Source: Verticiella sediminum (lineage in GTDB: Bacteria; Pseudomonadota; Gammaproteobacteria; Burkholderiales; Burkholderiaceae_B). From it: a DNA stretch of 64,000 nucleotides. A model generated the notes under the pieces. It made no database searches. It saw nothing but the letters and a program-made list of their open reading frames with translations, and was not told where the DNA came from. Of the stretch, positions 1 through 64,000 are shown one piece after another. The translations under genes were made by a program, and so were the position numbers. Position 1 is the stretch's first letter. The number at the start of each line of letters is the position of its first letter. Location: contig NZ_VLTJ01000044.1 in the NCBI RefSeq assembly GCF_007558815.1, positions 1 through 64,000 of the forward strand, read 5' to 3'.

Positions 1-235
1 AAACCCGGCTGGCGCGCAAGACGCGGCTGCTGCGCCTGCTGTACGAATACACCTACGGCGAGAAGGTCGGTTGCTCGGCATGCAGCAGATATTGCTGTCG
101 CTGCTCGAACGCCGCTTCGGTCCATTGCCCCAGGCCGCCCGCGAGCGCGTGCAGACCGCGTCGGCCGACACCTTCCAGGCCTGGCTGCTGCGCGTGCTGG
201 ATGCGACGGTGCTGGACGACGTATTCGAGGACTGA
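1..235 (+). pseudogene. Rpn/YhgA-like (PDDEXK nuclease/transposase family) C-terminal remnant, frameshifted
   Basis: The 5' part lies outside the window. Frame 3 opens with a helical stretch containing KTRLLRLLYEYTYGEK. After about position 66 the familiar C-terminal part (LLGMQQILLSLLERRFG, then a Trp-containing helix ending in VLDDVFED) continues in frame 2 and stops at 233-235. One extra G in the run at about 60-67 would join the frames as EKGRLLGMQQ, the usual wording of this family. The middle of the protein (the part after LYE, normally a longer spacer) also looks short. The family is linked to recombination-promoting nucleases. I read this as a decayed copy; a sequencing indel could explain the frame change alone. 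Confidence 0.55.
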
Positions 236-437
236 TCGAGCCGCCGCGGCACGAGCCGACCTGCCCGTGCTGCGGCTTCTTGCTCGGGCCCCCCGCCCCA
301 GCACCTGCACCCTACAAGCCGGATCCGCTGAGCCCTGGATCGCATCGCCGCAGTGTCATCCGTCGGGATGGCGTGCAGCGCTGAAAAGAAGCCCCCCACG
401 CCCACTGCGTTCGCGGCCCCCCAAGGAACTCCAACCT

Positions 438-454
438 CCTTCGGGCGGCCGAGC
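438..454. repeat. Short dispersed GC-rich intergenic element, copy near bepA
   Basis: The core CCTTCGGGCGGCCG is shared with copies at 14948-14969 and 29553-29572. The 252-base stretch 236-487 holds this element, a C-rich segment at about 390-425, and no gene that I can support. Confidence 0.45.
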
Positions 455-487
455 AGAGCCTGAACCCGCGCCTGGCGTCCGGGCCGG

Positions 488-1978
488 CTAGCGTTCGAAC
501 TTCTGGGTGAACGCGCGATCGTCCTCGATGCGCCGCTTGGTCTCGGCGATCCGTGCATCGAGCACCGATTGCTCATGGAACTCATGGGTCGCCGCGCGCG
601 CCTGCTGCAACTGGATCAGCGAAGCGGGCAAGGCGCCCACCAGGGCGTAGTACTCGGCCATGTAGCGCTTCTCGCGCACGGGGTCGCCCAGACGGGCCAG
701 GCTCTCAGCCGCCATGCGGTACAGCACGGGCTCGTCGCTGCCCCACTGCTCCAGGCGCGGCTCGAGTTTCTGCACGGCCTCGGCGTCGCGCCCGGCGCGC
801 TGCAGCATGCGCGCCTCGGTGATGGCGAGTGCGCGATCCTGCGGCCAGCGTGCGGCGCCAGCCTGGGCATGCTGGGTGGCGGCCGCGACGTTGTTCTCCG
901 CCAGATCGAGCTCGGCACCGAGTTGATCCAGCATGGGATGCTGCACGCCTTCGGCGACAGCCTGCTGCCAGGCGGCGCGCGCGCCGGCCGGATCGCGCCG
1001 CTGTAACAGCCCGTAGGCCACGCCGTAATGGGCGGCGGCCGCCCGCGCCCCGCTGTGCGAGGATGCCTCGGCGCGCAGCATGCCGACCGGGTCGGCGGCG
1101 CGGCTGTAGCCCGACTGCAGCACTGCGAGCTTGGCGCGAACGAACCAGTACGTATCTGACTGGCGCGGCGCCTGCACGGCCGAGGCACGCGACAGGTTCT
1201 GCATGTCGGACATGCGCTCGATGCTCATGGGGTGCGTGCTGGCATAGCTCGGGCCGGCGCCGGTGTTGAAGCGCCCGCTTTGCGCCATGCGGCCGAACAT
1301 GCTGCTCATGCCGGCCGGATCGAAACCGGCCGCGGTCATCATCTGCAGGCCGACCCGGTCGGCTTCGCGCTCGGCATCGCGCGAGAACGATAGCTGGGAA
1401 TTGACCGCGGCCGCCTGGCCGAACACCGCCGCGCCCTGCGCCAGGTCGCCGGCCCCCGCCGCCGCCGCCGCCAGCGCCGCGGCCATCATGCCCAGCAGCA
1501 GCATCGAACTCTGGTTCTGCTGGGCCATGCGCCGCGCGACGTGGCGCTGGCCGACGTGGCCGATTTCGTGGGCCACCACGCCGGCCAGTTCCGACTCGTT
1601 CTGCGTGGAGAGCACGAGGCCGGAATGAATGCCGATGTAGCCGCCGGGCATGGCGAACGCGTTGATGCTGGGATCGCGAATGGCGAAGACCTCGACCGAG
1701 GCGACGCCGCTGCCGCGCGCCGCGAGATCGCGGCCCAGGGTGGTCAGGTACTGGCGGATGGCGGGGTCGTCGACATAGGTCGGATCGCGCCGGCCGTCGG
1801 CCATGATCGCCTCGCCCAGGCGCTGCTCCAGCCGCGGCGAAAGCTCCACGGCCGCCGTGTCGCCCAGATCGGGCAGGCCAGCCGGCTGGGCACGGGCCGG
1901 TGCGGCGCCAACCAGCAGCGCGGGAACGAGCAGCGCGACGACGCATCGACGCAGACGGGTGATGACAGGGGCACGCAT
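488..1978 (-). CDS. M48 family metalloprotease with TPR-like C-terminus, BepA/YfgC-like
   Basis: Predicted periplasmic zinc protease of 496 residues. A signal peptide of about 30 residues (hydrophobic core VVALLVPALLVGA, cleavage after ARA) precedes the M48 domain. The zinc motif HEIGH is at about 137-141, and the third ligand lies in the downstream SRDAEREAD helix. The alanine-rich helical C-terminal half resembles the TPR part of BepA, which in enterobacteria helps LptD assembly and degrades stalled outer-membrane proteins. An ATG at 1993 is an alternative start; neither has a strong ribosome site, and 1978 gives the cleaner signal peptide. Family assignment is firm; the BepA role is by analogy. 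Confidence 0.88.
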   Translation of the reverse strand: MRAPVITRLRRCVVALLVPALLVGAAPARAQPAGLPDLGDTAAVELSPRLEQRLGEAIMADGRRDPTYVDDPAIRQYLTTLGRDLAARGSGVASVEVFAIRDPSINAFAMPGGYIGIHSGLVLSTQNESELAGVVAHEIGHVGQRHVARRMAQQNQSSMLLLGMMAAALAAAAAGAGDLAQGAAVFGQAAAVNSQLSFSRDAEREADRVGLQMMTAAGFDPAGMSSMFGRMAQSGRFNTGAGPSYASTHPMSIERMSDMQNLSRASAVQAPRQSDTYWFVRAKLAVLQSGYSRAADPVGMLRAEASSHSGARAAAAHYGVAYGLLQRRDPAGARAAWQQAVAEGVQHPMLDQLGAELDLAENNVAAATQHAQAGAARWPQDRALAITEARMLQRAGRDAEAVQKLEPRLEQWGSDEPVLYRMAAESLARLGDPVREKRYMAEYYALVGALPASLIQLQQARAATHEFHEQSVLDARIAETKRRIEDDRAFTQKFER

Positions 1979-2113
1979 GGGCATGGGACACATGATAGCC
2001 GCCCGACGTTCCCGCAAACAGAGCCGGCGCGGGGGGACGCCACCGCCCCCTGCTCGCCGATTGGTGTCCGGCCAGCGGGTGGCGAGCCGGCGGACGGCGG
2101 CGGGTGCCATCGA

Positions 2114-2147
2114 CGACAAAGGGCGCCCCGCGGGGCGCCCTTTGTCG
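2114..2147. terminator. Perfect 17-bp inverted repeat downstream of the TRAP binding protein gene
   Basis: A 34-base perfect palindrome (core GGGCGCCCCGCGGGGCGCCC at 2121-2140, flanked by CGACAAA and TTTGTCG) lies between the stop of the 2171-3268 gene and the start of the protease gene. There is no long T run, so its role as terminator of the minus-strand gene rests on position and strength. Confidence 0.6.
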
Positions 2148-2170
2148 TTGGGCGACAGGCTGCGTCGCGC

Positions 2171-3268
2171 TCAGCGCGCGCGGCTCAGCGCGGCCGAGAG
2201 GTACTGGTCATAGGCGCCTTCGGCGGCACGGAACCAGGGCACCGAGGAGTCGCGGAAGGACATGTAGTTGTCGTACATGGCCTTGAACTTCGGATCGCGG
2301 TCGCTGAACTCCTTGTACACGGCGTTGGCTGCATCCCAGGATGCATCCATCACTTCGCGCGGGAAGGCGCGCAACTGGGCGCCGTTGGCGATCAAACGGC
2401 GCAGCGCGGGGGCGTTCCAGGCATCGTAGCGCGACAGCGTCTCGACCAGCGCCAGGCGCGAAGCCGTCTCGATGACCGCCTGGTAGCTCTTGGGCAGGGC
2501 TTCCCAGGACTTCTCGTTGACGTACAGCGAGATCTGCGGACCGCCTTCCCACCAGCCCGGATAGTAGTAGTTGCGCGCAACCTTGTTGAAGCCGAGCTTC
2601 TCATCGTCGTAGGGGCCGACGAACTCGACGGCATCCAGCGTGCCCTTCTCGAGCGCCGGATAGACGTCGCCGCCGGCCAGTTGCTGCGGCACCACGCCCA
2701 TGCGCGAGAGCACCTCGCCGGCGAAGCCGGCGGTGCGCATCTTCAGGCCCTTGAGGTCTTCGACGGACTTGATCTCGTTGCGGAACCAGCCACCCATCTG
2801 CACCCCGGTGTTGCCCATCGGGAAGTTGACGATGTTGTAGGCCTTGAACATCTCGCGGGTGAGCTTCATGCCGTCACCCTGGAACATCCAGGCGTTCATC
2901 TGGCGGGCGTTGAGGCCGAACGGCACCGCGGCGTCGAAGCACAGCGTGGGGTCCTTGCCGTAGTAGTAGTACGACACGGTCTGGCCGCATTCGACGGTAC
3001 CGTTCTGCACGGAATCGAGCACCTGCAGGGCGGGCACGATCTCGCCGCCCGGGAAGGGCCGGATGTTGAACTTGCCGCCGGTGGCCTCGCCGATGTAACG
3101 GCACATCAGTTCGCCCACCCCATACAGCGCCTCGAGGCTGCGCGGGAAGCTGGTCGGCATGCGCCAGTTGAGCGTGGGGGCGTCCTGCGCGAAGACGGGT
3201 GCCGCGACGGCCGCGGAACCCGCGACGGCGCCCAGACTCGCCTTCTTGAGGAAGGAACGACGTTGCAT
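2171..3268 (-). CDS. TRAP transporter substrate-binding protein, DctP family, Tat-type signal
   Basis: Periplasmic receptor of 365 residues. The N-terminus MQRRSFLKK followed by a hydrophobic stretch and a cut after VFAQ is a typical twin-arginine signal. The mature part has the DctP-family fold pattern seen in 2-oxoacid receptors of the TakP type: an early FPGGEIVP loop, the LKMRTAGF segment and the later DAVEFVGPYDDE segment. Start chosen at 3268 because GGAG precedes it at good distance. No DctQ or DctM membrane subunit lies beside it, so the gene is an orphan receptor that must share a permease encoded elsewhere. The ligand is not visible from sequence. Confidence 0.9.
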   Translation of the reverse strand: MQRRSFLKKASLGAVAGSAAVAAPVFAQDAPTLNWRMPTSFPRSLEALYGVGELMCRYIGEATGGKFNIRPFPGGEIVPALQVLDSVQNGTVECGQTVSYYYYGKDPTLCFDAAVPFGLNARQMNAWMFQGDGMKLTREMFKAYNIVNFPMGNTGVQMGGWFRNEIKSVEDLKGLKMRTAGFAGEVLSRMGVVPQQLAGGDVYPALEKGTLDAVEFVGPYDDEKLGFNKVARNYYYPGWWEGGPQISLYVNEKSWEALPKSYQAVIETASRLALVETLSRYDAWNAPALRRLIANGAQLRAFPREVMDASWDAANAVYKEFSDRDPKFKAMYDNYMSFRDSSVPWFRAAEGAYDQYLSAALSRAR

Positions 3269-3495
3269 GATGGGAGTCTCCGGAACAAATTGGAACATAT
3301 CGAAAGCGTGCGGCGCATACTAGCACCCGCGGCCGCTTTGGACCATTGGCACCGGCCCGTAGCAGGGCCCTCGCGCGGTCGATCCATCCCCCGCGCGGCT
3401 TGCCAAAGCGGTTCGAATGTGGGTAAATAGCGGCTATCGTTCCCATTGGCCCCGCCAACTCCACACCGTCAACCGGGCATCGTCCAAGCCGCACC

Positions 3496-3642
3496 ATGAA
3501 CCGCCTTTGCGTCCAACCCCATAATGCTGCCGCGCCCCATGCGCCCGGCCGGGTTGGCTCGTCGGTTCGCTGCGCCGCGCCCGGTCCTGCCTCCTCGCGG
3601 CTTTCCGCCCGCTTCCTGCTACACCTACCGATCGGCTGCTGA
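3496..3642 (+). CDS. Possible leuA leader peptide (48 codons)
   Basis: Within the 484-base gap before leuA an ATG at 3496 opens 48 codons ending TGA at 3640-3642, 110 bases before leuA. Its C-terminus reads [10 protein letters not shown] and uses two CTA leucine codons, which are rare in this GC-rich genome (CTG CTA CAC CTA). Rare leucine codons close to the stop are the hallmark of leucine attenuators. The peptide is long for a leader and I see no clean terminator/antiterminator pair, so this is a suggestion only. The rest of the gap holds no other supported gene. Confidence 0.25.
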
Positions 3643-3752
3643 GCCTCGCGCTCGTGGCAGTTCGGCAGCCGCATTCCGTCGCCACATTCGCACGCACCCG
3701 CCAGCCGGTGCGCGATCGACCGTTTTCGAATGCCGCAACGCAGGAGTCACCC

Positions 3753-5459
3753 ATGTTGAAGAACCCCGCAACCAAATACGTCCCGTTCGTCCCGTTCACG
3801 CGCGATTACGCCGAGCGCACCTGGCCGAGCCGCCGCATCACCCAGGCCCCGATCTGGATGAGCACCGACCTGCGCGACGGCAACCAGTCGCTGATCGAGC
3901 CGATGAGCGTCGAGCGCAAGCTCCGCTTCTTCGAGCAGCTCGTGAAGATCGGCTTCAAGGAAATCGAAGTCGGGTTCCCTTCCGCCTCGCAGACGGATTT
4001 CGATTTCGTGCGCAAGCTCATCGACGAGAAGCGCATCCCCGAGGACGTCACCATCGAGGTGCTGACCCAGTCGCGCGACGATCTCATCGAGCGCAGCGTC
4101 CTGTCGGCGGTGGGCGCCCGGCGCGTGATCGTGCATCTTTACAACGCGGTGGCGCCGGCGTTTCGCCGCATCGTGTTCGGCATGGCCAAGGACGAGATCA
4201 AGCAGATCGCGGTCGACGGCGCCAAGACGATCAAGCGCCTCACCGAGCAGCACCCCGAGACGGAGTGGGTCTACCAGTATTCGCCCGAGGTGTTCAGCAC
4301 CACCGAGCCCGAGTTCGCCAAGGACGTTTCCGAGGCCGTGGCCAGCGTGTGGCAGCCCACGCCCGAGCGCAAGATGATCCTCAACCTGCCGGCCACCATC
4401 GAGGCGACCACGCCCAACATGTACGCCGACCAGGTCGAGTGGATGCATCGCAACCTCGCCAATCGCGAATCCATCATCCTCAGCGTGCACCCGCACAATG
4501 ATCGCGGCACGGCCGTCGCCGCCGCGGAGTTCGCCGTGATGGCGGGCGCGGACCGCATCGAAGGCTGCCTGTTCGGCAGCGGCGAGCGTACCGGCAACGT
4601 CGATCTCGTCACCCTCGCACTGAACCTCTACACCCAGGGCGTGCATCCCGGCCTGGACTTCTCCGACATCGACGAAGTCCGCCGCTGTGCCGAATATTGC
4701 AACCAGTTGCCCGTCCATCCGCGCCATCCGTACGCCGGCGACCTCGTGTTCACCGCATTCTCCGGCTCGCACCAGGATGCCATCAAGAAAGGCTTTGCCC
4801 AGCAGAAGGCCGACGGCGTGTGGGAAGTCCCCTACCTCCCGATCGACCCGGCCGATCTCGGCCGCACCTACGACGCCGTCATCCGCGTCAACAGCCAGTC
4901 GGGCAAAGGCGGCGTCTCCTATCTGCTCCTCAGCGAGCACGGCCTGGATCTCCCGCGCCGCCTGCAGATCGAATTCAGCCGCGCCGTGCAGCGCGTCACC
5001 GACGAGACCGGCCGCGAAGTCACGGCCGAGGACGTGTACACGCTGTTCTCCAGCGAATATCTGGAGCAGCGGGCGCCATGGCGCCTCATCCGCCACCAGA
5101 TCGCCGGTGACGAGGACGGCGGCGTCGCGGGCCATCAGTTCCGCGTCGAAGCCGAAATCGAGGTCGACGGCGAACGCCGCATCGTCAAGGGCGAAGGCGA
5201 CGGCGCCATCTCGGCCTTCGTCGATGCGCTCGGCCTGCCGGTACGCATCATGGACTACCACGAACATGCCATCGGCACCGGGACCGACACCAAGGCCGCC
5301 AGCTACATCGAGCTGCGCCTGGGGGACTCGCCCACCGGCTTCGGCGTGGGCGTGCACCGCGACATCGTGACGGCGTCCTTTCACGCCGTCCTGACCGCCG
5401 TCAACCGCCATCTGAAATCGGACGTGACGGCGGACGAAGAGGCGCGCGAAGCCGCCTGA
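3753..5459 (+). CDS. leuA: 2-isopropylmalate synthase (type 2 LeuA)
   Basis: Catalyses the first committed step of leucine synthesis, joining acetyl-CoA and 3-methyl-2-oxobutanoate in the cytoplasm. The 568 residues match the long LeuA type. The HMGL-like barrel begins with [10 protein letters not shown] (metal and acid/base residues) and carries HPHNDRG, the metal-binding His pair, about residue 248. The C-terminal third is the allosteric LeuA dimer domain with [12 protein letters not shown] and the closing [12 protein letters not shown] segment. Start at 3753 is set by GGAGTCACCC upstream. A possible leader peptide lies upstream. Downstream is a GC-rich hairpin, then the convergent lactonase gene. 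Confidence 0.96.
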
Positions 5460-5466
5460 CGCCCCC

Positions 5467-5492
5467 GCGGGGCCGCCTGCGCGGGGCCCCGC
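5467..5492. terminator. GC hairpin between leuA and the convergent lactonase gene
   Basis: GCGGGGCC at 5467-5474 pairs with GGCCCCGC at 5485-5492 around a 10-base loop. It sits between two convergent stops (5459 and 5498), with no T run. Confidence 0.4.
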
Positions 5493-5497
5493 CCGCC

Positions 5498-6418
5498 TCA
5501 AGCGTTGTAATTCAGCCTCAGGCCCGGCCTCGGCCAGCGCGTCTTGTACAGCCTGCCGGTACCGGACGCGGTGATCCATGCATCCCGCATGTCGGGGCCG
5601 CCGAAGCACAGGTTGGTGCACAACATGTCGGGCACGGCCAGATGCTCGGTGCCGCCGGTATGCGGGTCGAAGATGGTGAGGCCGCCATTGACCAGCGTAG
5701 CCACGCACACGTTGCCTTCGGCCTCCACCGCGAGGCTGTCCAGGTACTGGACGCCCTGCAGGTTGGCCACCACACGGCCGGGCTCTACCGCCGACACCGG
5801 CCGTACGACGCCGGGCTCCACGATGTCGAACGCCCACAGCCTGCCCAGGTAGGTATCGGCCACATAGACCGTCTTCTCGTCGGGAGACAGACCCACGCCA
5901 TTGGGCGCCAGCAGGTGCGGGGTGGCGGCGACGATGCGGCTGCCGTCGGGCAGCGCGTAATACAGCCGCCCGAACCTGCGCTCCGCGTGGCTGCCCGAGC
6001 CATGATCGGTAAACCAGAAACCGCCCTGCCTGTCGAACACCAGGTCGTTCGGGCCGATCAGGCGATGGCCGTCGCATTCGGTGTAGAGCGTACGCACCTT
6101 GCCGGTATCCAGGTCGAGGCGCTGGATGGCGCCGCCCTCATGGGTGGACGGGGCGGGCCCGGGAATGGTCAGCCCGTCCTGGTCGATCCAGTCGAACGAG
6201 CCGCCGTTGTTGGTCACGTAGAGTGCGCCGTCCGGGCCGATGGCCAGGCCATTGGGTCCGCCCCCCAGTTCCGCCACGACTTCCCGTTCCCGTCCGGGGC
6301 GCACGCGCGAGACCGTACCGCCGCGTATCTCGGTGAACAATACCGATCCATCGGCCATCGCAACCGGCCCTTCGGGAAACTGCAGGCCTTCGGCGACCAA
6401 TTCCAACGTCAGTTCCAC
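5498..6418 (-). CDS. SMP-30/gluconolactonase/LRE family protein
   Basis: Predicted six-bladed beta-propeller of 306 residues that hydrolyses lactones with a divalent metal. The start is GTG at 6418, preceded by a strong AAGGAGGGG. Family signs are the metal-ligand Glu in FPEGPV near residue 16, the PNGLAIGPDGALYVTNNGG blade, PNDLVFDRQGGFWFTDHG, and the NGVGLSPDEKTVYVADT segment with the catalytic Asn-Asp region. No sugar-acid genes are adjacent, so the natural lactone is unknown. No signal peptide, so probably cytoplasmic. Confidence 0.88.
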   Translation of the reverse strand: MELTLELVAEGLQFPEGPVAMADGSVLFTEIRGGTVSRVRPGREREVVAELGGGPNGLAIGPDGALYVTNNGGSFDWIDQDGLTIPGPAPSTHEGGAIQRLDLDTGKVRTLYTECDGHRLIGPNDLVFDRQGGFWFTDHGSGSHAERRFGRLYYALPDGSRIVAATPHLLAPNGVGLSPDEKTVYVADTYLGRLWAFDIVEPGVVRPVSAVEPGRVVANLQGVQYLDSLAVEAEGNVCVATLVNGGLTIFDPHTGGTEHLAVPDMLCTNLCFGGPDMRDAWITASGTGRLYKTRWPRPGLRLNYNA

Positions 6419-6598
6419 ATGCCCCTCCTTGTCGTTATTGTCGGAACCCTCGGCAAGCGTCGTGGACGGCGCTCACCGATGGTTTCATTCTCTCACGCAA
6501 GGGGATTACGTACGCGCCCCGCCGATGCACGCACCGTCATCGTCCGGGCCACGATCCGCACGCAGGCGGACATATCCGGCGGTTCGACATACAAAAAG

Positions 6599-6634
6599 AA
6601 ACCCCCGGGGCTGGCATGCCAACCTCGGGGGTTT
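6599..6634. terminator. Bidirectional-looking intrinsic terminator downstream of the desaturase gene
   Basis: Two abutting 18-base arms (6599-6616 and 6617-6634) pair with only two G-T type mismatches. The plus side continues with T residues (6632-6636), and the minus side runs into a T-rich stretch (complement of 6592-6600). It lies about 50 bases beyond the stop of the minus-strand desaturase gene. The gap 6419-6684 holds nothing else that I can support. Confidence 0.75.
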
Positions 6635-6684
6635 TTCAGGTACGGGCGAAGGCAGAGCCGACGCCCGTCAACCTGGGTACATCG

Positions 6685-7890
6685 TCATGCAGCGTAGAGG
6701 CGCAGGCGCGTCGCGAAGTCTTCGAGCTGCTTGATCCCGCTTTGCTGGGCGCGCGCGCACCAGTCCTGAAGATCGTGCAGCAGCTTCTCGCTGGAAGCGC
6801 TCGAGCTTTCCCAGATGCGCGACAGCTCGTTGCGCATCTGCACCAGGGTGGCGAGCACGCCATGCTGGGCGACGATGCTGTCGATCTCGGCGCGGTGATC
6901 GTCGTCCTTCAGGACGCCGTCGCCGCGACGCAGACTCGACTGCAGCTTGCGCAGCGGATGCCAGCCCTTGTCGTGGGGCGCCGTCTTCTTGAGGCGGGAG
7001 ATCTCCTCGCGGCAAGCCTGCTTGAGCATGTCGGCGTACCCGGCCATGATCTCGTAGCGGTGGGTGATCACCGCCTGCAGGGTCTGCAGGTCGGCCGCCG
7101 GCTTGGCGGCGTCGAGCTTCTGGGGACGCGGCGCAACGCGACGCACCTTGGCCAGCCCGACGGACTGCATCATGCGGATGTACATCCAGCCGATGTCGAA
7201 CTCGTACCACTTGGCCGAGAAGCGCGCCGAGGTGGCATGGGCGTGGTGGTTGTTGTGCAGTTCCTCGCCGCCGATGATGATGCCCCAGGGCGACACGTTG
7301 GTGCTGGTGTCCGGGCTGGCGTAGTTGCGATAGCCCCAGAAGTGGCCGATGCCATTGACCACGCCGGCGGCCCAGAACGGGATCCACGCCATCTGCACGG
7401 CCCAGACCGTCAGGCCGAGCACGCCGAAGAGCGCGAGATCGATGGCGAGCATGCTGAAGATGCCCAGCGTGGTGTAGCGCGAATACACGTTGCGCTCCAT
7501 CCAGTCGTCCGGCGTGCCGTGGCCGAACTTGGCCATGGTTTCGCGGTTCTGGGCTTCGATGCGGTAGAGCTCGGCGCCGGTGAACAGCACGCGGTTGATG
7601 CCGTACACCATGGGCGAGTGCGGATCGCCTTCGCGCTCGCAGCGCGCATGGTGCTTGCGGTGGATGGCTACCCACTGCTTGGTGACCATGCCGGTGGTCA
7701 TCCACAGCCAGAAGCGGAAGAAATGGGACGCGATGGGATGCAGATCCAGCCCACGATGCGCCTGGCTGCGATGCAGGAACACGGTGACCGCCACGATCGT
7801 GATGTGCGTGACGACGAGCGTGAACAGCACGATCTGCCACCACGAAGCGCCGGTCAGGCCATCGGTGAGAAAGGAAAGCACAGATTCCAT
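6685..7890 (-). CDS. Membrane acyl (delta-9 type) fatty acid desaturase
   Basis: Di-iron membrane desaturase of 401 residues introducing a double bond in acyl chains. All three histidine boxes are visible: HRSQAH at 40-45, HRKHH at 77-81, and HNNHH around 217-221. Paired hydrophobic segments lie at about 18-38 and 57-74 and again after 140. After the last box comes an extension of about 170 largely charged, helical residues that is longer than a minimal bacterial desaturase; its role is not visible. The start at 7890 is preceded by GAGAGGTTAT. The promoter upstream overlaps a short inverted repeat, which may reflect control by membrane fluidity or fatty acid signals. Confidence 0.9.
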   Translation of the reverse strand: MESVLSFLTDGLTGASWWQIVLFTLVVTHITIVAVTVFLHRSQAHRGLDLHPIASHFFRFWLWMTTGMVTKQWVAIHRKHHARCEREGDPHSPMVYGINRVLFTGAELYRIEAQNRETMAKFGHGTPDDWMERNVYSRYTTLGIFSMLAIDLALFGVLGLTVWAVQMAWIPFWAAGVVNGIGHFWGYRNYASPDTSTNVSPWGIIIGGEELHNNHHAHATSARFSAKWYEFDIGWMYIRMMQSVGLAKVRRVAPRPQKLDAAKPAADLQTLQAVITHRYEIMAGYADMLKQACREEISRLKKTAPHDKGWHPLRKLQSSLRRGDGVLKDDDHRAEIDSIVAQHGVLATLVQMRNELSRIWESSSASSEKLLHDLQDWCARAQQSGIKQLEDFATRLRLYAA

Positions 7891-7951
7891 ATAACCTCTC
7901 GAACGGTGCGGCAACTCCCATCCGGGTCGGACGGGGACGCACCGCGCTGCG

Positions 7952-7980
7952 ACAATACCCTTTTTGTCACGGGGTATCAA
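7952..7980 (-). promoter_or_regulatory. Sigma-70-like promoter of the desaturase gene with overlapping inverted repeat
   Basis: On the minus strand TTGATA (7975-7980), a 17-base spacer, then TATTGT (7952-7957). The half-sites ATACCC (7955-7960) and GGGTAT (7972-7977) form an inverted repeat that covers both promoter hexamers, a typical repressor position. Confidence 0.6.
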
Positions 7981-8127
7981 GGAGCCAGATGGCCCCAACT
8001 TGACTTGGGTCACTGGCCGGTGTAGCTAGCCTAGCGCATACGGGGCGGCCCGGGTCGGGACTGTGGCGTGCACGCATCATGAGCCGGAAGAAAAATCCGT
8101 CGGCCCATGACTAAGACCGCGCCAGGC

Positions 8128-9465
8128 TCAGGAAGTTCGCTCGAACACTGCGGCGAAGAAGCCATCGGTGCCGTGGCGATCCGGGCGCAACTTCAAATGG
8201 GGCCCGTCGAGCGGAACACCAGTGCGCCCGGCCAGTATCTCGCCCGCCGGCACCGCCCGGAAGCCCGGATGCGCAGCGAGAAAGGCCTCTGCCTGCCGCT
8301 CGTTTTCTTCCGGCAACAGGCTGCAGGTGGCATAGACCAGCCGACCGCCCGGGGCGACGCAGCGCGCGGCCGAGGCCAGGATGCTCGCCTGCAGTGCATG
8401 GAGCGATTCGAGCGCGGCGGGGTTCTGCCGCCACTTGATGTCCGGATTGCGGCGCAGCGTGCCCGTTCCCGTGCACGGCGCGTCGACCAGTACGCGCTGC
8501 GCCTTGCCGGCCAGACGCTTGACGCGCGCGTCATTCTCGTTGGCAATGACCACCGGCTCCACGTTGGAGAGCCCCGAACGGGCCAGCCGCGGGGTCAGCC
8601 GCGCCAGGCGCGCCGCCGAGACATCGAAGGCATACAGGCGGCCGCTCGAGCGCATGAGAGCGCCCAGCAGCAGCGTCTTGCCGCCGGCGCCGGCACAGAA
8701 GTCGATGACCATCTCGCCCCGCTTGGGGCCGACCAGCAGGGCCAGCAACTGGCTGCCCTCGTCCTGCACTTCCACCGTGCCGTCGAGAAAGCGCTCCCAG
8801 CGCTGCAGGGGCGTGCCCGCCGGCAGGCGGATACCCCAGGGCGACCAGGGCATGGGCTCGCCGGCCGGAATGCGGCTGCCCGGCTGGCCCGCCTCGGCGC
8901 GCAGGGCCTCGAGCACGGCGTCGCGATCGGCCTTCAAGGGGTTCGCGCGGATGTCGAGCGCGGCCGGCTGGTTCAGCGCGGCCATCAGCGCCTCGGGCTC
9001 GTCCAGGCGGCCCAGCGCGTCGTCCAGCCAGTCGGGCAGGCTGTGGCGCACGGCGCGCGGCAAAGATTGCGCATCCAGACGGCCGACGTGCGCGAGCCAC
9101 TCGGCCTCGGCCCCGGTCAGCGCGCTGCGCCAGGCGCCTTCGCCCAGGGTATCGGCCAGCCCGAGGACGGCCAGGCGCCGCGACGCCGGGCCGCTGCCGC
9201 TCTCGGCGTAGCGCCGATAGCGCCGCAGATGGCGCAGCGTCTGGTACACCGCTTCGGCGATCTCGCCGCGATCGCGCGCGCCGAGCTTGGGATGCGCGCG
9301 CAGCCAGCGCGACAGCACGCCGTCGGCCGGGCCGCTCCATTGCAGGATTTCGCCCAGCACCTGGGCGACCTGATCGACGCGCGTGGTCCGCGGCGCCGGC
9401 TTGCCGTTTGCGCTGCGGCCGGAGCGCGGCGGGTTGCCGCGGGCGGGGGGACGCTTAGCCGGCAT
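8128..9465 (-). CDS. rsmB: 16S rRNA (cytosine-C5) methyltransferase, RsmB/Sun family
   Basis: SAM-dependent methyltransferase of 445 residues expected to make m5C967 in 16S rRNA. The N-terminal NusB-like helical domain (about 30-170) is followed by the Rossmann methyltransferase domain. Signs are the SAM loop DFCAGAGGKTLLLG, the catalytic cysteine pair in DAPCTGTGTLRRNPDIKW and YATCSLLPEEN, and a GTDGFFAAVFER end typical of the family. Start at 9465 is fixed by AGGAGG nine bases upstream. It overlaps the end of purN by 11 bases on the same strand, so the two are probably co-translated. Confidence 0.94.
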   Translation of the reverse strand: MPAKRPPARGNPPRSGRSANGKPAPRTTRVDQVAQVLGEILQWSGPADGVLSRWLRAHPKLGARDRGEIAEAVYQTLRHLRRYRRYAESGSGPASRRLAVLGLADTLGEGAWRSALTGAEAEWLAHVGRLDAQSLPRAVRHSLPDWLDDALGRLDEPEALMAALNQPAALDIRANPLKADRDAVLEALRAEAGQPGSRIPAGEPMPWSPWGIRLPAGTPLQRWERFLDGTVEVQDEGSQLLALLVGPKRGEMVIDFCAGAGGKTLLLGALMRSSGRLYAFDVSAARLARLTPRLARSGLSNVEPVVIANENDARVKRLAGKAQRVLVDAPCTGTGTLRRNPDIKWRQNPAALESLHALQASILASAARCVAPGGRLVYATCSLLPEENERQAEAFLAAHPGFRAVPAGEILAGRTGVPLDGPHLKLRPDRHGTDGFFAAVFERTS

Positions 9466-10135
9466 GGCTGGCCTCCTGGATGAACAGGCGCGCCGGCGCG
9501 CCATCGACCTGCACCACACCCTGCGCGAGGCGCACGCGACCCTCGGCCAGCCAGCGCGCGGCCGCCGGATAGACCTTGTGCTCGACCTCGAGCACGCGCC
9601 GGGCGAGCGTATCGGCGGTATCGCCCGCCAGCACCGGCACGACGCCCTGGGCAATGATCGGCCCGTGATCCAGCACCGGCGTCACGTAGTGCACGGTGCA
9701 GCCGTGCGCCTGCACGCCGACGGCCAGCGCCTGGGCGTGCGTGTGCAGCCCCGGGAAGGCCGGCAGCAGCGAGGGGTGGATGTTGACCAGGCGCCCCTCG
9801 TAGCGCGCCACGAAGCCGGGCGTCAGCACGCGCATGAAGCCGGCGAGCAGCACCAGGTCGGGCCGGTGCGCGTCCACGCGCTCGGCCAGGGCCGCGTCGA
9901 AGGCCTCGCGGCTGGAAAATTCGCGATGCGCCACCACCTCGGTATGCAGGCCCTGCTCGGCGGCCCACGCGAGGCCGGCGGCGTCGGGCTTGTTGGCGAT
10001 CACGGCGGCCACGCGCGCGGGCCAGCCTTCGGCCACGCAGGCCTCGACGATGGAGCGCATGTTGCTGCCGCGCCCGGAGATGAGGATGACGATGCGGCGC
10101 GCGGAATCGGCGCCGGGAGCGTTCTGGGATGACAA
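9455..10135 (-). CDS. purN: Phosphoribosylglycinamide formyltransferase, probable TTG start
   Basis: Transfers formyl from 10-formyl-THF to GAR in purine synthesis. The N-terminal RRIVILISGRGSNM is the PurN nucleotide loop; later come the HPSLLPAFPGLHTHAQAL catalytic region and VTPVLDHGPIIAQ. No ATG lies before the GRGSN loop: the only in-frame ATG (10060) falls after it and would delete the active-site loop. The start must therefore be non-ATG; TTG at 10135 gives 226 residues (TTG at 10153 is an alternative), and neither has a clear ribosome site. Followed by rsmB with an 11-base overlap. Confidence 0.9.
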   Translation of the reverse strand: MSSQNAPGADSARRIVILISGRGSNMRSIVEACVAEGWPARVAAVIANKPDAAGLAWAAEQGLHTEVVAHREFSSREAFDAALAERVDAHRPDLVLLAGFMRVLTPGFVARYEGRLVNIHPSLLPAFPGLHTHAQALAVGVQAHGCTVHYVTPVLDHGPIIAQGVVPVLAGDTADTLARRVLEVEHKVYPAAARWLAEGRVRLAQGVVQVDGAPARLFIQEASHAG

Positions 10136-10235
10136 AATGGGCAGGATCGACAACGACCGGTGAATGGCCTGCGCGCAACCGCGTTTTTTTGCGGCCGGCG
10201 GGCACGGGATAACGCTAAATTGTAAACTCCTGGGC

Positions 10236-11240
10236 GTGAACTCTTCCGCAACCTCCCTGCGCGTCTTTCGCGGCATGCCGCCTGCGGGCGCCACCGCGCC
10301 GCGCGCACTCACCATCGGCAACTTCGACGGCGTCCATCTGGGCCATCAGGCCATGCTCGCGCGCGTGTGCACCGCCGCCGAGCAGCGCGGGCTGGTGCCG
10401 ACGGTCATGACCTTCGAGCCGCACCCGCGCGAGTTCTTCGCCCACACCTTCGACAAGCCCGAGCTGGCGCCGGCGCGCATCAGCGGCTTGCGCGACAAGC
10501 TCGCCGCGCTCGCGGCCTGCGGCATCCAGCAGGTGGTGGTGGAGCGCTTCGACGCGCGGCTGGCCGCCATGCCGCCCGAGACCTTCATCGAGCGCCTGCT
10601 CGTGGCCGGGCTGGACGTGCGCTGGCTGCTGGTGGGCGACGACTTTCGCTTCGGCGCCAAGCGCACGGGCGACGTGCAGCTCTTGCGCGCGCATGGTGGC
10701 TTCGAGGTCGATTCGATGGATTCGATCACCGACCGCGACGGCGTGCGCATTTCCAGCACCGACGTGCGCGCCGCGCTGGCCGCGGGCGACCTCGAGCGCG
10801 TCGCCGACCTGCTGGGCCGCAACTACCACATGAGCGGGCACGTCGTGCACGGCCTGAAGCTCGGCCGCCAGTTGGGCTTTCCCACGCTCAACATCAACGT
10901 CGCGCCGCAGATCACCGGGCTGTCGGGCATCTTCGCGGTACGCGTGCACGGCATCGGTGCGCGGCCCAAGGCAGGCGTGGCGAGCCTGGGCGTGCGGCCC
11001 ACGGTCACCAACAGCGGTCGCGTGCTGCTCGAAGTGCACCTGTTCGACTTCACCGGCGACGCCTACGGTAAACTGGCGCGCGTGGAATTCCTGAAGAAAC
11101 TCCGCGAGGAGGCCAAGTTCGCCGACCTCGCCACCCTGACCGCGGCCATCGCGCAAGACGTACGTCAGGCGCGTGCGTATTTCGCCTCGGGGCACCCCGC
11201 GCTCTCCGATCTCGCCACCTCCGCCACCGACCGAATTTGA
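10236..11240 (+). CDS. ribF: Bifunctional riboflavin kinase/FAD synthetase
   Basis: Makes FMN from riboflavin and then FAD. The N-terminal adenylyltransferase domain has the nucleotide loop [13 protein letters not shown] and the RISSTDVR motif. The C-terminal flavokinase domain has [12 protein letters not shown] and the [11 protein letters not shown] strand. A GTG at 10236 is taken as start because it gives the family's usual N-terminus (334 residues); a later ATG at the MPP site is possible. Divergent from purN with about 100 bases between. ileS follows after 118 bases, the common ribF-ileS-lspA order of proteobacteria. Confidence 0.95.
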
Positions 11241-11358
11241 CGCGGCACGCAGGCGTGTGCGCGGCGCCCGGCGCCGCCACGCCGCCGTCCGTCATGCGCC
11301 CAGCGGCCGGACTCCGTCGCGCCGCGCGCGCCCCTCTTTACGCGAAATCATCGACGCC

Positions 11359-14223
11359 ATGGACTACAAGAAGACCCTCAATCTGCCCGACACGCCCTTT
11401 CCCATGCGGGGCGATCTGGCCAAGCGCGAGCCCGGCTGGGTCGCGCAGTGGCAGGAAACCGGCGTGTACCAGGCCATCCGCCAGGCCAGCGCCGGCCGTC
11501 CGCGCTTCGTGCTGCACGACGGCCCGCCCTACGCCAACGGCGACATCCACATCGGGCATGCGGTCAACAAGGTCCTGAAGGACATCATCGTCAAGAGCCG
11601 CAACATGGCGGGCTATGACGCGCCCTACGTGCCCGGCTGGGATTGCCACGGCATGCCGATCGAGATCCAGATCGAGAAGCAGTACGGCAAGCAGTTGTCG
11701 GTACAGGAAGTGCAGTCCAAGGCGCGCGCCTACGCCACCGAGCAGATCGGCCGCCAGCGGGAAGGCTTCAAGCGCCTGGGCGTGCTGGGCGACTGGGACA
11801 ACCCCTACCTCACGATGAACTACGGCAACGAAGCCGACGAACTGCGCGTGCTCGGCCGCATCATGCAGGACGGCTTCGTGTACCGTGGCTTGAAGCCCGT
11901 GAACTGGTGTTTCGACTGCGGCTCGGCGCTGGCCGAGGCCGAGGTGGAATACGCCGACCGGGTCGACCCGGCGATCGACGTGGCCTTTCCGTTCGCCCAA
12001 AAGGATGCCCTGGCCCGGGCCTTCGGCCTGGACAGCCTGGAAGAGGACGGCGCCATCGTGATCTGGACCACGACGCCATGGACCATCCCCGCCAACCAGG
12101 CGCTCAACCTGCACCCGGAAATCGACTACGCCCTGGTGCGCGTGGCGCCGCCTCTGGCCACCGGGCCGCTGCTGATACTCGCGCGCGATCGCGTCGACGC
12201 CTGCCTGAAGCAATGGGGCCTGACCGGCGTCGTACTCGCCACCTGCCAGGGCGCCGCGCTCGAGCACATCGCCTTCCATCACCCGCTCGCCAAGCTGGAC
12301 GCGGCCTACGACCGCCTCTCGCCCGTCTACCTGGGCGACTACGTCACTCTGGACACCGGCACCGGCGTGGTCCATTCCGCGCCCGCCTACGGCATCGAGG
12401 ATTTCCAGTCGTGCAAGGCGCACGGCATGGCCGATGACGACATCATCAGCCCGGTGATGGGCGATGGCCGCTACGCGTCCAGCCTGCCGGCGTTCGGCGG
12501 GCTGTCGATCTGGGAGGCCAATCCGCAGATCGTCGATGCCCTGCGCGACATGGGCACGCTGCTGCGCATGGAGAAGCATCCGCACAGCTACATGCATTGC
12601 TGGCGCCACAAGACGCCCGTGATCTATCGCGCCACCACCCAGTGGTTCGCCGGCATGGACATCGCGCCCAACGAGGGCCTGCCGCTGCGCGACCGTGCCC
12701 TCGCCGGCATCGAAGCCACCCAGTTCTTCCCCGCCTGGGGCAAGGCGCGCCTGCACGCCATGATCGCCAACCGGCCCGACTGGACGCTGTCGCGCCAGCG
12801 CCAGTGGGGCGTGCCGATGGCCTTCTTCGTGCACAAGGAAACCGGCGCCCTGCATCCGCGCACGCCCGAGCTGATCGAGGAAGTCGCCCAGCGCATCGAG
12901 CGCGGCGGCATCGAAGCCTGGCAGAGCCTGGATGCGCGCGAGCTGCTCGGCGACGAGGCCGACCAGTACGAAAAGAACAAGGACACCCTGGACGTCTGGT
13001 TCGACTCGGGCTCCACGCACACCACCGTGCTGGGCGGCGCGCCGGGGCAAGGCGTGGGCGATGGCCACGGCTCGCACGGCGAGTCGCTCGCCTGGCCGGC
13101 CGACCTGTACCTGGAAGGCTCCGACCAGCACCGCGGCTGGTTCCATTCCTCGCTGCTCACGAGCTGCATGATGTACGGCCGCGCGCCCTACAAGGCGCTG
13201 CTCACGCACGGCTTCGTGGTCGATGGCCAGGGCCGCAAGATGAGCAAGTCGGTGGGCAACGTGATCGCGCCGCAGAAGGTGTCCGATACGCTGGGCGCCG
13301 AGATCCTGCGCCTGTGGGTGGCGAGCACCGACTACTCGGGCGAACTGTCGATCTCCGACGAGATCCTCAAACGCGTGGTCGAGAGCTATCGGCGCATCCG
13401 CAACACTCTGCGCTTTCTGCTGGCCAATGTCAGCGACTTCGATCTCGCCGCCAATGGCGTGGCCGTCGACGAGCTCCTGGAGATCGACCGCTACGCGCTG
13501 GCCATGACGGCGCAGATGCAAGCCGAGGTGCTGCCGCTCTACGAGCGCTACGAGTTCCACCCCGCGGTCGCCCGCCTGCAGACCTTCTGCTCGGAAGACC
13601 TGGGCTCGTTCTACCTCGACATCCTGAAGGATCGCCTCTACACGAGCGCGCCGGACAGCCACGCCCGCCGCTCGGCGCAGACCGCGCTGTGGCACGTCAC
13701 GCAGACGCTGCTGCGCCTGATGGCGCCCATCCTCTCGTTCACGGCCGAGGAAGCCTGGGCCTTGCTGCCGCACGGCGACGACGCCCTCGCCGCGCGCAGC
13801 ATCTTCACGCAGATCTATCACGACAACCCGCAGGCGGCCGACGCGGCCGTGCTCCACGCCAAGTGGACGCGCCTGCGCACACTGCGCGCCCAGGTGCTGC
13901 GCGAACTCGAGCAATCGCGCAGCGCGGGCGAGATCGGCGCGTCGCTGCAGGCCGAGCTGGACCTCTACGCCGGCGGCGACGACCTCGCCCTGCTGCGCAG
14001 CCTGGGCGACGATCTGCGCTTCGTGCTGATCGTCTCGCGCGCCACCGTGCATCCGGGCGAGAGCGAGGAGCTGGTGGTCCGCGTCACCCCGTCCGCCGAC
14101 GAGAAGTGCGACCGCTGCTGGCACTATCGTGCCGACGTCGGCAAGGACGAGGCGCACGGCCACATCTGCGGGCGCTGCGTGGACAACCTCTTCGGCGCGG
14201 GCGAGTCGCGCACGGCGGCCTGA
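11359..14223 (+). CDS. ileS: Isoleucyl-tRNA synthetase
   Basis: Class I aminoacyl-tRNA synthetase of 954 residues. The start [10 protein letters not shown] is the usual one for this group. The HIGH signature lies in [14 protein letters not shown] near residue 65, the editing insert follows (for example [13 protein letters not shown]), and KMSKSVGNV is near residue 628. The C-terminal zinc ribbon has two Cys pairs, CDRCW and CGRCVDN, as in bacterial-type IleRS. It lies between ribF and lspA on the same strand. Nothing is missing or unusual. Confidence 0.98.
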
Positions 14224-14225
14224 TG

Positions 14226-14267
14226 CAGGCCCCCCCTTACGCGCTGACGCGCGCCCCCCAGGGGGCG
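14226..14267. repeat. Dispersed intergenic repeat, copy A (ileS-lspA gap)
   Basis: The core TTACGCGCTGACGCGCGCCC between C and G tracts reappears in opposite orientation at 44278-44314. It lies directly behind the ileS stop. Confidence 0.55.
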
Positions 14268-14365
14268 GTGCTGGCGGACCGGCAAAGCCGGATCCGCGGC
14301 ACCCCGGATGGCGCTGCGTGCTTTCACGCGTCGTGCAAGGCGCGCAGCGCCATGGAGCAACCGAT

Positions 14366-14893
14366 ATGACGGCCCCCGCCCCGGCTTCCGCTGCCCGCCG
14401 GCCCATCGCGGGCTGGCTGGCGATCGCGCTGGCGATCATCGTGCTCGACCAGATCACCAAGATCGTTTTCGACAACCTGCTCGGCTACGGCGAACGCCTG
14501 GCGATCCTGCCGTTCTTCGACTTCACCCTGCTGTACAACCGCGGCGCGGCGTTCAGCTTCCTCGCCCAGCACGACGGCTGGCAGCGCTGGTTCTTCACCG
14601 GGCTCGGGCTGCTCGCCTCGGCCTTCATCGTCTGGCTGATGCGCCGGCATGCCGAACAGCGCGGTTTCTGCATGGCGCTCACGCTGATCCTCGGCGGCGC
14701 GCTCGGCAACGTCATCGACCGCCTGGCCTACGGCCACGTGGTCGATTTCCTGCTCTTTCACTGGAACGAGCGGTACTTCCCGGCGTTCAACCTGGCCGAC
14801 ACCGCCATCACCTGCGGCGCCATCCTGCTCATCCTCGATGAGCTGAGGCGCGCCCGGGCCGAACGGCGTGCGCAGCCCACGGGGAGCGACTGA
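14366..14893 (+). CDS. lspA: Lipoprotein signal peptidase II
   Basis: Inner-membrane aspartyl protease that cleaves prolipoproteins before the lipidated cysteine. The 175 residues contain four hydrophobic segments and the family motifs [34 protein letters not shown] (first catalytic Asp) and FNLADTAI (second catalytic Asp). Start at 14366 has GGAG nine bases before it. It follows ileS after a 142-base gap that contains a dispersed repeat. Confidence 0.97.
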
Positions 14894-14947
14894 CATGAGA
14901 CGCCCCCCGACACTCACTACATTCACCGCGCCCCGCGAGGGCCTCGG

Positions 14948-14969
14948 GCGCCTTCGGGCGGCCGGGCGG
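14948..14969. repeat. Short dispersed GC-rich element upstream of coaBC
   Basis: GCCTTCGGGCGGCCGGGCGG is present here and, identically, at 29553-29572. Here it ends just before the coaBC ribosome site. Confidence 0.5.
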
Positions 14970-14977
14970 AGGCTGAC

Positions 14978-16174
14978 ATGATGGATCTTGCCGACAAACG
15001 CATCGTCATCGTGATGACCGGCGGCGTGGCGGGCTACAAGGTGGCCGAACTGGTGCGCCGCATGCAGGACCACGGCGCGACCATCGACGTGGTCATGACC
15101 GAGGCCGCCACGCACTTCATGACGCCGGTGACCATGCAGGCCCTGTCCGGGCGGCACGTGTACGTCGACGCCTGGGACCCGCGCCCGGCGAACAACATGG
15201 CGCACATCAATCTCACGCGCGGCGCCGACGCGATCCTGGTCGCGCCGGCGAGCGCGGACTTCATGGCCAAGCTCGCGCACGGGCTGGCCGACGACCTGGC
15301 CAGCACACTGTGCCTGGCCCGCGAATGCCCGCTGCTGGTGGCGCCGGCGATGAACCGGCAGATGTGGCAGGCCGCCCCCACCCAGCGCAACGTGGCGCAG
15401 TTGCACGCGGACGGCGTGGCGGTTCTGGGCCCGGGCAGCGGCTCGCAGGCCTGTGGCGAGACGGGCGACGGGCGCATGCTCGAACCCGACGAGCTGCTTG
15501 CCGAGATGCTCGCCTTCTTCCAGCCCAAAGTGCTCGCCGGCCGCCGGGTGCTGATCACTGCCGGACCCACCTCCGAGCCCATCGACCCGGTGCGGGTACT
15601 GACCAACCTCTCGTCGGGCAAGATGGGCTACGCCATCGCCCGCGCCGCGGCCCAGGCCGGGGCCGACGTGTGCCTGGTGTCCGGGCCGACCGCCCTGCCC
15701 GCGCCCTACGGCGTGACGCGGGTGAACGTGCAGAGTGCGCGCGACATGCTGCGCGCGGTCGAGGCCGAAGTCGCGCGGGCGGATGTCTTCGTTGCCGTGG
15801 CCGCGGTGGCCGACTGGCGCGTGAAGACTACCAGCACGTCCAAGCTGAAGAAGGTCGAGGGCGGCGGCCTGCCCCGGCTCGAACTCGAGACCAACCCCGA
15901 TATCCTCGCCACCGTGGCGGCCCTGCCCGATGCGCCCTATTGCGTGGGCTTCGCCGCCGAGTCGGAAAACCTGGACGAATACGCCGAGAACAAGCGCAGG
16001 CGCAAGAAGCTGCCGCTGCTGGTGGGCAACATCGCCCAGGACGCACTGGGCGCCGACGACACGGTGCTGGTGCTGTACGACGACGCCGGCAGGCAGCCCC
16101 TGCCGCGGCTGCCGAAGCAGGAGGCTGCGCGCCGGCTGGTGGGCGAGATTGCCCGGCGCCTGCCGCTGGGCTGA
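14978..16174 (+). CDS. coaBC: Bifunctional phosphopantothenoylcysteine decarboxylase/synthetase
   Basis: Two consecutive steps of coenzyme A synthesis. The N-terminal CoaC flavoprotein domain (about 1-185) shows VMTGGVAGYK, the PASADFMAKLAHGLADDL region, the PAMNRQMW active-site motif, and the cysteine in GSQACGETGDGRM. The C-terminal CoaB domain starts with RRVLITAGPTSEPIDPVR and contains the YAENKRRRKK lysine-rich loop. Start at 14978 has GGAGG upstream, with a second ATG immediately after. In many betaproteobacteria dut follows directly; here dut is 16 kb away. Confidence 0.97.
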   Translation: MMDLADKRIVIVMTGGVAGYKVAELVRRMQDHGATIDVVMTEAATHFMTPVTMQALSGRHVYVDAWDPRPANNMAHINLTRGADAILVAPASADFMAKLAHGLADDLASTLCLARECPLLVAPAMNRQMWQAAPTQRNVAQLHADGVAVLGPGSGSQACGETGDGRMLEPDELLAEMLAFFQPKVLAGRRVLITAGPTSEPIDPVRVLTNLSSGKMGYAIARAAAQAGADVCLVSGPTALPAPYGVTRVNVQSARDMLRAVEAEVARADVFVAVAAVADWRVKTTSTSKLKKVEGGGLPRLELETNPDILATVAALPDAPYCVGFAAESENLDEYAENKRRRKKLPLLVGNIAQDALGADDTVLVLYDDAGRQPLPRLPKQEAARRLVGEIARRLPLG

Positions 16175-16306
16175 GCCGGCACGGGCGTCCTCCCCCCGAT
16201 CACGACTGAACGGCCCTCTCCTTCAGATGCCGTTTCATCGATGTACTCGCGGAACTTCCCCGATGGTTGCGCGCAGGATTGCTGCGCACCTTCCGCGGCC
16301 GGTACG

Positions 16307-17281
16307 CTAGTCGATCTGGATGCGGGCGGCCTGCACGAGCTTTTCCCATCGCACGGTTTCGCTGTCGAGAAACGCCTGCGCCTGGTCGGGCCCGCCATTG
16401 ATCAGGTTCACGCCGATGCCCTGCAGTCTGTCGCGCAGGTCGGGCTGGCGCAGAGCCTGGTCGAATTTCTCGGCCAGCGTCGCCATGACGTCCTGGGACA
16501 GCCCGGCCGGGCCGAGCAGCATGTACCAGGTGGTCGAGGCGTAGCCCTGGACGCCGGTCTCCTCAATCGTCGGGATGTCCGGCGCAATCGATGAGCGCTC
16601 GCGCCCGGTCTGCCCCAGCGCGACCAGACTGCCGTTGCGGATGAAAGGCAGGCTTTCGGAAATGGGCTGTACCGTGATGTCCAACTGCTGTCCCACGACG
16701 TCGGTCATGGCCGCCCCGCCGCCCCGGTAGGGCACGTGCAGGTACTGCAGCCCGGTCATCGTGCGCAGCACCTCGGCGGCCAGGTGCGAGGAACTGCCAT
16801 TGCCCGAACTGGCGAAGCGGATCGCGTCCGGGCTCGCCTGGCTGCTCTTGACCAGCTCGTCCACCGACGTCACGCCCAGCGACGGGCGGGCCAGCAGCAC
16901 CAGCGGCGCTTCGCCGACCAGGGAAATGGCCTTGAAATCGCCGATTTTGTAAGAGACTTTGCTGTAGAGGCTGGGGTTGATCGCGATGCCCGGCGTGCTG
17001 AACAGCACGGTGTAGCCATCGGGCGCCGCCGAGGCGACCGCGTCGAAGGCGAGGTTGCCACCCGCACCGGGACGGTTTTCGACGACGAAGTTGTAGCCCG
17101 ACATCTCCGATACTTTCTGGGTGACGAGGCGCCCGACGATGTCGGCGCTGCCTCCCGCGGGGAATGCGACCACCACGCGGATCGGCCGGCGGGGATAGTC
17201 CGCGTCGGCCGACACGGCAGGGGGTGCGGCCGCGGCCAGCAGCAGCCCGGCGCACAGGAACTTGCTTACGGTGTTCATCAT
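16307..17281 (-). CDS. Bug family (tripartite tricarboxylate receptor) substrate-binding protein
   Basis: Periplasmic solute receptor of 324 residues. The signal peptide (FLCAGLLLAAAAPPAVSA) is followed by the Bug signature PIRVVVAFPAGGSADIVGR, the NRPGAGGNLA loop and APDGYT. The ligand pocket of this family usually binds carboxylates through water, and Bordetella-type genomes hold dozens of such proteins with few permeases. ATG-ATG start at 17281/17278 with GAGGAG upstream. It is the last gene of a minus-strand cluster that runs 24082 to 16307. The ligand is unknown; context suggests an unsaturated or branched acid. Confidence 0.93.
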   Translation of the reverse strand: MMNTVSKFLCAGLLLAAAAPPAVSADADYPRRPIRVVVAFPAGGSADIVGRLVTQKVSEMSGYNFVVENRPGAGGNLAFDAVASAAPDGYTVLFSTPGIAINPSLYSKVSYKIGDFKAISLVGEAPLVLLARPSLGVTSVDELVKSSQASPDAIRFASSGNGSSSHLAAEVLRTMTGLQYLHVPYRGGGAAMTDVVGQQLDITVQPISESLPFIRNGSLVALGQTGRERSSIAPDIPTIEETGVQGYASTTWYMLLGPAGLSQDVMATLAEKFDQALRQPDLRDRLQGIGVNLINGGPDQAQAFLDSETVRWEKLVQAARIQID

Positions 17282-17339
17282 GGTCTCCTCTCTTGTATAG
17301 ATGAGTCGCGCCCGCGCGACGTCCGGGACCCGGACGCGC

Positions 17340-19352
17340 TCAGGCGGCTCGCTCAGGTACCCGCGACGGCGCATGGAAGGGGTCCGGCTGATCCATGCAG
17401 AGCGCGGCCATCCATCCGTCGCGTATCGCGGCCAGGAAATCCCCGGGCACACTGCAGTCGCCCACCCGGGTATGGGGAATGCCGCTCGCCTGGACGGCGT
17501 CCAACACGTCCAGCGCGGGGCGCGGGCCGGTGGCGAACACCAGCCACTCGCCGATGGGCAGGCGCATCGCGGGCTGCTCCCCCTGCCCGACCTCGATCTC
17601 GCCGCCCTGCACCCGCTCGATCCGGCAGTTCGTCAGCAGGGCTACGCCGTCGGCGGCCAGGCGCTCGACCAGCTCGAAGCGGTTGTTGCGCGCCATGCCC
17701 GTGGCGATGGCCGGCAGGCGCTCCAGCACCGTCACGCGCACGCCCCGCACCCGCAGCGCGTCGGCCGTCTCGGCGCCCACCATGCCGCCGCCCACGATGG
17801 TCACGCGCAGGCCGGGATGCGCCTCGTCCAGCGCGGCCAGCACGTCCCAGGCATGCAGCACCCGGATGCCGGCATCGAGCCCGGTCAGATCGAGCGGCGG
17901 CGGCGCCGGCCGGGAACCCGTGGCGACGATGACGTGATCGGGCGCGTAGGCGCGGATGCGCGCGGCATCGGCCTGCACGCCCAGGCGCACCGGCACGCCC
18001 AGGGCGCGCACGGTCTGCCAGCGGTAGTCCCAGACCGGTTCGACCTCGGTTTTGTCGGGCGAGGCGACGGCCAGGGGCACCTGGCCGCCGGGACGGTCGC
18101 GCTTTTCCCAGACCTCGACCTCGTGGCCGCGCCCTTTCAGCACGCGGGCCGCCTCGATGCCGGCCACGCCCGCACCCAGCACCAGCACGCGCCGGCGGCC
18201 TTCGCGGGGCGGCGCGAAGAGCTGCGGTTCGGCGTGCTCCAATGCCTCGAACTCGGTGCCTATCATCGGGTTCTGCACACAGGAGACGTCCTTCTCCTGG
18301 GTCAGGCGCTCGAAGCAGACGTTGCACGCGATGCACTGCCGGATGGGCGCCCGCACCTTGCCGAAGGCCTTCAGGCACCAGTGCGGGTCGGCGTACAGGG
18401 CGCGGCCGATCGACACGAAGTCGGCGCTGCCGGAGGCCAGCATGTGTTCGGCATCCGCCGGTTCGACCATCCGGCCGGCCGCGAACACGGGGATGCCCAG
18501 TGCCTGCTTGAACGGCCTGGCGTGCTCGGCCAGGCAGGCGCGCGCAAACGACGGCGGCTGGATGCAGAACTTGGAGAGCTGCGGACTTTCGTTGCTGCCG
18601 CCCGAAAGATCGATGGCATCGGCGCCGGCGCGTTCCACCGCCTGGGCCAGCGCGATGATTTCCTCCCGGCTGTAGCCGCCTTCGGCGAACTCGCTGGCGC
18701 TCAGGCGCACCACCAGGCACAACTGCGGCAGGGCATCGCGCATGCGCTCGACGGTTTCGCGCAGAAAGCGCATGCGGTTCTCCAGCGTCCCGCCATAGGC
18801 GTCGGTGCGCTGGTTGATGCGCGGGCTGAAGAATTGTTGGAACAAATAACCGTTGGCGGCGTGGATCTCCACCCCGTCGTAGCCTGCCAGCAGGAGCCGG
18901 CGGGCGCTGGCGACGAAGAGCTTCTGTATCTGCGTGATCTCGTCGGCCGCCAGCGCCCGCACCTGGTCGCCGGTGTTCGGATTGACCCAGGGCGAAGGCC
19001 CCACCGGCTCCATGTCGAGCACCGAGCGGCGCAGCAGCGCGCCGCGGTGGTTGAGCTGGCCGAAGACGTGGCAGTCGTGCCGCTTGATCGCTTCGACGAT
19101 GCTGGCCAGGCCGGGAATGAAGCGGTCGTGATAACAGCACAGCGAATTGTGGTGCGGCCGGGCATGCTCGGTGACGACCATGGCCTCGGTCATGATCATG
19201 CCCACGCCGCCCTTGGCGCGCTCTTCGTAATAGCGCTTGTCGCGCTCGGTGGAAAGGCCGTCGGTCGTGCTGTAGTTGGTGCCCATCGGCGCCATCACGA
19301 CACGGTTCTTCAGGCGCACACGGCCCAGGGTACCCGGTTGTTCAAGCAGCAT
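17340..19352 (-). CDS. Old-yellow-enzyme-type NADH:flavin oxidoreductase, 2,4-dienoyl-CoA reductase-like
   Basis: Flavoprotein of 670 residues with the FadH/trimethylamine dehydrogenase layout. The FMN barrel (1-340) has RLKNRVVMAPM, the HRGALLRR substrate region and GYDGVEIHAANGYLFQQF. The 4Fe-4S cysteines follow in CIACNVC plus a Cys 12 residues on. The FAD/NAD(P) domains contain VLVLGAGVAGIEAA and VTIVGGGMVGAETAD. It probably reduces an activated C=C bond. It sits 14 bases downstream of a Bug gene and upstream of another, so it is likely co-transcribed with transport and MmgE/PrpD genes. The substrate is not visible. Confidence 0.9.
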   Translation of the reverse strand: MLLEQPGTLGRVRLKNRVVMAPMGTNYSTTDGLSTERDKRYYEERAKGGVGMIMTEAMVVTEHARPHHNSLCCYHDRFIPGLASIVEAIKRHDCHVFGQLNHRGALLRRSVLDMEPVGPSPWVNPNTGDQVRALAADEITQIQKLFVASARRLLLAGYDGVEIHAANGYLFQQFFSPRINQRTDAYGGTLENRMRFLRETVERMRDALPQLCLVVRLSASEFAEGGYSREEIIALAQAVERAGADAIDLSGGSNESPQLSKFCIQPPSFARACLAEHARPFKQALGIPVFAAGRMVEPADAEHMLASGSADFVSIGRALYADPHWCLKAFGKVRAPIRQCIACNVCFERLTQEKDVSCVQNPMIGTEFEALEHAEPQLFAPPREGRRRVLVLGAGVAGIEAARVLKGRGHEVEVWEKRDRPGGQVPLAVASPDKTEVEPVWDYRWQTVRALGVPVRLGVQADAARIRAYAPDHVIVATGSRPAPPPLDLTGLDAGIRVLHAWDVLAALDEAHPGLRVTIVGGGMVGAETADALRVRGVRVTVLERLPAIATGMARNNRFELVERLAADGVALLTNCRIERVQGGEIEVGQGEQPAMRLPIGEWLVFATGPRPALDVLDAVQASGIPHTRVGDCSVPGDFLAAIRDGWMAALCMDQPDPFHAPSRVPERAA

Positions 19353-19366
19353 TGGCGTCTTCCACG

Positions 19367-20386
19367 TCAGTTGTCGGCCGTCGCGCCCGACGCCTTGGCC
19401 ACCGCGCCCCAGCGCACCGACTCGGCGCGCATGAACGCATCGAAGGCTTCGGGCGAAGACTGGGTGAAGGGCTCGATGCCCAGTTGGCCCAGCCTGGCCT
19501 TGACCTCGGGCACGTTGACCGCCTTCACCAGTGCGGCGTGCAGCGTGTCGATGATGGGCTTGGGCGTGCCGGCCGGCGCCATCACGGCGAACCAATTGAG
19601 CGCCAGCACCGACGGCAGGCCGCCCTCTGCCGACGTCGGCACGTCGGGCAGCATGGCCGCGCGGTGATCGTTGGTCACGGCAATGGCGCGCAGCTTGCCC
19701 TGGGTAATCATGGAGTGCAGCACGGGCAGGTCCATGATGATGCCGTCGACGTGGCCGCCCACGGCATCGGTCATGCCGGGGCCACCGCCTTTGTACGGAA
19801 TATGGACGATCCGGCCGCCGGACTCCGACTTCAGCAGTTCGATTGCCAGGTGCGGCAGCCCGCCGTTGCCGGCCGAGGCCAGCGTAATGTCGCGGGTCTT
19901 GGCCAGGGCCACCAGCTCGGGCAGTGTCCTGGCCGGCACGCCGGGGTTGATCGCCAGCACCTCCGGCGTGGCCGCCACGGTGGTGATGCCGGCAAGATCC
20001 TTCAGCGGGTCGTAGGGCAGGCGGGGATAGGTATGCGGGCTGATGGCGAGCGGGCTGGCGCTGCCCAGCGTGATGGTGTAGCCGTCCGGCGCCGCACGCG
20101 CCGTGTATTCCGTGCCGATCGTCGCATTGGCGCCGGCGCGGTTCTCGACCACCACGGATACGCCCAGGATCTCGCCCAGGGCAGGCGCCACGACGCGCGC
20201 CACGATATCGTTCGAGCCTCCCGGAGGAAAGCCCACCACCAGGTGTATCGGCTTGGACGGATAGCGCTCTTCGGCCCCCGCGGGGCCGGCCCAGGCGGCG
20301 ACCAGCGCCACCGCCAGCGCCCCGAGCGCACGGCGGCGTGCGCGGGACAGGGTGGAACGCGATGACGGACTCTTGCGCAGCAACAT
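19367..20386 (-). CDS. Bug family substrate-binding protein
   Basis: Periplasmic receptor of 339 residues. A long n-region (RSTLSRARRR) precedes the signal core LGALAVALVAAWAG. The Bug pattern is PIHLVVGFPPGGSNDIVAR, NRAGANATIG and APDGYT. AGGAGG lies just upstream of the ATG at 20386. The stop is 14 bases from the start of the flavin reductase gene, and an MmgE/PrpD gene lies 71 bases upstream, which supports an operon. It differs clearly from the receptor at 16307, so the cluster owns two receptors, possibly for related ligands. Confidence 0.93.
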   Translation of the reverse strand: MLLRKSPSSRSTLSRARRRALGALAVALVAAWAGPAGAEERYPSKPIHLVVGFPPGGSNDIVARVVAPALGEILGVSVVVENRAGANATIGTEYTARAAPDGYTITLGSASPLAISPHTYPRLPYDPLKDLAGITTVAATPEVLAINPGVPARTLPELVALAKTRDITLASAGNGGLPHLAIELLKSESGGRIVHIPYKGGGPGMTDAVGGHVDGIIMDLPVLHSMITQGKLRAIAVTNDHRAAMLPDVPTSAEGGLPSVLALNWFAVMAPAGTPKPIIDTLHAALVKAVNVPEVKARLGQLGIEPFTQSSPEAFDAFMRAESVRWGAVAKASGATADN

Positions 20387-20457
20387 GTTCTTCCTCCTGT
20401 ATTTCGTTATGTGGCGCCGGCGCGCACGGACACCGGCGCGGGGATGCTGCGCGCGGC

Positions 20458-21810
20458 TCAGCCGGCCGGCGAGAGCAGCCGCATCAGTTGTCCGACGTCG
20501 CGGCACTGTTCGATGTCGGCCACCAGCGCGGCCGCTTCGGCGGCACGGGACGCGCCGATCACCGGCACGGCCAGACTGTCGAACTTGGCGCGCAGCTCGG
20601 CGTCCGACATCGGGTTCTGGATCGAGCCCTTCGGATAATCGACCTGCGACACGTACTGCGCCCCGTCGTCCATCTCCAGCGTCATGCGGCACGACACGCC
20701 GCGCGGCAGGCTCTCGTCCACGCTGATCTCCACCAGCTCGGACAGGCGGCGCAGCAGCGGCTCCTGAAGCCGCGCGTCGTTGTACTGCGCAAATAGCGCC
20801 TGGCCGTCGGTGAGCGCCACCGCCACCGAATACGGCAGGCTGACCTGCGCTTCGTGGTAGGTGGCGGGGCGGGCGTTCTGGTGGTACAGCACCCAGTCCG
20901 GGTGCCGTGCCATGCCGATGCGCCGCACGCGCGCCGGGTCGGGCGCGTGTTCGCGGCGGATTTCCAGCGCGCAGTCGATGGCGTTGTGGATCGGCCGCGC
21001 GCACGAGTAGGGTTTGAACTCGATGTCCAGGCGGTAGGGCTGCCCCAGATCGGCCACCAGCCTGCCCGGGTCGTTCTCGTCGGTGAACGCCGCGAGAAAG
21101 CCGCGCTCGCCCTCGAAGATGGTTGCCGCGCCGGTAAAGCCCAGTTGGGCCATGCCCGCCGCGGTCACGCCGTTGCGCGACGCCGGGCCGGGGTTGAAAC
21201 GCTTCTGCATCGATGGGCCGTACATTTCCATCAGCCCGCCGGCCTGCGCGCCGGCCAGCCCCAGCGACGATACGATCTGCTCCTGCGACAGGCCCAGCAG
21301 ACGGCCGGCGGCGATGGTGGCGCCGAAGGTGCCGCAGGTGGGCGTGGTGTGGTAGCCGCGATTGCGCAGGGAGTTGTTGGCGGCCTTGCTCAGGCGCTCC
21401 ATCATCTCGCAGCCCGCGGCCAGCGCGGCCAGCAGCGCGCGGCCGTCGGCGCCGACCTGCTCGGCCGTGGCGAGCGCGGCCGAATACACCGGCGGGCTGA
21501 AATGGAACAACGCCAGCACGTCGATGTCGTCCAGTTCCACGCTGTGCGAGGAGATGGCGTTGGCGAAGGCGGCCTGCACGGCCGGCACGCGCGCGCCGTC
21601 GCCGATCAGCGTGGCCTGCCCGTGCCCGCCGGTGGATGCGGCGTAGGCGCGTGCCACCTTGCCGCTGCCGGTCTGGCTGCCGGCCACCGCCACGCCCAGG
21701 TAGTCGAGCAGCAGCCGCTTGACGGCGGCGCGGTTCCCGGCGGTCAGCGCGTCGTCATCGTATGCGCCGAAATGCGCGGCCAGTTGTTCGGCGAGGGTTC
21801 TTGCCATCAT
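20458..21810 (-). CDS. MmgE/PrpD family protein (first of three)
   Basis: Member (450 residues) of the family that includes 2-methylcitrate dehydratase, cis-aconitate decarboxylase and iminodisuccinate epimerase. Visible family features are LLLDYLGVAVAGS, the SHSVELDDIDV stretch (the His and acidic residues of the active site), YHTTPTCGTFGA, the FKPYSCARPIHNAID segment and the NPMSDAEL end. Start ATG at 21810 follows a weak ribosome site. The next upstream gene encodes a second, diverged family member, suggesting a paired or heteromeric enzyme or two successive steps. The reaction cannot be set from sequence. Confidence 0.9.
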   Translation of the reverse strand: MMARTLAEQLAAHFGAYDDDALTAGNRAAVKRLLLDYLGVAVAGSQTGSGKVARAYAASTGGHGQATLIGDGARVPAVQAAFANAISSHSVELDDIDVLALFHFSPPVYSAALATAEQVGADGRALLAALAAGCEMMERLSKAANNSLRNRGYHTTPTCGTFGATIAAGRLLGLSQEQIVSSLGLAGAQAGGLMEMYGPSMQKRFNPGPASRNGVTAAGMAQLGFTGAATIFEGERGFLAAFTDENDPGRLVADLGQPYRLDIEFKPYSCARPIHNAIDCALEIRREHAPDPARVRRIGMARHPDWVLYHQNARPATYHEAQVSLPYSVAVALTDGQALFAQYNDARLQEPLLRRLSELVEISVDESLPRGVSCRMTLEMDDGAQYVSQVDYPKGSIQNPMSDAELRAKFDSLAVPVIGASRAAEAAALVADIEQCRDVGQLMRLLSPAG

Positions 21811-21838
21811 GGAATCAGTCCGGAAAAAGGGGAAAAAG

Positions 21839-23239
21839 TCAGGTGCGCGGCGCACCCAGGATGCAAATCAGTTCGCCCAGATCGTCGAGCCGCTCGAGCT
21901 GCGCGGACAGCCGGACCACCCGCTCGACGTCGGCTGCGCCCAGGCAGGAGTCCACCACGTTGCGGAACTTGTATTGCACGTCCGCGGCCGAGATCGGGTT
22001 CTCCGGGCTGCCGCGACGCTCCAGGACCCGATGCGTGAAACGGCGGCCGTCGCCGGTGTGCACGGTGACGACGGCGGCGTGGCGGAACGCCGGCCCCATG
22101 GCCTCGATCTCCGGGTCCACGCGCGCCTCGATGCGGCCGATGAAATCCAGCAGCGCCGGGTCGGCCAGCCGGTCCGGGCGGTATTGCTCGACGAACGCCA
22201 CGCCGTCGTGCGCGATGACCGCCAGGCCGTAGTACAGGTTCATCTGTGCGGCGGTCACGCCCTGCGCCTTGTATTCCCAGGCGCAATGCACGTGCGTCAT
22301 GCGGCTGACGCCCACCGCCAGGCGGGCCACGTCGCCGGGGCGCAGCGCGTGCTCGCGCATCAGGTGGGCGAGCGCGTCCAGCGCGGCATGGATGCTGGTC
22401 ACGCTCGCATGCGGCTTGTAGCCGACCTTGGCGGTCTCCCACTCGCTGCCCAATCCGTCGGTCAGGCGCGCGGCGTCGGGCGCATCGGAATAGGCGCTCA
22501 GATAGCCCCCGTAGCCCGCTTCCAGCACGTCGACGATGCCGGTGAAATCCCGCCGCGCCAGTTCGGCGGAATACACCCCGCTCTGCGCCGCCCGGCCCGC
22601 GTGAAAGCGCTTGACCATCGCGCCCTCCTGCGCGGCCATCAGCCCGCCGGCCTGCGAACCGGCGATGCCCAGCGCATGCTGCATGCGGGCGGCGTCCAGC
22701 CCCAGGCATTTGCCCGCCGATGCCGCCGCGACGAACACGCCGGAAGTGCCTTGCGGATGAAAGCCGCGATAGAACAGGCTCATGGTCGCGGCGTTGCCCA
22801 CCCGGGTGCCGATCTCGTAGCCCGCCACCATCGCTGTGATCAGGTCGCGGCCCGACCAGCCGGCATCCCGTTCGGCGTAGGCCAGGGCCACCGGCACAGC
22901 CAGGGAGCCGGCGTGCACGATGGACTCTTTGTGGATGTCATCCAGTTCGAAGGCATGGCCGGCCGTGCCGTTGACCAGCGCGGCATTGGCCACCGAGGTC
23001 TTGAGCCCGGCGCCGAACAGCGAGGCTGCGGGAGCCGCCTGCTCGGCCTCGACCATGGCCTGCACGTGGCGGGTCCAGGGCAGCGTGGCGCCGTACAGGC
23101 AGCAGCCGATGCTGTCGAGCAGGCTGGTCTTCATGCGTTCGACGACGTCGGCCGGAATATCCTCGTAGCGCATCTGCGCGGCGAAGCGGGCCAAGTCCCG
23201 GGTGGCATCGGCCAGCAAGGGGGGGTTGGAACTGCTCAC
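21839..23239 (-). CDS. MmgE/PrpD family protein (second of three)
   Basis: 466 residues, GTG start at 23239 with GAGG upstream. Motifs are LLDSIGCCLYG, GHAFELDDIHKESIVH, the FHPQGTSGVF segment and VGYKPHASVTSIHAALDAL, equivalent to the methylcitrate dehydratase active-site regions, and it ends with SPENPISAADV as the family does. It lies 28 bases upstream of the first MmgE/PrpD gene and 39 bases downstream of the MBL hydrolase gene on the same strand, so it is probably in one transcript. The pairing of two diverged copies is the notable point. Substrate unknown; a tricarboxylate or branched dicarboxylate is plausible from the family and the nearby Bug receptors. Confidence 0.9.
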   Translation of the reverse strand: MSSSNPPLLADATRDLARFAAQMRYEDIPADVVERMKTSLLDSIGCCLYGATLPWTRHVQAMVEAEQAAPAASLFGAGLKTSVANAALVNGTAGHAFELDDIHKESIVHAGSLAVPVALAYAERDAGWSGRDLITAMVAGYEIGTRVGNAATMSLFYRGFHPQGTSGVFVAAASAGKCLGLDAARMQHALGIAGSQAGGLMAAQEGAMVKRFHAGRAAQSGVYSAELARRDFTGIVDVLEAGYGGYLSAYSDAPDAARLTDGLGSEWETAKVGYKPHASVTSIHAALDALAHLMREHALRPGDVARLAVGVSRMTHVHCAWEYKAQGVTAAQMNLYYGLAVIAHDGVAFVEQYRPDRLADPALLDFIGRIEARVDPEIEAMGPAFRHAAVVTVHTGDGRRFTHRVLERRGSPENPISAADVQYKFRNVVDSCLGAADVERVVRLSAQLERLDDLGELICILGAPRT

Positions 23240-23278
23240 GAAAACCTCTGCATATGAGTGAATGGGGTGGGATTGCGA

Positions 23279-24082
23279 TCAGGCAGTCGGTTCGGCGTCC
23301 AGGCGCGCGACGATGCCCTCCAGTTCGGGCGCAGCGGGCGGATAGCGCCGCATGACCAGCGGATCGTGGCCGGGCACGATGTGCCCGGGACTGTCGGCCA
23401 GGCGCTGCAGCGTGGCGTAGCCCTCGACGGCCTCGCCGACGTGGAACATGGTGGTGAAGACGCGGCGCTGCTCGAAATGCTCGTAGAAGTGGCTAGTATC
23501 CGAAGCCAGCACGACCCAGCCGCGCCGCGTGTGCACGCGCACGCACTGCAGGCCATGGGTGTGGCCGCCGATGCGATGCACCGACAGGCCCGGCGCCAGC
23601 CCGGCCTCGCCGCGGTGGAACACCACGCGGTCCTTGTAGACCATGCGCACCATGCCCACGACTTCGTCGACCTCGTAGCCGTGGTTGAACTGCCGGTGGC
23701 GCATGTGCCTGCCGGTGGCATAGGCCATCTCGTCGTCCTGCAGGTGAAAGCGCGCGGCAGCGAAATCCTCGAATGTGCCGACATGGTCGTAGTGCAGATG
23801 GGTGACGATCACCTCGCGCACCTGCGCCGCATCCACGCCCATCAGCGCCAGGCCTTCGGCCGGGGTGCGCAGCAGCGTGCGGCCGCGCTTTTGCGCGACC
23901 TGCGCGCCAAACCCGGTGTCCACCACGAATTCACGCCCCGCACCGCGCACCAGCCACAGGTAATAGTCCATGGGCATGGGCCCGTCGTGCGGGTCCCCGC
24001 CGATGAAGTGGTTGCGGCGCATGCCATCCCGGGTGGCGTAGCGGATGGCATAGACCTCGTAGGTCGGCAGGGTGTCGGTCAT
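23279..24082 (-). CDS. MBL-fold metallohydrolase, N-acyl homoserine lactonase-like
   Basis: Cytoplasmic di-zinc hydrolase of 267 residues. The metal motif HLHYDH is at 95-100, the further ligands lie in GGHTHGLQCV and ASDTSHFYEHF, and the last His in PGHD. This spacing is closest to the AHL-lactonase (AiiA/AttM) subgroup, many members of which open other lactones. It is the first gene of the minus-strand operon, facing a divergent LysR gene 291 bases away. In this metabolic setting a lactone intermediate is a more likely substrate than a quorum signal, but that is inference. Confidence 0.88.
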   Translation of the reverse strand: MTDTLPTYEVYAIRYATRDGMRRNHFIGGDPHDGPMPMDYYLWLVRGAGREFVVDTGFGAQVAQKRGRTLLRTPAEGLALMGVDAAQVREVIVTHLHYDHVGTFEDFAAARFHLQDDEMAYATGRHMRHRQFNHGYEVDEVVGMVRMVYKDRVVFHRGEAGLAPGLSVHRIGGHTHGLQCVRVHTRRGWVVLASDTSHFYEHFEQRRVFTTMFHVGEAVEGYATLQRLADSPGHIVPGHDPLVMRRYPPAAPELEGIVARLDAEPTA

Positions 24083-24250
24083 GGCTGTGGGAGCTGATGA
24101 ATGGAAATTCGCGAAAAGGCGTTCCGGCCGGACGTCCGTCGCGGCCGAACCGCGCGCCGTGCGGGCAAGACCGGTGCAATGGCCTCGATGCTGGTCTCCG
24201 GCCGACGCGCCTCGATAGGGGCGCGCCGTGTTCTGGTTGATGTAGGCAGT

Positions 24251-24280
24251 CTAATTACGGTATAAAAAACGATCAATTAG
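24251..24280. promoter_or_regulatory. Candidate LysR operator in the divergent gap
   Basis: CTAATT (24251-24256) and AATTAG (24275-24280) form an inverted repeat in the only AT-rich island of the 291-base gap between the divergent MBL and LysR genes. A TATAAA lies between them. I see no gene in 24083-24373. Confidence 0.4.
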
Positions 24281-24373
24281 CAGAAATTCAAAATACTGCT
24301 GACTTGAATTCATCAAATAAAGACGACGCAATGACGCCAGGCCGCGCCGTGCCGCGGCCTCGAAGGAAGCTCT

Positions 24374-25294
24374 GTGGAAAATCTCAATGCCTTGCGCGTG
24401 TTCGTGCGCGTGGCCGAAACGCGCAGCTTCACCGAAGCGGCCAAGCGCCTGGGCCTGACGTCCTCGGCCATCAGCAAGGCCATCACGCGGCTGGAGCACG
24501 AACTGGGCGTGCGCCTGCTGCAGCGGACCACCCGCTCCGTCGGGCTCACCAACGATGGCGCCAGTTTCTTCGAGCACTGTCAGCAGATCCTCGCGCAGAT
24601 CGAGGATGCGGAGAACATGCTCAACCGCGCCACGTCCAGCCCGCACGGGCGGCTGCGCGTGCACATGCCGGTGGGTTTCGGCCGGCGCGTCATCGTCCCC
24701 GCGCTCAGCCGCTTCATCGAGCAGCACCCCCACCTGGTGCTCGACGCCGAGCTGAGCGACCGCAACGTCGATCTGGCCTACGAGGGCATCGATGCCGCCG
24801 TGCACATCGGCGAGCCCGCCGACGCGCGGCTGATTGCGCGCAAGCTGTGCAACCTGCGCTTCGTGGCCTGCGCCTCGCCGGAATACCTGGCACGCCACGG
24901 CGAGCCGACAACCCCGGACGAACTGGACCGGCACCACTGCCTGGCCTACGTGCTGATGCACACCGGCCGCTATCGCGACTGGCAGTTCGTGAAGGACGGC
25001 AAGGCCTACCCCAAGACAGTGTCGGGCCGGCTCAACATGAACAACGCCGAATCGCTGCTGGAGGCCGCCTGCTCCGGCCTGGGCATCGCGATGATCAGCA
25101 ACTTCATCGCGGGCGACGCCATCCGCGACGGCCGGCTGCGCTGCATCCTGACCGACTACGTCGGCATCGGCCCGGCCGTCTCGGTGGTGTACCTGCCCAG
25201 CCGAAACCTCTCGCCCAAAGTGCGCGCCTTCGTCAACTTCCTGGCCGAGTTGATCCCCGGCGATCCCGACTGGGACAAGATCACGCCGCAGTAG
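24374..25294 (+). CDS. LysR family transcriptional regulator
   Basis: 306 residues. The N-terminal winged helix (1-60, LNALRVFVRVAETRSFTEAA and SSAISKAITRLE) is standard, followed by a periplasmic-binding-like effector domain. GTG start with GGAAG upstream. It is divergent from the minus-strand cluster 24082-16307 (MBL, two MmgE/PrpD, Bug, flavin reductase, Bug), the classical arrangement for a LysR activator of a catabolic operon. Its 3' end overlaps the convergent third MmgE/PrpD gene by 14 bases. The inducer is unknown. Confidence 0.93.
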   Translation: MENLNALRVFVRVAETRSFTEAAKRLGLTSSAISKAITRLEHELGVRLLQRTTRSVGLTNDGASFFEHCQQILAQIEDAENMLNRATSSPHGRLRVHMPVGFGRRVIVPALSRFIEQHPHLVLDAELSDRNVDLAYEGIDAAVHIGEPADARLIARKLCNLRFVACASPEYLARHGEPTTPDELDRHHCLAYVLMHTGRYRDWQFVKDGKAYPKTVSGRLNMNNAESLLEAACSGLGIAMISNFIAGDAIRDGRLRCILTDYVGIGPAVSVVYLPSRNLSPKVRAFVNFLAELIPGDPDWDKITPQ

Positions 25295-26735
25295 CGCAAT
25301 CGGCGACGCAGGACGCGGCGCCGGCCACGCGGGCCCCGGCCAGCAGGTCGGCCAGAGGCAGCGCCGAATCCGCATCGAACAGACGCCTGGCGGCCGCGAG
25401 CACCTCGGCGGCCCGCTCGGCGCCGACGGCGGCCGACGCCAGCGACATGAACTTGCGGTCGATCTCCTCGCCCGACATGGGGTTCTCCGGCATGCCGCGC
25501 GAATAATCGACCTTGCGCGTCAGCGTGCGGCCCTGCCGCGTCACCAGCGTCACCCGGCCGCCATAGATCTCCGGATAGGCGCGGTCGATCTCGGTATCGA
25601 TCTCGACTTCCACCCGGCGCGCCAGCGCCACCACCGCCGGCTCGACGATGCGCTGCGGCGTGAACTGCTCGAGATAGGCCTGGCCATCGAACATGGCGAC
25701 GGCGATGTTGTAGCGCAGGCTCATCTGCGCGTTCAGCACGGAGTCGGCCCGGTACTCGAAACCCGTCTGGGTATCGACCACGCCGGCCACACCCGCCACG
25801 ATGCGCGCCACGTCCCCGGGCGACAGGCGATGCTCGCGCATCAGGTCCAGTACCGCATCGATGCAGGCATGGTTGCTGCCGCAGCACGCATGCGGCTTGA
25901 AGCAGGTTTCGTCCGCGTGCCAGCGGCGTCCCAATCCTTCGACCAGCAGGGCCGGACGCGGCGCATCGGACATGCCGAACAGCAGCCCGCCGTCTTCGGC
26001 TTCGAGGATGTAGCGCGGCCCGGCGAAGCCGCGCTGCGCCAGCAGCGCGGCCATCACCCCCGCCTGCGCCGAGCGGCCGGGATGCATGCGCTTGCTCATG
26101 CCGCCGTCGGCCGTGAAGGCCCAGGTGCCGGCCGACTGCGTGCCGGCCAGCCCCAGCGCACTGGCCGTGGTGTCGGCGTCCAGCCCCAGCATTACGCTGG
26201 CCGCGGCCGCCGCGGCGAACGTCCCCGCGGTACCCGTCAAGTGCCAGCCGCGCATGCGCGCGCGGCCGGGATTGGCGGCCTGGCTGACCCGGTTCATGGC
26301 CTCGTAGCCGGCCGCCATCGCCGCCAGCATGACGGCGCCGTCCGCACGCTGGCGCTCGCCCAGCGCCAGCACCACCGGCACGACCAGGGCGCCGGGATGG
26401 ATCTTGGCGCGGCTGTGGTCGTCGAAATCGAAGCTGTGGATCGCCGTGCCGCCCGCGAGCACGCTGTTGAGCACACTGATGCGCTCGCCGCCGCCCCACA
26501 GAGCGGCCTCCGCCGGCCCTTGCTGCGCCTGCGCGAACTCGGCCATGATCCGCCCCCAGGGTGTCGTGAGCCCGTACAGGCCGCAGCCCAGCGCATCGAC
26601 CACGGCATCGGCCAGGATGCGCCGCGTCCTGTCGGGCACCTGGTCCGCGCTCAGGTCCGCGACGAACGCCGCGAGCTGCCCCGTCATGCCGCGATGCTCG
26701 CGAGCCAACGCCTTCCATGCCTGCAGATCGTCCAC
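25281..26735 (-). CDS. MmgE/PrpD family protein (third of three)
   Basis: 484 residues from a GTG at 26735 set by AAGGAG eight bases upstream. Family features are AVVDALGCGLYG, the HSFDFDDHSRAKIHPG active-site stretch, GWHLTGTAGTFAAA, the CFKPHACCGSNHACIDA segment and MPENPMSGEEI. It is convergent with the LysR gene, overlapping by 14 bases, so it is not in the operon with the other two copies but still beside them. It has more cysteine around the active-site loop (CFKPHACCG) than the other copies. Function within the family is open. Confidence 0.9.
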   Translation of the reverse strand: MDDLQAWKALAREHRGMTGQLAAFVADLSADQVPDRTRRILADAVVDALGCGLYGLTTPWGRIMAEFAQAQQGPAEAALWGGGERISVLNSVLAGGTAIHSFDFDDHSRAKIHPGALVVPVVLALGERQRADGAVMLAAMAAGYEAMNRVSQAANPGRARMRGWHLTGTAGTFAAAAAASVMLGLDADTTASALGLAGTQSAGTWAFTADGGMSKRMHPGRSAQAGVMAALLAQRGFAGPRYILEAEDGGLLFGMSDAPRPALLVEGLGRRWHADETCFKPHACCGSNHACIDAVLDLMREHRLSPGDVARIVAGVAGVVDTQTGFEYRADSVLNAQMSLRYNIAVAMFDGQAYLEQFTPQRIVEPAVVALARRVEVEIDTEIDRAYPEIYGGRVTLVTRQGRTLTRKVDYSRGMPENPMSGEEIDRKFMSLASAAVGAERAAEVLAAARRLFDADSALPLADLLAGARVAGAASCVADCATAA

Positions 26736-26960
26736 GCTTGCCGCTCCTTTTCGTCGTCCGGTATTGCCGCGGGCCGCCCGGACAAGGGGCCGCGCGGATA
26801 CTGCCGATGATAGGAAGGGCTTGCCCACCGATCTACCGGCCTGGGCTCAGAACAGAAGTGAATGCGAGTCAACAGCGATGCCAACGACCGCAAGGGAGGG
26901 CGCAACGGGACCATCCGCACCGGCTCTGGGGGACGAGGCTGCCCGGCGCCCGAACACGCC

Positions 26961-27611
26961 TCAGAAGCGGTAGCCCACCGCGGCGGTGAACACCCACGGG
27001 TCCACGCGCGCCTTGCCGATGTCTTCGCCGTTGAGCCTGACCTTGGACGAGATGTCGATGTAGCGCACGTCGGCGCTCAGCATCCAGCGCTCGTCCAGTT
27101 TCACGTCGACGCCCACCTGCCCGGCCACGCCCCAGGAGTCGCGCAGGCTGAGATCCTGGCCGGCGAGCGCGCCGCTGGCCCGGGTGCTGAAGAAGGTGGT
27201 GTAGTTCAAGCCGACGCCCACGTAGGGCTGGATGCGGCTGTCGGGCAGGAAATGCCACTGCAGGCTCAAGGTCGGCGGCAGGTGCCGGGTGCTGCCGATG
27301 GTGCCCAGCCCGCTGCCGCGGATGTCGTGGCGGAACGGCATGGCGGCGAGCAGCTCGACGCCGACATGGTGCGTGGCCATGTAGGTGAGCGTCACGGAAG
27401 GACGGGCATTGTTGTTCACGTCGAGGCCGACCGTACCGTCCAGCACGCTGCCGTTGCCCGACTTGGGCTTGACCAGGCTCACGCCGCCCTTGACGATCCA
27501 GTCGCCGGCTTCATGGGCCTGCGCCGCCGGTGTGCCCAGCACTCCGGCAAACACCAGGGCGGCAGCCCCGACGGCAGCGGCCCGGCCGCGTCCCGCAATA
27601 CACGAAATCAT
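26961..27611 (-). CDS. ompW: OmpW family outer membrane protein
   Basis: Eight-stranded beta-barrel, 216 residues with a signal peptide cut after AQA. The OmpW pattern is clear: GDWIVKGGVSLVKP, NNARPSVTLTYMATHHVGVELLAA, GTIGSTRHLPPTLSLQWHF, IQPYVGVGLNYTTFF and a final Phe in VGYRF. OmpW proteins carry small hydrophobic molecules across the outer membrane, and in enterobacteria their gene responds to oxygen. Two FNR-like boxes upstream fit such control. A 14-base palindrome (27646-27659, GTTGCG and CGCAAC arms) lies in the presumed leader. Start ATG 27611 has TGGAG upstream. Confidence 0.93.
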   Translation of the reverse strand: MISCIAGRGRAAAVGAAALVFAGVLGTPAAQAHEAGDWIVKGGVSLVKPKSGNGSVLDGTVGLDVNNNARPSVTLTYMATHHVGVELLAAMPFRHDIRGSGLGTIGSTRHLPPTLSLQWHFLPDSRIQPYVGVGLNYTTFFSTRASGALAGQDLSLRDSWGVAGQVGVDVKLDERWMLSADVRYIDISSKVRLNGEDIGKARVDPWVFTAAVGYRF

Positions 27612-27671
27612 GATGCACTCCAGACATAGGGTCTTGTGCCTACATGTTGCGGACGCAACTTCTTTCTGGCC

Positions 27672-27685
27672 TTGACCCACGTCAA
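27672..27685. promoter_or_regulatory. FNR/ANR-like box 1 upstream of ompW
   Basis: TTGACCCACGTCAA: two half-sites TTGAC and GTCAA with the exact four-base spacing of the FNR family (consensus TTGAT-N4-ATCAA). Its centre is 67 bases before the ompW start. Confidence 0.5.
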
Positions 27686-27703
27686 GCGAGACGTCCCCGG
27701 GGT

Positions 27704-27717
27704 TTGACGTGCATCAA
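27704..27717. promoter_or_regulatory. FNR/ANR-like box 2 upstream of ompW
   Basis: TTGACGTGCATCAA: one perfect half-site (ATCAA) and one with a single change, four-base spacing. Its centre is 32 bases from box 1, about three helical turns, so both would lie on one face of the DNA. Confidence 0.55.
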
Positions 27718-27723
27718 GGCGGC

Positions 27724-27747
27724 GGTTGCCCGGCTTGCCGGGCAACC
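27724..27747. terminator. Perfect hairpin downstream of the 27757 Bug gene
   Basis: GGTTGCCCGG and CCGGGCAACC pair around CTTG. It lies 10 bases after the stop of the minus-strand Bug gene; no T run follows. Confidence 0.5.
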
Positions 27748-27756
27748 ATGGCGGTC

Positions 27757-28743
27757 TTACTGCAGGCGGATGTCGGCGTCCTCGGCGGTTTGCGCCCACT
27801 GCAGGCGATCGGCCTCGAGGTAGTCCTCGAACTGGGCCGGCGTCATGCCCGTGACGGGCTGCGAGCCCAGCGTGGCCATGCGCTCGATCACGTCCTCGCG
27901 CACCAGCACGTCCTGCAGCGCGGCGTAGTACGCGTCGCGGATCTCGGGCGCCAACCCGGCCGGCGCGAACACGCCCTGCCAGGTCGGCATGTCGAAGCCG
28001 GTCAGGCCCTGCTCGGCCAGCGTGGGCACTTCGGGCAGTTGGGGAGCGCGTTCCGCGCTGGTGACCGCCAGCGCCTTGACCTTGCCCTCGCGCGCCAGCG
28101 CGGCGGCAGTCGAGATGTTGTCCACCGTCATGGCGATGTGGCCGCCCAGCAGGTCGACGATGACCGGGGAGGCGCCGCGATAGGCGGCATGCTCGACCTT
28201 GACGCCCATGCGATGCAGCATGGTCTCGGCGATCAGGTGGTTCGAGATGCCGATGCCGGCCGTGCCATAGGTTGCCTGGGGATTCTGTTCGAAATAGGTC
28301 TTCAGTTCGGCGATGTTGCTTGCCGGCACGTCGTTGTTGACGATGACCACGTTGGGCTGCACCGCGGCCAGCGTGATCGGCGTGAAATCGGCCGCCTTGT
28401 AGGGCGTGCCTTCGGCGTTGAGCACATGGGTGATCGCCATCGAGCCGGCGGCGGCGATGCCCAGGGTGTAGCCGTCGGGCGCGGCGTTGGCCAGGCGCGA
28501 GGCCATGATGTTGCCGCCCGCGCCGGCGATGTTCTCGACCACGATGGGCACGCCGAAATGCTGGCCCAGAGGCTCGGAGAGCAGGCGTGCCAGCGTGTCG
28601 GCCGAGCCACCGGGAGCGAAGCCCACGAGCAGGCGGACCGGCTTTTCAGGCTTCCAGGATTCGGCAGCGTGGACGGTGGGCGCGGCCAGCGCCGCGATGG
28701 AAACGAGGGCGGCCAGGGCACGCCGGCTGAATTGACTGAACAT
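27757..28743 (-). CDS. Bug family substrate-binding protein
   Basis: Periplasmic receptor of 328 residues with a signal peptide (LAALVSIAALAAPTVHA). The Bug signature reads PVRLLVGFAPGGSADTLAR, then NIAGAGGNIMA and APDGYTLG. It is the last gene of the operon pepE-DUF1177-aroM-Bug, 62 bases behind aroM, so its ligand is probably the substrate of that pathway, perhaps a peptide-like or amino-acid-derived acid. The ribosome site is weak (AAGGAA is rather far from the ATG). Confidence 0.92.
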   Translation of the reverse strand: MFSQFSRRALAALVSIAALAAPTVHAAESWKPEKPVRLLVGFAPGGSADTLARLLSEPLGQHFGVPIVVENIAGAGGNIMASRLANAAPDGYTLGIAAAGSMAITHVLNAEGTPYKAADFTPITLAAVQPNVVIVNNDVPASNIAELKTYFEQNPQATYGTAGIGISNHLIAETMLHRMGVKVEHAAYRGASPVIVDLLGGHIAMTVDNISTAAALAREGKVKALAVTSAERAPQLPEVPTLAEQGLTGFDMPTWQGVFAPAGLAPEIRDAYYAALQDVLVREDVIERMATLGSQPVTGMTPAQFEDYLEADRLQWAQTAEDADIRLQ

Positions 28744-28805
28744 GATGTGTGTGTTCCTTGGTGGTGAACGGGACTGTCTCTCTCCCCCTGCTCCCCCGTT
28801 CGGTA

Positions 28806-29582
28806 TCACGCACGCGCGAGCAACTGCGCGAGCGCGTCGGCCACGATACGGTTCGACAGCAGCGTCGGCCGGCCCGACGCACGCTGCACCTCGGCATGCA
28901 TCCAGGCTGCATAGCCCATGCAATGCATGACGACGACATCGCAGTCGGCCAGCGCGGCGCCTGCCTGTCGGAAGGCCTCGCGGGCACGCGCCCGATCGCT
29001 CTCGTAGGGCGAGGCATGGGCGAGGCTGACCTCGCAGGCGAGCGGCACCGCCAGGTGAAAGCCCTCGAGCTGCTCGCGCAGGGGCAGCATCAGACCGATG
29101 CGTCGCGCATGGACCGACAGCGCGGCGAGCAGGTGATCGACCACCTGCTGCGGCTCGAGCACCAGCGTGGCGAGGCGCGGAATGGCGGTGCCGGTGCACA
29201 GGGGCACCAGCACGTCGTAGCCGCGCCCGTCGATGCGTTGCATCAAGGCGGCCAGGCGCGCTTCGGTCGCCACCTTGTCCAGTTCGATCTGGCGGCCGTC
29301 GCGCAGGCGGGTCGCAAAGCGATAGGCGCCGTCGGTGCGCGGCGCCAGGGCGGCCAGTTCGGCGTCGGTCGCCTCGTCCAGCACGCCGAACTCGTCCACC
29401 GTCACGTCCGCGCCCAGCACCTCGGCCATTTCCGGCACCACGTCGCTGCGCGGGGCCTGGCCTATGGTGAGGAAGGCAACGCGCGGCGGGGCGGACGGCC
29501 GAACGCTGGTCGAGGCTGCCTGCAGCGGATCGCCGGCGGGAGGAATCGCGCCGCCTTCGGGCGGCCGGGCGGTGGCAGTCAT
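28806..29582 (-). CDS. AroM family protein
   Basis: 258 residues. AroM was named for its place in an aromatic operon of E. coli, and its reaction is not established. Here FLTIGQAPRSDVVPEM opens the conserved part at about residue 34. Two cysteines stand in similar loops (PLCTGTAIPRL and VMHCMGY), as in the two-cysteine Asp/Glu racemase fold, which suggests a racemase, isomerase or decarboxylase-like enzyme. The first 30 residues are low complexity and are encoded partly by a dispersed repeat, so they may be a late addition. ATG overlaps the stop of DUF1177 (ATGA), with GGGGAGGG upstream, implying coupled translation. Confidence 0.85.
   Translation of the reverse strand: MTATARPPEGGAIPPAGDPLQAASTSVRPSAPPRVAFLTIGQAPRSDVVPEMAEVLGADVTVDEFGVLDEATDAELAALAPRTDGAYRFATRLRDGRQIELDKVATEARLAALMQRIDGRGYDVLVPLCTGTAIPRLATLVLEPQQVVDHLLAALSVHARRIGLMLPLREQLEGFHLAVPLACEVSLAHASPYESDRARAREAFRQAGAALADCDVVVMHCMGYAAWMHAEVQRASGRPTLLSNRIVADALAQLLARA
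29553..29572. repeat. Dispersed element inside the 5' end of the aroM gene
   Basis: GCCTTCGGGCGGCCGGGCGG, identical over 20 bases to 14950-14969. On the minus strand it encodes residues 4 to 10 of the AroM protein. Confidence 0.55.
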
Positions 29583-30505
29583 GCACCCTCCCCTTCCCGA
29601 CCCACGGTCTGCAGGTGCCGCATCGAGCCGTAGCGGCGCTGCAGTGCAGCCCACTCCGTCGCGTCGACGAAGGAGAACGCGCGCTGGCCGAAGAGCTTGG
29701 CGGTCTCGATGCAGAAACGCGTGGCGACATCGGCGTCCACGGCGTTGGTGACGCCGGTGGCGCAGCCCGGCACGGTGCTCTGCGCGGTGAGCGCCACGCC
29801 CACCACCGGTGCATCGGTGGCGATGGCCGGCTGCATCAGCGAATTCACGTGCCACAGCCCGTTCTCGTAGGGCGTGATGTCCTGCGTGGTGAGCGGCAGC
29901 GTGACCGGCAGCTCGCCGCTCACCCAGCCTATGATGTCGAGCAGGGTCTCGGGGATGCGCAGCAGCCAGCCCTGGCAGGCGACCGGGGTCAGCGCCACGC
30001 CCTTGCGGTTGACCAGGCGGTTGCCGCGCGTGGTGTCGACCGACAGAATCGCCTGCATCGCCGGATCGACCTCGTGCGCCATCATCTCGCGCATGGGAAA
30101 GGGCGAGCGCATCATCGGCACGGGATGATGCGGGCGCGTGCCGGCGCGCGGGCAGATGTGCGTGCGGATGCGCACCGTGCCGGCGAGCACGTCGCCCTGG
30201 CGCTGCATGGCCAGCAACTGGAACGCGCTGGCCAGGGCCACGACCGCGCCGTCCGAATCCGACACCAGGCCGGTGACGGCCGGGCGCGCGCCGATGCCGC
30301 CCAGGCGGCCGACGATGCCGAGCTGCGGCGCATCGGCGTCCAGGCCGGGGATCACGATGGAGAGGAACTCCGTCGCCGCGCCGTCGCGGGCCAGCGCAGT
30401 GACGGTAACGTCGCAGTCGCCGGCGGCGCGCAGGGCTTGCGCCACCGTCTCGCCCGTGACGTGGGCGGACGACAGCATCTCGATGACATCGATGACGTGT
30501 TTCAT
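29579..30505 (-). CDS. DUF1177 domain protein
   Basis: 308 residues covering the whole DUF1177 domain. The conserved HHPVPMMRSPFPM stretch is near residue 125, with His and Met residues that could form a metal site, and PGCATGVTNAVDADVATRFC is near residue 253. No signal peptide or membrane segment. It is sandwiched between pepE and aroM with four-base ATGA overlaps at both ends, so the three are made in fixed proportion. The biochemical role is unknown; the repeated pairing with AroM and a dipeptidase points to peptide or modified amino acid breakdown. Confidence 0.88.
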   Translation of the reverse strand: MKHVIDVIEMLSSAHVTGETVAQALRAAGDCDVTVTALARDGAATEFLSIVIPGLDADAPQLGIVGRLGGIGARPAVTGLVSDSDGAVVALASAFQLLAMQRQGDVLAGTVRIRTHICPRAGTRPHHPVPMMRSPFPMREMMAHEVDPAMQAILSVDTTRGNRLVNRKGVALTPVACQGWLLRIPETLLDIIGWVSGELPVTLPLTTQDITPYENGLWHVNSLMQPAIATDAPVVGVALTAQSTVPGCATGVTNAVDADVATRFCIETAKLFGQRAFSFVDATEWAALQRRYGSMRHLQTVGREGEGA

Positions 30506-31206
30506 ACGGGCAACTCCAGACGCCCTGGCGGCAGGGCTTGCGGCGCGGACTGGCCGCGGAACAGGTAGGCGTCGGCATGGCCCAGCAGGCTCGCGGCCGC
30601 GCCCTCGATGCGCAGGCCGGTGCCTTCGGGCAGGCCGAGCACGGGGGTATCGGGATTCACCTGGCAGAACTCGGCCAGCCGCTGCCGGCGCGTCTCGCCC
30701 CGATGCCCGGGTGGATGGGCATCGGTGTAGTGCGCGTTGATCTGCCAGGGCACGAGGCCGAGGGCATCGAACCCGGCCGGGTCGATGATCGGCATGTCGT
30801 TGGTCGTGCGGATCGTCGGGCAGGCGAGGTTGGCCCCGGCGCTCCAGCCCAGGTAGGGCAGCCCGTGGTCGCGCACGCGCGCGCGCAGCGGTTCGAGCAG
30901 GCCCAGGCGCCGCACGTGATGAAGGAGGTTGAAGGTATTGCCGCCGCCCACGATCACCAGCGCGGCCCGCGCGAGTTCCGCGCGCGCATCTGCCGCGCGA
31001 TGCAGCGAACGCAGCTCGCAGCCGAGCGGCGCCATGGCCTGCGCGACCAGCGCCTCATAGGCGTCCCAGGTCCGCGTCACACCGGCGAACGGAACGAACA
31101 CCGCCGGACCGGCGGCGGGCGCCGGCACCAGCGGGCGGATCCAGTCGAGCGCGTGCACGAGATAGCCGGCATCGCTGCTGGAGTTGCTCAACAACAAGAG
31201 ATTCAT
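30502..31206 (-). CDS. pepE: Dipeptidase E (peptidase family S51)
   Basis: Cytoplasmic serine peptidase of 234 residues that in Salmonella releases N-terminal aspartate from dipeptides. The nucleophile lies in YLGWSAGANLACPTI near residue 120, and the family strand IVGGGNTFNLL precedes it. The NAHYTDAHPPGHRGETRRQR helix and GLPEGTGL follow as in PepE. First gene of the operon pepE-DUF1177-aroM-Bug; its stop overlaps the DUF1177 start (ATGA). An IclR gene precedes it by 66 bases on the same strand. Substrates beyond Asp-X are possible. Confidence 0.9.
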   Translation of the reverse strand: MNLLLLSNSSSDAGYLVHALDWIRPLVPAPAAGPAVFVPFAGVTRTWDAYEALVAQAMAPLGCELRSLHRAADARAELARAALVIVGGGNTFNLLHHVRRLGLLEPLRARVRDHGLPYLGWSAGANLACPTIRTTNDMPIIDPAGFDALGLVPWQINAHYTDAHPPGHRGETRRQRLAEFCQVNPDTPVLGLPEGTGLRIEGAAASLLGHADAYLFRGQSAPQALPPGRLELPV

Positions 31207-31272
31207 GGTCTGGAAGAGAAAAGAAACCGCAGGGCCCTGCCTCGATGTGCGCCGCCCGTAAGGCGGCGCAAA

Positions 31273-32046
31273 CTAGCCGGCGCCCAGCCAGAAGGGATCG
31301 TTGAGCCGACGGCCCAGCGCACCCACCTCGTCGGCGACCAGGCTGCGCCAGGTGGCCAGTTGCGCGGGCCGCACGCCATACGACATGAAGGAGATGCACA
31401 GGCCGCGCAGCTCCTGCGTCTGCGGATCGCGCACCGCGGCGGCAATCGCGCCGATACCGGGCATCGCCTCGTGGATGGCGACGGCCAGCCGGTCTGCACG
31501 CGCCTGCTCGGCGCGCGCGCGCAGTTCGCCGACGGTGGCCGGCCCGCCCTGCCCTTCGGGCGGCAAGACCTGGGCCGGATCGCTGCCATACAGCAACTCG
31601 AACTCGGCGCCGGACAGGCGTGAGAGCAGCGCGCGCCCCATGGCCGTACCGGATGCCGCACGCCGCGAGCCCGGCGAGGACAGCACCTGCACCGGATGCA
31701 AACCGTTCAAGCGCTGCAGCACCACGGTTTCCCGATCGTTCAGGGTGGACAGGTAGGCCGTGAGGCCGCTGCGCTCGGACAGCGCCGCCAGCACCGCACG
31801 GCACGCGTCGTCCAGCGGCGTCGCGGCCGCCCCGACCTGCACCGCCTGCTGCAGGAGCAGCCCCGGTCGGTAGCGGCGCGTGACGAGATCCTGCTCGAGC
31901 AAGCCGTAGAGCTGCATCTGGTTAAGCAGGCGCGAGGCCGAACTGCGCGGCATGTCGAGCCGCGCGGCGACTTCGGTGAAGCTCAACTCGCTGCTGCCGC
32001 CTGCATACAGGCCCAGGACCTTCTGCACGCCATCGAGAATACTCAT
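31273..32046 (-). CDS. IclR family transcriptional regulator
   Basis: 257 residues. The N-terminal winged helix (SILDGVQKVLGLYAG, ARLDMPRSSASRLLNQM) and the C-terminal IclR effector domain (STLNDRETVVLQRL, ASGTAMGRALLS) are complete. ATG at 32046. Directly upstream is a nested palindrome that probably is its own operator. It is on the same strand as, and 66 bases ahead of, pepE, so it may regulate the operon pepE-DUF1177-aroM-Bug from its own promoter. The gene closes the accessory block next to dut. Confidence 0.92.
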   Translation of the reverse strand: MSILDGVQKVLGLYAGGSSELSFTEVAARLDMPRSSASRLLNQMQLYGLLEQDLVTRRYRPGLLLQQAVQVGAAATPLDDACRAVLAALSERSGLTAYLSTLNDRETVVLQRLNGLHPVQVLSSPGSRRAASGTAMGRALLSRLSGAEFELLYGSDPAQVLPPEGQGGPATVGELRARAEQARADRLAVAIHEAMPGIGAIAAAVRDPQTQELRGLCISFMSYGVRPAQLATWRSLVADEVGALGRRLNDPFWLGAG

Positions 32047-32052
32047 AAGATA

Positions 32053-32090
32053 GTTCCGAAATATAGAACTTAAGTTCACTAATTCGGAAC
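32053..32090. promoter_or_regulatory. Nested symmetric palindrome, likely IclR operator
   Basis: Outer arms GTTCCGAA (32053-32060) and TTCGGAAC (32083-32090) enclose, after exactly five bases on each side, the perfect 12-base palindrome GAACTTAAGTTC (32066-32077). All share the centre 32071.5. It begins six bases before the IclR start codon on the minus strand. Confidence 0.75.
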
Positions 32091-32201
32091 CAATGTAGAC
32101 GGACGCAAGAGATCCGTCAAGGCCGTCGCCCGGCGCCGCCCCGCCGGTTAACATGCGGCCCAAGCCAACAGCGCCCTTTCCCCATCGTCAAAAGTACCGT
32201 C

Positions 32202-32651
32202 ATGAAATCCATCGCCTTGAAAGTCCTCGACGCACGCATGCGCGAGCACGTCCCTGCCTATGCCACCTCGGGCTCGGCCGGCCTGGACCTGCGCGCCTGC
32301 CTGGATGCACCGATCACCCTCGCGCCGGGCGATACCGCCCTGGTTCCGACCGGCCTTGCCATCCACATCGGCGACCCGGGCTACGCGGCGCTGATCCTGC
32401 CCCGCTCGGGCCTGGGCCACAAGCACGGCATCGTGCTGGGCAACCTGGTCGGGCTGATCGATTCGGATTACCAGGGGCAGTTGATGGTCTCGACCTGGAA
32501 TCGCGGCCAGACCACGTTCACGCTGGAGCCGTTCGAGCGGCTGGCGCAACTGGTCATCGTGCCCGTCGCCCAGGTGGGTTTCGAACGGGTCGAGGACTTC
32601 GCCGCCAGCGAGCGCGGCGCGGGGGGATTCGGCAGCACGGGACGGGGATAG
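32202..32651 (+). CDS. dut: dUTP diphosphatase
   Basis: Trimeric dUTPase, 149 residues, which hydrolyses dUTP to dUMP and keeps uracil out of DNA. All five motifs are present: [32 protein letters not shown] with the catalytic Asp, [10 protein letters not shown], and the C-terminal arm [12 protein letters not shown]. Divergent from the IclR gene with about 155 bases between. In related genomes dut normally follows coaBC; here the 16-kb accessory block separates them. Confidence 0.97.
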
Positions 32652-32698
32652 GCGGCGGGAGCCGGCCGCGAGCCGCGGCCAGCCCCCGGGGCGTGGCG

Positions 32699-34378
32699 TC
32701 AATCCGCCTCGTACAGCCAGCGCACCTGTTCCCGGTCCCACGTCGGCCCGAACTTGCGCCGGTCGCGCAGTTCCGTCTTGCGGACCTTGCCGGTGTTGGT
32801 GCGCGGCAGGTCCGCCATGGTCTCGAAGAAGCGCGGCAGATAGCTCTTGGGCAGCCGTTCAGCCAGAAATGCGGCCAGTGCGTCGAAGGCCTCGCGTTCG
32901 TCGGGAGGGGCGCTGTTCCACAGGATGCAGGCATGGATCTCCTGCTCGCCGGTGTGCGCCGGCACGGCGATGACGCCGCAGTCCTGTACAGCCGGGTGCT
33001 TGCGCAGCTCGGCTTCGATCTGCTCGGACGAGATGTTGACGCCCCGGCGCCGGATGGTGTCGCCCAGCCGCCCGGCGAAACAAAGCTCTCCCGTTTCGTT
33101 GAAATAGCCGCCGTCGCCGGTGTGGAACCAGAGGTTGCGAAAGGCGCGCATGGTCGCGGGCAGGTCGTTGTGGTAGGCCAGCATGACGCGATGAGGCTGC
33201 CGCGGCCGGATGACGATTTCTCCCACGACACCCTGAGTCACTGGCTGGTCCAGCGGGTCCACAATGCGCACTTCCATCTCCGGCAGCGGCCTGCCGGCCC
33301 CTGCACCACCCTGCTCGCCGCCGCGCTTGTATGAAACCACCCCGACTTCGCCCAGGGCGTATATCTGCACGTAGCGCGTGTTGAAGCGCTCCTCGAACGC
33401 CTGGTCGGGACGACCCGCCCAGACGTAGCGAACCTTGTGGTTGCGATCGTCGTTCGAGGGCGGTTGTGCGCTGACCAGCGGGGCAATGGACTGCAGCAGG
33501 TGGGCCAGCGTCGCGCCGCATTCGCGCGCCTCGCGCCAGAAACCGCTGGCCGAGAACTTGGCGACCGACACCATGGTTCCGCCCGCCTGCAGTGTGCCGA
33601 TCAGGCCATTGATGCTGGCCAGATTGTGGTGCAACGGAAACGGCGTGTACAGCACGTCGTCGGGTCCGAATTCGAAGACGGTGTTGTGCACCGCGGATTT
33701 GGCCAGCACGTGCAGATGGCTCTGCAGAATGCCCTTGGCGGGGCCGGTGGTGCCGGAGGTGAAGCGGATCAGGGCGGGTGCCGTGGACTCCAGGCGGGTC
33801 CAGATTTCGTCCTGCGGGCCTTCGGCCGTCAGCGCACGCAGTTCGACGACCGGAGGGCATGCGGGCACGTTGGCCAACAGCCGGTCGACCGTTGTACGGT
33901 CGTAGTCTCCGGACAGGACCAGCACCTTGAGTTGCGCCAGATAGGAGCGGACCTCCGGGTCGACCAGGCGTTCGACGCCGGCCCCGTCCGTGAACACGGC
34001 GCGCGCTTGCGTGGTGGTCAGGCCGAACAGCAGGCTGGTCTTGCGGAACTCGTGATTGATCGGCGCGTCGACCACGCCGGCGAACAGGCACGAGAACCAG
34101 GCCTTGACGTAGTCCGCGCTGTTAGCGAGATGGATGGCAGCCATGTCGCCCGGGCGCAGACCGTGCTCGTGATGCAGGCGCGCGGCGCCGGCCCTGGCGT
34201 AAACCAGCAGGCCCTCGTAGCTCAGGGATTCGCGCTCGCGCGGAAACTGGATCAAGGGCTTGGCGCCATAGCGCTGCGCCTGGCGCACCAATACGCTCGG
34301 AACCGTATTGTGAATGTCGATCTCGGTTGCCGGCGCCGCTTGGGTACTGGGCAAGGCCGCGAGGACTGCCCGGCTCAT
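32699..34378 (-). CDS. AMP-dependent acyl-CoA synthetase/ligase (copy 1)
   Basis: ANL-superfamily ligase of 559 residues, closest in wording to the CaiC/fatty acyl-CoA ligase group. The phosphate loop is RFTSGTTGPAKG, the adenine/motif region lies around YALGEVGVVSYKRGG, the hinge is GRLGDTIRRRGVNISSEQIE, and the catalytic lysine is in PRTNTGKVRK. Its ATG overlaps the stop of the enoyl-CoA hydratase gene (CGATGA), so activation and hydration are translationally coupled. It has exactly the same length as copy 2 at 36218 and long identical runs, for example around residues 205-230. The acid activated is unknown. Confidence 0.92.
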   Translation of the reverse strand: MSRAVLAALPSTQAAPATEIDIHNTVPSVLVRQAQRYGAKPLIQFPRERESLSYEGLLVYARAGAARLHHEHGLRPGDMAAIHLANSADYVKAWFSCLFAGVVDAPINHEFRKTSLLFGLTTTQARAVFTDGAGVERLVDPEVRSYLAQLKVLVLSGDYDRTTVDRLLANVPACPPVVELRALTAEGPQDEIWTRLESTAPALIRFTSGTTGPAKGILQSHLHVLAKSAVHNTVFEFGPDDVLYTPFPLHHNLASINGLIGTLQAGGTMVSVAKFSASGFWREARECGATLAHLLQSIAPLVSAQPPSNDDRNHKVRYVWAGRPDQAFEERFNTRYVQIYALGEVGVVSYKRGGEQGGAGAGRPLPEMEVRIVDPLDQPVTQGVVGEIVIRPRQPHRVMLAYHNDLPATMRAFRNLWFHTGDGGYFNETGELCFAGRLGDTIRRRGVNISSEQIEAELRKHPAVQDCGVIAVPAHTGEQEIHACILWNSAPPDEREAFDALAAFLAERLPKSYLPRFFETMADLPRTNTGKVRKTELRDRRKFGPTWDREQVRWLYEAD

Positions 34379-35157
34379 CGTGCCACCTCGTTGGCAAGGC
34401 GGCCGGTGATGAGCTGGCCGGCGGCGGCGAGCTGGCCCGCGCCCGCCAACGAAGACAGTTTCAGCGCGCCGATCTGCTGGTAGACCAACTGGTTCATCTG
34501 GTACTTGTTCTGCGCCATCGTTCCTGCCTTGCGATCGGAGAATTCCGCGGCGAGTTGTTCGAGCTGTGCTTCCCACTGGTCGGCAGAGATGACTTCGTTG
34601 CAGAAACCCAATTCCTCGGCCCGCCGGGCCGACACCTTGCCGCCGCGCAGCACCAAGGCCTTCGCCCGCTTCAGGCCGATCATCATGGGCAGCACCAGCG
34701 CCCCCATCTGTAGGCTCGGGATGCCCTTGGTCGCACCGGTGAAGTGGAAATTGGCGTCCTCCCGGGCAAGGCACAGGTCGCTGCAGATAGCGATGTGATT
34801 GCCGAGCCCGGCCGTCGCGCCGTTCACCGCGGCGACGACGATCTTGGGCATCGAGACGATGCGCAGCATCAGTTCGGTGGCCGCTTCGCCACCTTCCGAG
34901 CGCTGCTCCGGCGTGCGCTGGTTCATCTGCTTGAGGTCGGCACCCGCGCAGAAGGCATCGCCCGTGCCGGTGAGCAGAACGACCTTGACTGCCGGATCGT
35001 GGTGGCAGTCGAACAGGTGCTTGCTCAACAGCAAGATATCGCGCGGCCCGAGCGCATTCTTCACTTCCGGCCGGTTGATGCGCAGCATGACTGCGCCGGG
35101 TATGCCGGGCAGGTCCGTGCGCACCACGGTGTCTTCGGGTGGGGATTCGGTCATCAT
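34375..35157 (-). CDS. Enoyl-CoA hydratase/isomerase family protein
   Basis: Crotonase-fold protein of 260 residues. The oxyanion-hole strands GTGDAFCAGADLKQMN and AAVNGATAGLGNHIAICSDL are present; GAD is the conserved spot near 70. The position usually filled by the first catalytic Glu (near 120) reads HIAICSDL, and the second (near 140) reads GIPSLQMG, so classical hydratase glutamates are not obvious and a different crotonase reaction is possible. Start ATG-ATG at 35157/35154, weak ribosome site. First gene of the minus arm of a divergent locus; the ligase follows with an ATGA overlap. Confidence 0.88.
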   Translation of the reverse strand: MMTESPPEDTVVRTDLPGIPGAVMLRINRPEVKNALGPRDILLLSKHLFDCHHDPAVKVVLLTGTGDAFCAGADLKQMNQRTPEQRSEGGEAATELMLRIVSMPKIVVAAVNGATAGLGNHIAICSDLCLAREDANFHFTGATKGIPSLQMGALVLPMMIGLKRAKALVLRGGKVSARRAEELGFCNEVISADQWEAQLEQLAAEFSDRKAGTMAQNKYQMNQLVYQQIGALKLSSLAGAGQLAAAGQLITGRLANEVAR

Positions 35158-35234
35158 GGCTTTAAGTCTCTGAATCGGTATCGGCCCTGGTCGCCAGACC
35201 CGCGGGGCCCTACAGGAACGCGTCTCCGTCGGAA

Positions 35235-35243
35235 ATGTAATTA
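35235..35243. promoter_or_regulatory. AT-rich half-site, candidate GntR operator 1
   Basis: ATGTAATTA within an AT-rich patch (35234-35255). The same nine bases recur at 35355-35363 near the GntR start. The 216-base divergent gap 35158-35373 otherwise shows no gene. Confidence 0.4.
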
Positions 35244-35354
35244 TATTATGATGTCATGTCAATGCAGCCACAGGCCTCCTACCGACGGCCTCCCTCGCGG
35301 GCATAGCGCGGGCGCCATGTGTCTTCTGTCCGATCAATTTGACGTAATATAGTA

Positions 35355-35365
35355 ATGTAATTACA
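35355..35365. promoter_or_regulatory. Palindrome, candidate GntR operator 2
   Basis: ATGTAATTACA contains the perfect palindrome TGTAATTACA (35356-35365), 9 bases before the GntR start, and follows GACGTAATATAGTA, another AT-rich partial repeat. The position suits autorepression. Confidence 0.5.
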
Positions 35366-35373
35366 ATTCGATC

Positions 35374-36114
35374 ATGACCTCTACCGCACTCTCACGTGGC
35401 CCCATCCCCCTGCATCACCAACTCTCCGCACTCCTGCGCGAGAGGATCGTGTCGGGCGAGCTGGAGGCCGGCGCGCTGATGCCGACAGAGCTGGCGCTGA
35501 CGCAGACGTATGGCGTCAGCCGGACTGTCGTGCGTCAAGCCATGCAGCTTCTGGAAACGCAGGGACTCATCACGCGCATAGCCGGAAAGGGAACGTTCGT
35601 TCGGGATACTCGCGAGCAACCCTTCGAAGGCTGGTCGATCAACTCCACCGAGGATCTTCAGCAGTACGGCAAGGCGACCCGACTCGACATCCTTGAGCGG
35701 CTCGAAGTGCCTGCCCCTGACGACGTGGCCCGCGCGCTGGAGATTCCCCTCGGAACCGTGGTGTCCGAGATTCGCTCCCTGCGCTCGGCCAGCGCAGGCC
35801 CCTTTGCCTATCAGCGCAACTTCGCCCTGCTCGACATAGGGCGGAAGGTGGCAGCCCAGCAGAGCATTTCGTCGATGCTTCTGGCTTTGCAGGAGCACGC
35901 GAACATCAAGCCGCTGCACATGATGCAGGCAATCAGCGCCGTCGCCGCAGAGGACGACGTGGCGCGGGCGCTGCAAATCGCCCCTGCCTCACCGGTACTG
36001 CAATTCGAATGGCAGTTGGTCGCCACCGACGGACGCAAGGTCACGTTCTCTCGCACGCGATATCGATCGGACAGGTACAAGCACGTCACCCGTCTGCTGC
36101 CGGGGGGAGGCTGA
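35374..36114 (+). CDS. GntR family regulator with UTRA ligand domain (HutC subfamily)
   Basis: 246 residues. The winged helix (HHQLSALLRERIVSGELEAG, TELALTQTYGVSRTVVRQAM, GKGTFVRD) is followed by a UTRA domain (about 85-240, ending RTRYRSDRYKHVTRLLPGGG). Divergent from the hydratase-ligase pair and upstream of the second ligase and a Bug receptor, so it likely controls both arms, with a CoA thioester or free acid as effector. The stop TGA overlaps the next ATG (TGATG), and GGGGGGAGG before it would serve the following reading frame. Confidence 0.92.
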   Translation: MTSTALSRGPIPLHHQLSALLRERIVSGELEAGALMPTELALTQTYGVSRTVVRQAMQLLETQGLITRIAGKGTFVRDTREQPFEGWSINSTEDLQQYGKATRLDILERLEVPAPDDVARALEIPLGTVVSEIRSLRSASAGPFAYQRNFALLDIGRKVAAQQSISSMLLALQEHANIKPLHMMQAISAVAAEDDVARALQIAPASPVLQFEWQLVATDGRKVTFSRTRYRSDRYKHVTRLLPGGG

Positions 36115-36221
36115 TGGTCTACCCGCTGATCGGCGCGCTCGCATCGTTGGCGAGCGCGGGCCACCTCGCATTGCCTGGAAACCTCGTCACGAGGGGTGTG
36201 TCGCCGGAGATGGCAAGATGA
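36114..36221 (+). pseudogene. C-terminal remnant of a second enoyl-CoA hydratase (35 codons)
   Basis: The frame from ATG 36114 encodes MVYPLIGALASLASAGHLAL and continues to a final MAR. It matches the last 37 residues of the hydratase at 34375-35157 (LVYQQIGALKLSSLAGAGQL, ending VAR). The stop overlaps the ligase start exactly as in the intact pair (AGATGA). So a hydratase-ligase cassette was duplicated and the hydratase body lost, while tail and junction stayed. With GGGGGGAGG upstream it may still be translated and couple gntR to the ligase. Confidence 0.75.
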
Positions 36222-37897
36222 ACGGCATGGTTCATGGAACGGGGCCTGATGCGCTGCCCGCGCCGGTCACGGCGATAGAGATCGGAAACACCATTCCCCG
36301 GGTGCTGGTTCGCCAAGCGCAACGATTCGGCGCAAAGCCGTTGATAGCGTTTCCCCGGCAGCGGCAGTCGCTGAGTTACGACGGTTTGCTCGCCTTTTCC
36401 AAAGCCGGCGCGTATCGCCTGCAGCGGGTTCATGGCCTCGCGCCAGGAACGATTGCGGCGATATATCTGCAAAACAGCGCCGACTATGTGAAGTCGTGGT
36501 TTTCGTGCCTTTTTGCCGGGGTCGTCGATGCGCCCATCAACCGCGAGTTTCGCAAGTCGAGCCTGTTCTTCGGCTTGACGACCGCGGCGGCCGAGGCCGT
36601 CTTCACGGACGGCCAGGGAGTCGAGCACCTGGTGGATCCGGAAGTTCGCGGATACCTCGGAAATCTCAGGGTTCTGGTTCTGGCCGGAGACTACGACCGT
36701 GCAACGGTCGACCGGTTATTGTCTGCCCTTCCCACGCCGGTTCCCGTGGTCGAGCTTGACGCACTGACAGCGCCCGGGCCCGACGAAGACCTCTGGGCAA
36801 CGCTGAAGTCGAACGAACCCGCGTTGATTCGCTTCACCTCCGGCACCACCGGCCCCGCCAAGGGCATTCTCCAAAGCCATCTGCACGTGCTGGCCAAGTC
36901 GGCCGTGCACAACGAGGTATTGGAATATGGGCCGGACGACGTGCTGTACACGCCGTTTCCGCTGCACCACAACCTGGCCAGCATCAATGGCCTGATCGGC
37001 ACGCTGCAGGCGGGTGGAACCATGGTGTCGGTCGCCAAGTTCTCGGCCAGCGGTTTCTGGCGCGAGGCGCGCGAATGCGGCGCAACGCTGGCCCACCTGC
37101 TGCAGTCCATTGCCCCGCTGGTCAGCGCACAACCACCGTCTCCCGACGACCGGAACCATAGGGTTCGATACCTATGGTCCGGCCGTCCCGACCCAGTGTT
37201 CGAGGAACGCTTCAACGTACGCCGCGTCCAGTTGTACGCGCTGGGAGAAGTCGGTGTGGTTTCGTACAAGCGCGGTGGAGAGGAGGCCGGGGCGGGCATG
37301 GGCAGGCCACTGCCGCAGATGGAGGTCCGTATCATCGACCCGCTCGATCGGCCGGTCCCGTCCGGCACGGTGGGCGAGATTACGGTCCGGCCCCGGCAGC
37401 CCCACCGCGTCATGCTGGCCTACCACAACAACCTGCCAGCAACCATGCGCGCCTTTCGCAACCTCTGGTTCCACACCGGCGACGGCGGCTATTTCAACGA
37501 AACGGGAGAACTGTGCTTTGCCGGCCGCATGGGCGACACCATCCGGCGCCGCGGCGTGAACATTTCTTCCGAGCAGATCGATGCGGAGATCCGTCGCTAC
37601 GCGGCGATAGAAGACTGCGGCGTCATCGCCGTGCCATCGGAAACCGGCGAGCAGGAGATCCATGCCTGCCTGGTCTGGAAAGCCGATCCTGGCGATGGGG
37701 AAAAAGCCTTCGATTTGCTCTCGGCGTTTTTGGCGGAACGGCTGCCCAAAAGCTATTTGCCGCGCTTCTACGAAAGCATGCAGGAACTGCCGCGAACGAA
37801 TACGGGGAAGGTCCGGAAAGCCGCACTGCGCGAGAGGCCGCGTTACGGCCCTACGTGGGACAGAGAAAAATCATGCTGGATACAGCGATCAAGTTGA
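36218..37897 (+). CDS. AMP-dependent acyl-CoA synthetase/ligase (copy 2)
   Basis: 559 residues, paralogue of copy 1 at 32699-34378. The same motifs are present: RFTSGTTGPAKG, YALGEVGVVSYKRGG, GRMGDTIRRRGVNISSEQID and PRTNTGKVRK. The N-terminal start region (EIGNTIPRVLVRQAQRFGAK) is similar to copy 1; most changes lie in the N-terminal third (about 150-200) and the last 100 residues, so the acyl pocket may differ. Translation probably starts from the ATGA overlap with the hydratase remnant. The Bug receptor gene follows after 56 bases. Confidence 0.92.
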   Translation: MNGMVHGTGPDALPAPVTAIEIGNTIPRVLVRQAQRFGAKPLIAFPRQRQSLSYDGLLAFSKAGAYRLQRVHGLAPGTIAAIYLQNSADYVKSWFSCLFAGVVDAPINREFRKSSLFFGLTTAAAEAVFTDGQGVEHLVDPEVRGYLGNLRVLVLAGDYDRATVDRLLSALPTPVPVVELDALTAPGPDEDLWATLKSNEPALIRFTSGTTGPAKGILQSHLHVLAKSAVHNEVLEYGPDDVLYTPFPLHHNLASINGLIGTLQAGGTMVSVAKFSASGFWREARECGATLAHLLQSIAPLVSAQPPSPDDRNHRVRYLWSGRPDPVFEERFNVRRVQLYALGEVGVVSYKRGGEEAGAGMGRPLPQMEVRIIDPLDRPVPSGTVGEITVRPRQPHRVMLAYHNNLPATMRAFRNLWFHTGDGGYFNETGELCFAGRMGDTIRRRGVNISSEQIDAEIRRYAAIEDCGVIAVPSETGEQEIHACLVWKADPGDGEKAFDLLSAFLAERLPKSYLPRFYESMQELPRTNTGKVRKAALRERPRYGPTWDREKSCWIQRSS

Positions 37898-37953
37898 CAG
37901 CTTGTGCACGGATACCACATCCGGCTGCAAAGATTTTCCATGGGAGACACCAA

Positions 37954-38931
37954 ATGAGCGCGTTATTCAAGCGCATTGCACTGAGCGTCGCAATGCTTTT
38001 CATGCCATTCGCGGCCACCCCGGGGCACGCGGCCACGTACCCCGACAGGGCGGTAAAGATCATCGTGCCGTTCGCGCCGGGCGGCGCCACCGACTACATC
38101 GCGCGAGTGATCGCCGAAAAACTCGGGGCGCGTCTGGGGCAGCCGTTCGTCGTGGAGAATCGCGCGGGCGCCGGCGGCGTCGTCGGGACGGAGGCGGCCC
38201 TGCGCTCGCCTGCCGATGGCTACACCCTGCTCATAGCCTCCAGAAGCTATACGGCCAATCCCGCCATCATCAAGGTCAAGTTCGATCCCGTGCGCGACGT
38301 CGTGCCGATCGTCAATATGGTCATCGCCCCGAGTGTCTTTCTCGTGAGCAAGGACACGCCGGCCAACTCGCTGGGGGAACTCGTGGCATATGCCAAGGGG
38401 AACCCTGGCAAGCTGTTCTACGCCAGCCAGGGCACCGGCAGCATTACCCACATCAGTACGGAGGCGTTTCTCGCCAGCACGGGCATCAAAATGGAACACG
38501 TTCCCTACAAGGGCGTCGGTCCGGCTCTGACCGCACTGGCGGCAGGCGAGGCCCAGGTGCTCGTCACCGACCCAGGTGCTTCGCAGCCGCTGGTCACCGC
38601 AGGCAAAGTGAAGCTTCTTGCGGTCTCGGGTGACCAGCGCCTTGCTCAGTATCCCGAAGTGCCGACCGCGGTGGAGCAAGGTTTTCCTCAATTCGGCTCC
38701 TACGGTTCCTGGCAAGGCCTGTTCGCGCCGGCTGGAACCCCGGCGGAAGCCGTCGACATCCTCAACAAGACGGTGAACGAGATCCTGCAGACCCCGGAAA
38801 TGTCGGAACTTCTGGCCGACAGGTTCGCCATGCCGATCGGTGGCAGCTCGGCTGACTTCGCGGCAAGCGTGAAAGCCGATATTCGGTACTACGGCGACAT
38901 TGCCCGCAAGCTGGGGATCGAGGCTCAATAG
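37954..38931 (+). CDS. Bug family substrate-binding protein
   Basis: 325 residues with a signal peptide cut near GHA. The Bug signature reads VKIIVPFAPGGATDYIAR, then NRAGAGGVVG and PADGYT. GGGAGACACCA precedes the ATG. It is the last gene of gntR-remnant-ligase-Bug on the plus strand and so probably delivers the acid that the two ligases activate. No TctA/TctB permease is near. Convergent with ehuA, 61 bases between stops. Confidence 0.93.
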   Translation: MSALFKRIALSVAMLFMPFAATPGHAATYPDRAVKIIVPFAPGGATDYIARVIAEKLGARLGQPFVVENRAGAGGVVGTEAALRSPADGYTLLIASRSYTANPAIIKVKFDPVRDVVPIVNMVIAPSVFLVSKDTPANSLGELVAYAKGNPGKLFYASQGTGSITHISTEAFLASTGIKMEHVPYKGVGPALTALAAGEAQVLVTDPGASQPLVTAGKVKLLAVSGDQRLAQYPEVPTAVEQGFPQFGSYGSWQGLFAPAGTPAEAVDILNKTVNEILQTPEMSELLADRFAMPIGGSSADFAASVKADIRYYGDIARKLGIEAQ

Positions 38932-38992
38932 CCGCAGCGCAGGCGCGTCGACGCGCCGCGGCCATGACGGGCTCGCACGCCCGCGTCAGGCC

Positions 38993-39766
38993 CTACGTCC
39001 CCTCGATCACCGCCTGCAGGAACTGTTGCGTGCGTTCGTGCGCGGGCGCGCGGAACAACTGCTCGGAGGGCGCGTCCTCGACGATGTTGCCCTGGTCGAA
39101 GAACAGCGTGCGGTCGGAGCTGCGCTCGGCGAACGACATCTGGTGGGTCACGATGAGCATGGTCATGGTGCGCTGCGCCGCCAGGTCGCGCATGATCTGC
39201 AGGATGCCGCCGACCAGCTCGGGGTCCAGGGCGGAGGTCACCTCGTCGAACAGCATGATGTCCGGGCGCATCGCCAGCGCGCGCGCGATGCCCACGCGCT
39301 GCTTCTGCCCGCCCGACAAGTGGCCGGGATGGGCGTCGAGCTTCTCGCCCAGGCCGACCATCTCCAGGTAGTCGCGCGCCCGCTCGCGCGCCTCGTCCCT
39401 GCCGAGCTTGAGCACATGGCGCGGCGCTTCCATCACGTTCTCCAGCGCCGTCATGTGCGGAAACAGGTTGAAGTGCTGGAACACCATGCCGATGCGTCCA
39501 CGCACGCGGCTCAGGTGGGCCGCGTCGGCCGGCTTGTCGGCGCCGTTGCGCTGTACGGTCCACATCGACTCGCCGTCGATCTCGATGCTGCCTTCGTCCG
39601 GCTCGTCCAGCGTCATGAGCAGACGCAGCAGCGTGGACTTGCCCGAACCGGAAGGGCCGATGATGCTGACGGTCTGGCCGGCCTCGACGTCCAGGTCGAT
39701 GCCGCGCAGCACGTGCAGCTTGCCGTAGCGCTTGTGGACGTTGCGTAGGCGGATGCTGGCGCTCAT
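38993..39766 (-). CDS. ehuA: Ectoine/hydroxyectoine ABC transporter, ATP-binding subunit
   Basis: 257 residues, polar amino acid ABC ATPase. Walker A GPSGSGKST is at 37-45, the signature LSGGQKQR and Walker B IMLFDEVTSALDP follow, then the H-loop IVTHQMSFAE. The assignment as EhuA rests on the neighbouring binding protein, which reads as EhuB. The gene is last of ehuB-C-D-A and its ATG overlaps the ehuD stop (ATGA). It would power import of ectoine-type compatible solutes for osmoprotection or as food. Confidence 0.88.
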   Translation of the reverse strand: MSASIRLRNVHKRYGKLHVLRGIDLDVEAGQTVSIIGPSGSGKSTLLRLLMTLDEPDEGSIEIDGESMWTVQRNGADKPADAAHLSRVRGRIGMVFQHFNLFPHMTALENVMEAPRHVLKLGRDEARERARDYLEMVGLGEKLDAHPGHLSGGQKQRVGIARALAMRPDIMLFDEVTSALDPELVGGILQIMRDLAAQRTMTMLIVTHQMSFAERSSDRTLFFDQGNIVEDAPSEQLFRAPAHERTQQFLQAVIEGT

Positions 39767-40428
39767 GGTCGGTTTCCGGGAAGTTGCAGACGGCGTTCGG
39801 TGTAGCGCACCAGGGCGGCGGCGGCCAGGCTCAGGACCAGGAACATGACCCCCGCCAGGGTGATCGGCTCGGTGTAGCGAAAGCTCGCCGAGCCGATGAT
39901 CTTGGCCTGCTGCAGCACCTCGACCACCGTGATCGCCGAGAGCAGCGGGGTGTCCTTGAACATGGCCACGAGGTAGTTGCCGAGCGCCGGCACCACGGGT
40001 GGGATGGCCTGCGGCAGCACGATGCCGGTGGCCGTGCGCCAGGGGCTGAGATTGAGCGCGCGCGCGGCTTCCCATTGGCCCTTGGGCACGCCTTCGATGC
40101 CCGCGCGATACACCTCGGCGCAGTACGCCGCATAGTGCAGCCCCAGCGCCAGGATGCCGGTGAGCAGGGGCGAGAACTTCAGCCCCAGGCCGGGCATCAC
40201 ATAGAAGAAGAAATAGAGCTGCACCAGCAAGGGCGTGCTGCGCACGAACTCGATCACGAGCGCCGCGGGCCATGAGAGCAGGCGCAGCCGCGCGCGCCGG
40301 GCCAGCGCCAGCACCAGCCCCAGCGGCATGGCGAGTGCCATGCCGAGCACCGTGGCCTGGATGGTGACGATGAGCGCGCGGCCCAGCAGCGGCAGGATCT
40401 CCAGCGCATAGGCCCAGTCGAAGATCAT
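39763..40428 (-). CDS. ehuD: Ectoine/hydroxyectoine ABC transporter, permease subunit EhuD
   Basis: 221 residues with about five membrane segments, HisMQ-type permease. The coupling loop with the EAARALNLSPWRTATGIVLP pattern touches the ATPase. The early ALIVTIQATVLGMALAMPLG segment and EFVRSTPLLVQLYFFFYVMP are typical. ATGA overlaps on both sides (ehuC stop/ehuD start and ehuD stop/ehuA start) show one operon. Confidence 0.87.
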   Translation of the reverse strand: MIFDWAYALEILPLLGRALIVTIQATVLGMALAMPLGLVLALARRARLRLLSWPAALVIEFVRSTPLLVQLYFFFYVMPGLGLKFSPLLTGILALGLHYAAYCAEVYRAGIEGVPKGQWEAARALNLSPWRTATGIVLPQAIPPVVPALGNYLVAMFKDTPLLSAITVVEVLQQAKIIGSASFRYTEPITLAGVMFLVLSLAAAALVRYTERRLQLPGNRP

Positions 40429-41072
40429 GCGCGTTCTCCGCGGCGCCGGGCCAGGCGGCGCTCCATCAGACGCATCCCGCCCGTGATGCACAGCGCGACC
40501 AGGAAGTAGAGCGCGAGCACCAGGCCGAAGATCTCGACCGTGCGCAGGGTGTCGGCGCGCAGCAACTGCGCCCGGAAGGTGAGGTCGGCGATGGTGATGA
40601 GCGACACCAGGGCCGTGTTCTTGAGCAGTTCGATGGCCAGGTTGCCGGCGGGCGGCAGCATGGCGGCCACGGCCTGCGGCAGCACGATGCGGCGCAGCGT
40701 GTGCGCCGGCGTGAAGTTCAGGGCCTTGGCGGCTTCGCGCTGACCGCGCGGCACGCCCTGGACGGCGCCGCGCACCACTTCCGCGGCATAGGCGCCGGCG
40801 TTCAGTCCGAGCACCACGATGCCGGCCGTCATCGCGCTCAGCGAGAGCCCGAACAGCGGCAGCACGTAGTACGCCCAGAAGAGCTGCACCAGCGCCGAGG
40901 TGCCGCGAAAAAGCTCGACATAGCAGGCCGCCGGCCAGGACAGCGCACGCCACGGGGCGAGCCGGCCCAGGCCGGCCAGCAGGGCCAGCGGGATGGCAAG
41001 CAGCGCCGCGCCCGCCGTCACCTTCAGCGTGACCTGTAGGCCTTGCAGCAGGGGCGGCAGCAGATCGAGCAT
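40425..41072 (-). CDS. ehuC: Ectoine/hydroxyectoine ABC transporter, permease subunit EhuC
   Basis: 215 residues, HisMQ-type permease with the GLQVTLKVTAGAALLAIPLA entry, the ELFRGTSALVQLFWAYYVLP segment and the coupling loop REAAKALNFTPAHTLRRIVL. ATG at 41072 is preferred over a GTG one codon earlier because GGGAG is then six bases upstream. It follows ehuB by 24 bases and overlaps ehuD by four. C and D form the heterodimeric channel. Confidence 0.87.
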   Translation of the reverse strand: MLDLLPPLLQGLQVTLKVTAGAALLAIPLALLAGLGRLAPWRALSWPAACYVELFRGTSALVQLFWAYYVLPLFGLSLSAMTAGIVVLGLNAGAYAAEVVRGAVQGVPRGQREAAKALNFTPAHTLRRIVLPQAVAAMLPPAGNLAIELLKNTALVSLITIADLTFRAQLLRADTLRTVEIFGLVLALYFLVALCITGGMRLMERRLARRRGERA

Positions 41073-41096
41073 CACGCGCTCCCGGCCGGCCGCCCG

Positions 41097-42005
41097 TCAG
41101 CCCTCGCCGCAGAGCATGGCCGCGGTCGTGTCGCCGGGCAGCTCGGCCTCGGTGAAGCCGAACGGGGAGACGGCCTCCAGGTGCGCCGGCGAGCCGATGA
41201 ACGCGGCAAGCTTCTCGTTGACGGCGTCGCGCAGCGCGGTGTCGTCGTTGCGGAACGCGAACGCCCCGTAGCCGCGCACATCCTTGCCGTCGATCACCGG
41301 ATCGGTGAAGGGCTCGGCCCGCTCCACGCCGGTGGCCTTGCCCTTGCCGAGCAGGTCGTTCACGGTGAGCGAGGTCGCGGCGTAGGCGTCGACCCGGCCG
41401 GCCTGCACGCCCGCGAGCGCGCTCGCGGCATCCGGGAACACCACGACGCGGGCGGCGGGCACGCCGGACTTGTCGGCATACTCGGCCTCGATCGCCCCCA
41501 CCACCACGCCCAGGCGCGCGCTGTCGTCCTGGGCCACGGCGGCGAAGCTGTCGAGCGCCTTCGGATTGCCTTCGCGCACGACGAAGGCCGAGCCGATGCC
41601 ATAGGTGGGATTCGAGAAAATCGCCTGCTTGCAGCGCTCGGGGGTGACGTACATGCCCGCGGCAATGATGTCGAAGCGATTGGCCTGCAGGCCAGGGATG
41701 AGCGAGCCGAACTCCGTCAGCACGCCCTCGACCTCCTTGATGCCCAGCTCGTCCAGTACATGGCGCAGGACTTCCGGCGCCTCGCCGGTGAGCTGCCCGG
41801 CGCTGCTGTCCATATAGGCAAACGGCGCCTCGTTGGCGTAGCCGATGCGGATGCGGCCGGCTTCCTGCGCCTTGGCCAGCGTGCTCGTGTCAGCTTCGGA
41901 CTGCCCATCGGCGCCCGCGGCCGGCTTGTCGGCGTCGGAGCATGCGGCAAGCGTCACGGACAGGGTGCAGCCCAGAGCGAGGGCAAAGCGGGCGGAACGC
42001 ATCAT
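41097..42005 (-). CDS. ehuB: Ectoine/hydroxyectoine-binding lipoprotein EhuB
   Basis: 302 residues, type II lipoprotein signal with LAAC (Cys22). The mature sequence follows EhuB closely: RIGYANEAPFAYMD, GEAPEVLRHVLDELG, GVLTEFGSLIPGLQANRFDI, IIAAGMYVTPERCKQ, VDAYAATSLTVNDLL, DPVIDGKDVRGYGAFAFR and FGFTEAELPGDTTAA. The aromatic and acidic residues in these stretches make the ectoine pocket in known homologues. GGAG lies eight bases before the start. No ectoine catabolic (eut/doe) genes follow, so either uptake alone is encoded here or breakdown lies elsewhere. Confidence 0.92.
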   Translation of the reverse strand: MMRSARFALALGCTLSVTLAACSDADKPAAGADGQSEADTSTLAKAQEAGRIRIGYANEAPFAYMDSSAGQLTGEAPEVLRHVLDELGIKEVEGVLTEFGSLIPGLQANRFDIIAAGMYVTPERCKQAIFSNPTYGIGSAFVVREGNPKALDSFAAVAQDDSARLGVVVGAIEAEYADKSGVPAARVVVFPDAASALAGVQAGRVDAYAATSLTVNDLLGKGKATGVERAEPFTDPVIDGKDVRGYGAFAFRNDDTALRDAVNEKLAAFIGSPAHLEAVSPFGFTEAELPGDTTAAMLCGEG

Positions 42006-42043
42006 GGACAGGACTCCGTGGGGCAAAGAAAAGATTCATAGCA

Positions 42044-42073
42044 TAGAAATAATTACGCATGCAATGATTTCTA
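42044..42073. promoter_or_regulatory. Inverted repeat between divergent ehuB and rapZ
   Basis: TAGAAAT (42044-42050) and ATTTCTA (42067-42073) with 16 bases between, in an AT-rich island 40 to 70 bases upstream of ehuB. Candidate operator for the ehu operon. Confidence 0.4.
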
Positions 42074-42187
42074 GTGCAACAATCCCGGGCTTCGCAGTCC
42101 ATGCTGCCTCGCACGGCGCGGCCGGCGCCGCGAGCGCACGACATGCCGCAGCTTGACGAAGGCCAGCCGCATGCAACAATACGCGTC

Positions 42188-43078
42188 ATGTTGCGCGCCG
42201 TCCTCATCACAGGCATTTCCGGTTCCGGCAAGTCGGTGGCCCTCCGCATGCTGGAGGACGCCGGCTACACTTGCGTGGACAACCTGCCCGTCCGCTTTCT
42301 CCACGAGTTCGTGGCCAATGCGCATACCGACGGCCTGTCGCGCGTGGCGGTGGCCGTCGATGCGCGCTCGCCCGGGGCCATCGCCGACATCCCGCGCATC
42401 GTTCTGGCGCTCAAGCGGCTGGGCGTGCAACTGCGCGTGGTGTTCCTGGACGCCAATACCACCACCATCGTCCAGCGCTATTCCGAGACGCGGCGTCGCC
42501 ATCCCCTCACCGAACGCCTGGATACCGAAGGCCGACCGGCGTCGCTGCACGACTGCATTCTGGCCGAACGGCAGTTGCTGGGCCCGCTGCGCGAGCAGGA
42601 ACACGTCATCGACACCTCGGGCCTCACCGCCGGCCAGTTGCGCCAATGGGTGCGCGACCTGGTCGACGCCGAGCCGCATCCGCTGGTGCTCACCTTTGAG
42701 TCGTTCGCCTACAAGTCGGGCGTGCCGCTGGGCGCGGACCTGGTGTTCGATGCGCGCTGCCTGCCCAACCCGTTTTACGACCCGGTGCTGCGCCCGCTCA
42801 CCGGGCGCGACGAGGCGGTCGCCAACTGGCTCGCCAAATCGCCGCTGGTGCACGAGTTCCTCGCCGACATCGAAGGCTTCGTGGCCCGCTGGCTGCCGCG
42901 CTACGCCCAGGACACGCGCGCCTACCTGACAGTGGCGATCGGCTGCACCGGCGGCCAGCATCGCTCGGTCTATCTGGTCGAACGCCTGGCCGAAGCCTTC
43001 GGCAAGCACCGCGGCGCGGTGCTGATACGCCACCGCGCCCAGGTCGGCGCGGCCTTCCTGCGAGCCGTGGAAGCATGA
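42188..43078 (+). CDS. rapZ: RNase adapter protein RapZ
   Basis: 296 residues. The N-terminal P-loop GISGSGKSVA is at the very start, with VDNLPVRFLHEF and the FLDANTTTIVQRYSETRRRHPL region; the C-terminal phosphofructokinase-like domain has FESFAYKSGVPLGADLVFD, GCTGGQHRSVYLVERLA and the HR end. In E. coli RapZ presents small RNAs to RNase E and senses glucosamine-6-phosphate precursors. In most betaproteobacteria it follows hprK; here the ehu operon is upstream instead. Its stop overlaps the rlpA start (ATGA). Confidence 0.96.
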   Translation: MLRAVLITGISGSGKSVALRMLEDAGYTCVDNLPVRFLHEFVANAHTDGLSRVAVAVDARSPGAIADIPRIVLALKRLGVQLRVVFLDANTTTIVQRYSETRRRHPLTERLDTEGRPASLHDCILAERQLLGPLREQEHVIDTSGLTAGQLRQWVRDLVDAEPHPLVLTFESFAYKSGVPLGADLVFDARCLPNPFYDPVLRPLTGRDEAVANWLAKSPLVHEFLADIEGFVARWLPRYAQDTRAYLTVAIGCTGGQHRSVYLVERLAEAFGKHRGAVLIRHRAQVGAAFLRAVEA

Positions 43079-44277
43079 CCGCCACAGCACCCGCCCTGCA
43101 CGCCGCCGCCCGGCGCCCGCGCGCGCGCCAGCTCTGCCTGATTGGCGCGCTGGTCATCACGGCAATCCTGGCGGGCTGCGCCTCGCGCCAGGACGGGCGA
43201 TCGGGCACCGGCGGCGGCTATGCGGTCGGCGGCGGCGACTACCGCAAGGACGGCCCGCACGCCAAACCGCCCGCCAATCTGGACAAGGTGCCCGACGCGG
43301 TACCGCGCATCGAGCCCTACGCCAGCGGCGCCAACCGGCCCTACGTCATCAACGGGCGGCAGTACGTGCCCGACCTCAGCGATCGCGCCTATCGCACGCG
43401 CGGCATGGCCTCCTGGTACGGCGCCCAGTTCCACGGCCGCCCCACCTCGAACGGCGAAACCTACGACATGTACGCGATGACTGCGGCCCACCCCACCCTG
43501 CCGATTCCGAGCTATGCCCGGGTCACGCGGGCGGATACGGGCAAGAGCGTGATCGTGCGCATCAACGACCGCGGCCCTTTTCACAGCGACCGCGTGATCG
43601 ACCTGTCCTACGTGGCCGCCCACCGGCTGGGCACGCTGGCCGCGGGCACGGGCGAAGTCGTCGTCGAGCGCATCACCCCGGACGAGATCCGGCGCGGCAA
43701 GTGGCAGCAGGCACCGGCCATGATCGCCTCCGCACCCGAGCCCGTGGCGAGCGCCGCGCCGGTGTCGATGGCGGCGGCCTCGCGCAACACCTCGGTGTGG
43801 TCGGATGCGGGCACGCAGCCCGCGTCCGGCTTCAACGTGGTCGCCGATGGGCCAGCACCCACCGAGGTCGCCGCCGCCAACCCGCTCAGCGTCCTGGCCG
43901 GCATCCCCGTGCCCGAGGCGCCGGCGGCCGCACCGTCCCAGACGCTCCCCCCCGCGCCGAGCCCCGTCGTGCCGGCGGCCGCCACGCCTGCGCAGGCGCC
44001 CTCGCCCGCCGCAACGGCGCGCACCCCCGGGCCGCCCGCCACGGACGGCGGCGCCTTCCTGCAGCTTGGCGCCTTCGGCGAGGCGCACAACGCGCAGTTG
44101 CTGGCCGACCGCCTGCGCGCCAACGTGTCGCAGCTCGGGCATCTCGAGGTCGTCAATCAGGGCGACGACGTGTATCGGGTGCGCCTCGGCCCGTTCGCCG
44201 ACCGCAACAGCGCGGTGGCCCACGTCGATGCGGTCTGGGGACAGACCGGCATCCGCCCGCACGTGGTCGTGCAATAG
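43075..44277 (+). CDS. rlpA: RlpA-like lytic transglycosylase lipoprotein with SPOR domain
   Basis: 400 residues. Lipobox ILAGC gives Cys35. The double-psi barrel (about 108-205) holds GMASWYGAQFHGRPTSNGE with the catalytic-type His and Glu and the Asp in VIVRINDRGPF. A Pro/Ala-rich linker (about 215-325) leads to a C-terminal SPOR domain (FLQLGAFGEAHNAQLLADRL to HVVVQ), which binds denuded glycan at the septum. The four-base overlap with rapZ is unusual pairing for the family and suggests shared expression. Confidence 0.93.
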   Translation: MTATAPALHAAARRPRARQLCLIGALVITAILAGCASRQDGRSGTGGGYAVGGGDYRKDGPHAKPPANLDKVPDAVPRIEPYASGANRPYVINGRQYVPDLSDRAYRTRGMASWYGAQFHGRPTSNGETYDMYAMTAAHPTLPIPSYARVTRADTGKSVIVRINDRGPFHSDRVIDLSYVAAHRLGTLAAGTGEVVVERITPDEIRRGKWQQAPAMIASAPEPVASAAPVSMAAASRNTSVWSDAGTQPASGFNVVADGPAPTEVAAANPLSVLAGIPVPEAPAAAPSQTLPPAPSPVVPAAATPAQAPSPAATARTPGPPATDGGAFLQLGAFGEAHNAQLLADRLRANVSQLGHLEVVNQGDDVYRVRLGPFADRNSAVAHVDAVWGQTGIRPHVVVQ

Positions 44278-44314
44278 CCCCCGGGGGTGCGCGTCAGCGC
44301 GTAGGGGGGCCTCC
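44278..44314. repeat. Dispersed intergenic repeat, copy B
   Basis: Reverse-complement match to 14226-14267 around the core GCGCGTCAGCGCGTA, again directly behind a stop codon (rlpA). Confidence 0.55.
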
Positions 44315-44316
44315 TC

Positions 44317-44751
44317 TCACCCCGGCCGGTTGCGCATCCAGTCGGCGGTCTTGTAGAACGATGCCAGCAGGCGGTCGGCCAGCGCCGGCTCCACGCCGAT
44401 GTCCTGCATGGCGCGGCCCATGCACACCACCCACTGGTCGCGCTCCTTTTCGCCGATGGCGAAAGGCATGTGGCGCATGCGCAGGCGCGGATGGCCGAAG
44501 CGCTCCACGTAGTGATCTGGCCCGCCCATCCAGCCGCACAGGAACCAGAACAGCTTCTGGCGCGCGCTGTCGAGCGAGGGGCCGTGCGCCGCGCGCAGAT
44601 CGGCCAGGTCCGCGTCCAGGTCCATGAGGTCGTAGAAGCGATCCACCAGCTCGCGTATGCGCGGCTCGCCGCCGATCGCGGTGAAGATCGAGACGGCCGG
44701 CCCACGGCCGATTTCCTCGGGCGCGACGGTGGAGGACGATGAAGAAGACAC
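44317..44751 (-). CDS. Group II truncated haemoglobin
   Basis: Globin of 144 residues on a two-over-two fold, oxygen or NO/peroxide handling. GTG start at 44751 with AGGA upstream. Family features are FTAIGGEPRIRELVDRFYDLM, the group II CD/E region with FLCGWMGGPDHYVERFGHP (Trp G8-type neighbourhood), the proximal His within RLRMRHMPFAIG, and a C-terminal W near 138. The first 14 residues are Ser-rich and absent from minimal globins. Monocistronic, convergent with rlpA. Confidence 0.93.
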   Translation of the reverse strand: MSSSSSSTVAPEEIGRGPAVSIFTAIGGEPRIRELVDRFYDLMDLDADLADLRAAHGPSLDSARQKLFWFLCGWMGGPDHYVERFGHPRLRMRHMPFAIGEKERDQWVVCMGRAMQDIGVEPALADRLLASFYKTADWMRNRPG

Positions 44752-44771
44752 GGCGAGTTCCTAGAGAAAAT

Positions 44772-44842
44772 AATGCCCCCACGCTTGGCCGCTGTGCGGC
44801 CGGCGCTGCCCCCCGAGGGGGCGCTTTTTTGCCTTGGGACGG
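44772..44842. repeat. Tandem GC-rich repeat, unit 1
   Basis: A 71-base unit starting AATGCCCCCACGCTTGGCCG, with a six-C tract and ending GCCTTGGGACGG. Repeated almost exactly at 44859-44932. Contains hairpin arms CCCCC/GGGGG followed by CGCTTTTTT, so read on the plus strand it also resembles a terminator. Confidence 0.8.
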
Positions 44843-44858
44843 CCCGGCGGCAAAAAAA

Positions 44859-44932
44859 AATGCCCCCACGCTTGGCCGCTACGCGGCCGGCGCTGCCCCC
44901 CCCCCGAGGGGGCGCTTTTTTGCCTTGGGACG
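44859..44932. repeat. Tandem GC-rich repeat, unit 2
   Basis: Second unit, differing in two bases of the GGCCGC hairpin and in a C tract extended from six to ten. Preceded on the left by a nine-A run (44852-44860), which on the minus strand is a T run after GGCCGC/GCGGCC, so it may end the minus-strand FtsX-type gene transcript. Confidence 0.8.
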
Positions 44933-44935
44933 GGC

Positions 44936-47449
44936 TCAGACCTCGCGCAGCGTGACCAGCGGTGGTGTGTGCAGCACTCCGCGCAGCCCGGCCTGCCCGC
45001 CCATCAGCGCGGCAAGCATGCCGGCCCCGATGCCCAGGAGGAACACCCACCAGGACGGCACGAAGGGGAATTCGAAAGCATACCGTGCCAGGGCCCAGGC
45101 CAGCGCGCTCGCGGCGATCGCGGCCAGCGCGCCGGCGGCCGCGCCGATCAGCGCCAGCTCCAGCCACTGGGCCCGCGCCAGTTGCCGGCGCGTCGCGCCC
45201 AGGGCGCGCAGCAGCGCGGCCTCGCGCATGCGTTCGTCGCGCGTGGCCGACAGGGCCGCATAGAGCACCAGCACACCGGCGGCCAGCGTGAACACGAAGA
45301 GCCCCTGCACAGCGACGATCACCTGGTCCAGCACCCGCTGCACCTGATCCAGGATCGCCGTCACGTCGAACACCGAAAGGTTCGGGAAGCGGGCCAGCAG
45401 GCCGGGCAGCGGGTCCGGCATGCCCGGCCCGATGTGAAACGAGGTGATCCAGCTCTGCGGCGCGTTGCGCAGCACCTCCGGAGACGTCAGCACGAAGAAG
45501 TTGACCGCCATCGAATCCCACTGGGGCGAGCGCAGGTTGACCAGTTGCGCCGTCACGGGCCGGCCGGCCACGTCGTAGGTGAGCGTGTCGCCGACCACCA
45601 CTCCCAGCGTCTGGGCAAGCTCCTGGTCCATCGAGATGGCCCGTTCGTCCGGCTCGAACCAGCGCCCCTGCACCAGGGCATTGTGCTCCGGCAAGCGGGC
45701 CGAATAGGACAGGTTGGCCTCGCGCTCGATCATGCGGCGCGCGCGGCGGTCGGCAAAGGCCGCCGCCTCGACGGGCTGGCCATTGATCTCGATCAGACGG
45801 CCGCGCACGACGGGATGCAGCGGGGCGTGGATGCCCGCGTGCATGAGCGTGGCCTCGATCGGCTCGCGCTGGTTGGACTGGATATTGATGAGAAAGCGGT
45901 TCGGCGCGTCGGGCGGCGCCGCCTGGCGCCAGCCGTCGATGAGGTCGGTGCGCGTAATGGTGAGCAGCAGCATGGCCATCAGCCCGACCGCCAGCGCGCA
46001 GATCTGCGCCACCGTGGCGGCGCGCCGCCGCACCACGCCGGCCAGCGCGAAGCGCACGGCCACCGAGCGAAAGTGCAGCCGGCGCCACGGCGCGAGAAAC
46101 ACCAGCCCGGCCCAGGCGGCAAGCGCAAACATCGCGAACGCCAGCAGGAAGCCGCCCGCCGTGAGCAGCCCCAGGCGCAGCTCGCCCGCGACCCACCACA
46201 GCAGGACCACAAAGCCCGTGAGCCCGACACCGTACCAGAGCGCGGCACGGCCACCGGCCAGCGCATCGAGGTCGCTGCGCAGCACCCGTCCGGGCGGTAC
46301 CCGGTGCAACTGCGCGAGCGAGGGCAGCGCAAAGCCCAGCAGGAGCCAGACGCCGGTCACCAGCCCCTGCGCGGCCGGATGCAGCGTGGGCGCAGGCAGT
46401 TGCGTCGTGATGAGATCGCCCAGGGCCGCGAGCAGGCCCGCATGACCCGCGTAGCCCAGCACGCAGCCCAGCGCGGCGCCGATCACCGCCACGATGAGAA
46501 ACTCGATGGCCACCAGCCGGCTCACTTCGCCTTGGGTTGCGCCCAGGCAGCGCATCACCGCGACGCTGGCCAGGTGCCGCAGCATGTAGCGGCGCGCCGC
46601 CATGGCCACCGCCACGGTGGCGATGAGCACGGCGAGCATCGCCACCAGGGAAAGAAAGCGCTGCGCGCGGTCCAGTGTCTGGCGCACCTCGGGCCGCCCG
46701 GTGGCCAGGGTGTCGATGCGCCCGGCCTCGCCCAGGTTGGCGCGCAGCCAGCGCGTGAAGTCGGCCACGGGCGCGGGCTCGCCGGCGAACAGGCTGCGAT
46801 ATGACAGGCGGCTGCCGAACGCCGCCAGCCCCGTGGCGGCCAGCTCATCGGCGCGCATCATCAGGCGCGGCGCCAGATTGACGAAGCTCATCCCGCGGTC
46901 GGGCTCGAGGGTGATGACGTTGCCGACACGAAACACCGAATCGCCCAGTTGGATGCGGTCGCCGACCTCGGCATGCAGCAGCGGCAGCACCGAGGCGTCG
47001 AGCCAGACCGTACCCGGCTCGGGCACACCTTGCGCCGGGTAATCGACGCTACCGGCCTGGCGCGCCTGCGTGGCGCCGGGTTCGCGCACCCGGACCGCGC
47101 CGCGCAAAGGATAGTTGGGGCTCACCGCCTTGACCGACACGAGCTGGGCATGCTCGCCGTCCAGGCTCAAGGCCATCGAGGGAAAGACGATGGTCTCGGC
47201 GGCTTCCAGGCCGCGCGCCTGGGCCTGTGCGCGTATGCCATCGGTGAGCGGCACGTCGCTGTTGAGGACCACGTCCGCGCCCATGAGCTGCGCGCCGTCG
47301 CGCTCGAGCGCGAGGCGCAGCCGGTCGGCGAGAAAGCCGACACTGGTCACTGCGGCGACGGCGACGATCAGGGCCGCCAGAATGAGGCGCAGCTCGCCCG
47401 CACGCCAATCGCGACGCGTCATGCGCCAAGCCTGCTTGAATTGCCTCAT
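44936..47449 (-). CDS. ABC transporter permease, FtsX/MacB type (YbbP-like)
   Basis: Inner-membrane protein of 837 residues. An N-terminal membrane segment (LRLILAALIVAVAAVTSVG) is followed by a large periplasmic domain, then FtsX-type blocks of three to four membrane helices at about 270-390 and 725-825, plus a central hydrophobic block around 410-500. This long two-block layout fits YbbP, whose partner ATPase YbbA and esterase TesA are usual neighbours, but no ATPase gene is adjacent here. GGAGAAGGGC precedes the ATG. It may act in lipoprotein or lysophospholipid handling; the partner must come from elsewhere. Confidence 0.85.
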   Translation of the reverse strand: MRQFKQAWRMTRRDWRAGELRLILAALIVAVAAVTSVGFLADRLRLALERDGAQLMGADVVLNSDVPLTDGIRAQAQARGLEAAETIVFPSMALSLDGEHAQLVSVKAVSPNYPLRGAVRVREPGATQARQAGSVDYPAQGVPEPGTVWLDASVLPLLHAEVGDRIQLGDSVFRVGNVITLEPDRGMSFVNLAPRLMMRADELAATGLAAFGSRLSYRSLFAGEPAPVADFTRWLRANLGEAGRIDTLATGRPEVRQTLDRAQRFLSLVAMLAVLIATVAVAMAARRYMLRHLASVAVMRCLGATQGEVSRLVAIEFLIVAVIGAALGCVLGYAGHAGLLAALGDLITTQLPAPTLHPAAQGLVTGVWLLLGFALPSLAQLHRVPPGRVLRSDLDALAGGRAALWYGVGLTGFVVLLWWVAGELRLGLLTAGGFLLAFAMFALAAWAGLVFLAPWRRLHFRSVAVRFALAGVVRRRAATVAQICALAVGLMAMLLLTITRTDLIDGWRQAAPPDAPNRFLINIQSNQREPIEATLMHAGIHAPLHPVVRGRLIEINGQPVEAAAFADRRARRMIEREANLSYSARLPEHNALVQGRWFEPDERAISMDQELAQTLGVVVGDTLTYDVAGRPVTAQLVNLRSPQWDSMAVNFFVLTSPEVLRNAPQSWITSFHIGPGMPDPLPGLLARFPNLSVFDVTAILDQVQRVLDQVIVAVQGLFVFTLAAGVLVLYAALSATRDERMREAALLRALGATRRQLARAQWLELALIGAAAGALAAIAASALAWALARYAFEFPFVPSWWVFLLGIGAGMLAALMGGQAGLRGVLHTPPLVTLREV

Positions 47450-47708
47450 GCCCTTCTCCGAGATTGCCCTTGCGCCAGCCGCGCGGCGACAACTTGTGCT
47501 CAGCAAGCCGCCCGCCCGAGCGCTTGGGCAGTGCGGCGGATCGAAGGTTCACGGCGATGGAGGCGCATCGCCCGGCGAGGGGCCCGTCCGTGCCGGGCCG
47601 TCGCGATCGCCGAGCCCGGCCGCTGCGGTCGTTGTCGCAGCGAGGCGGCACGATGGGCAGCGCACGCACGAAGGCCCGGTGCGGGCGATCGTGCACGTGC
47701 GGCGCCGC

Positions 47709-48368
47709 TCAGGCCGCCGCGAGCGCCGAGGTATCCAGCGGCGCGCCGGTCTTCTGCTGCACTTCCTCTAGCGTCACGCCAGGGGCGAGCTCGACCAGCG
47801 AGAAGCCCTTGTCGGTGATGTCGATCACGCACAGATCCGTGATGATGCGGTCCACCACGCCCACGCCCGTGAGCGGCAGCGTGCACTCGGCGAGCAGCTT
47901 GAGGTCGGCGGTGCCGTCCTTCTTGGTGGCCACGTGCTCCATCAGCACCACCACGCGGCCCACACCCGCCACCAGGTCCATCGCGCCGCCCATGCCCTTG
48001 ACCATCTTGCCGGGGATCATCCAGTTGGCCAGATCGCCATTGGCGGCGACCTGCATCGCGCCGAGGATCGCCAGGTTGATCTTGCCGCCGCGGATCATCG
48101 CGAACGAATCCGCCGACGAGAAGATCGACGAGCCCGGCAGCGTGGTCACGGTCTGCTTGCCGGCGTTGATGAGATCGGCGTCGACCTCGTCCTCGCGCGG
48201 GAACGGACCGATGCCGAGCAGCCCGTTCTCGGACTGCAGCCAGACCTCGACGCCCGTCGGCACGTGGTTGGCGACCAGGGTGGGCATACCGATGCCCAGG
48301 TTGACGTAGAAACCGTCCTGCAGCTCGCGCGCGGCGCGCGCGGCCATTTCGTCTCGTGTCCAGGCCAT
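47709..48368 (-). CDS. 3-oxoacid CoA-transferase, subunit B
   Basis: Class I CoA transferase beta subunit, 219 residues. The catalytic glutamate is in the SENGLLG motif near residue 47, preceded by [31 protein letters not shown] and [15 protein letters not shown] are typical of the ScoB/PcaJ group. It follows subunit A by 12 bases on the same strand. The pair moves CoA from succinyl-CoA to a 3-oxoacid (acetoacetate or 3-oxoadipate); sequence alone does not choose between them. Confidence 0.93.
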
Positions 48369-48380
48369 GTCTTGTTCCTC

Positions 48381-49076
48381 TCAGGCTCGCGTGGTGCGCT
48401 GCTCGATGCGCTTCTCGGGTTGGGCGTTGACCACGATGCGGTGCACGTAGATGCCCGGCAGGTGGATCGCGTCGGGATCGAGCGTGCCGGTCTCGACGAG
48501 GTTCTCGACTTCGACCACAGTGACCTTGCCGGCCATGGCGACATTCGGGTTGAAGTTGCGCGCGGTGCGCCGGAACACCAGGTTGCCGCTCTTGTCGGCC
48601 GTGTGCGCGTGCACCAGCGACACGTCGGGCACCAGGCTGCGCTCCATCAGATAGGGAACGCCGTCGAACTCGCGCACTTCCTTGCCCTCAGCGACCAGCG
48701 TGCCCACGCCGGTGCGCGTGAAGAAAGCCGGAATGCCCGCGCCGCCCGCGCGCAGGCGCTCGGCCAGCGTGCCCTGCGGATTGAACTCGAGCTCGAGTTC
48801 GCCGGCGAGGTACTGGCGCGCGAACTCCTTGTTCTCGCCCACGTACGAGGCGATCATCTTGCGGATCTGGCGTGTCTGCAGCAACTGGCCCAGGCCGAAG
48901 TCGTCCACGCCCGCGTTGTTGCTGATGCAGGTGAGCTCCCTGGCGCCGGAGTCGCGCAAAGCGGCGATCAGGGCTTCGGGAATCCCACACAGGCCGAAGC
49001 CCCCCACGGCGATCGTCTGCCCGTCGGCGACGATCCCCTCCAGCGCCTCGCGGGCACTGCCAAACACCTTTTTCAT
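48381..49076 (-). CDS. 3-oxoacid CoA-transferase, subunit A
   Basis: Alpha subunit, 231 residues. Visible are VGGFGLCGIPEALI (CoA-binding glycine loop), TCISNNAGVDDFGLGQLL, the SYVGENKEFARQY segment and the FFTRTGVGTLVAEGKE loop of the ScoA/PcaI group. Upstream lies a GTTCCG palindrome of the kind bound by IclR-type PcaR/PobR regulators, which would favour a role in the beta-ketoadipate pathway, though no pca genes are near. Divergent from the ETF-ubiquinone oxidoreductase gene, which handles electrons from acyl-CoA oxidation. Confidence 0.93.
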   Translation of the reverse strand: MKKVFGSAREALEGIVADGQTIAVGGFGLCGIPEALIAALRDSGARELTCISNNAGVDDFGLGQLLQTRQIRKMIASYVGENKEFARQYLAGELELEFNPQGTLAERLRAGGAGIPAFFTRTGVGTLVAEGKEVREFDGVPYLMERSLVPDVSLVHAHTADKSGNLVFRRTARNFNPNVAMAGKVTVVEVENLVETGTLDPDAIHLPGIYVHRIVVNAQPEKRIEQRTTRA

Positions 49077-49290
49077 GCGCGTCTACCCTCCAGTGAATGA
49101 GCCTGCGCCGCGGACACAGCATGCCGCCGGGCAGTGCCGCGGCGGTGTCATGCCCGCGCGGCCGGGCGCCCGGCGCCGCATCGACGGGCCGAGCTGCCGA
49201 TTGTAGATCAGCCGCCCTCGGAACAAGGCCCGCTCTTGCGCAGCGCATCATCGCGTTCCGCTGGATCGGCACACGAAATTGCGCGCAGAA

Positions 49291-49307
49291 GTTCCGCGGT
49301 ACGGAAC
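49291..49307. promoter_or_regulatory. GTTCCG-N5-CGGAAC palindrome, candidate operator
   Basis: GTTCCGCGGTACGGAAC lies in the 372-base divergent gap 49077-49448 between the CoA-transferase and ETF-QO genes. A second, weaker inverted repeat (ATTCC and GGAAT, 49310-49327) follows. No gene is supported in this gap. Confidence 0.5.
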
Positions 49308-49448
49308 AGATTCCCTATTTTCGGAATGGTTCGGCGCCGTGGCAGGGCACAGTTGTTGCGCCGTTGCAATACAATGAGCGCCATTTTCGGAAATCCACCC
49401 GGCGTCCTCCGTCGGGCACGCAATCACTAGAGAACTCAAGGAGTCCCC

Positions 49449-51101
49449 ATGGCGCATGCCGAACGCGAGGCAATGGAGTACGACGTCGTCGTGGTGGGGG
49501 GCGGGCCGGCCGGGCTTGCCACCGCCATCCGCCTCAAGCAGCTCGCAGCCGAACGCAATCAGGAAGTCAGCGTCTGTGTCCTCGAGAAGGGTGGCGAGGT
49601 TGGCGCACACATCTTGTCCGGCGCCGTCATGGACCCGCGCGGCCTGAACGAGCTGATCCCCGACTGGAAGGAAAAGGGCGCGCCGCTCGACACCCCGGTG
49701 ACGGAAGACAAGTTCCTCTTTCTCAGCAAGACCGGCGCGCGCGCCACGCCCAACTGGGCGCTGCCGCCGAACTTCCATAACGTCGGCAACTATATCGTCG
49801 GCCTGGGCAACGTCGTCAAATGGCTGGGCGAACAGGCCGAGGCCGCCGGCGTGGAAGTGTTCCCGGGCTTTGCCGCCGCCGAAATCCTCTACACGGACGA
49901 CGGCAAGGTGCGCGGCGTGGCCACCGGCGACATGGGCCTGAACAAGCAGGGCGAACCCGGTCCCAACTACCAGCCCGGCATGGAACTGCACGCCAAGTAC
50001 ACCGTGTTCGCCGAAGGCTCGCGCGGCCAGCTCGGCCGCCAGCTCATCGAGCGCTTCAAGCTCGACGCCGGCAAGGACCCGCAAAGCTACGGGATCGGCA
50101 TCAAGGAACTCTGGCAGATCGACCCGGCCCTGCACAAACCCGGCCTGGTGATCCACACCGCCGGCTGGCCGCTCGATGCCGACACCTACGGCGGCTCCTT
50201 CCTGTACCACTACGGCGAGAACCTCGTGACGGTCGGCATGGTGGTGGGCCTGGACTATGCCAACCCGTGGCTCTCGCCGTTCGAGGAGTTCCAGCGCTAC
50301 AAGACCCACCCCGAGATCCGCAAGTATTTCGAGGGCGCCAAGCGCATCGGCTACGGCGCGCGCGCCATCACCGCCGGCGGCCTGCTGTCGCTGCCCAAGC
50401 TCGCCTTCCCGGGCGGCGTCCTGGTCGGCTGTGAAGCGGGCTTCCTGAACGCTTCGCGCATCAAGGGCAGCCACGCCGCGATCAAGTCGGGGATGATGGC
50501 CGCCGAGGCCGCGTTCGACGCCCTGACGGCCGGCCGCGAGCAGGACGAGCTGAGCGCCTATCCGCAGGCCTTCGAGAAATCCTGGCTGCACGAAGAACTG
50601 AACAAGGCGCGCAACTTCAAGCAGTGGTTCAAGAAGGGCCAGACCGTCGCCGTGCTGATGACCGGGATCGAGCAGCTCGTCTTGCGCGGCAAGATGCCCT
50701 GGACCATCCACCGCACCAAGCCGGACTACGCCTGTCTGCAACCGGCCGCCGAGTGCGCGCGCATCGACTACCCCAAGCCCGACGGCAAGCTCACCTTCGA
50801 TCGCCTGAGTTCCGTGTTCCTGTCGAGCACCAACCATGACGAGGATGAACCGGTCCACCTCACGCTCAAGGACCCGAGCATACCGGTGCAGGTGAACCTC
50901 GCGAAGTACGGCGGCCCCGAAGCGCGCTACTGCCCGGCGGCGGTGTATGAGTTCGTGAAGGACGACAACGGCAACGACAAGCTGCAGATCAACGCGCAGA
51001 ACTGCGTGCACTGCAAGACCTGCGACATCAAGGACCCGACGCAGAACATCGTCTGGGTAGCGCCGCAGGGCGGCGAAGGGCCGGTGTATTCGGGCATGTG
51101 A
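49449..51101 (+). CDS. Electron transfer flavoprotein-ubiquinone oxidoreductase
   Basis: Membrane-associated FAD/4Fe-4S enzyme of 550 residues passing electrons from ETF to quinone during fatty acid and amino acid oxidation. The FAD loop is VVVGGGPAGLATAIRLK, followed by the ubiquinone-binding and membrane-dipping middle (LAFPGGVLVGCEAGFLN). The C-terminal ferredoxin-like domain has CPAAVYE and CVHCKTCDIKDP, giving the four cluster cysteines. Start ATG 49449 follows CAAGGAGTCCCC. Two strong hairpins lie downstream before the convergent carbamoylase gene. The gene is sometimes called etfD or fixC-like. Confidence 0.96.
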   Translation: MAHAEREAMEYDVVVVGGGPAGLATAIRLKQLAAERNQEVSVCVLEKGGEVGAHILSGAVMDPRGLNELIPDWKEKGAPLDTPVTEDKFLFLSKTGARATPNWALPPNFHNVGNYIVGLGNVVKWLGEQAEAAGVEVFPGFAAAEILYTDDGKVRGVATGDMGLNKQGEPGPNYQPGMELHAKYTVFAEGSRGQLGRQLIERFKLDAGKDPQSYGIGIKELWQIDPALHKPGLVIHTAGWPLDADTYGGSFLYHYGENLVTVGMVVGLDYANPWLSPFEEFQRYKTHPEIRKYFEGAKRIGYGARAITAGGLLSLPKLAFPGGVLVGCEAGFLNASRIKGSHAAIKSGMMAAEAAFDALTAGREQDELSAYPQAFEKSWLHEELNKARNFKQWFKKGQTVAVLMTGIEQLVLRGKMPWTIHRTKPDYACLQPAAECARIDYPKPDGKLTFDRLSSVFLSSTNHDEDEPVHLTLKDPSIPVQVNLAKYGGPEARYCPAAVYEFVKDDNGNDKLQINAQNCVHCKTCDIKDPTQNIVWVAPQGGEGPVYSGM

Positions 51102-51107
51102 TGCCGC

Positions 51108-51127
51108 GCGGGGCCGTCAGGCCCCGC
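51108..51127. terminator. Hairpin directly behind the ETF-QO gene
   Basis: GCGGGGCC and GGCCCCGC pair around GTCA, seven bases after the stop codon. Confidence 0.55.
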
Positions 51128-51142
51128 TGTCCGGGCGGTTCC

Positions 51143-51177
51143 GCAACCCCGCGCAGCCTCGCGTTGCGCGGGGTTGC
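51143..51177. terminator. Second, larger hairpin between convergent genes
   Basis: GCAACCCCGCGCA (51143-51155) pairs perfectly with TGCGCGGGGTTGC (51165-51177) around a nine-base loop, between the ETF-QO stop and the convergent stop at 51216. A weak T stretch follows on the plus strand. Confidence 0.65.
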
Positions 51178-51215
51178 GCATTTCCGGGGGCGGCGCCGCG
51201 CCTTGAACCTCGGGC

Positions 51216-52184
51216 TCAGTGGCCGGGCGCCGTGACTGCGAGCGGCGTACCGTCGGCGGCCAGCGTCTCGCCCTTGCGCTCGACGATGAGCCCGTACGCA
51301 TGCGGCTGGCGGTGCTTGTCGAAGTCGAACGTGGTGCGCTTGTAGATCGCGCACCAGTCGAGGCTGCAGCGCGCCACCATCACCTCGTCATCCTTGGTGA
51401 GGCAGCGCGACACCACTTCGCCCGAGGGCGCGACGATGCAGCTACCACCGATGCTGTCCACCCCCTCCTCGACCCCGGCCTTGGCCACCCCGACCACCCA
51501 CATGCCGTTCTGGTAGGCTCCCGCCTGCAGGGCGAGCTGGTTGTGGAACAGCGACAAATCGTCGTGCGCGGGCGCGGGTGCGTTGTGCACCGGCGTGTTG
51601 TAGCCGATGAAGGTCATCTCGCAGCCCTGCAGGCCGAGTACGCGATAGGTCTCGGCCCAGCGCCGGTCGTTGCACAAGGCCATGCCCACGACACCGCCGA
51701 AGGCGCGCGTGACGCCGAACCCCGGGCCGGGCTCGAAGTAGCGTTTCTCCAGATGCTGAAAGCGGCGCCATGGCTCGTGCTCGGCGTGTCCCGGCAGGTG
51801 CACCTTGCGGTACTTGGCGATGATACGGCCCTGCCCGCTCACGAGGATCGCGGTATTGAAGCGACGCTTGCGGCCCGCCTCGATCGCGAGCTCCGCATAG
51901 CCGAGATAAAAGCCCACGCCCAGCTCGCGGGCGAGCGCGAACAGCGGCAGCGTTTCGGCATTGGGCATCTCAGTCTCGTAGAACGCGTCCAGCTCGTGTT
52001 CGTCCTCGATGTACCAGCGCGGAAAGAAGGTCGTCAGCGCGAGCTCGGGGTAGACGATGACGTGGGCGCCCAGGGCCTTGGCTTCGCGCATCATCTCGCA
52101 CATCCGGCGCACCACCGAGGCGCGGTCATCGGCACGCTGGATCGGGCCCAACTGGCCCATGGCGACGTTCAGGTATCGGTTCAT
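51216..52184 (-). CDS. N-carbamoyl-D-amino acid hydrolase (nitrilase superfamily)
   Basis: 322 residues. The Glu-Lys-Cys triad is visible: Glu in VIVYPELALTTFFPRW near residue 46, Lys in KYRKVHLPG near 127, and Cys in GMALCNDRRWAETYRV near 173. The later HRQPHAYGLI and the NTPVHN segments match D-carbamoylase rather than general nitrilase. It releases free D-amino acid, CO2 and ammonia. Start at 52184 matches the family N-terminus; an ATG at 52205 would add seven residues. It lies beside an L-type carbamoylase and a diaminopropionate lyase. Confidence 0.88.
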   Translation of the reverse strand: MNRYLNVAMGQLGPIQRADDRASVVRRMCEMMREAKALGAHVIVYPELALTTFFPRWYIEDEHELDAFYETEMPNAETLPLFALARELGVGFYLGYAELAIEAGRKRRFNTAILVSGQGRIIAKYRKVHLPGHAEHEPWRRFQHLEKRYFEPGPGFGVTRAFGGVVGMALCNDRRWAETYRVLGLQGCEMTFIGYNTPVHNAPAPAHDDLSLFHNQLALQAGAYQNGMWVVGVAKAGVEEGVDSIGGSCIVAPSGEVVSRCLTKDDEVMVARCSLDWCAIYKRTTFDFDKHRQPHAYGLIVERKGETLAADGTPLAVTAPGH

Positions 52185-52218
52185 TTTCGACTTCGGTTCT
52201 TGCATGGGAAAACCCGGT

Positions 52219-53442
52219 TCAGCGCTCGGCGCGCTCCAGCATGGCGCGCAGCAGGATCTGCGCGCCATAGCCGATGTCCTCGGCGGGGGTGTATTCGTCG
52301 ACGTTGTGGCTGAGCCCGTCCAGGCTGGGCACGAAGATCATGGCGCTCGGGCAGATGCGGGCCAGCATCTGCGCGTCGTGGCCGGCGCCGCTGGGCAGAC
52401 GCAGCGTGCTCAGTCCGAGCGCGCGGGCATGGCGCTCGATGCCGTCCACCAGCGCCGTGTCGAAGGCCACGGGGTCGAAGTCCGCGAGCGTCTCCACGCG
52501 CATGGCGACACCGTGCTGTTCGGCGCAGGCCTGCGCATGCGCCAGCAACTCGGTGCGCGCGCGCGCCAGCATGGCCGCGTCGGTGTTGCGCAAATCCACC
52601 GTCATGCTGGCCTGCGCGGCGATGACGTTCACCAGATCGGGCTGCAGGCGCAGGCTGCCGACGGTAGCGAGCTGCCGCCCACCCAGGCGCGCGGCCAGCT
52701 CGTGCGCGAACGCTGCCGTACGCATCGCGCTCATGCCGGCGTCGCGGCGCAGGGCCATCGGCGTCGTTCCCGCGTGATTGGACTTGCCCTCGAAAGTCAG
52801 GCGCAGCCAGCAAATGCCCTGCACACCCTCCACCACGCCGATCTGCACCCCCTGCCGGTGCAGCACGGGACCCTGCTCGATGTGCAGCTCGAAGAAGCTG
52901 TCCGGACGCGGCGCGGCCGGCGCGTGCTCGCCGGCATAGCCGATCCGCGCCAGCTCGTCGCCCAGGCGCGCGCCGTCGGCATCCCTGGCCTCCAGGGCCG
53001 TCTCCAGCGGCATCCCGCCCACGTAGACCAGGCTGCCGAGCATGTCCGGCTGAAAGCGCGCGCCCTCCTCGTTGGTGAAGAAGGCCACGGCAATCGGCCG
53101 GCGCGGCCGCACGCCGTTCTCGCTGAGCGTGCGCACCACTTCCAATCCGGCCAGCACCCCCAGGTTGCCGTCATACAGGCCGCCGGTACGCACTGTGTCG
53201 ATGTGCGACCCCGTCATCACGGCCGGCAGGTCTTCGCGGCCGGCGTAGGTGGCCACGACATTGCCGATGCCGTCGATCCGCACCTGCATGCCCAGCTCGC
53301 GCATCTGCGCGAGCGTCCAGTCCCGGCCCGCCTTGTCGGCGTCGGTCAGGGCCAGCCGGTGGACGCCCTTGCCGGGCAAGGCGCCCATGCGCCCCAGATC
53401 CATCAGACTTTGCACCAGGCGCGCGGTGTCGATGCGCAACAT
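52219..53442 (-). CDS. M20 family Zn-dependent amidohydrolase (L-carbamoylase/allantoate amidohydrolase type)
   Basis: 407 residues. Metal ligands are seen in GSHIDTVRTGGLYDGNLGV (His and bridging Asp), NEEGARF (Glu pair) and FFELHIEQGPVL (His); the lid-domain substrate residues lie in SNHAGTTPMALRRDA, and the last ligand His is in GLSHNVDEYTP. The family cleaves N-carbamoyl-L-amino acids, ureidoglycine/allantoate or beta-ureidopropionate. AAGGAGG sits just before the ATG. It follows dpaL by 11 bases and precedes the D-carbamoylase by 34, so one operon. Confidence 0.92.
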   Translation of the reverse strand: MLRIDTARLVQSLMDLGRMGALPGKGVHRLALTDADKAGRDWTLAQMRELGMQVRIDGIGNVVATYAGREDLPAVMTGSHIDTVRTGGLYDGNLGVLAGLEVVRTLSENGVRPRRPIAVAFFTNEEGARFQPDMLGSLVYVGGMPLETALEARDADGARLGDELARIGYAGEHAPAAPRPDSFFELHIEQGPVLHRQGVQIGVVEGVQGICWLRLTFEGKSNHAGTTPMALRRDAGMSAMRTAAFAHELAARLGGRQLATVGSLRLQPDLVNVIAAQASMTVDLRNTDAAMLARARTELLAHAQACAEQHGVAMRVETLADFDPVAFDTALVDGIERHARALGLSTLRLPSGAGHDAQMLARICPSAMIFVPSLDGLSHNVDEYTPAEDIGYGAQILLRAMLERAER

Positions 53443-53453
53443 GCCGTCCTCCT

Positions 53454-54740
53454 TCAGGCACCGGCCTGCGCGGCGCGTGCGCCGCGCAGCGAGTCCGCGC
53501 TTGCGCCGACCAGGCGGGTGTACAACTCGGGATCGGTGTCGCCTTCGCTGCCGATGAAGAAGAAGCGGCTGTGCGCGTCGATGCCGAGTTGCGCGCGCTG
53601 CTGCGGATCGGCGGCGATGGCCATCGCCGCGGCCAGCCCCGCCACGGCCGATTCGCCCGCGACGATGCAAGGATCTCCCGGCAACGGGCAGGCCATCAGG
53701 CGCATTGTCGCGATGGCCGCGTCGTCGTCGATGACGGCGAAGGCATCGACCGCTTGCCGCAGGATCATCCAGGCCAGATGCGAGACTTCGCCGCAGGCCA
53801 AGCCCGCCATCAGCGTCTCCAGCCCGCCCGTCACCGCCGTCAGCTCCTGGCGCGCGGCACTCCGGTACAGGCAGTCCGCGGCGTCGGGTTCGACGACGAT
53901 GAAGCGCGGGCGCGACGCGGCGCCCGCGCGCTCCCAGAACCAGCCGCACACGGCCGCCGCGAAACCGCCGACCCCGGCCTGGATGAAGACATGCGTCGGG
54001 CTGCCGCCGGCTGCGTCCCACTGGTTGCCGGCCTCGTCCATCATCACCTGATAGCCCTGCATGACATCGCGCGGCACGTCCATGTAGCCGGGATAGGACG
54101 TGTCCGAAATCACATGCCAGCCCTGCGCGGCCGCCTGGGCATCGGCCTCGCGCACGGACTCGTCGTAGTTGCCTTCGGTGCGCACGACCCGCGCACCCAG
54201 CGCCTCGATCGCACGCTTGCGGCCGTCGCTGACCGTGGCGTGAATGAAGATCACGCAGCGGCAGCCGAACATGCGCGCGCCCCAGGCGACCGAGCGGCCG
54301 TGGTTGCCGTCCGTGGCGCAGGCGACCGTCACGGTTTCGCTGACGGCCCGCACCTCGGGCATGCCGAGTTCGTGCAGGCCGACCTCACGCCCCAGCACCG
54401 ACCCGGTGAGCCGGCAAAGCAGCCGGGCAACGGCGTACGCGCCACCCAGCGCCTTGAAGCTCCCGAGCCCGAAGCGTCCGCCCTCGTCCTTGTAGAGCAC
54501 CTCGGCCACGTCCAGGCGCCGCGCCAGCGCGGGCAGACGATGCAGCGGTGTCGGCGCGTAGCCGGGCCAGTCACGGATCGCCGCACTGGCCTGCGCCAGC
54601 GCCCGGGCGCTGAGGATCTGCGCCTGATCCTGCCCATACGGCAGATTGGCGTGGTGAGCGGGATTCATCAGTAGCCGGGCACGCAGACGCGGCAAGCGGG
54701 TCGACGCAGGGTCCGGGACAGGGGTGGCAACGCTGTTCAT
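53454..54740 (-). CDS. dpaL: Diaminopropionate ammonia-lyase
   Basis: PLP enzyme of 428 residues turning 2,3-diaminopropionate into pyruvate and ammonia; fold type II. The PLP lysine is in GRFGLGSFKALGGAYA (about Lys96); the phosphate-binding stretch and VACATDGNHGRSVAWGA follow, then QAGVGGFAAAV and PLPGDPCIVAGESAV. Its E. coli homologue YgeX also sits next to an M20 hydrolase, as here. First gene of dpaL, L-carbamoylase, D-carbamoylase. Upstream on the same strand is an RpiR regulator, separated by a hairpin and a repeat remnant. Confidence 0.92.
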   Translation of the reverse strand: MNSVATPVPDPASTRLPRLRARLLMNPAHHANLPYGQDQAQILSARALAQASAAIRDWPGYAPTPLHRLPALARRLDVAEVLYKDEGGRFGLGSFKALGGAYAVARLLCRLTGSVLGREVGLHELGMPEVRAVSETVTVACATDGNHGRSVAWGARMFGCRCVIFIHATVSDGRKRAIEALGARVVRTEGNYDESVREADAQAAAQGWHVISDTSYPGYMDVPRDVMQGYQVMMDEAGNQWDAAGGSPTHVFIQAGVGGFAAAVCGWFWERAGAASRPRFIVVEPDAADCLYRSAARQELTAVTGGLETLMAGLACGEVSHLAWMILRQAVDAFAVIDDDAAIATMRLMACPLPGDPCIVAGESAVAGLAAAMAIAADPQQRAQLGIDAHSRFFFIGSEGDTDPELYTRLVGASADSLRGARAAQAGA

Positions 54741-54775
54741 GAGCAGGCTCGTTCAAGAGGAAGATGGTGTGAGTC

Positions 54776-54797
54776 ACTCCCGCCTGCAGGCGGGAGT
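54776..54797. terminator. 22-base perfect palindrome upstream of dpaL
   Basis: ACTCCCGCCTG and CAGGCGGGAGT abut, forming a perfect palindrome followed on the plus side by TTTC. It lies between the RpiR gene stop (54959) and the dpaL start (54740), so it could end RpiR transcription or be an operator. Confidence 0.45.
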
Positions 54798-54811
54798 TTC
54801 CTTGCGAAAAG

Positions 54812-54876
54812 AAATGCCCCACGCTTGCCGCTACCCTAGAGAGGGCTTTTTGCCTGGGGGCAGCCCGACGGCAAGA
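54812..54876. repeat. Degenerate copy of the 44-kb tandem repeat unit
   Basis: AAATGCCCCACGCTTGCCGC, then a shortened middle and GGGCTTTTTGCC and GCCCGACGGCAA. It matches the 44772-44932 unit in the same orientation with an internal deletion. Confidence 0.55.
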
Positions 54877-54958
54877 CAACGGGAGCGCCTTCGGCGCCAG
54901 GATGGGCTGGTCTCGCCAGACCTCGCCATAACGGTGAAGCTCGCGCTTGGCCCTGTGG

Positions 54959-55876
54959 TCAGGTGCGTGTCGAGGCCGCGCCGCGCGGCCCTTCGATGTC
55001 GGCCAGTTGATTGTGCAAGTCCTCGATGTCGGCAAGACGGCGACGCACCTGCTGCGGATAGCGCGCGGCGATCTGCGTCGACACGAAGTGGATGAGAGAG
55101 AACGCCGCGATGTGCGAGTCGAAGAGGTAATGCCGGGGGTTGGGGCAGCACAGCGAGGCATCGGCGAGCTTGACCGCGTCGGAGATCGCCGTGTCGCTCA
55201 CCAACAACTGCCGGGCCTCGCGGCGCGCGGCCGCACGCATCAGCGGCAGCAACTGGCTCGAGCGGCGGCGAAAATCGAAAGCCACGAGCAGATCGCCCGG
55301 GCGCACCTGGCTGAGCAGCTCGCTCGGACGCGCCGCGGCATCACCCAGCAAATGGACGTCATGCCGCAATTGCAGCCACAACGCCTGGGCGTAGGTGGCC
55401 AGTACGTGGCTCGCGCGCAGGCCGAGCACGTACACGCGGGGCGCCTTGAACAGCAGGCCGACGGCGGCGTCGATCTGCGTGGCGCCAACCGCGCCGTGCA
55501 GGTCATCGAGCTGCTCCTTCTGGGCGCGGGTGTGCTCCTGCCAGGCTTGCGCGCCGCGCGGCGCGTCTGCGGCACGGCGCCGGCCTTTGGCGGGCGGCTT
55601 TCCGGCCGCCGGCGTGCGCTCCAGCGGCGAATTGCCCGAGAGATCGCGTTCGAGCCGCCTGGCCTGGTGAAAGCCCTCGTAGCCGATTTTCTGGAAGAAC
55701 CGCGCCGTGCACGCGCGCGAGACCTCGGCCAGCGCCGCCAGTTCGGCCGCCTGAAAACCCGTCAGCGAGAAGCCCGGCTGCATCAGCAGATGCGCGAGCT
55801 TGCGTTCCGACGCGGACAGGCCGTCCCAATGCGCGGGGATGCGCTGTTGCAGCGGAGTTGCATCATCCATGTTCAT
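54959..55876 (-). CDS. MurR/RpiR family transcriptional regulator
   Basis: 305 residues. An N-terminal RpiR-type helix-turn-helix (SASERKLAHLLMQPG, AELAALAEVSRACTARFFQKIGYEGF) is joined by an Arg/Pro-rich linker of about 30 residues (KPPAKGRRRA) to a SIS domain (VYVLGLRASHVLATYAQ, SDTAISDAVKLAD) that usually binds phosphosugars; the ligand here may differ. Divergent from the amino acid binding protein gene and upstream of dpaL and the carbamoylases. Two identical TGGAA-N6-TTCCA sites lie in the divergent gap, the likely operators. Start ATG at 55876; 55870 is possible. Confidence 0.9.
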   Translation of the reverse strand: MNMDDATPLQQRIPAHWDGLSASERKLAHLLMQPGFSLTGFQAAELAALAEVSRACTARFFQKIGYEGFHQARRLERDLSGNSPLERTPAAGKPPAKGRRRAADAPRGAQAWQEHTRAQKEQLDDLHGAVGATQIDAAVGLLFKAPRVYVLGLRASHVLATYAQALWLQLRHDVHLLGDAAARPSELLSQVRPGDLLVAFDFRRRSSQLLPLMRAAARREARQLLVSDTAISDAVKLADASLCCPNPRHYLFDSHIAAFSLIHFVSTQIAARYPQQVRRRLADIEDLHNQLADIEGPRGAASTRT

Positions 55877-56038
55877 ACATTGCCCTGGTTTCATTCGCCG
55901 ACAAGGTCTGCGGCATCGTCTCATGCTGGATCGCCCGCGCACCGGGAAAGTGCGCAACGCCTGCAATCCGCACCGTTTCGATGCGGCGCCGCAAGACCGT
56001 TCAAGCCTTCCGGCGTCGGATTTCAGCACATCGCCGAC

Positions 56039-56054
56039 TGGAATATTAATTCCA
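56039..56054. promoter_or_regulatory. TGGAA-N6-TTCCA site 1, candidate RpiR operator
   Basis: TGGAATATTAATTCCA, a 16-base inverted repeat in the divergent gap 55877-56189. The gap has no gene that I can support. Confidence 0.6.
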
Positions 56055-56068
56055 ATTCTATCTATGTT

Positions 56069-56084
56069 TGGAACCCTTATTCCA
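56069..56084. promoter_or_regulatory. TGGAA-N6-TTCCA site 2, candidate RpiR operator
   Basis: TGGAACCCTTATTCCA, the same arms and spacing as site 1, centre to centre 30 bases away, nearly three helical turns. Two such sites fit a dimer of dimers. Confidence 0.6.
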
Positions 56085-56189
56085 CTACCAAGCACATTGG
56101 ATGCCAACTTGGCGGCAAAACTGGCATAGGCCTTGCACAAGGAGAACGGCAGGCTGAGTCTTCAACCCTCTTCTGAACACGTGCAAACC

Positions 56190-56999
56190 ATGACATCCCG
56201 AATCGCCTTCCTCACCGCCAAGTTCGCCGCCGCCGTTGCCACCGCTTGCGCTTTCGCCCTGCCGCTGGGCGCGGCCCATGCCGATGACTCGCTGGAGCGC
56301 GTGAAGGCCAAGGGCAGCATCGCCATCGGCATCGCCGGCGACTTCCCGCCTTACGCCTTCGTGGGGCCGGACTTCAAGCCGAGCGGGTTGGAAATCGATC
56401 TGGCGAACCATGTCGCCGGGAAACTGGGCGTGCAGCCTCGACTGGTCACCGTGACCAACCCCAACCGCATCCCCTATCTGCAGACGGGCAAGATCGACGT
56501 CATCATCTCCACCCTGGGCAAGAACCCCGAGCGCGAGCAGGTGATCGACTTCGGCTCGTCCTATGCGCCGTTCTTCCAGGCGGTGTACGGCCCCAAGAGC
56601 CTGAGCATCGAGACGGTCGAGGACCTGGCCGGCAAGACGGCGGCCGTCACCCGCGGCACCATCCAGGACGACCTCATCACGCAGATCGCCCCCAAGACGC
56701 TGCGCATCCATCGCTTCGAGGACGACGCGTCCACGATGCAGGCCTTCGCCTCCGGGCAGACCCAGTTGCTCGTGACCGCCGCGTCGGTGGCCGACACTGT
56801 CATCACCAAGCATCCCAAGCTGAACGCCGAGTACAAGCTGCCCCTGAAGGACTCGCCCAATTTCATCGGCGTACGCAAGGGCGAGCACGCCCTGCGCGAG
56901 CGGCTGAACGCCATCATCCTCGAGGCCAAGGAAGACGGCACCCTCGAAGCCCTGTCGCAAAAGTGGCTGGGCCGCGGCACCGGCGATCTTCCGCTCTGA
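56190..56999 (+). CDS. Polar amino acid ABC transporter substrate-binding protein
   Basis: Periplasmic SBP-3 family protein of 269 residues with a signal peptide cut after AHA. Motifs are IAIGIAGDFPPYAFVGPD, PSGLEIDLANHVAGKLG, GKIDVIISTLGKNPEREQVIDF and the C-terminal EDGTLEALSQKWLG. It probably binds an amino acid or its N-carbamoyl or diamino derivative delivered to the adjacent degradation genes. No permease or ATPase follows; after the stop comes about 184 bases with only a short hydrophobic frame. Start ATG 56190; a GTG nine bases earlier is possible. Confidence 0.9.
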   Translation: MTSRIAFLTAKFAAAVATACAFALPLGAAHADDSLERVKAKGSIAIGIAGDFPPYAFVGPDFKPSGLEIDLANHVAGKLGVQPRLVTVTNPNRIPYLQTGKIDVIISTLGKNPEREQVIDFGSSYAPFFQAVYGPKSLSIETVEDLAGKTAAVTRGTIQDDLITQIAPKTLRIHRFEDDASTMQAFASGQTQLLVTAASVADTVITKHPKLNAEYKLPLKDSPNFIGVRKGEHALRERLNAIILEAKEDGTLEALSQKWLGRGTGDLPL

Positions 57000-57183
57000 T
57001 CTTTCTCCGCCATCGCCTGGCATCCGCTGCTCGCATTGCGCTGGACGGTCGCCCTCCCCACCTTCGCTTTCGTCGGCGGGAGGCTGGCCGCCCTCGCCCT
57101 GCTTTTTCTTTTTCTATGCCTGCGCACCCGCCCGTGACTCGACCGCTTCATGGCCGCAGACTCGGGGCTAGGCGCCTCGAGCG

Positions 57184-57618
57184 TCAATCGCCATCGAGCA
57201 GATCGTCGGCGCCGGCGACCACGCGACGAATGACGTCGTGACCAAAACCGCGCGCCGCGAGAAAGCGCATCTGCTTGGCGCGCCCGGCGGGGTCGTCGGC
57301 CGGGCGTCCGAACCGCTTGCGCCAGACCTCGTGCGCACGGGCCAGCTCGGTGGCCGCCAATTCGGCGCGCACCTGGGCGACGGACTCTGCCTTCACGCCA
57401 TGCTGGCGCAGCTCCTGGACAATGCGTGAAGTACCCAGCCGCCCCGCTTTGCGATTGACCAGGCTTTCGGCAAAACGCGCCTCGGACAACAACCCTTGCG
57501 CGGCAAGCTCGTCGAGCACGGACTCGACCTCGCCAGGCTCTTCGGCATGGCGGGCCAGTTTGCGGGAAAGCTCGAAGCGGCTGTGCTCGCGACGAGAGAG
57601 GTAGTCGACGGCGCGCAT
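57184..57618 (-). CDS. recX: Regulatory protein RecX
   Basis: Inhibitor of RecA filaments. The RecX core is clear: AVDYLSRREHSRFELSRKL, VLDELAAQGLLSEARFAESL, the LRQHGVKAESV repeat and the QMRFLAARGFGHDVIRRVV end. ATG 57618 gives 144 residues. The frame stays open for 147 more codons back to 58059, with no good start except an ATG at 58014 overlapping the recA end. That extension is Pro/Ser-rich, has poor third-position GC and runs through a strong hairpin, so I doubt it is translated, though some relatives carry longer RecX N-termini. Confidence 0.85.
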   Translation of the reverse strand: MRAVDYLSRREHSRFELSRKLARHAEEPGEVESVLDELAAQGLLSEARFAESLVNRKAGRLGTSRIVQELRQHGVKAESVAQVRAELAATELARAHEVWRKRFGRPADDPAGRAKQMRFLAARGFGHDVIRRVVAGADDLLDGD

Positions 57619-57800
57619 CTTGAGGCTACGGCCGGCGCCGCGAGCGGGATGCGGCGCTTCGTCGCCGCCGGCGCGGGCGCTGGCCGCTCGGCCCGACTGG
57701 CCCCAGCCGCGCCGGCGGACTGCCTCGCGGCGCCCTGGGGCATCGTCGCCAGGCGCCGCCGCTTCCGGCGACCGCGGTTGGGTCGCCGGCAGACCGGGCC

Positions 57801-57836
57801 AAGGGGAAGGGGAGGAAGAGGAAGGAGAAGAAGGGG
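57801..57836. repeat. 36-base homopurine tract between recA and recX
   Basis: Only A and G on the plus strand for 36 bases, near mirror-symmetric in parts (GGAAGG, AGGAAGAGGAAGGA). Such tracts can form triplex DNA. Confidence 0.6.
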
Positions 57837-57951
57837 CGCCCGCCCCCCTATCCGTCAGCGGCTCGAACGCAGCGGCCGGCAAGCCCTCCAGCTCGGGGGG
57901 AAGCTCGTCCGCGCGAGTAACGTCAGAAGAGACGGAGCCAGGGGGAGAGCT

Positions 57952-57988
57952 GCCAGGGTGCGGGCCGGTTGCCGGCCCGCACCCTGGC
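57952..57988. terminator. Very strong hairpin 10 bases behind recA, with a competing stem
   Basis: A perfect 17-bp stem: arms 57952-57968 and 57972-57988 around loop TTG, core CCAGGGTGCGGGCCGG. No T run follows on the minus strand. ACGGAGCCAGG (57932-57942) can instead pair with CCTGGCTCCGT (57983-57993), which excludes the outer part of this stem. Probable attenuator between recA and recX. Confidence 0.7.
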
Positions 57989-57997
57989 TCCGTGCGA

Positions 57998-59065
<1,068 letters not shown>

Positions 59066-59136
59066 GCGGAAACTGATTCCTTGAAGATGAGGGCCCGGCG
59101 AACCCCGCAAGGCCGGTGAGGCGATTATGGCATCCG

Positions 59137-59166
59137 ATTGTACTGGATATAGATACAGTGTCGCAA
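59137..59166 (-). promoter_or_regulatory. recA promoter
   Basis: On the minus strand TTGCGA (59161-59166), an 18-base spacer, then TACAAT (59137-59142), about 70 bases before the recA start. Confidence 0.75.
59141..59160. promoter_or_regulatory. LexA (SOS) box of recA
   Basis: TACTGGATATAGATACAGTG matches TACTG-N10-CAGTA with one change at the last base. It fills the spacer of the recA promoter, so LexA would block polymerase directly. Confidence 0.85.
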
Positions 59167-59259
59167 GCTTTGCCATAGTGCGACCCGCCACGCCCGGCCA
59201 TGCGGCCGTTGTTCGCCGCAGGCGCCCGGTGCCGCGGCGAAATCGCTAAAATGCCCGCC

Positions 59260-59952
59260 ATGCGTATCCTCATCGTCGAAGACGACAGCATCCTCGCCGA
59301 CGGCCTGTCGCGCTCCCTGCGCCAGGGCGGCTACGCCGTCGACGCCGTACACGACGGCTTGGCGGCCGACGCGGCCCTGGGCGCACAGCAGTTCGATCTC
59401 CTCATCCTCGATCTCGGCCTGCCCGGCCTGAGCGGGCAGGAAGTGCTGCGCCGCCTGCGCGCACGCGACTCGCGCATGCCCGTGCTCATCCTCACCGCCG
59501 CCGACAGCGTCGAGCAACGCGTGCAGGGCCTGGATCTCGGCGCCGACGACTACATGGCCAAGCCGTTCTCGCTCTCCGAACTCGAGGCCCGGGTGCGCGC
59601 GCTCACGCGCCGCGGGGCCGGGGGCGGCGCGGCGGTGCTGCGCCACGGCCGCCTCGCCTTCGATCAGGTCGGCCGGGTCGTGTCGATCGACAACCAGATG
59701 CTCGACCTCTCCGCGCGCGAGATCAGCCTGCTCGAGGTGCTGCTCGCGCGCAACGGGCGCATGGTCAGCAAGAACCAACTGGTCGATCACCTGTGCGAGT
59801 GGGGCGAGGAAGTCAGCACCAACGCCATCGAAGTCTACATCCACCGGCTGCGCAAGAAGCTCGAGCCGGGCGGTGTGCGCATCATGACCGTGCGCGGCCT
59901 GGGCTATTGCCTCGCCCCGCCGCCCGGCAGCGCGACCGAAGCCCAGTCATGA
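59260..59952 (+). CDS. Response regulator, OmpR family, TctD-like
   Basis: 230 residues. The receiver domain has acidic pocket EDD 7-9, phospho-acceptor Asp51 and Lys101, and the C-terminal winged helix has the OmpR pattern ([50 protein letters not shown]). ATG 59260 gives the family start RILIVEDD; an ATG at 59251 would add three residues. Its stop overlaps the kinase start (ATGA). TctD/BctD regulators control tricarboxylate uptake, relevant to the many Bug receptors, but the target here is not visible. Divergent from recA. Confidence 0.93.
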
Positions 59953-61463
59953 CGCCGGCGGCGCGCGGCTGGCGACGCCTGTTGCGATGGCGCCGCCAAC
60001 CGGAGGCCGCCGGCGAGCATGCCGCGCCCCGGCTGGGCCGGCGCTCCCTCTTCGGCCACATCCTGTTCTGGATGCTGATGCCGCTGCTGCTGCTCTGGCC
60101 GCTCGCGATCTCGCTCACCTACTTCGGCGCCGCGGATGCGGCGGACGCGCCCTATGACCGCGCACTGGCCAGCACGCTGCTGCTGCTCACCCAGCAGGTG
60201 CGCATCGTGGACGGCGCACCCGCCGTCGCCGCGAGCGCCGCGGCCGAGGCGGTACTGCGCGGCGACGAAACCGACACCATGTTCTACCTGGTCCAGCTCG
60301 GCAGCGATCCACCGCTCGCCGGTGATCCGGACCTGCCGCTGCCCGCCTTCATGGACCGTCCGCTGCCGGGCGTGATCCAGTATCGCGACGCCGTCGTGCG
60401 TGGCTTTCCGGTGCGCGTGGCCTTCACCTGGGTCGATCTGCGGCTGGGCAACGCGCCGCCCGTGCTGGTCCAGGTGGCGGAAACGCTGGAGAAGCGCGCC
60501 CAACTCGCCAACCTGATCGTGCGCAGCGTCGTGGCGCCCCAGTTGGTCATCCTGCCGCTCGCCGTGCTCATGGTGTGGCTGGGCCTTGCACGCGGCATCG
60601 CACCGCTCAACGAACTGCAGGCACGCCTGCGCCAGCGCAAGCCCGACGACCTTTCGCCCATCGCCACCCGCCAGGTGCCGCAGGAGATCCTGCCGCTCGT
60701 GCACGGCATGAACGACCTCCTGGTGCGTCTGGCCGCCAACGTCGAGGCGCAGCGCCGCTTCGTCGCCGACGCCGCCCACCAGTTGAAGACGCCGCTGGCG
60801 GGCATCCGCACGCAGTCCGAACTGGCCCAGCGCACCGACAACCCGGTCGAGCTGCATGCCAGCCTCACCCGCCTCGTCGAAGGCTCCGAACGCGCCACCC
60901 GGCTGGTCAACCAGTTGCTCGCCCTCGCCCGGGCCGAAGGCGGCCCCGTGCCCGAGCTCGCCGACGCCCCGGTCGACCTCGCCGAACTCGCCCGCGAGCA
61001 GACCCTGGCGCGCGTGCCGCAGGCCATCGCCGCGGGCGTGGACCTGGGCTGGGAGGAGGACGACCAGGACGAACCGGCCTGGGTGGTAGGCAATGCCCTG
61101 CTCCTGGACGAACTGATCCTGAACCTGGTGGACAACGCGTTGCGCTACACCCCGGCGGGCGGCAGCGTGACCGTGCGCGCGTATCGCCGCGGCGACTGCT
61201 GCATCCTCGAAGTGGACGACTCGGGGCCCGGCATTCCCGCAGACGAGCGCGAACGCGTATTCGACCGCTTCTATCGCGTGCTCGGCCATACCGCCGAAGG
61301 CAGCGGCCTGGGCCTGGCGATCGTCAGGGAGATCGCGCAGCGCCATCGCGGCACGGTAAGCCTGTCGGACAACCCGCTGCGCCACGACGCCCCCACCCCG
61401 GGCACGCGCGTTGCCGTCGAGCTGCCCGCCGCGCCTTCGGCGCCGCCCGTCGCCGCCTATTGA
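59949..61463 (+). CDS. Sensor histidine kinase, TctE-like
   Basis: 504 residues. Membrane segments at about 36-59 and 193-213 enclose a periplasmic 2CSK_N-type sensing domain. The phospho-acceptor is His277 in [17 protein letters not shown]. The ATPase domain has the N box [12 protein letters not shown]1 DDSGPGIP, the F box FDRFYRV and G2 GSGLGLAIV. It overlaps the response regulator gene by four bases. In Bordetella relatives the TctE-type kinase responds to a Bug receptor loaded with citrate; a similar receptor-mediated signal is possible here. Confidence 0.93.
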
Positions 61464-61474
61464 CTCCAGCCATC

Positions 61475-62284
61475 ATGCCCGCCCTGCTTCGACTGTCCGG
61501 CCGCATCGCCCTCTACTGCTCGTTCGCCCTGCTCGCTGCCTGCGCCACCCGAGGGCCGGGCGGCTACATCATGGACGACAGCCTCACCGCGACCGGCCAA
61601 AGCAGCCGGGCGCAGTTCCTGGTGCTGCACTACACGGCGGCCGACACACCGCGCTCGCTGCACCTCTTGAGCCGCGAGGAAGTCAGTGCACACTACCTCA
61701 TCACCGACGACGACCCGCCGCGCATCTTCCGGCTGGTGGACGAGGACCGTTCGGCATGGCATGCCGGCCACAGCCAATGGCGCGGCCGCACCTGGCTGAA
61801 CGCGAGTTCGATCGGCATCGAGATCGTCAATCCGGGCTACACCACGCAGCCCGACGGCTCGCGCCTGTGGCATCCCTATTCGCCGCGGCAGATCGACGCG
61901 GCGCTCGCGCTGGCGGCGGACATCGTGCAGCGCCACCAGATCGATCCGCGCAACGTCGTCGGGCACAGCGACATCGCGCCGCAGCGCAAGCAGGACCCCG
62001 GGCCGCTCTTTCCGTGGCAGGAATTCGCCGCGCACGGGCTCATCGCCTGGCCCGACAACGCCGCGCTGCGGGCCCACCGCGTGCGCTTCGAGCGCGACGG
62101 CGTGCCGGACGTGGCGTGGTTCCAGGAGCAGCTCGCACGCGTGGGCTACGAAGTGCCGCGCCACGGCATGCTCGACGAGCCTACGCGCAACGTCGTCGCC
62201 GCGTTCCAGATGCGCTACCGGCCGCAGGACATCGCCGGCGAGCCGGACCGCGAGACCGCCGCACTGCTGGCCGCCCTGCCCTGA
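61475..62284 (+). CDS. N-acetylmuramoyl-L-alanine amidase, AmiD-like lipoprotein
   Basis: 269 residues with lipobox LLAAC (Cys22). The amidase_2 zinc site is seen as FLVLHYTAADTP (first His), GIEIVNPG (catalytic Glu side), and NVVGHSDIAPQRKQDPGPLFPW (His, Lys and Asp). A peptidoglycan-binding helical bundle occupies about 200-265. Expected to be an outer-membrane lipoprotein that trims released cell-wall muropeptides. Begins 12 bases after the kinase stop, so it may belong to the same transcript. Confidence 0.93.
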   Translation: MPALLRLSGRIALYCSFALLAACATRGPGGYIMDDSLTATGQSSRAQFLVLHYTAADTPRSLHLLSREEVSAHYLITDDDPPRIFRLVDEDRSAWHAGHSQWRGRTWLNASSIGIEIVNPGYTTQPDGSRLWHPYSPRQIDAALALAADIVQRHQIDPRNVVGHSDIAPQRKQDPGPLFPWQEFAAHGLIAWPDNAALRAHRVRFERDGVPDVAWFQEQLARVGYEVPRHGMLDEPTRNVVAAFQMRYRPQDIAGEPDRETAALLAALP

Positions 62285-62391
62285 TCGTTCCCAAGGCAGG
62301 CCCACGCGCCTGCCGCCATGGGACGACGCCCCCGCCAGGGGCGCTTTGACCCCTTGCGGCGGCTGGGCGATAAAAAATCTCGCGACAGCGC

Positions 62392-62420
62392 TTGCGTCAT
62401 CAAAAAAACCTCTCTATAAT
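62392..62420 (+). promoter_or_regulatory. Promoter of the initiator tRNA
   Basis: TTGCGT (62392-62397), a 17-base spacer, consensus TATAAT (62415-62420), 14 bases before the tRNA. Confidence 0.85.
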
Positions 62421-62433
62421 TCAATTCTTCAGA

Positions 62434-62510
62434 CGCGGGGTGGAGCAGTCTGGAAGCTCGTCGGGCTCATAACCCGAAGGTCACAGGTTCAAATCCTGTC
62501 CCCGCAACCA
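62434..62510 (+). tRNA. Initiator tRNA-Met (CAU)
   Basis: 77 bases with encoded CCA. The anticodon loop CTCATAA is flanked by GGG/CCC, the three G-C pairs of initiator tRNAs, and position 1 is an unpaired C opposite A, the mark for formylation. The T arm CAGGTTCAAATCCTG is standard. A strong promoter stands before it and a terminator behind. Confidence 0.97.
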
Positions 62511-62548
62511 GTTAAAAAATCATCTCGCTTTTGCGGGATGGCCAGCAG

Positions 62549-62588
62549 AAAAGCCCGTCGGTACGCCGAGCGGGCTTTTTTGTTTTTC
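62549..62588 (+). terminator. Rho-independent terminator of the tRNA gene
   Basis: AAAAGCCCG pairs with CGGGCTTTT around a loop that itself holds TCGG/CCGA, followed by TTTTTTGTTTTT. Confidence 0.9.
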
Positions 62589-62818
62589 TCGCCACCGAGA
62601 GGAAAGTCTCGGCAGCGAGCGGTCATCCCTCGCCCGTGCGGCGAGGCGGGCCGGCTCATTTCGCGCTCGACATCCGGCTCCGCTTGCCTGCTTCGGTCCG
62701 CTGCCCGAACCGCGCAGATCAAGCGCGCGCGCCAACGCGCGCAGCCACCGTCCCCTCCACTCGACCATAGTAAAAACTACACACCTCGTTCCCAAAACGC
62801 CGTAACGACATTCCCGGA

Positions 62819-62832
62819 TGTAACCGGTAACA
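62819..62832. promoter_or_regulatory. Imperfect palindrome upstream of the sigma-54 promoter
   Basis: TGTAACCGGTAACA pairs at 12 of 14 positions. It lies about 80 bases before the -12 element, where enhancer-binding activators often sit. The stretch 62589-62900 holds nothing else that I can support. Confidence 0.3.
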
Positions 62833-62900
62833 CTCGCGGGTCGGCACACCCTGCCGGCCTTTTCACTGCGAAAACGAGGGAAAAAAGGCAGGTTTCGCCT

Positions 62901-62915
62901 TGGCACGATTGTTGC
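62901..62915 (+). promoter_or_regulatory. Sigma-54 (RpoN) promoter
   Basis: TGGCACGATTGTTGC: the -24 GG and -12 GC are exactly ten bases apart, and all bases of TGGCACG-N4-TTGC are present, with the favourable T before it and GA after it. It points to the small gene at 62979. Confidence 0.8.
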
Positions 62916-62978
62916 GATATGGGAGATCAGACAAATCCTGCAACGCTCTGCCGTTGCGCCGCATTCAGGAGTTCCCCC

Positions 62979-63143
62979 ATGCTGATCGCTTTCGAGACCG
63001 TGTTGGTGATCGTGTTCCTGTCCCTGGTCGCTCTGGGCATTGCCTTGCTGGGCGATCACGTCACGCAGGTGTTGTCGCGCAACGACCCGTGGCCGACGGT
63101 CAAGCGGGGGCGCCGCCTGGGCACCAGGCAGCAAGGGCATTGA
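62979..63143 (+). CDS. Small membrane protein (54 residues) of unknown function
   Basis: The protein begins MLIAFETVLVIVFLSLVALG and has one membrane helix (about 3-24), then a short polar tail with a DPWPTVKRGRR stretch, so the tail is probably cytoplasmic by the positive-inside rule. AGGAG lies seven bases before the ATG, and a complete sigma-54 promoter stands 64 bases upstream. I do not recognise a family. Clean signals on both the DNA and RNA level make it a real gene. It lies alone between the initiator tRNA and scpB. Confidence 0.75.
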   Translation: MLIAFETVLVIVFLSLVALGIALLGDHVTQVLSRNDPWPTVKRGRRLGTRQQGH

Positions 63144-63485
63144 ATCCTCGCGACGGGACGCCGTGACGACCGACGCACCCTCGCACGCCAGCGCCACCCG
63201 CTCGCGTGCAGAAATGCCTTTATCGCGAAAGCGCGCTGTGTTACGATCCTTGCGTGGCTCACAGTGTGGTCATGCCGCTTGAAGGCATGCCGATCACCGG
63301 CTGGGCACACATGCAATAGGAATCGATACGTTCGCTGCGCCGCCAGGCGCCCCTGGAAGCGGACTGATTCACTTCTCGCGCGGCACCAACCTTCCATCTC
63401 CGGCGCCAACGCCGGTCGCTGCGCGAATCCACGATCTTAGCTTTGCCAGCGGGCACTCCCGCTTATTTCGACTCACGCTGAGCCT

Positions 63486-64000
63486 ATGAACACCAGCGAG
63501 GCCAAGCTCGTCCTGGAGACCGCATTGCTATGCGCCCAGGCTCCGCTCGCGCTGTCCGACCTGCGCCGTCTGTTCGACAACGATCTGGATGCGGGCGAAG
63601 TCCGCGACCTGCTCGAGGAGCTGCGCGAGGATTGGGGGCAGCGCGGACTGGAACTGGTCACGCTTGCTTCGGGCTGGCGCTTTCAGAGCCGGGCTGCGAT
63701 GCAGATCTATCTGGAGCGCCTGACGCCGGAGCGGCCGCCCAAGTATTCGCGCGCTGCGCTCGAGACGCTGGCGATCATCGCGTATCGACAGCCGGTGACG
63801 CGGGGCGACATCGAGGAAATCCGCGGCGTGACCGTCTCCACCAACGTGGTGCGCGCCCTGGAGGACCGTGGCTGGATCGAGGTCATCGGCCATCGCGAAG
63901 CGCCCGGGCGGCCCGCCCTGCTCGGCACGACGCGGCAGTTCCTGGACGATCTCGGCCTGGCGGCGCTGGACGAATTGCCGCCGATCGACGAGCCCCAGGC
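63486..64000 (+). CDS. scpB: Segregation and condensation protein B, 3' end outside window
   Basis: The first 171 codons are present. ScpB partners ScpA and SMC in chromosome organisation. Signs are the two winged-helix domains, with [56 protein letters not shown], the [21 protein letters not shown] wing and [19 protein letters not shown]. The start at 63486 matches the family N-terminus. The 342 bases before it (63144-63485) show no gene and no convincing promoter. The frame runs off the window without a stop. Confidence 0.95.

Follow-up and report, generated by a model that had tools for sequence, protein, structure and literature searches.

AcrZ, KdpF, MgtS, and CydX are small single-span modulators of membrane complexes. 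Like them, the protein described here has fewer than 60 residues, one helix, and no enzymatic domain, a comparison that concerns only how such proteins work. However, it differs from all four in having no match in the family libraries, no target gene in the neighborhood, and a promoter of the sigma-54 type. Its gene lies at positions 62979 to 63143 of the stretch of Verticiella sediminum DNA that was analyzed as a whole, i.e., the first 64,000 nucleotides of contig NZ_VLTJ01000044.1 (here called the window).

Two further systems resemble the locus in its regulatory region. A perfect TGGCACG-N4-TTGC element directly precedes a 53-residue hydrophobic membrane protein of the DUF1328 family and a BON-type gene elsewhere in the V. 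sediminum genome (L022/L106; G000:C38 near 80493, minus strand). The element stands 50 bases upstream of this DUF1328 protein (start to start), which is apparently a second small membrane protein under sigma-54. The likeness is one of small size beneath a -24/-12 element; the families differ, as shown by the absence of a PF07043 match, and the two upstream regions have no word in common. The CbrB-type sites of Pseudomonas are built of TGTTAC/GTAACA sub-sites, and several GTAAC words likewise stand upstream of the -24/-12 element studied here. However, no CbrB ortholog was identified here, the GTAAC words are only weakly echoed in the related genome of Verticiella sp. GG226, and CbrAB has been described as exclusive to Pseudomonads. 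CbrB-like regulation of the promoter is an analogy to be treated as a lead only.

The small gene and its predicted membrane protein

The open reading frame (62979 to 63143, forward strand, stop codon included) comprises 54 codons and is translated as MLIAFETVLVIVFLSLVALGIALLGDHVTQVLSRNDPWPTVKRGRRLGTRQQGH. The ribosome-binding site AGGAG (62967 to 62971, forward strand) is located 7 bases before the ATG. Hydropathy reaches a maximum of 2.77 across residues 7 to 25, within a hydrophobic stretch of approximately residues 3 to 25 that is followed by a basic part. An AlphaFold2 model built from two sequences (mean pLDDT, 76; pTM, 0.41) has a helix at residues 2 to 35 that is confident in its first half (pLDDT near 95 at residues 11 to 20) and a weak second helix at residues 40 to 51, and a single membrane helix is therefore predicted. 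No Pfam, NCBIfam, or PHROGs model matched up to an E value of 10, the comparison with solved structures gave three weak hydrophobic-helix matches, and the text returned by the literature searches does not name the gene in any paper among the matches listed. The initial annotation, which had described a 54-residue frame with a good ribosome site, one membrane helix, and no known family, agrees with these results on each point.

An ortholog was identified in Verticiella sp. GG226, with 67% identity over 54 residues and a tail that forms the variable part. Like the V. sediminum protein, it has no Pfam match up to an E value of 10, DUF1328 (PF07043) included. The start codon is ATG in V. sediminum and GTG in GG226, and the ribosome-site word and its spacing are unchanged. 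Across the first 42 codons, the two genes differ at 10, 1, and 21 sites in codon positions 1, 2, and 3, respectively, corresponding to a dN/dS ratio of 0.088 at a dS of ~1.4, whereas all 54 codons give 18, 9, and 27 differences and a ratio of 0.23; these values come from the single comparison that two carrier genomes allow. The conservation of promoter, ribosome-site spacing, and protein, together with the codon-position pattern and the low dN/dS ratio, indicates that the ORF is a real protein gene under purifying selection.

The same data bear on the possibility that the transcript is mainly a regulatory RNA and the frame secondary, as for the CrcZ RNAs of Pseudomonas, which are sigma-54 driven. 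Regulatory RNAs that are transcribed by sigma-54 polymerase and have TGTTAC/GTAACA words as activator sites are on record (PMC6296734). However, the excess of third-position changes with the low dN/dS ratio over 42 codons and the retention of the ribosome site with its spacing in GG226 argue for a translated product, and an Rfam search of 62000 to 64000 returned tRNA only. An RNA function is on this evidence highly improbable.

The stretch LLGDHVxQxLSRNDPWPTVK is the most conserved in the protein, and part of it (LGDHxxxxLSR) has a short likeness, the closest that was found, to the C-terminal end of the MetI permease. The small gene could in principle be the broken-off end of a MetI-like transport permease that has been kept by selection, given that this likeness falls at the end of a 219-residue frame, which we take to be a MetI permease, and that it occurs in two small-genome family members. 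Nevertheless, the best E value was 0.003, in one genome of the 121 searched, which is not significant over 121 genomes, and the V. sediminum genome itself yielded no permease match at E values up to 10; with the lack of any Pfam match noted above, a permease origin is hardly credible.

The sigma-54-type promoter and the sequences upstream

The promoter TTGGCACGATTGTTGCG (62900 to 62916, forward strand) is a perfect consensus match, with its -24 element TGGCACG at 62901 to 62907 and its -12 element TTGC at 62912 to 62915, so that GG at -24 and GC at -12 lie 10 bases apart in the TGGCACG-N4-TTGC context. The transcript of the small gene would start near 62926. The complete element that the initial annotation had reported is thus present, upstream of the gene as stated, at a measured TTGC-to-ATG distance of 63 bases in place of the 64 given there. 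It is the sole perfect copy in the window. Shuffled versions of the window are expected to contain 0.10 perfect elements, and since one or more appeared in 10 of 100 shuffles, the perfect element by itself is weak proof.

Comparison with GG226 adds to the case. There, the promoter (TTGGCACG-N2-TGTTGCG) retains 15 of the 17 bases and stands 48 bases ahead of the start codon, versus 63 in V. sediminum. Within the 200 bases 5' of the start codon, the promoter is the top-scoring conserved ungapped segment between the two sequences (score 11, with 8 for the runner-up), and 11 of 1,000 shuffles attained a score of 11. Both the promoter and the reading frame are therefore conserved in a close relative, an outcome on which the initial annotation had staked its proposal.

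Genome-wide, there are 11 perfect elements, compared with 4 for a reversed control, which indicates that chance sites occur. Ten of the 11 precede a gene on the same strand and the remaining one lies inside a frame on the opposite strand, both as judged by eye. The genes behind them include rpoN, binding-protein and lipoprotein-like genes, two LysR-like regulators, the DUF1328 protein, and the gene studied here; rpoN and the DUF1328 protein alone were checked by models and the others were named by eye. The shuffle counts and the reversed-control matches leave some room for a chance -24/-12 match, with the gene transcribed from another promoter or by read-through. However, the element is at a usual distance before an ORF under selection and has been retained in GG226 although the DNA around it has diverged, and a simple scan of 62500 to 63500 found no sigma-70-type match in this 1 kb. 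We consider a chance match very unlikely and, judging from the sequence, it is very likely that the small gene is sigma-54 driven.

A near-palindrome of 14 bases with one mismatched pair, TGTAACCGGTAACA (62819 to 62832, neither strand assigned), had been put forward in the initial annotation as a possible activator site. That proposal is unsupported: the palindrome lacks a counterpart at its position in GG226, occurs once in the genome when up to one mismatch is allowed, and is no rarer than chance, as an equally good one was present in 174 of 500 shuffled versions of the 260 upstream bases. More unusual than the palindrome are three GTAAC words at 62802, 62820, and 62827 (spanning 62802 to 62831, forward strand), a cluster that was equalled in none of 20,000 single-base shuffles, although the word was picked after the cluster had been seen. 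When 27 distinct sigma-54-type sites from two Verticiella genomes were surveyed over 200 upstream bases each, a GTAAC or GTTAC word was found at four sites, and at least two words were found only at the site studied here; the other three sites each had a single word, 9 to 15 bases before the -24 element. In GG226, the echo amounts to a GTTAC word and, 19 bases from it, a TTTAC word, both lying on the opposite strand. The GTAAC words may be activator half-sites, which we regard as a lead only. Outside the promoter, the upstream segments of V. sediminum and GG226 resembled each other no more than shuffles did, and no conserved activator site was found. Of five known activator motifs, none was closer than shuffles in the V. 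sediminum upstream DNA; the GG226 stretch was scanned with the same five motifs without shuffles.

Sigma-54 activators and a possible role for the protein

The genome encodes RpoN, which passes the NCBIfam cutoffs, and has nine strong matches to the sigma-54 activator domain (PF00158). No sigma-54 activator gene was found in the window, and the nearest on the contig is ~53 kb away, consistent with the earlier remark that nothing nearby explains the sigma-54 control.

Given these elements, the explanation that we put forward, with about an even chance of being right, is that of an autonomous sigma-54-driven small gene whose product spans the inner membrane once, modulates a larger membrane protein, and is produced in response to a condition sensed through sigma-54. 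RNA polymerase with sigma-54 would form a closed complex at the -24/-12 element, which an activator would open upon a signal from nutrition or the envelope. The 54-residue product would then enter the inner membrane as one helix (approximately residues 3 to 25). Under the positive-inside rule, basic parts of membrane proteins lie inside, and the short N terminus would accordingly be outside and the basic C-terminal part inside. The conserved LLGDHV-to-WPTVK stretch would lie at the inner face and probably contact and tune the larger membrane protein, by analogy with AcrZ and AcrB. We infer sigma-54 dependence in the cell, the orientation, and the modulator role, the last of these being a best guess from size and topology. 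A comparative study associates sigma-54 in broad terms with the exterior of the cell (PMC3162934), a link that is compatible with a membrane protein but not specific. The locus offers a well-bounded, testable case of a small membrane protein without a family, under the most tightly controlled type of bacterial promoter and in one genus, and its trigger and partner would reveal how a young small protein gets wired into an old regulatory system.

In both Verticiella genomes, rpoN has its own -24/-12 element, and close to it are a BON-type gene, the genes for two sigma-54 activators, and a histidine kinase gene (L113:721-7719, G000:C21; L114 and L115, G001:C30). The two activators have similar DNA-binding ends, one of them has no receiver domain, and neither reaches the cutoff of any family among the NCBIfam matches listed (25 of 107 matches for one activator and 25 of 29 for the other). 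By eye, the G001 cluster also contains a cardiolipin synthase-like gene. The group looks like a sigma-54 envelope-stress cluster. The receiver-type activator of G001 (L114:3271-4679, G001:C30) is present as two overlapping frames, compared with one frame in G000, reflecting either a frameshift or a sequencing error.

The same gene and promoter could belong to an envelope-stress regulon governed by these twin rpoN-linked activators and including BON-type genes. Such membership would be in keeping with the occurrence of the cluster and of the rpoN element in both genomes, with an 11-of-12 element at a BON-type gene in GG226, and with the order of perfect element, DUF1328 protein, and BON-type gene in V. 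sediminum. However, the rpoN and DUF1328 promoters have no GTAAC or GTTAC within 200 bases and no upstream word in common with the promoter of the small gene, and both genomes additionally encode activators that, by eye, resemble NtrC, NorR, and PrpR. We regard this membership as unlikely and retain the autonomous sigma-54-driven gene as the preferred reading.

Distribution and local history

The gene was seen in the genus Verticiella only, so that the search for it in other Burkholderiales, suggested in the initial annotation, did not reveal a wider spread. A scan of genome_contigs with short peptide patterns (84,980 species, one genome per species) recovered one relative, Verticiella sp. GG226. 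Four genome samples, which may overlap, were searched in addition: (i) 121 relatives gave 11 matches at E values up to 0.1, of which two were convincing (the V. sediminum genome itself and the same-genus genome G001, which is probably the GG226 assembly); (ii) 250 family genomes gave 5 matches at an E value of 0.01, the same two Verticiella genomes being convincing; (iii) 399 order genomes gave 6 matches at 0.01; and (iv) 369 class genomes gave 2 matches at 0.001, with the V. sediminum genome alone convincing in both of the latter samples. No convincing relative outside the genus was found in any of the four. By eye, the weak matches were fragments of other frames or noncoding DNA, and the L120 match (E value, 2.9e-4; 1 of the 369 class genomes), LSRxDPWxTV without a preceding helix, was taken as chance. 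Plasmids, phages, and viral contigs gave no match. A third Verticiella genome, of 89% completeness, likewise gave no match to the small gene, and the loose -24/-12 pattern did not occur on the coding strand upstream of scpB in that genome. When up to 1,500 bases before scpB were scanned on that strand with the loose pattern, the two Verticiella sites were recovered, along with weak ones in 3 of 28 other loci.

In 19 of 27 scpB loci outside the genus, a tRNA-Met gene and scpB are arranged head to head, up to ~150 bases apart, and the other eight loci have no such tRNA gene. In V. sediminum, tRNA-Met lies upstream of scpB on the same strand, at a distance of ~975 bases, and the small gene falls within this interval (window positions 62434 to 63486). 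Compared with the other loci, this arrangement is evidently a local rearrangement. A possible, if rather speculative, history is that the gene was born within one genus: the rearrangement at tRNA-Met would have made room before scpB, and a new single-helix protein with its own sigma-54 switch would have joined a regulated response that has no counterpart elsewhere. The GG226 locus has two tRNA-Met copies and also, as judged by eye, a further membrane-protein-like frame.

A further stretch that is kept in GG226, TGTGYTACGATCCT, is located ~240 bases before scpB, in the region of window positions 63236 to 63486. The simple sigma-70 scan did not report it; it looks like an extended -10 element, and the scpB transcript might begin with a long untranslated leader.
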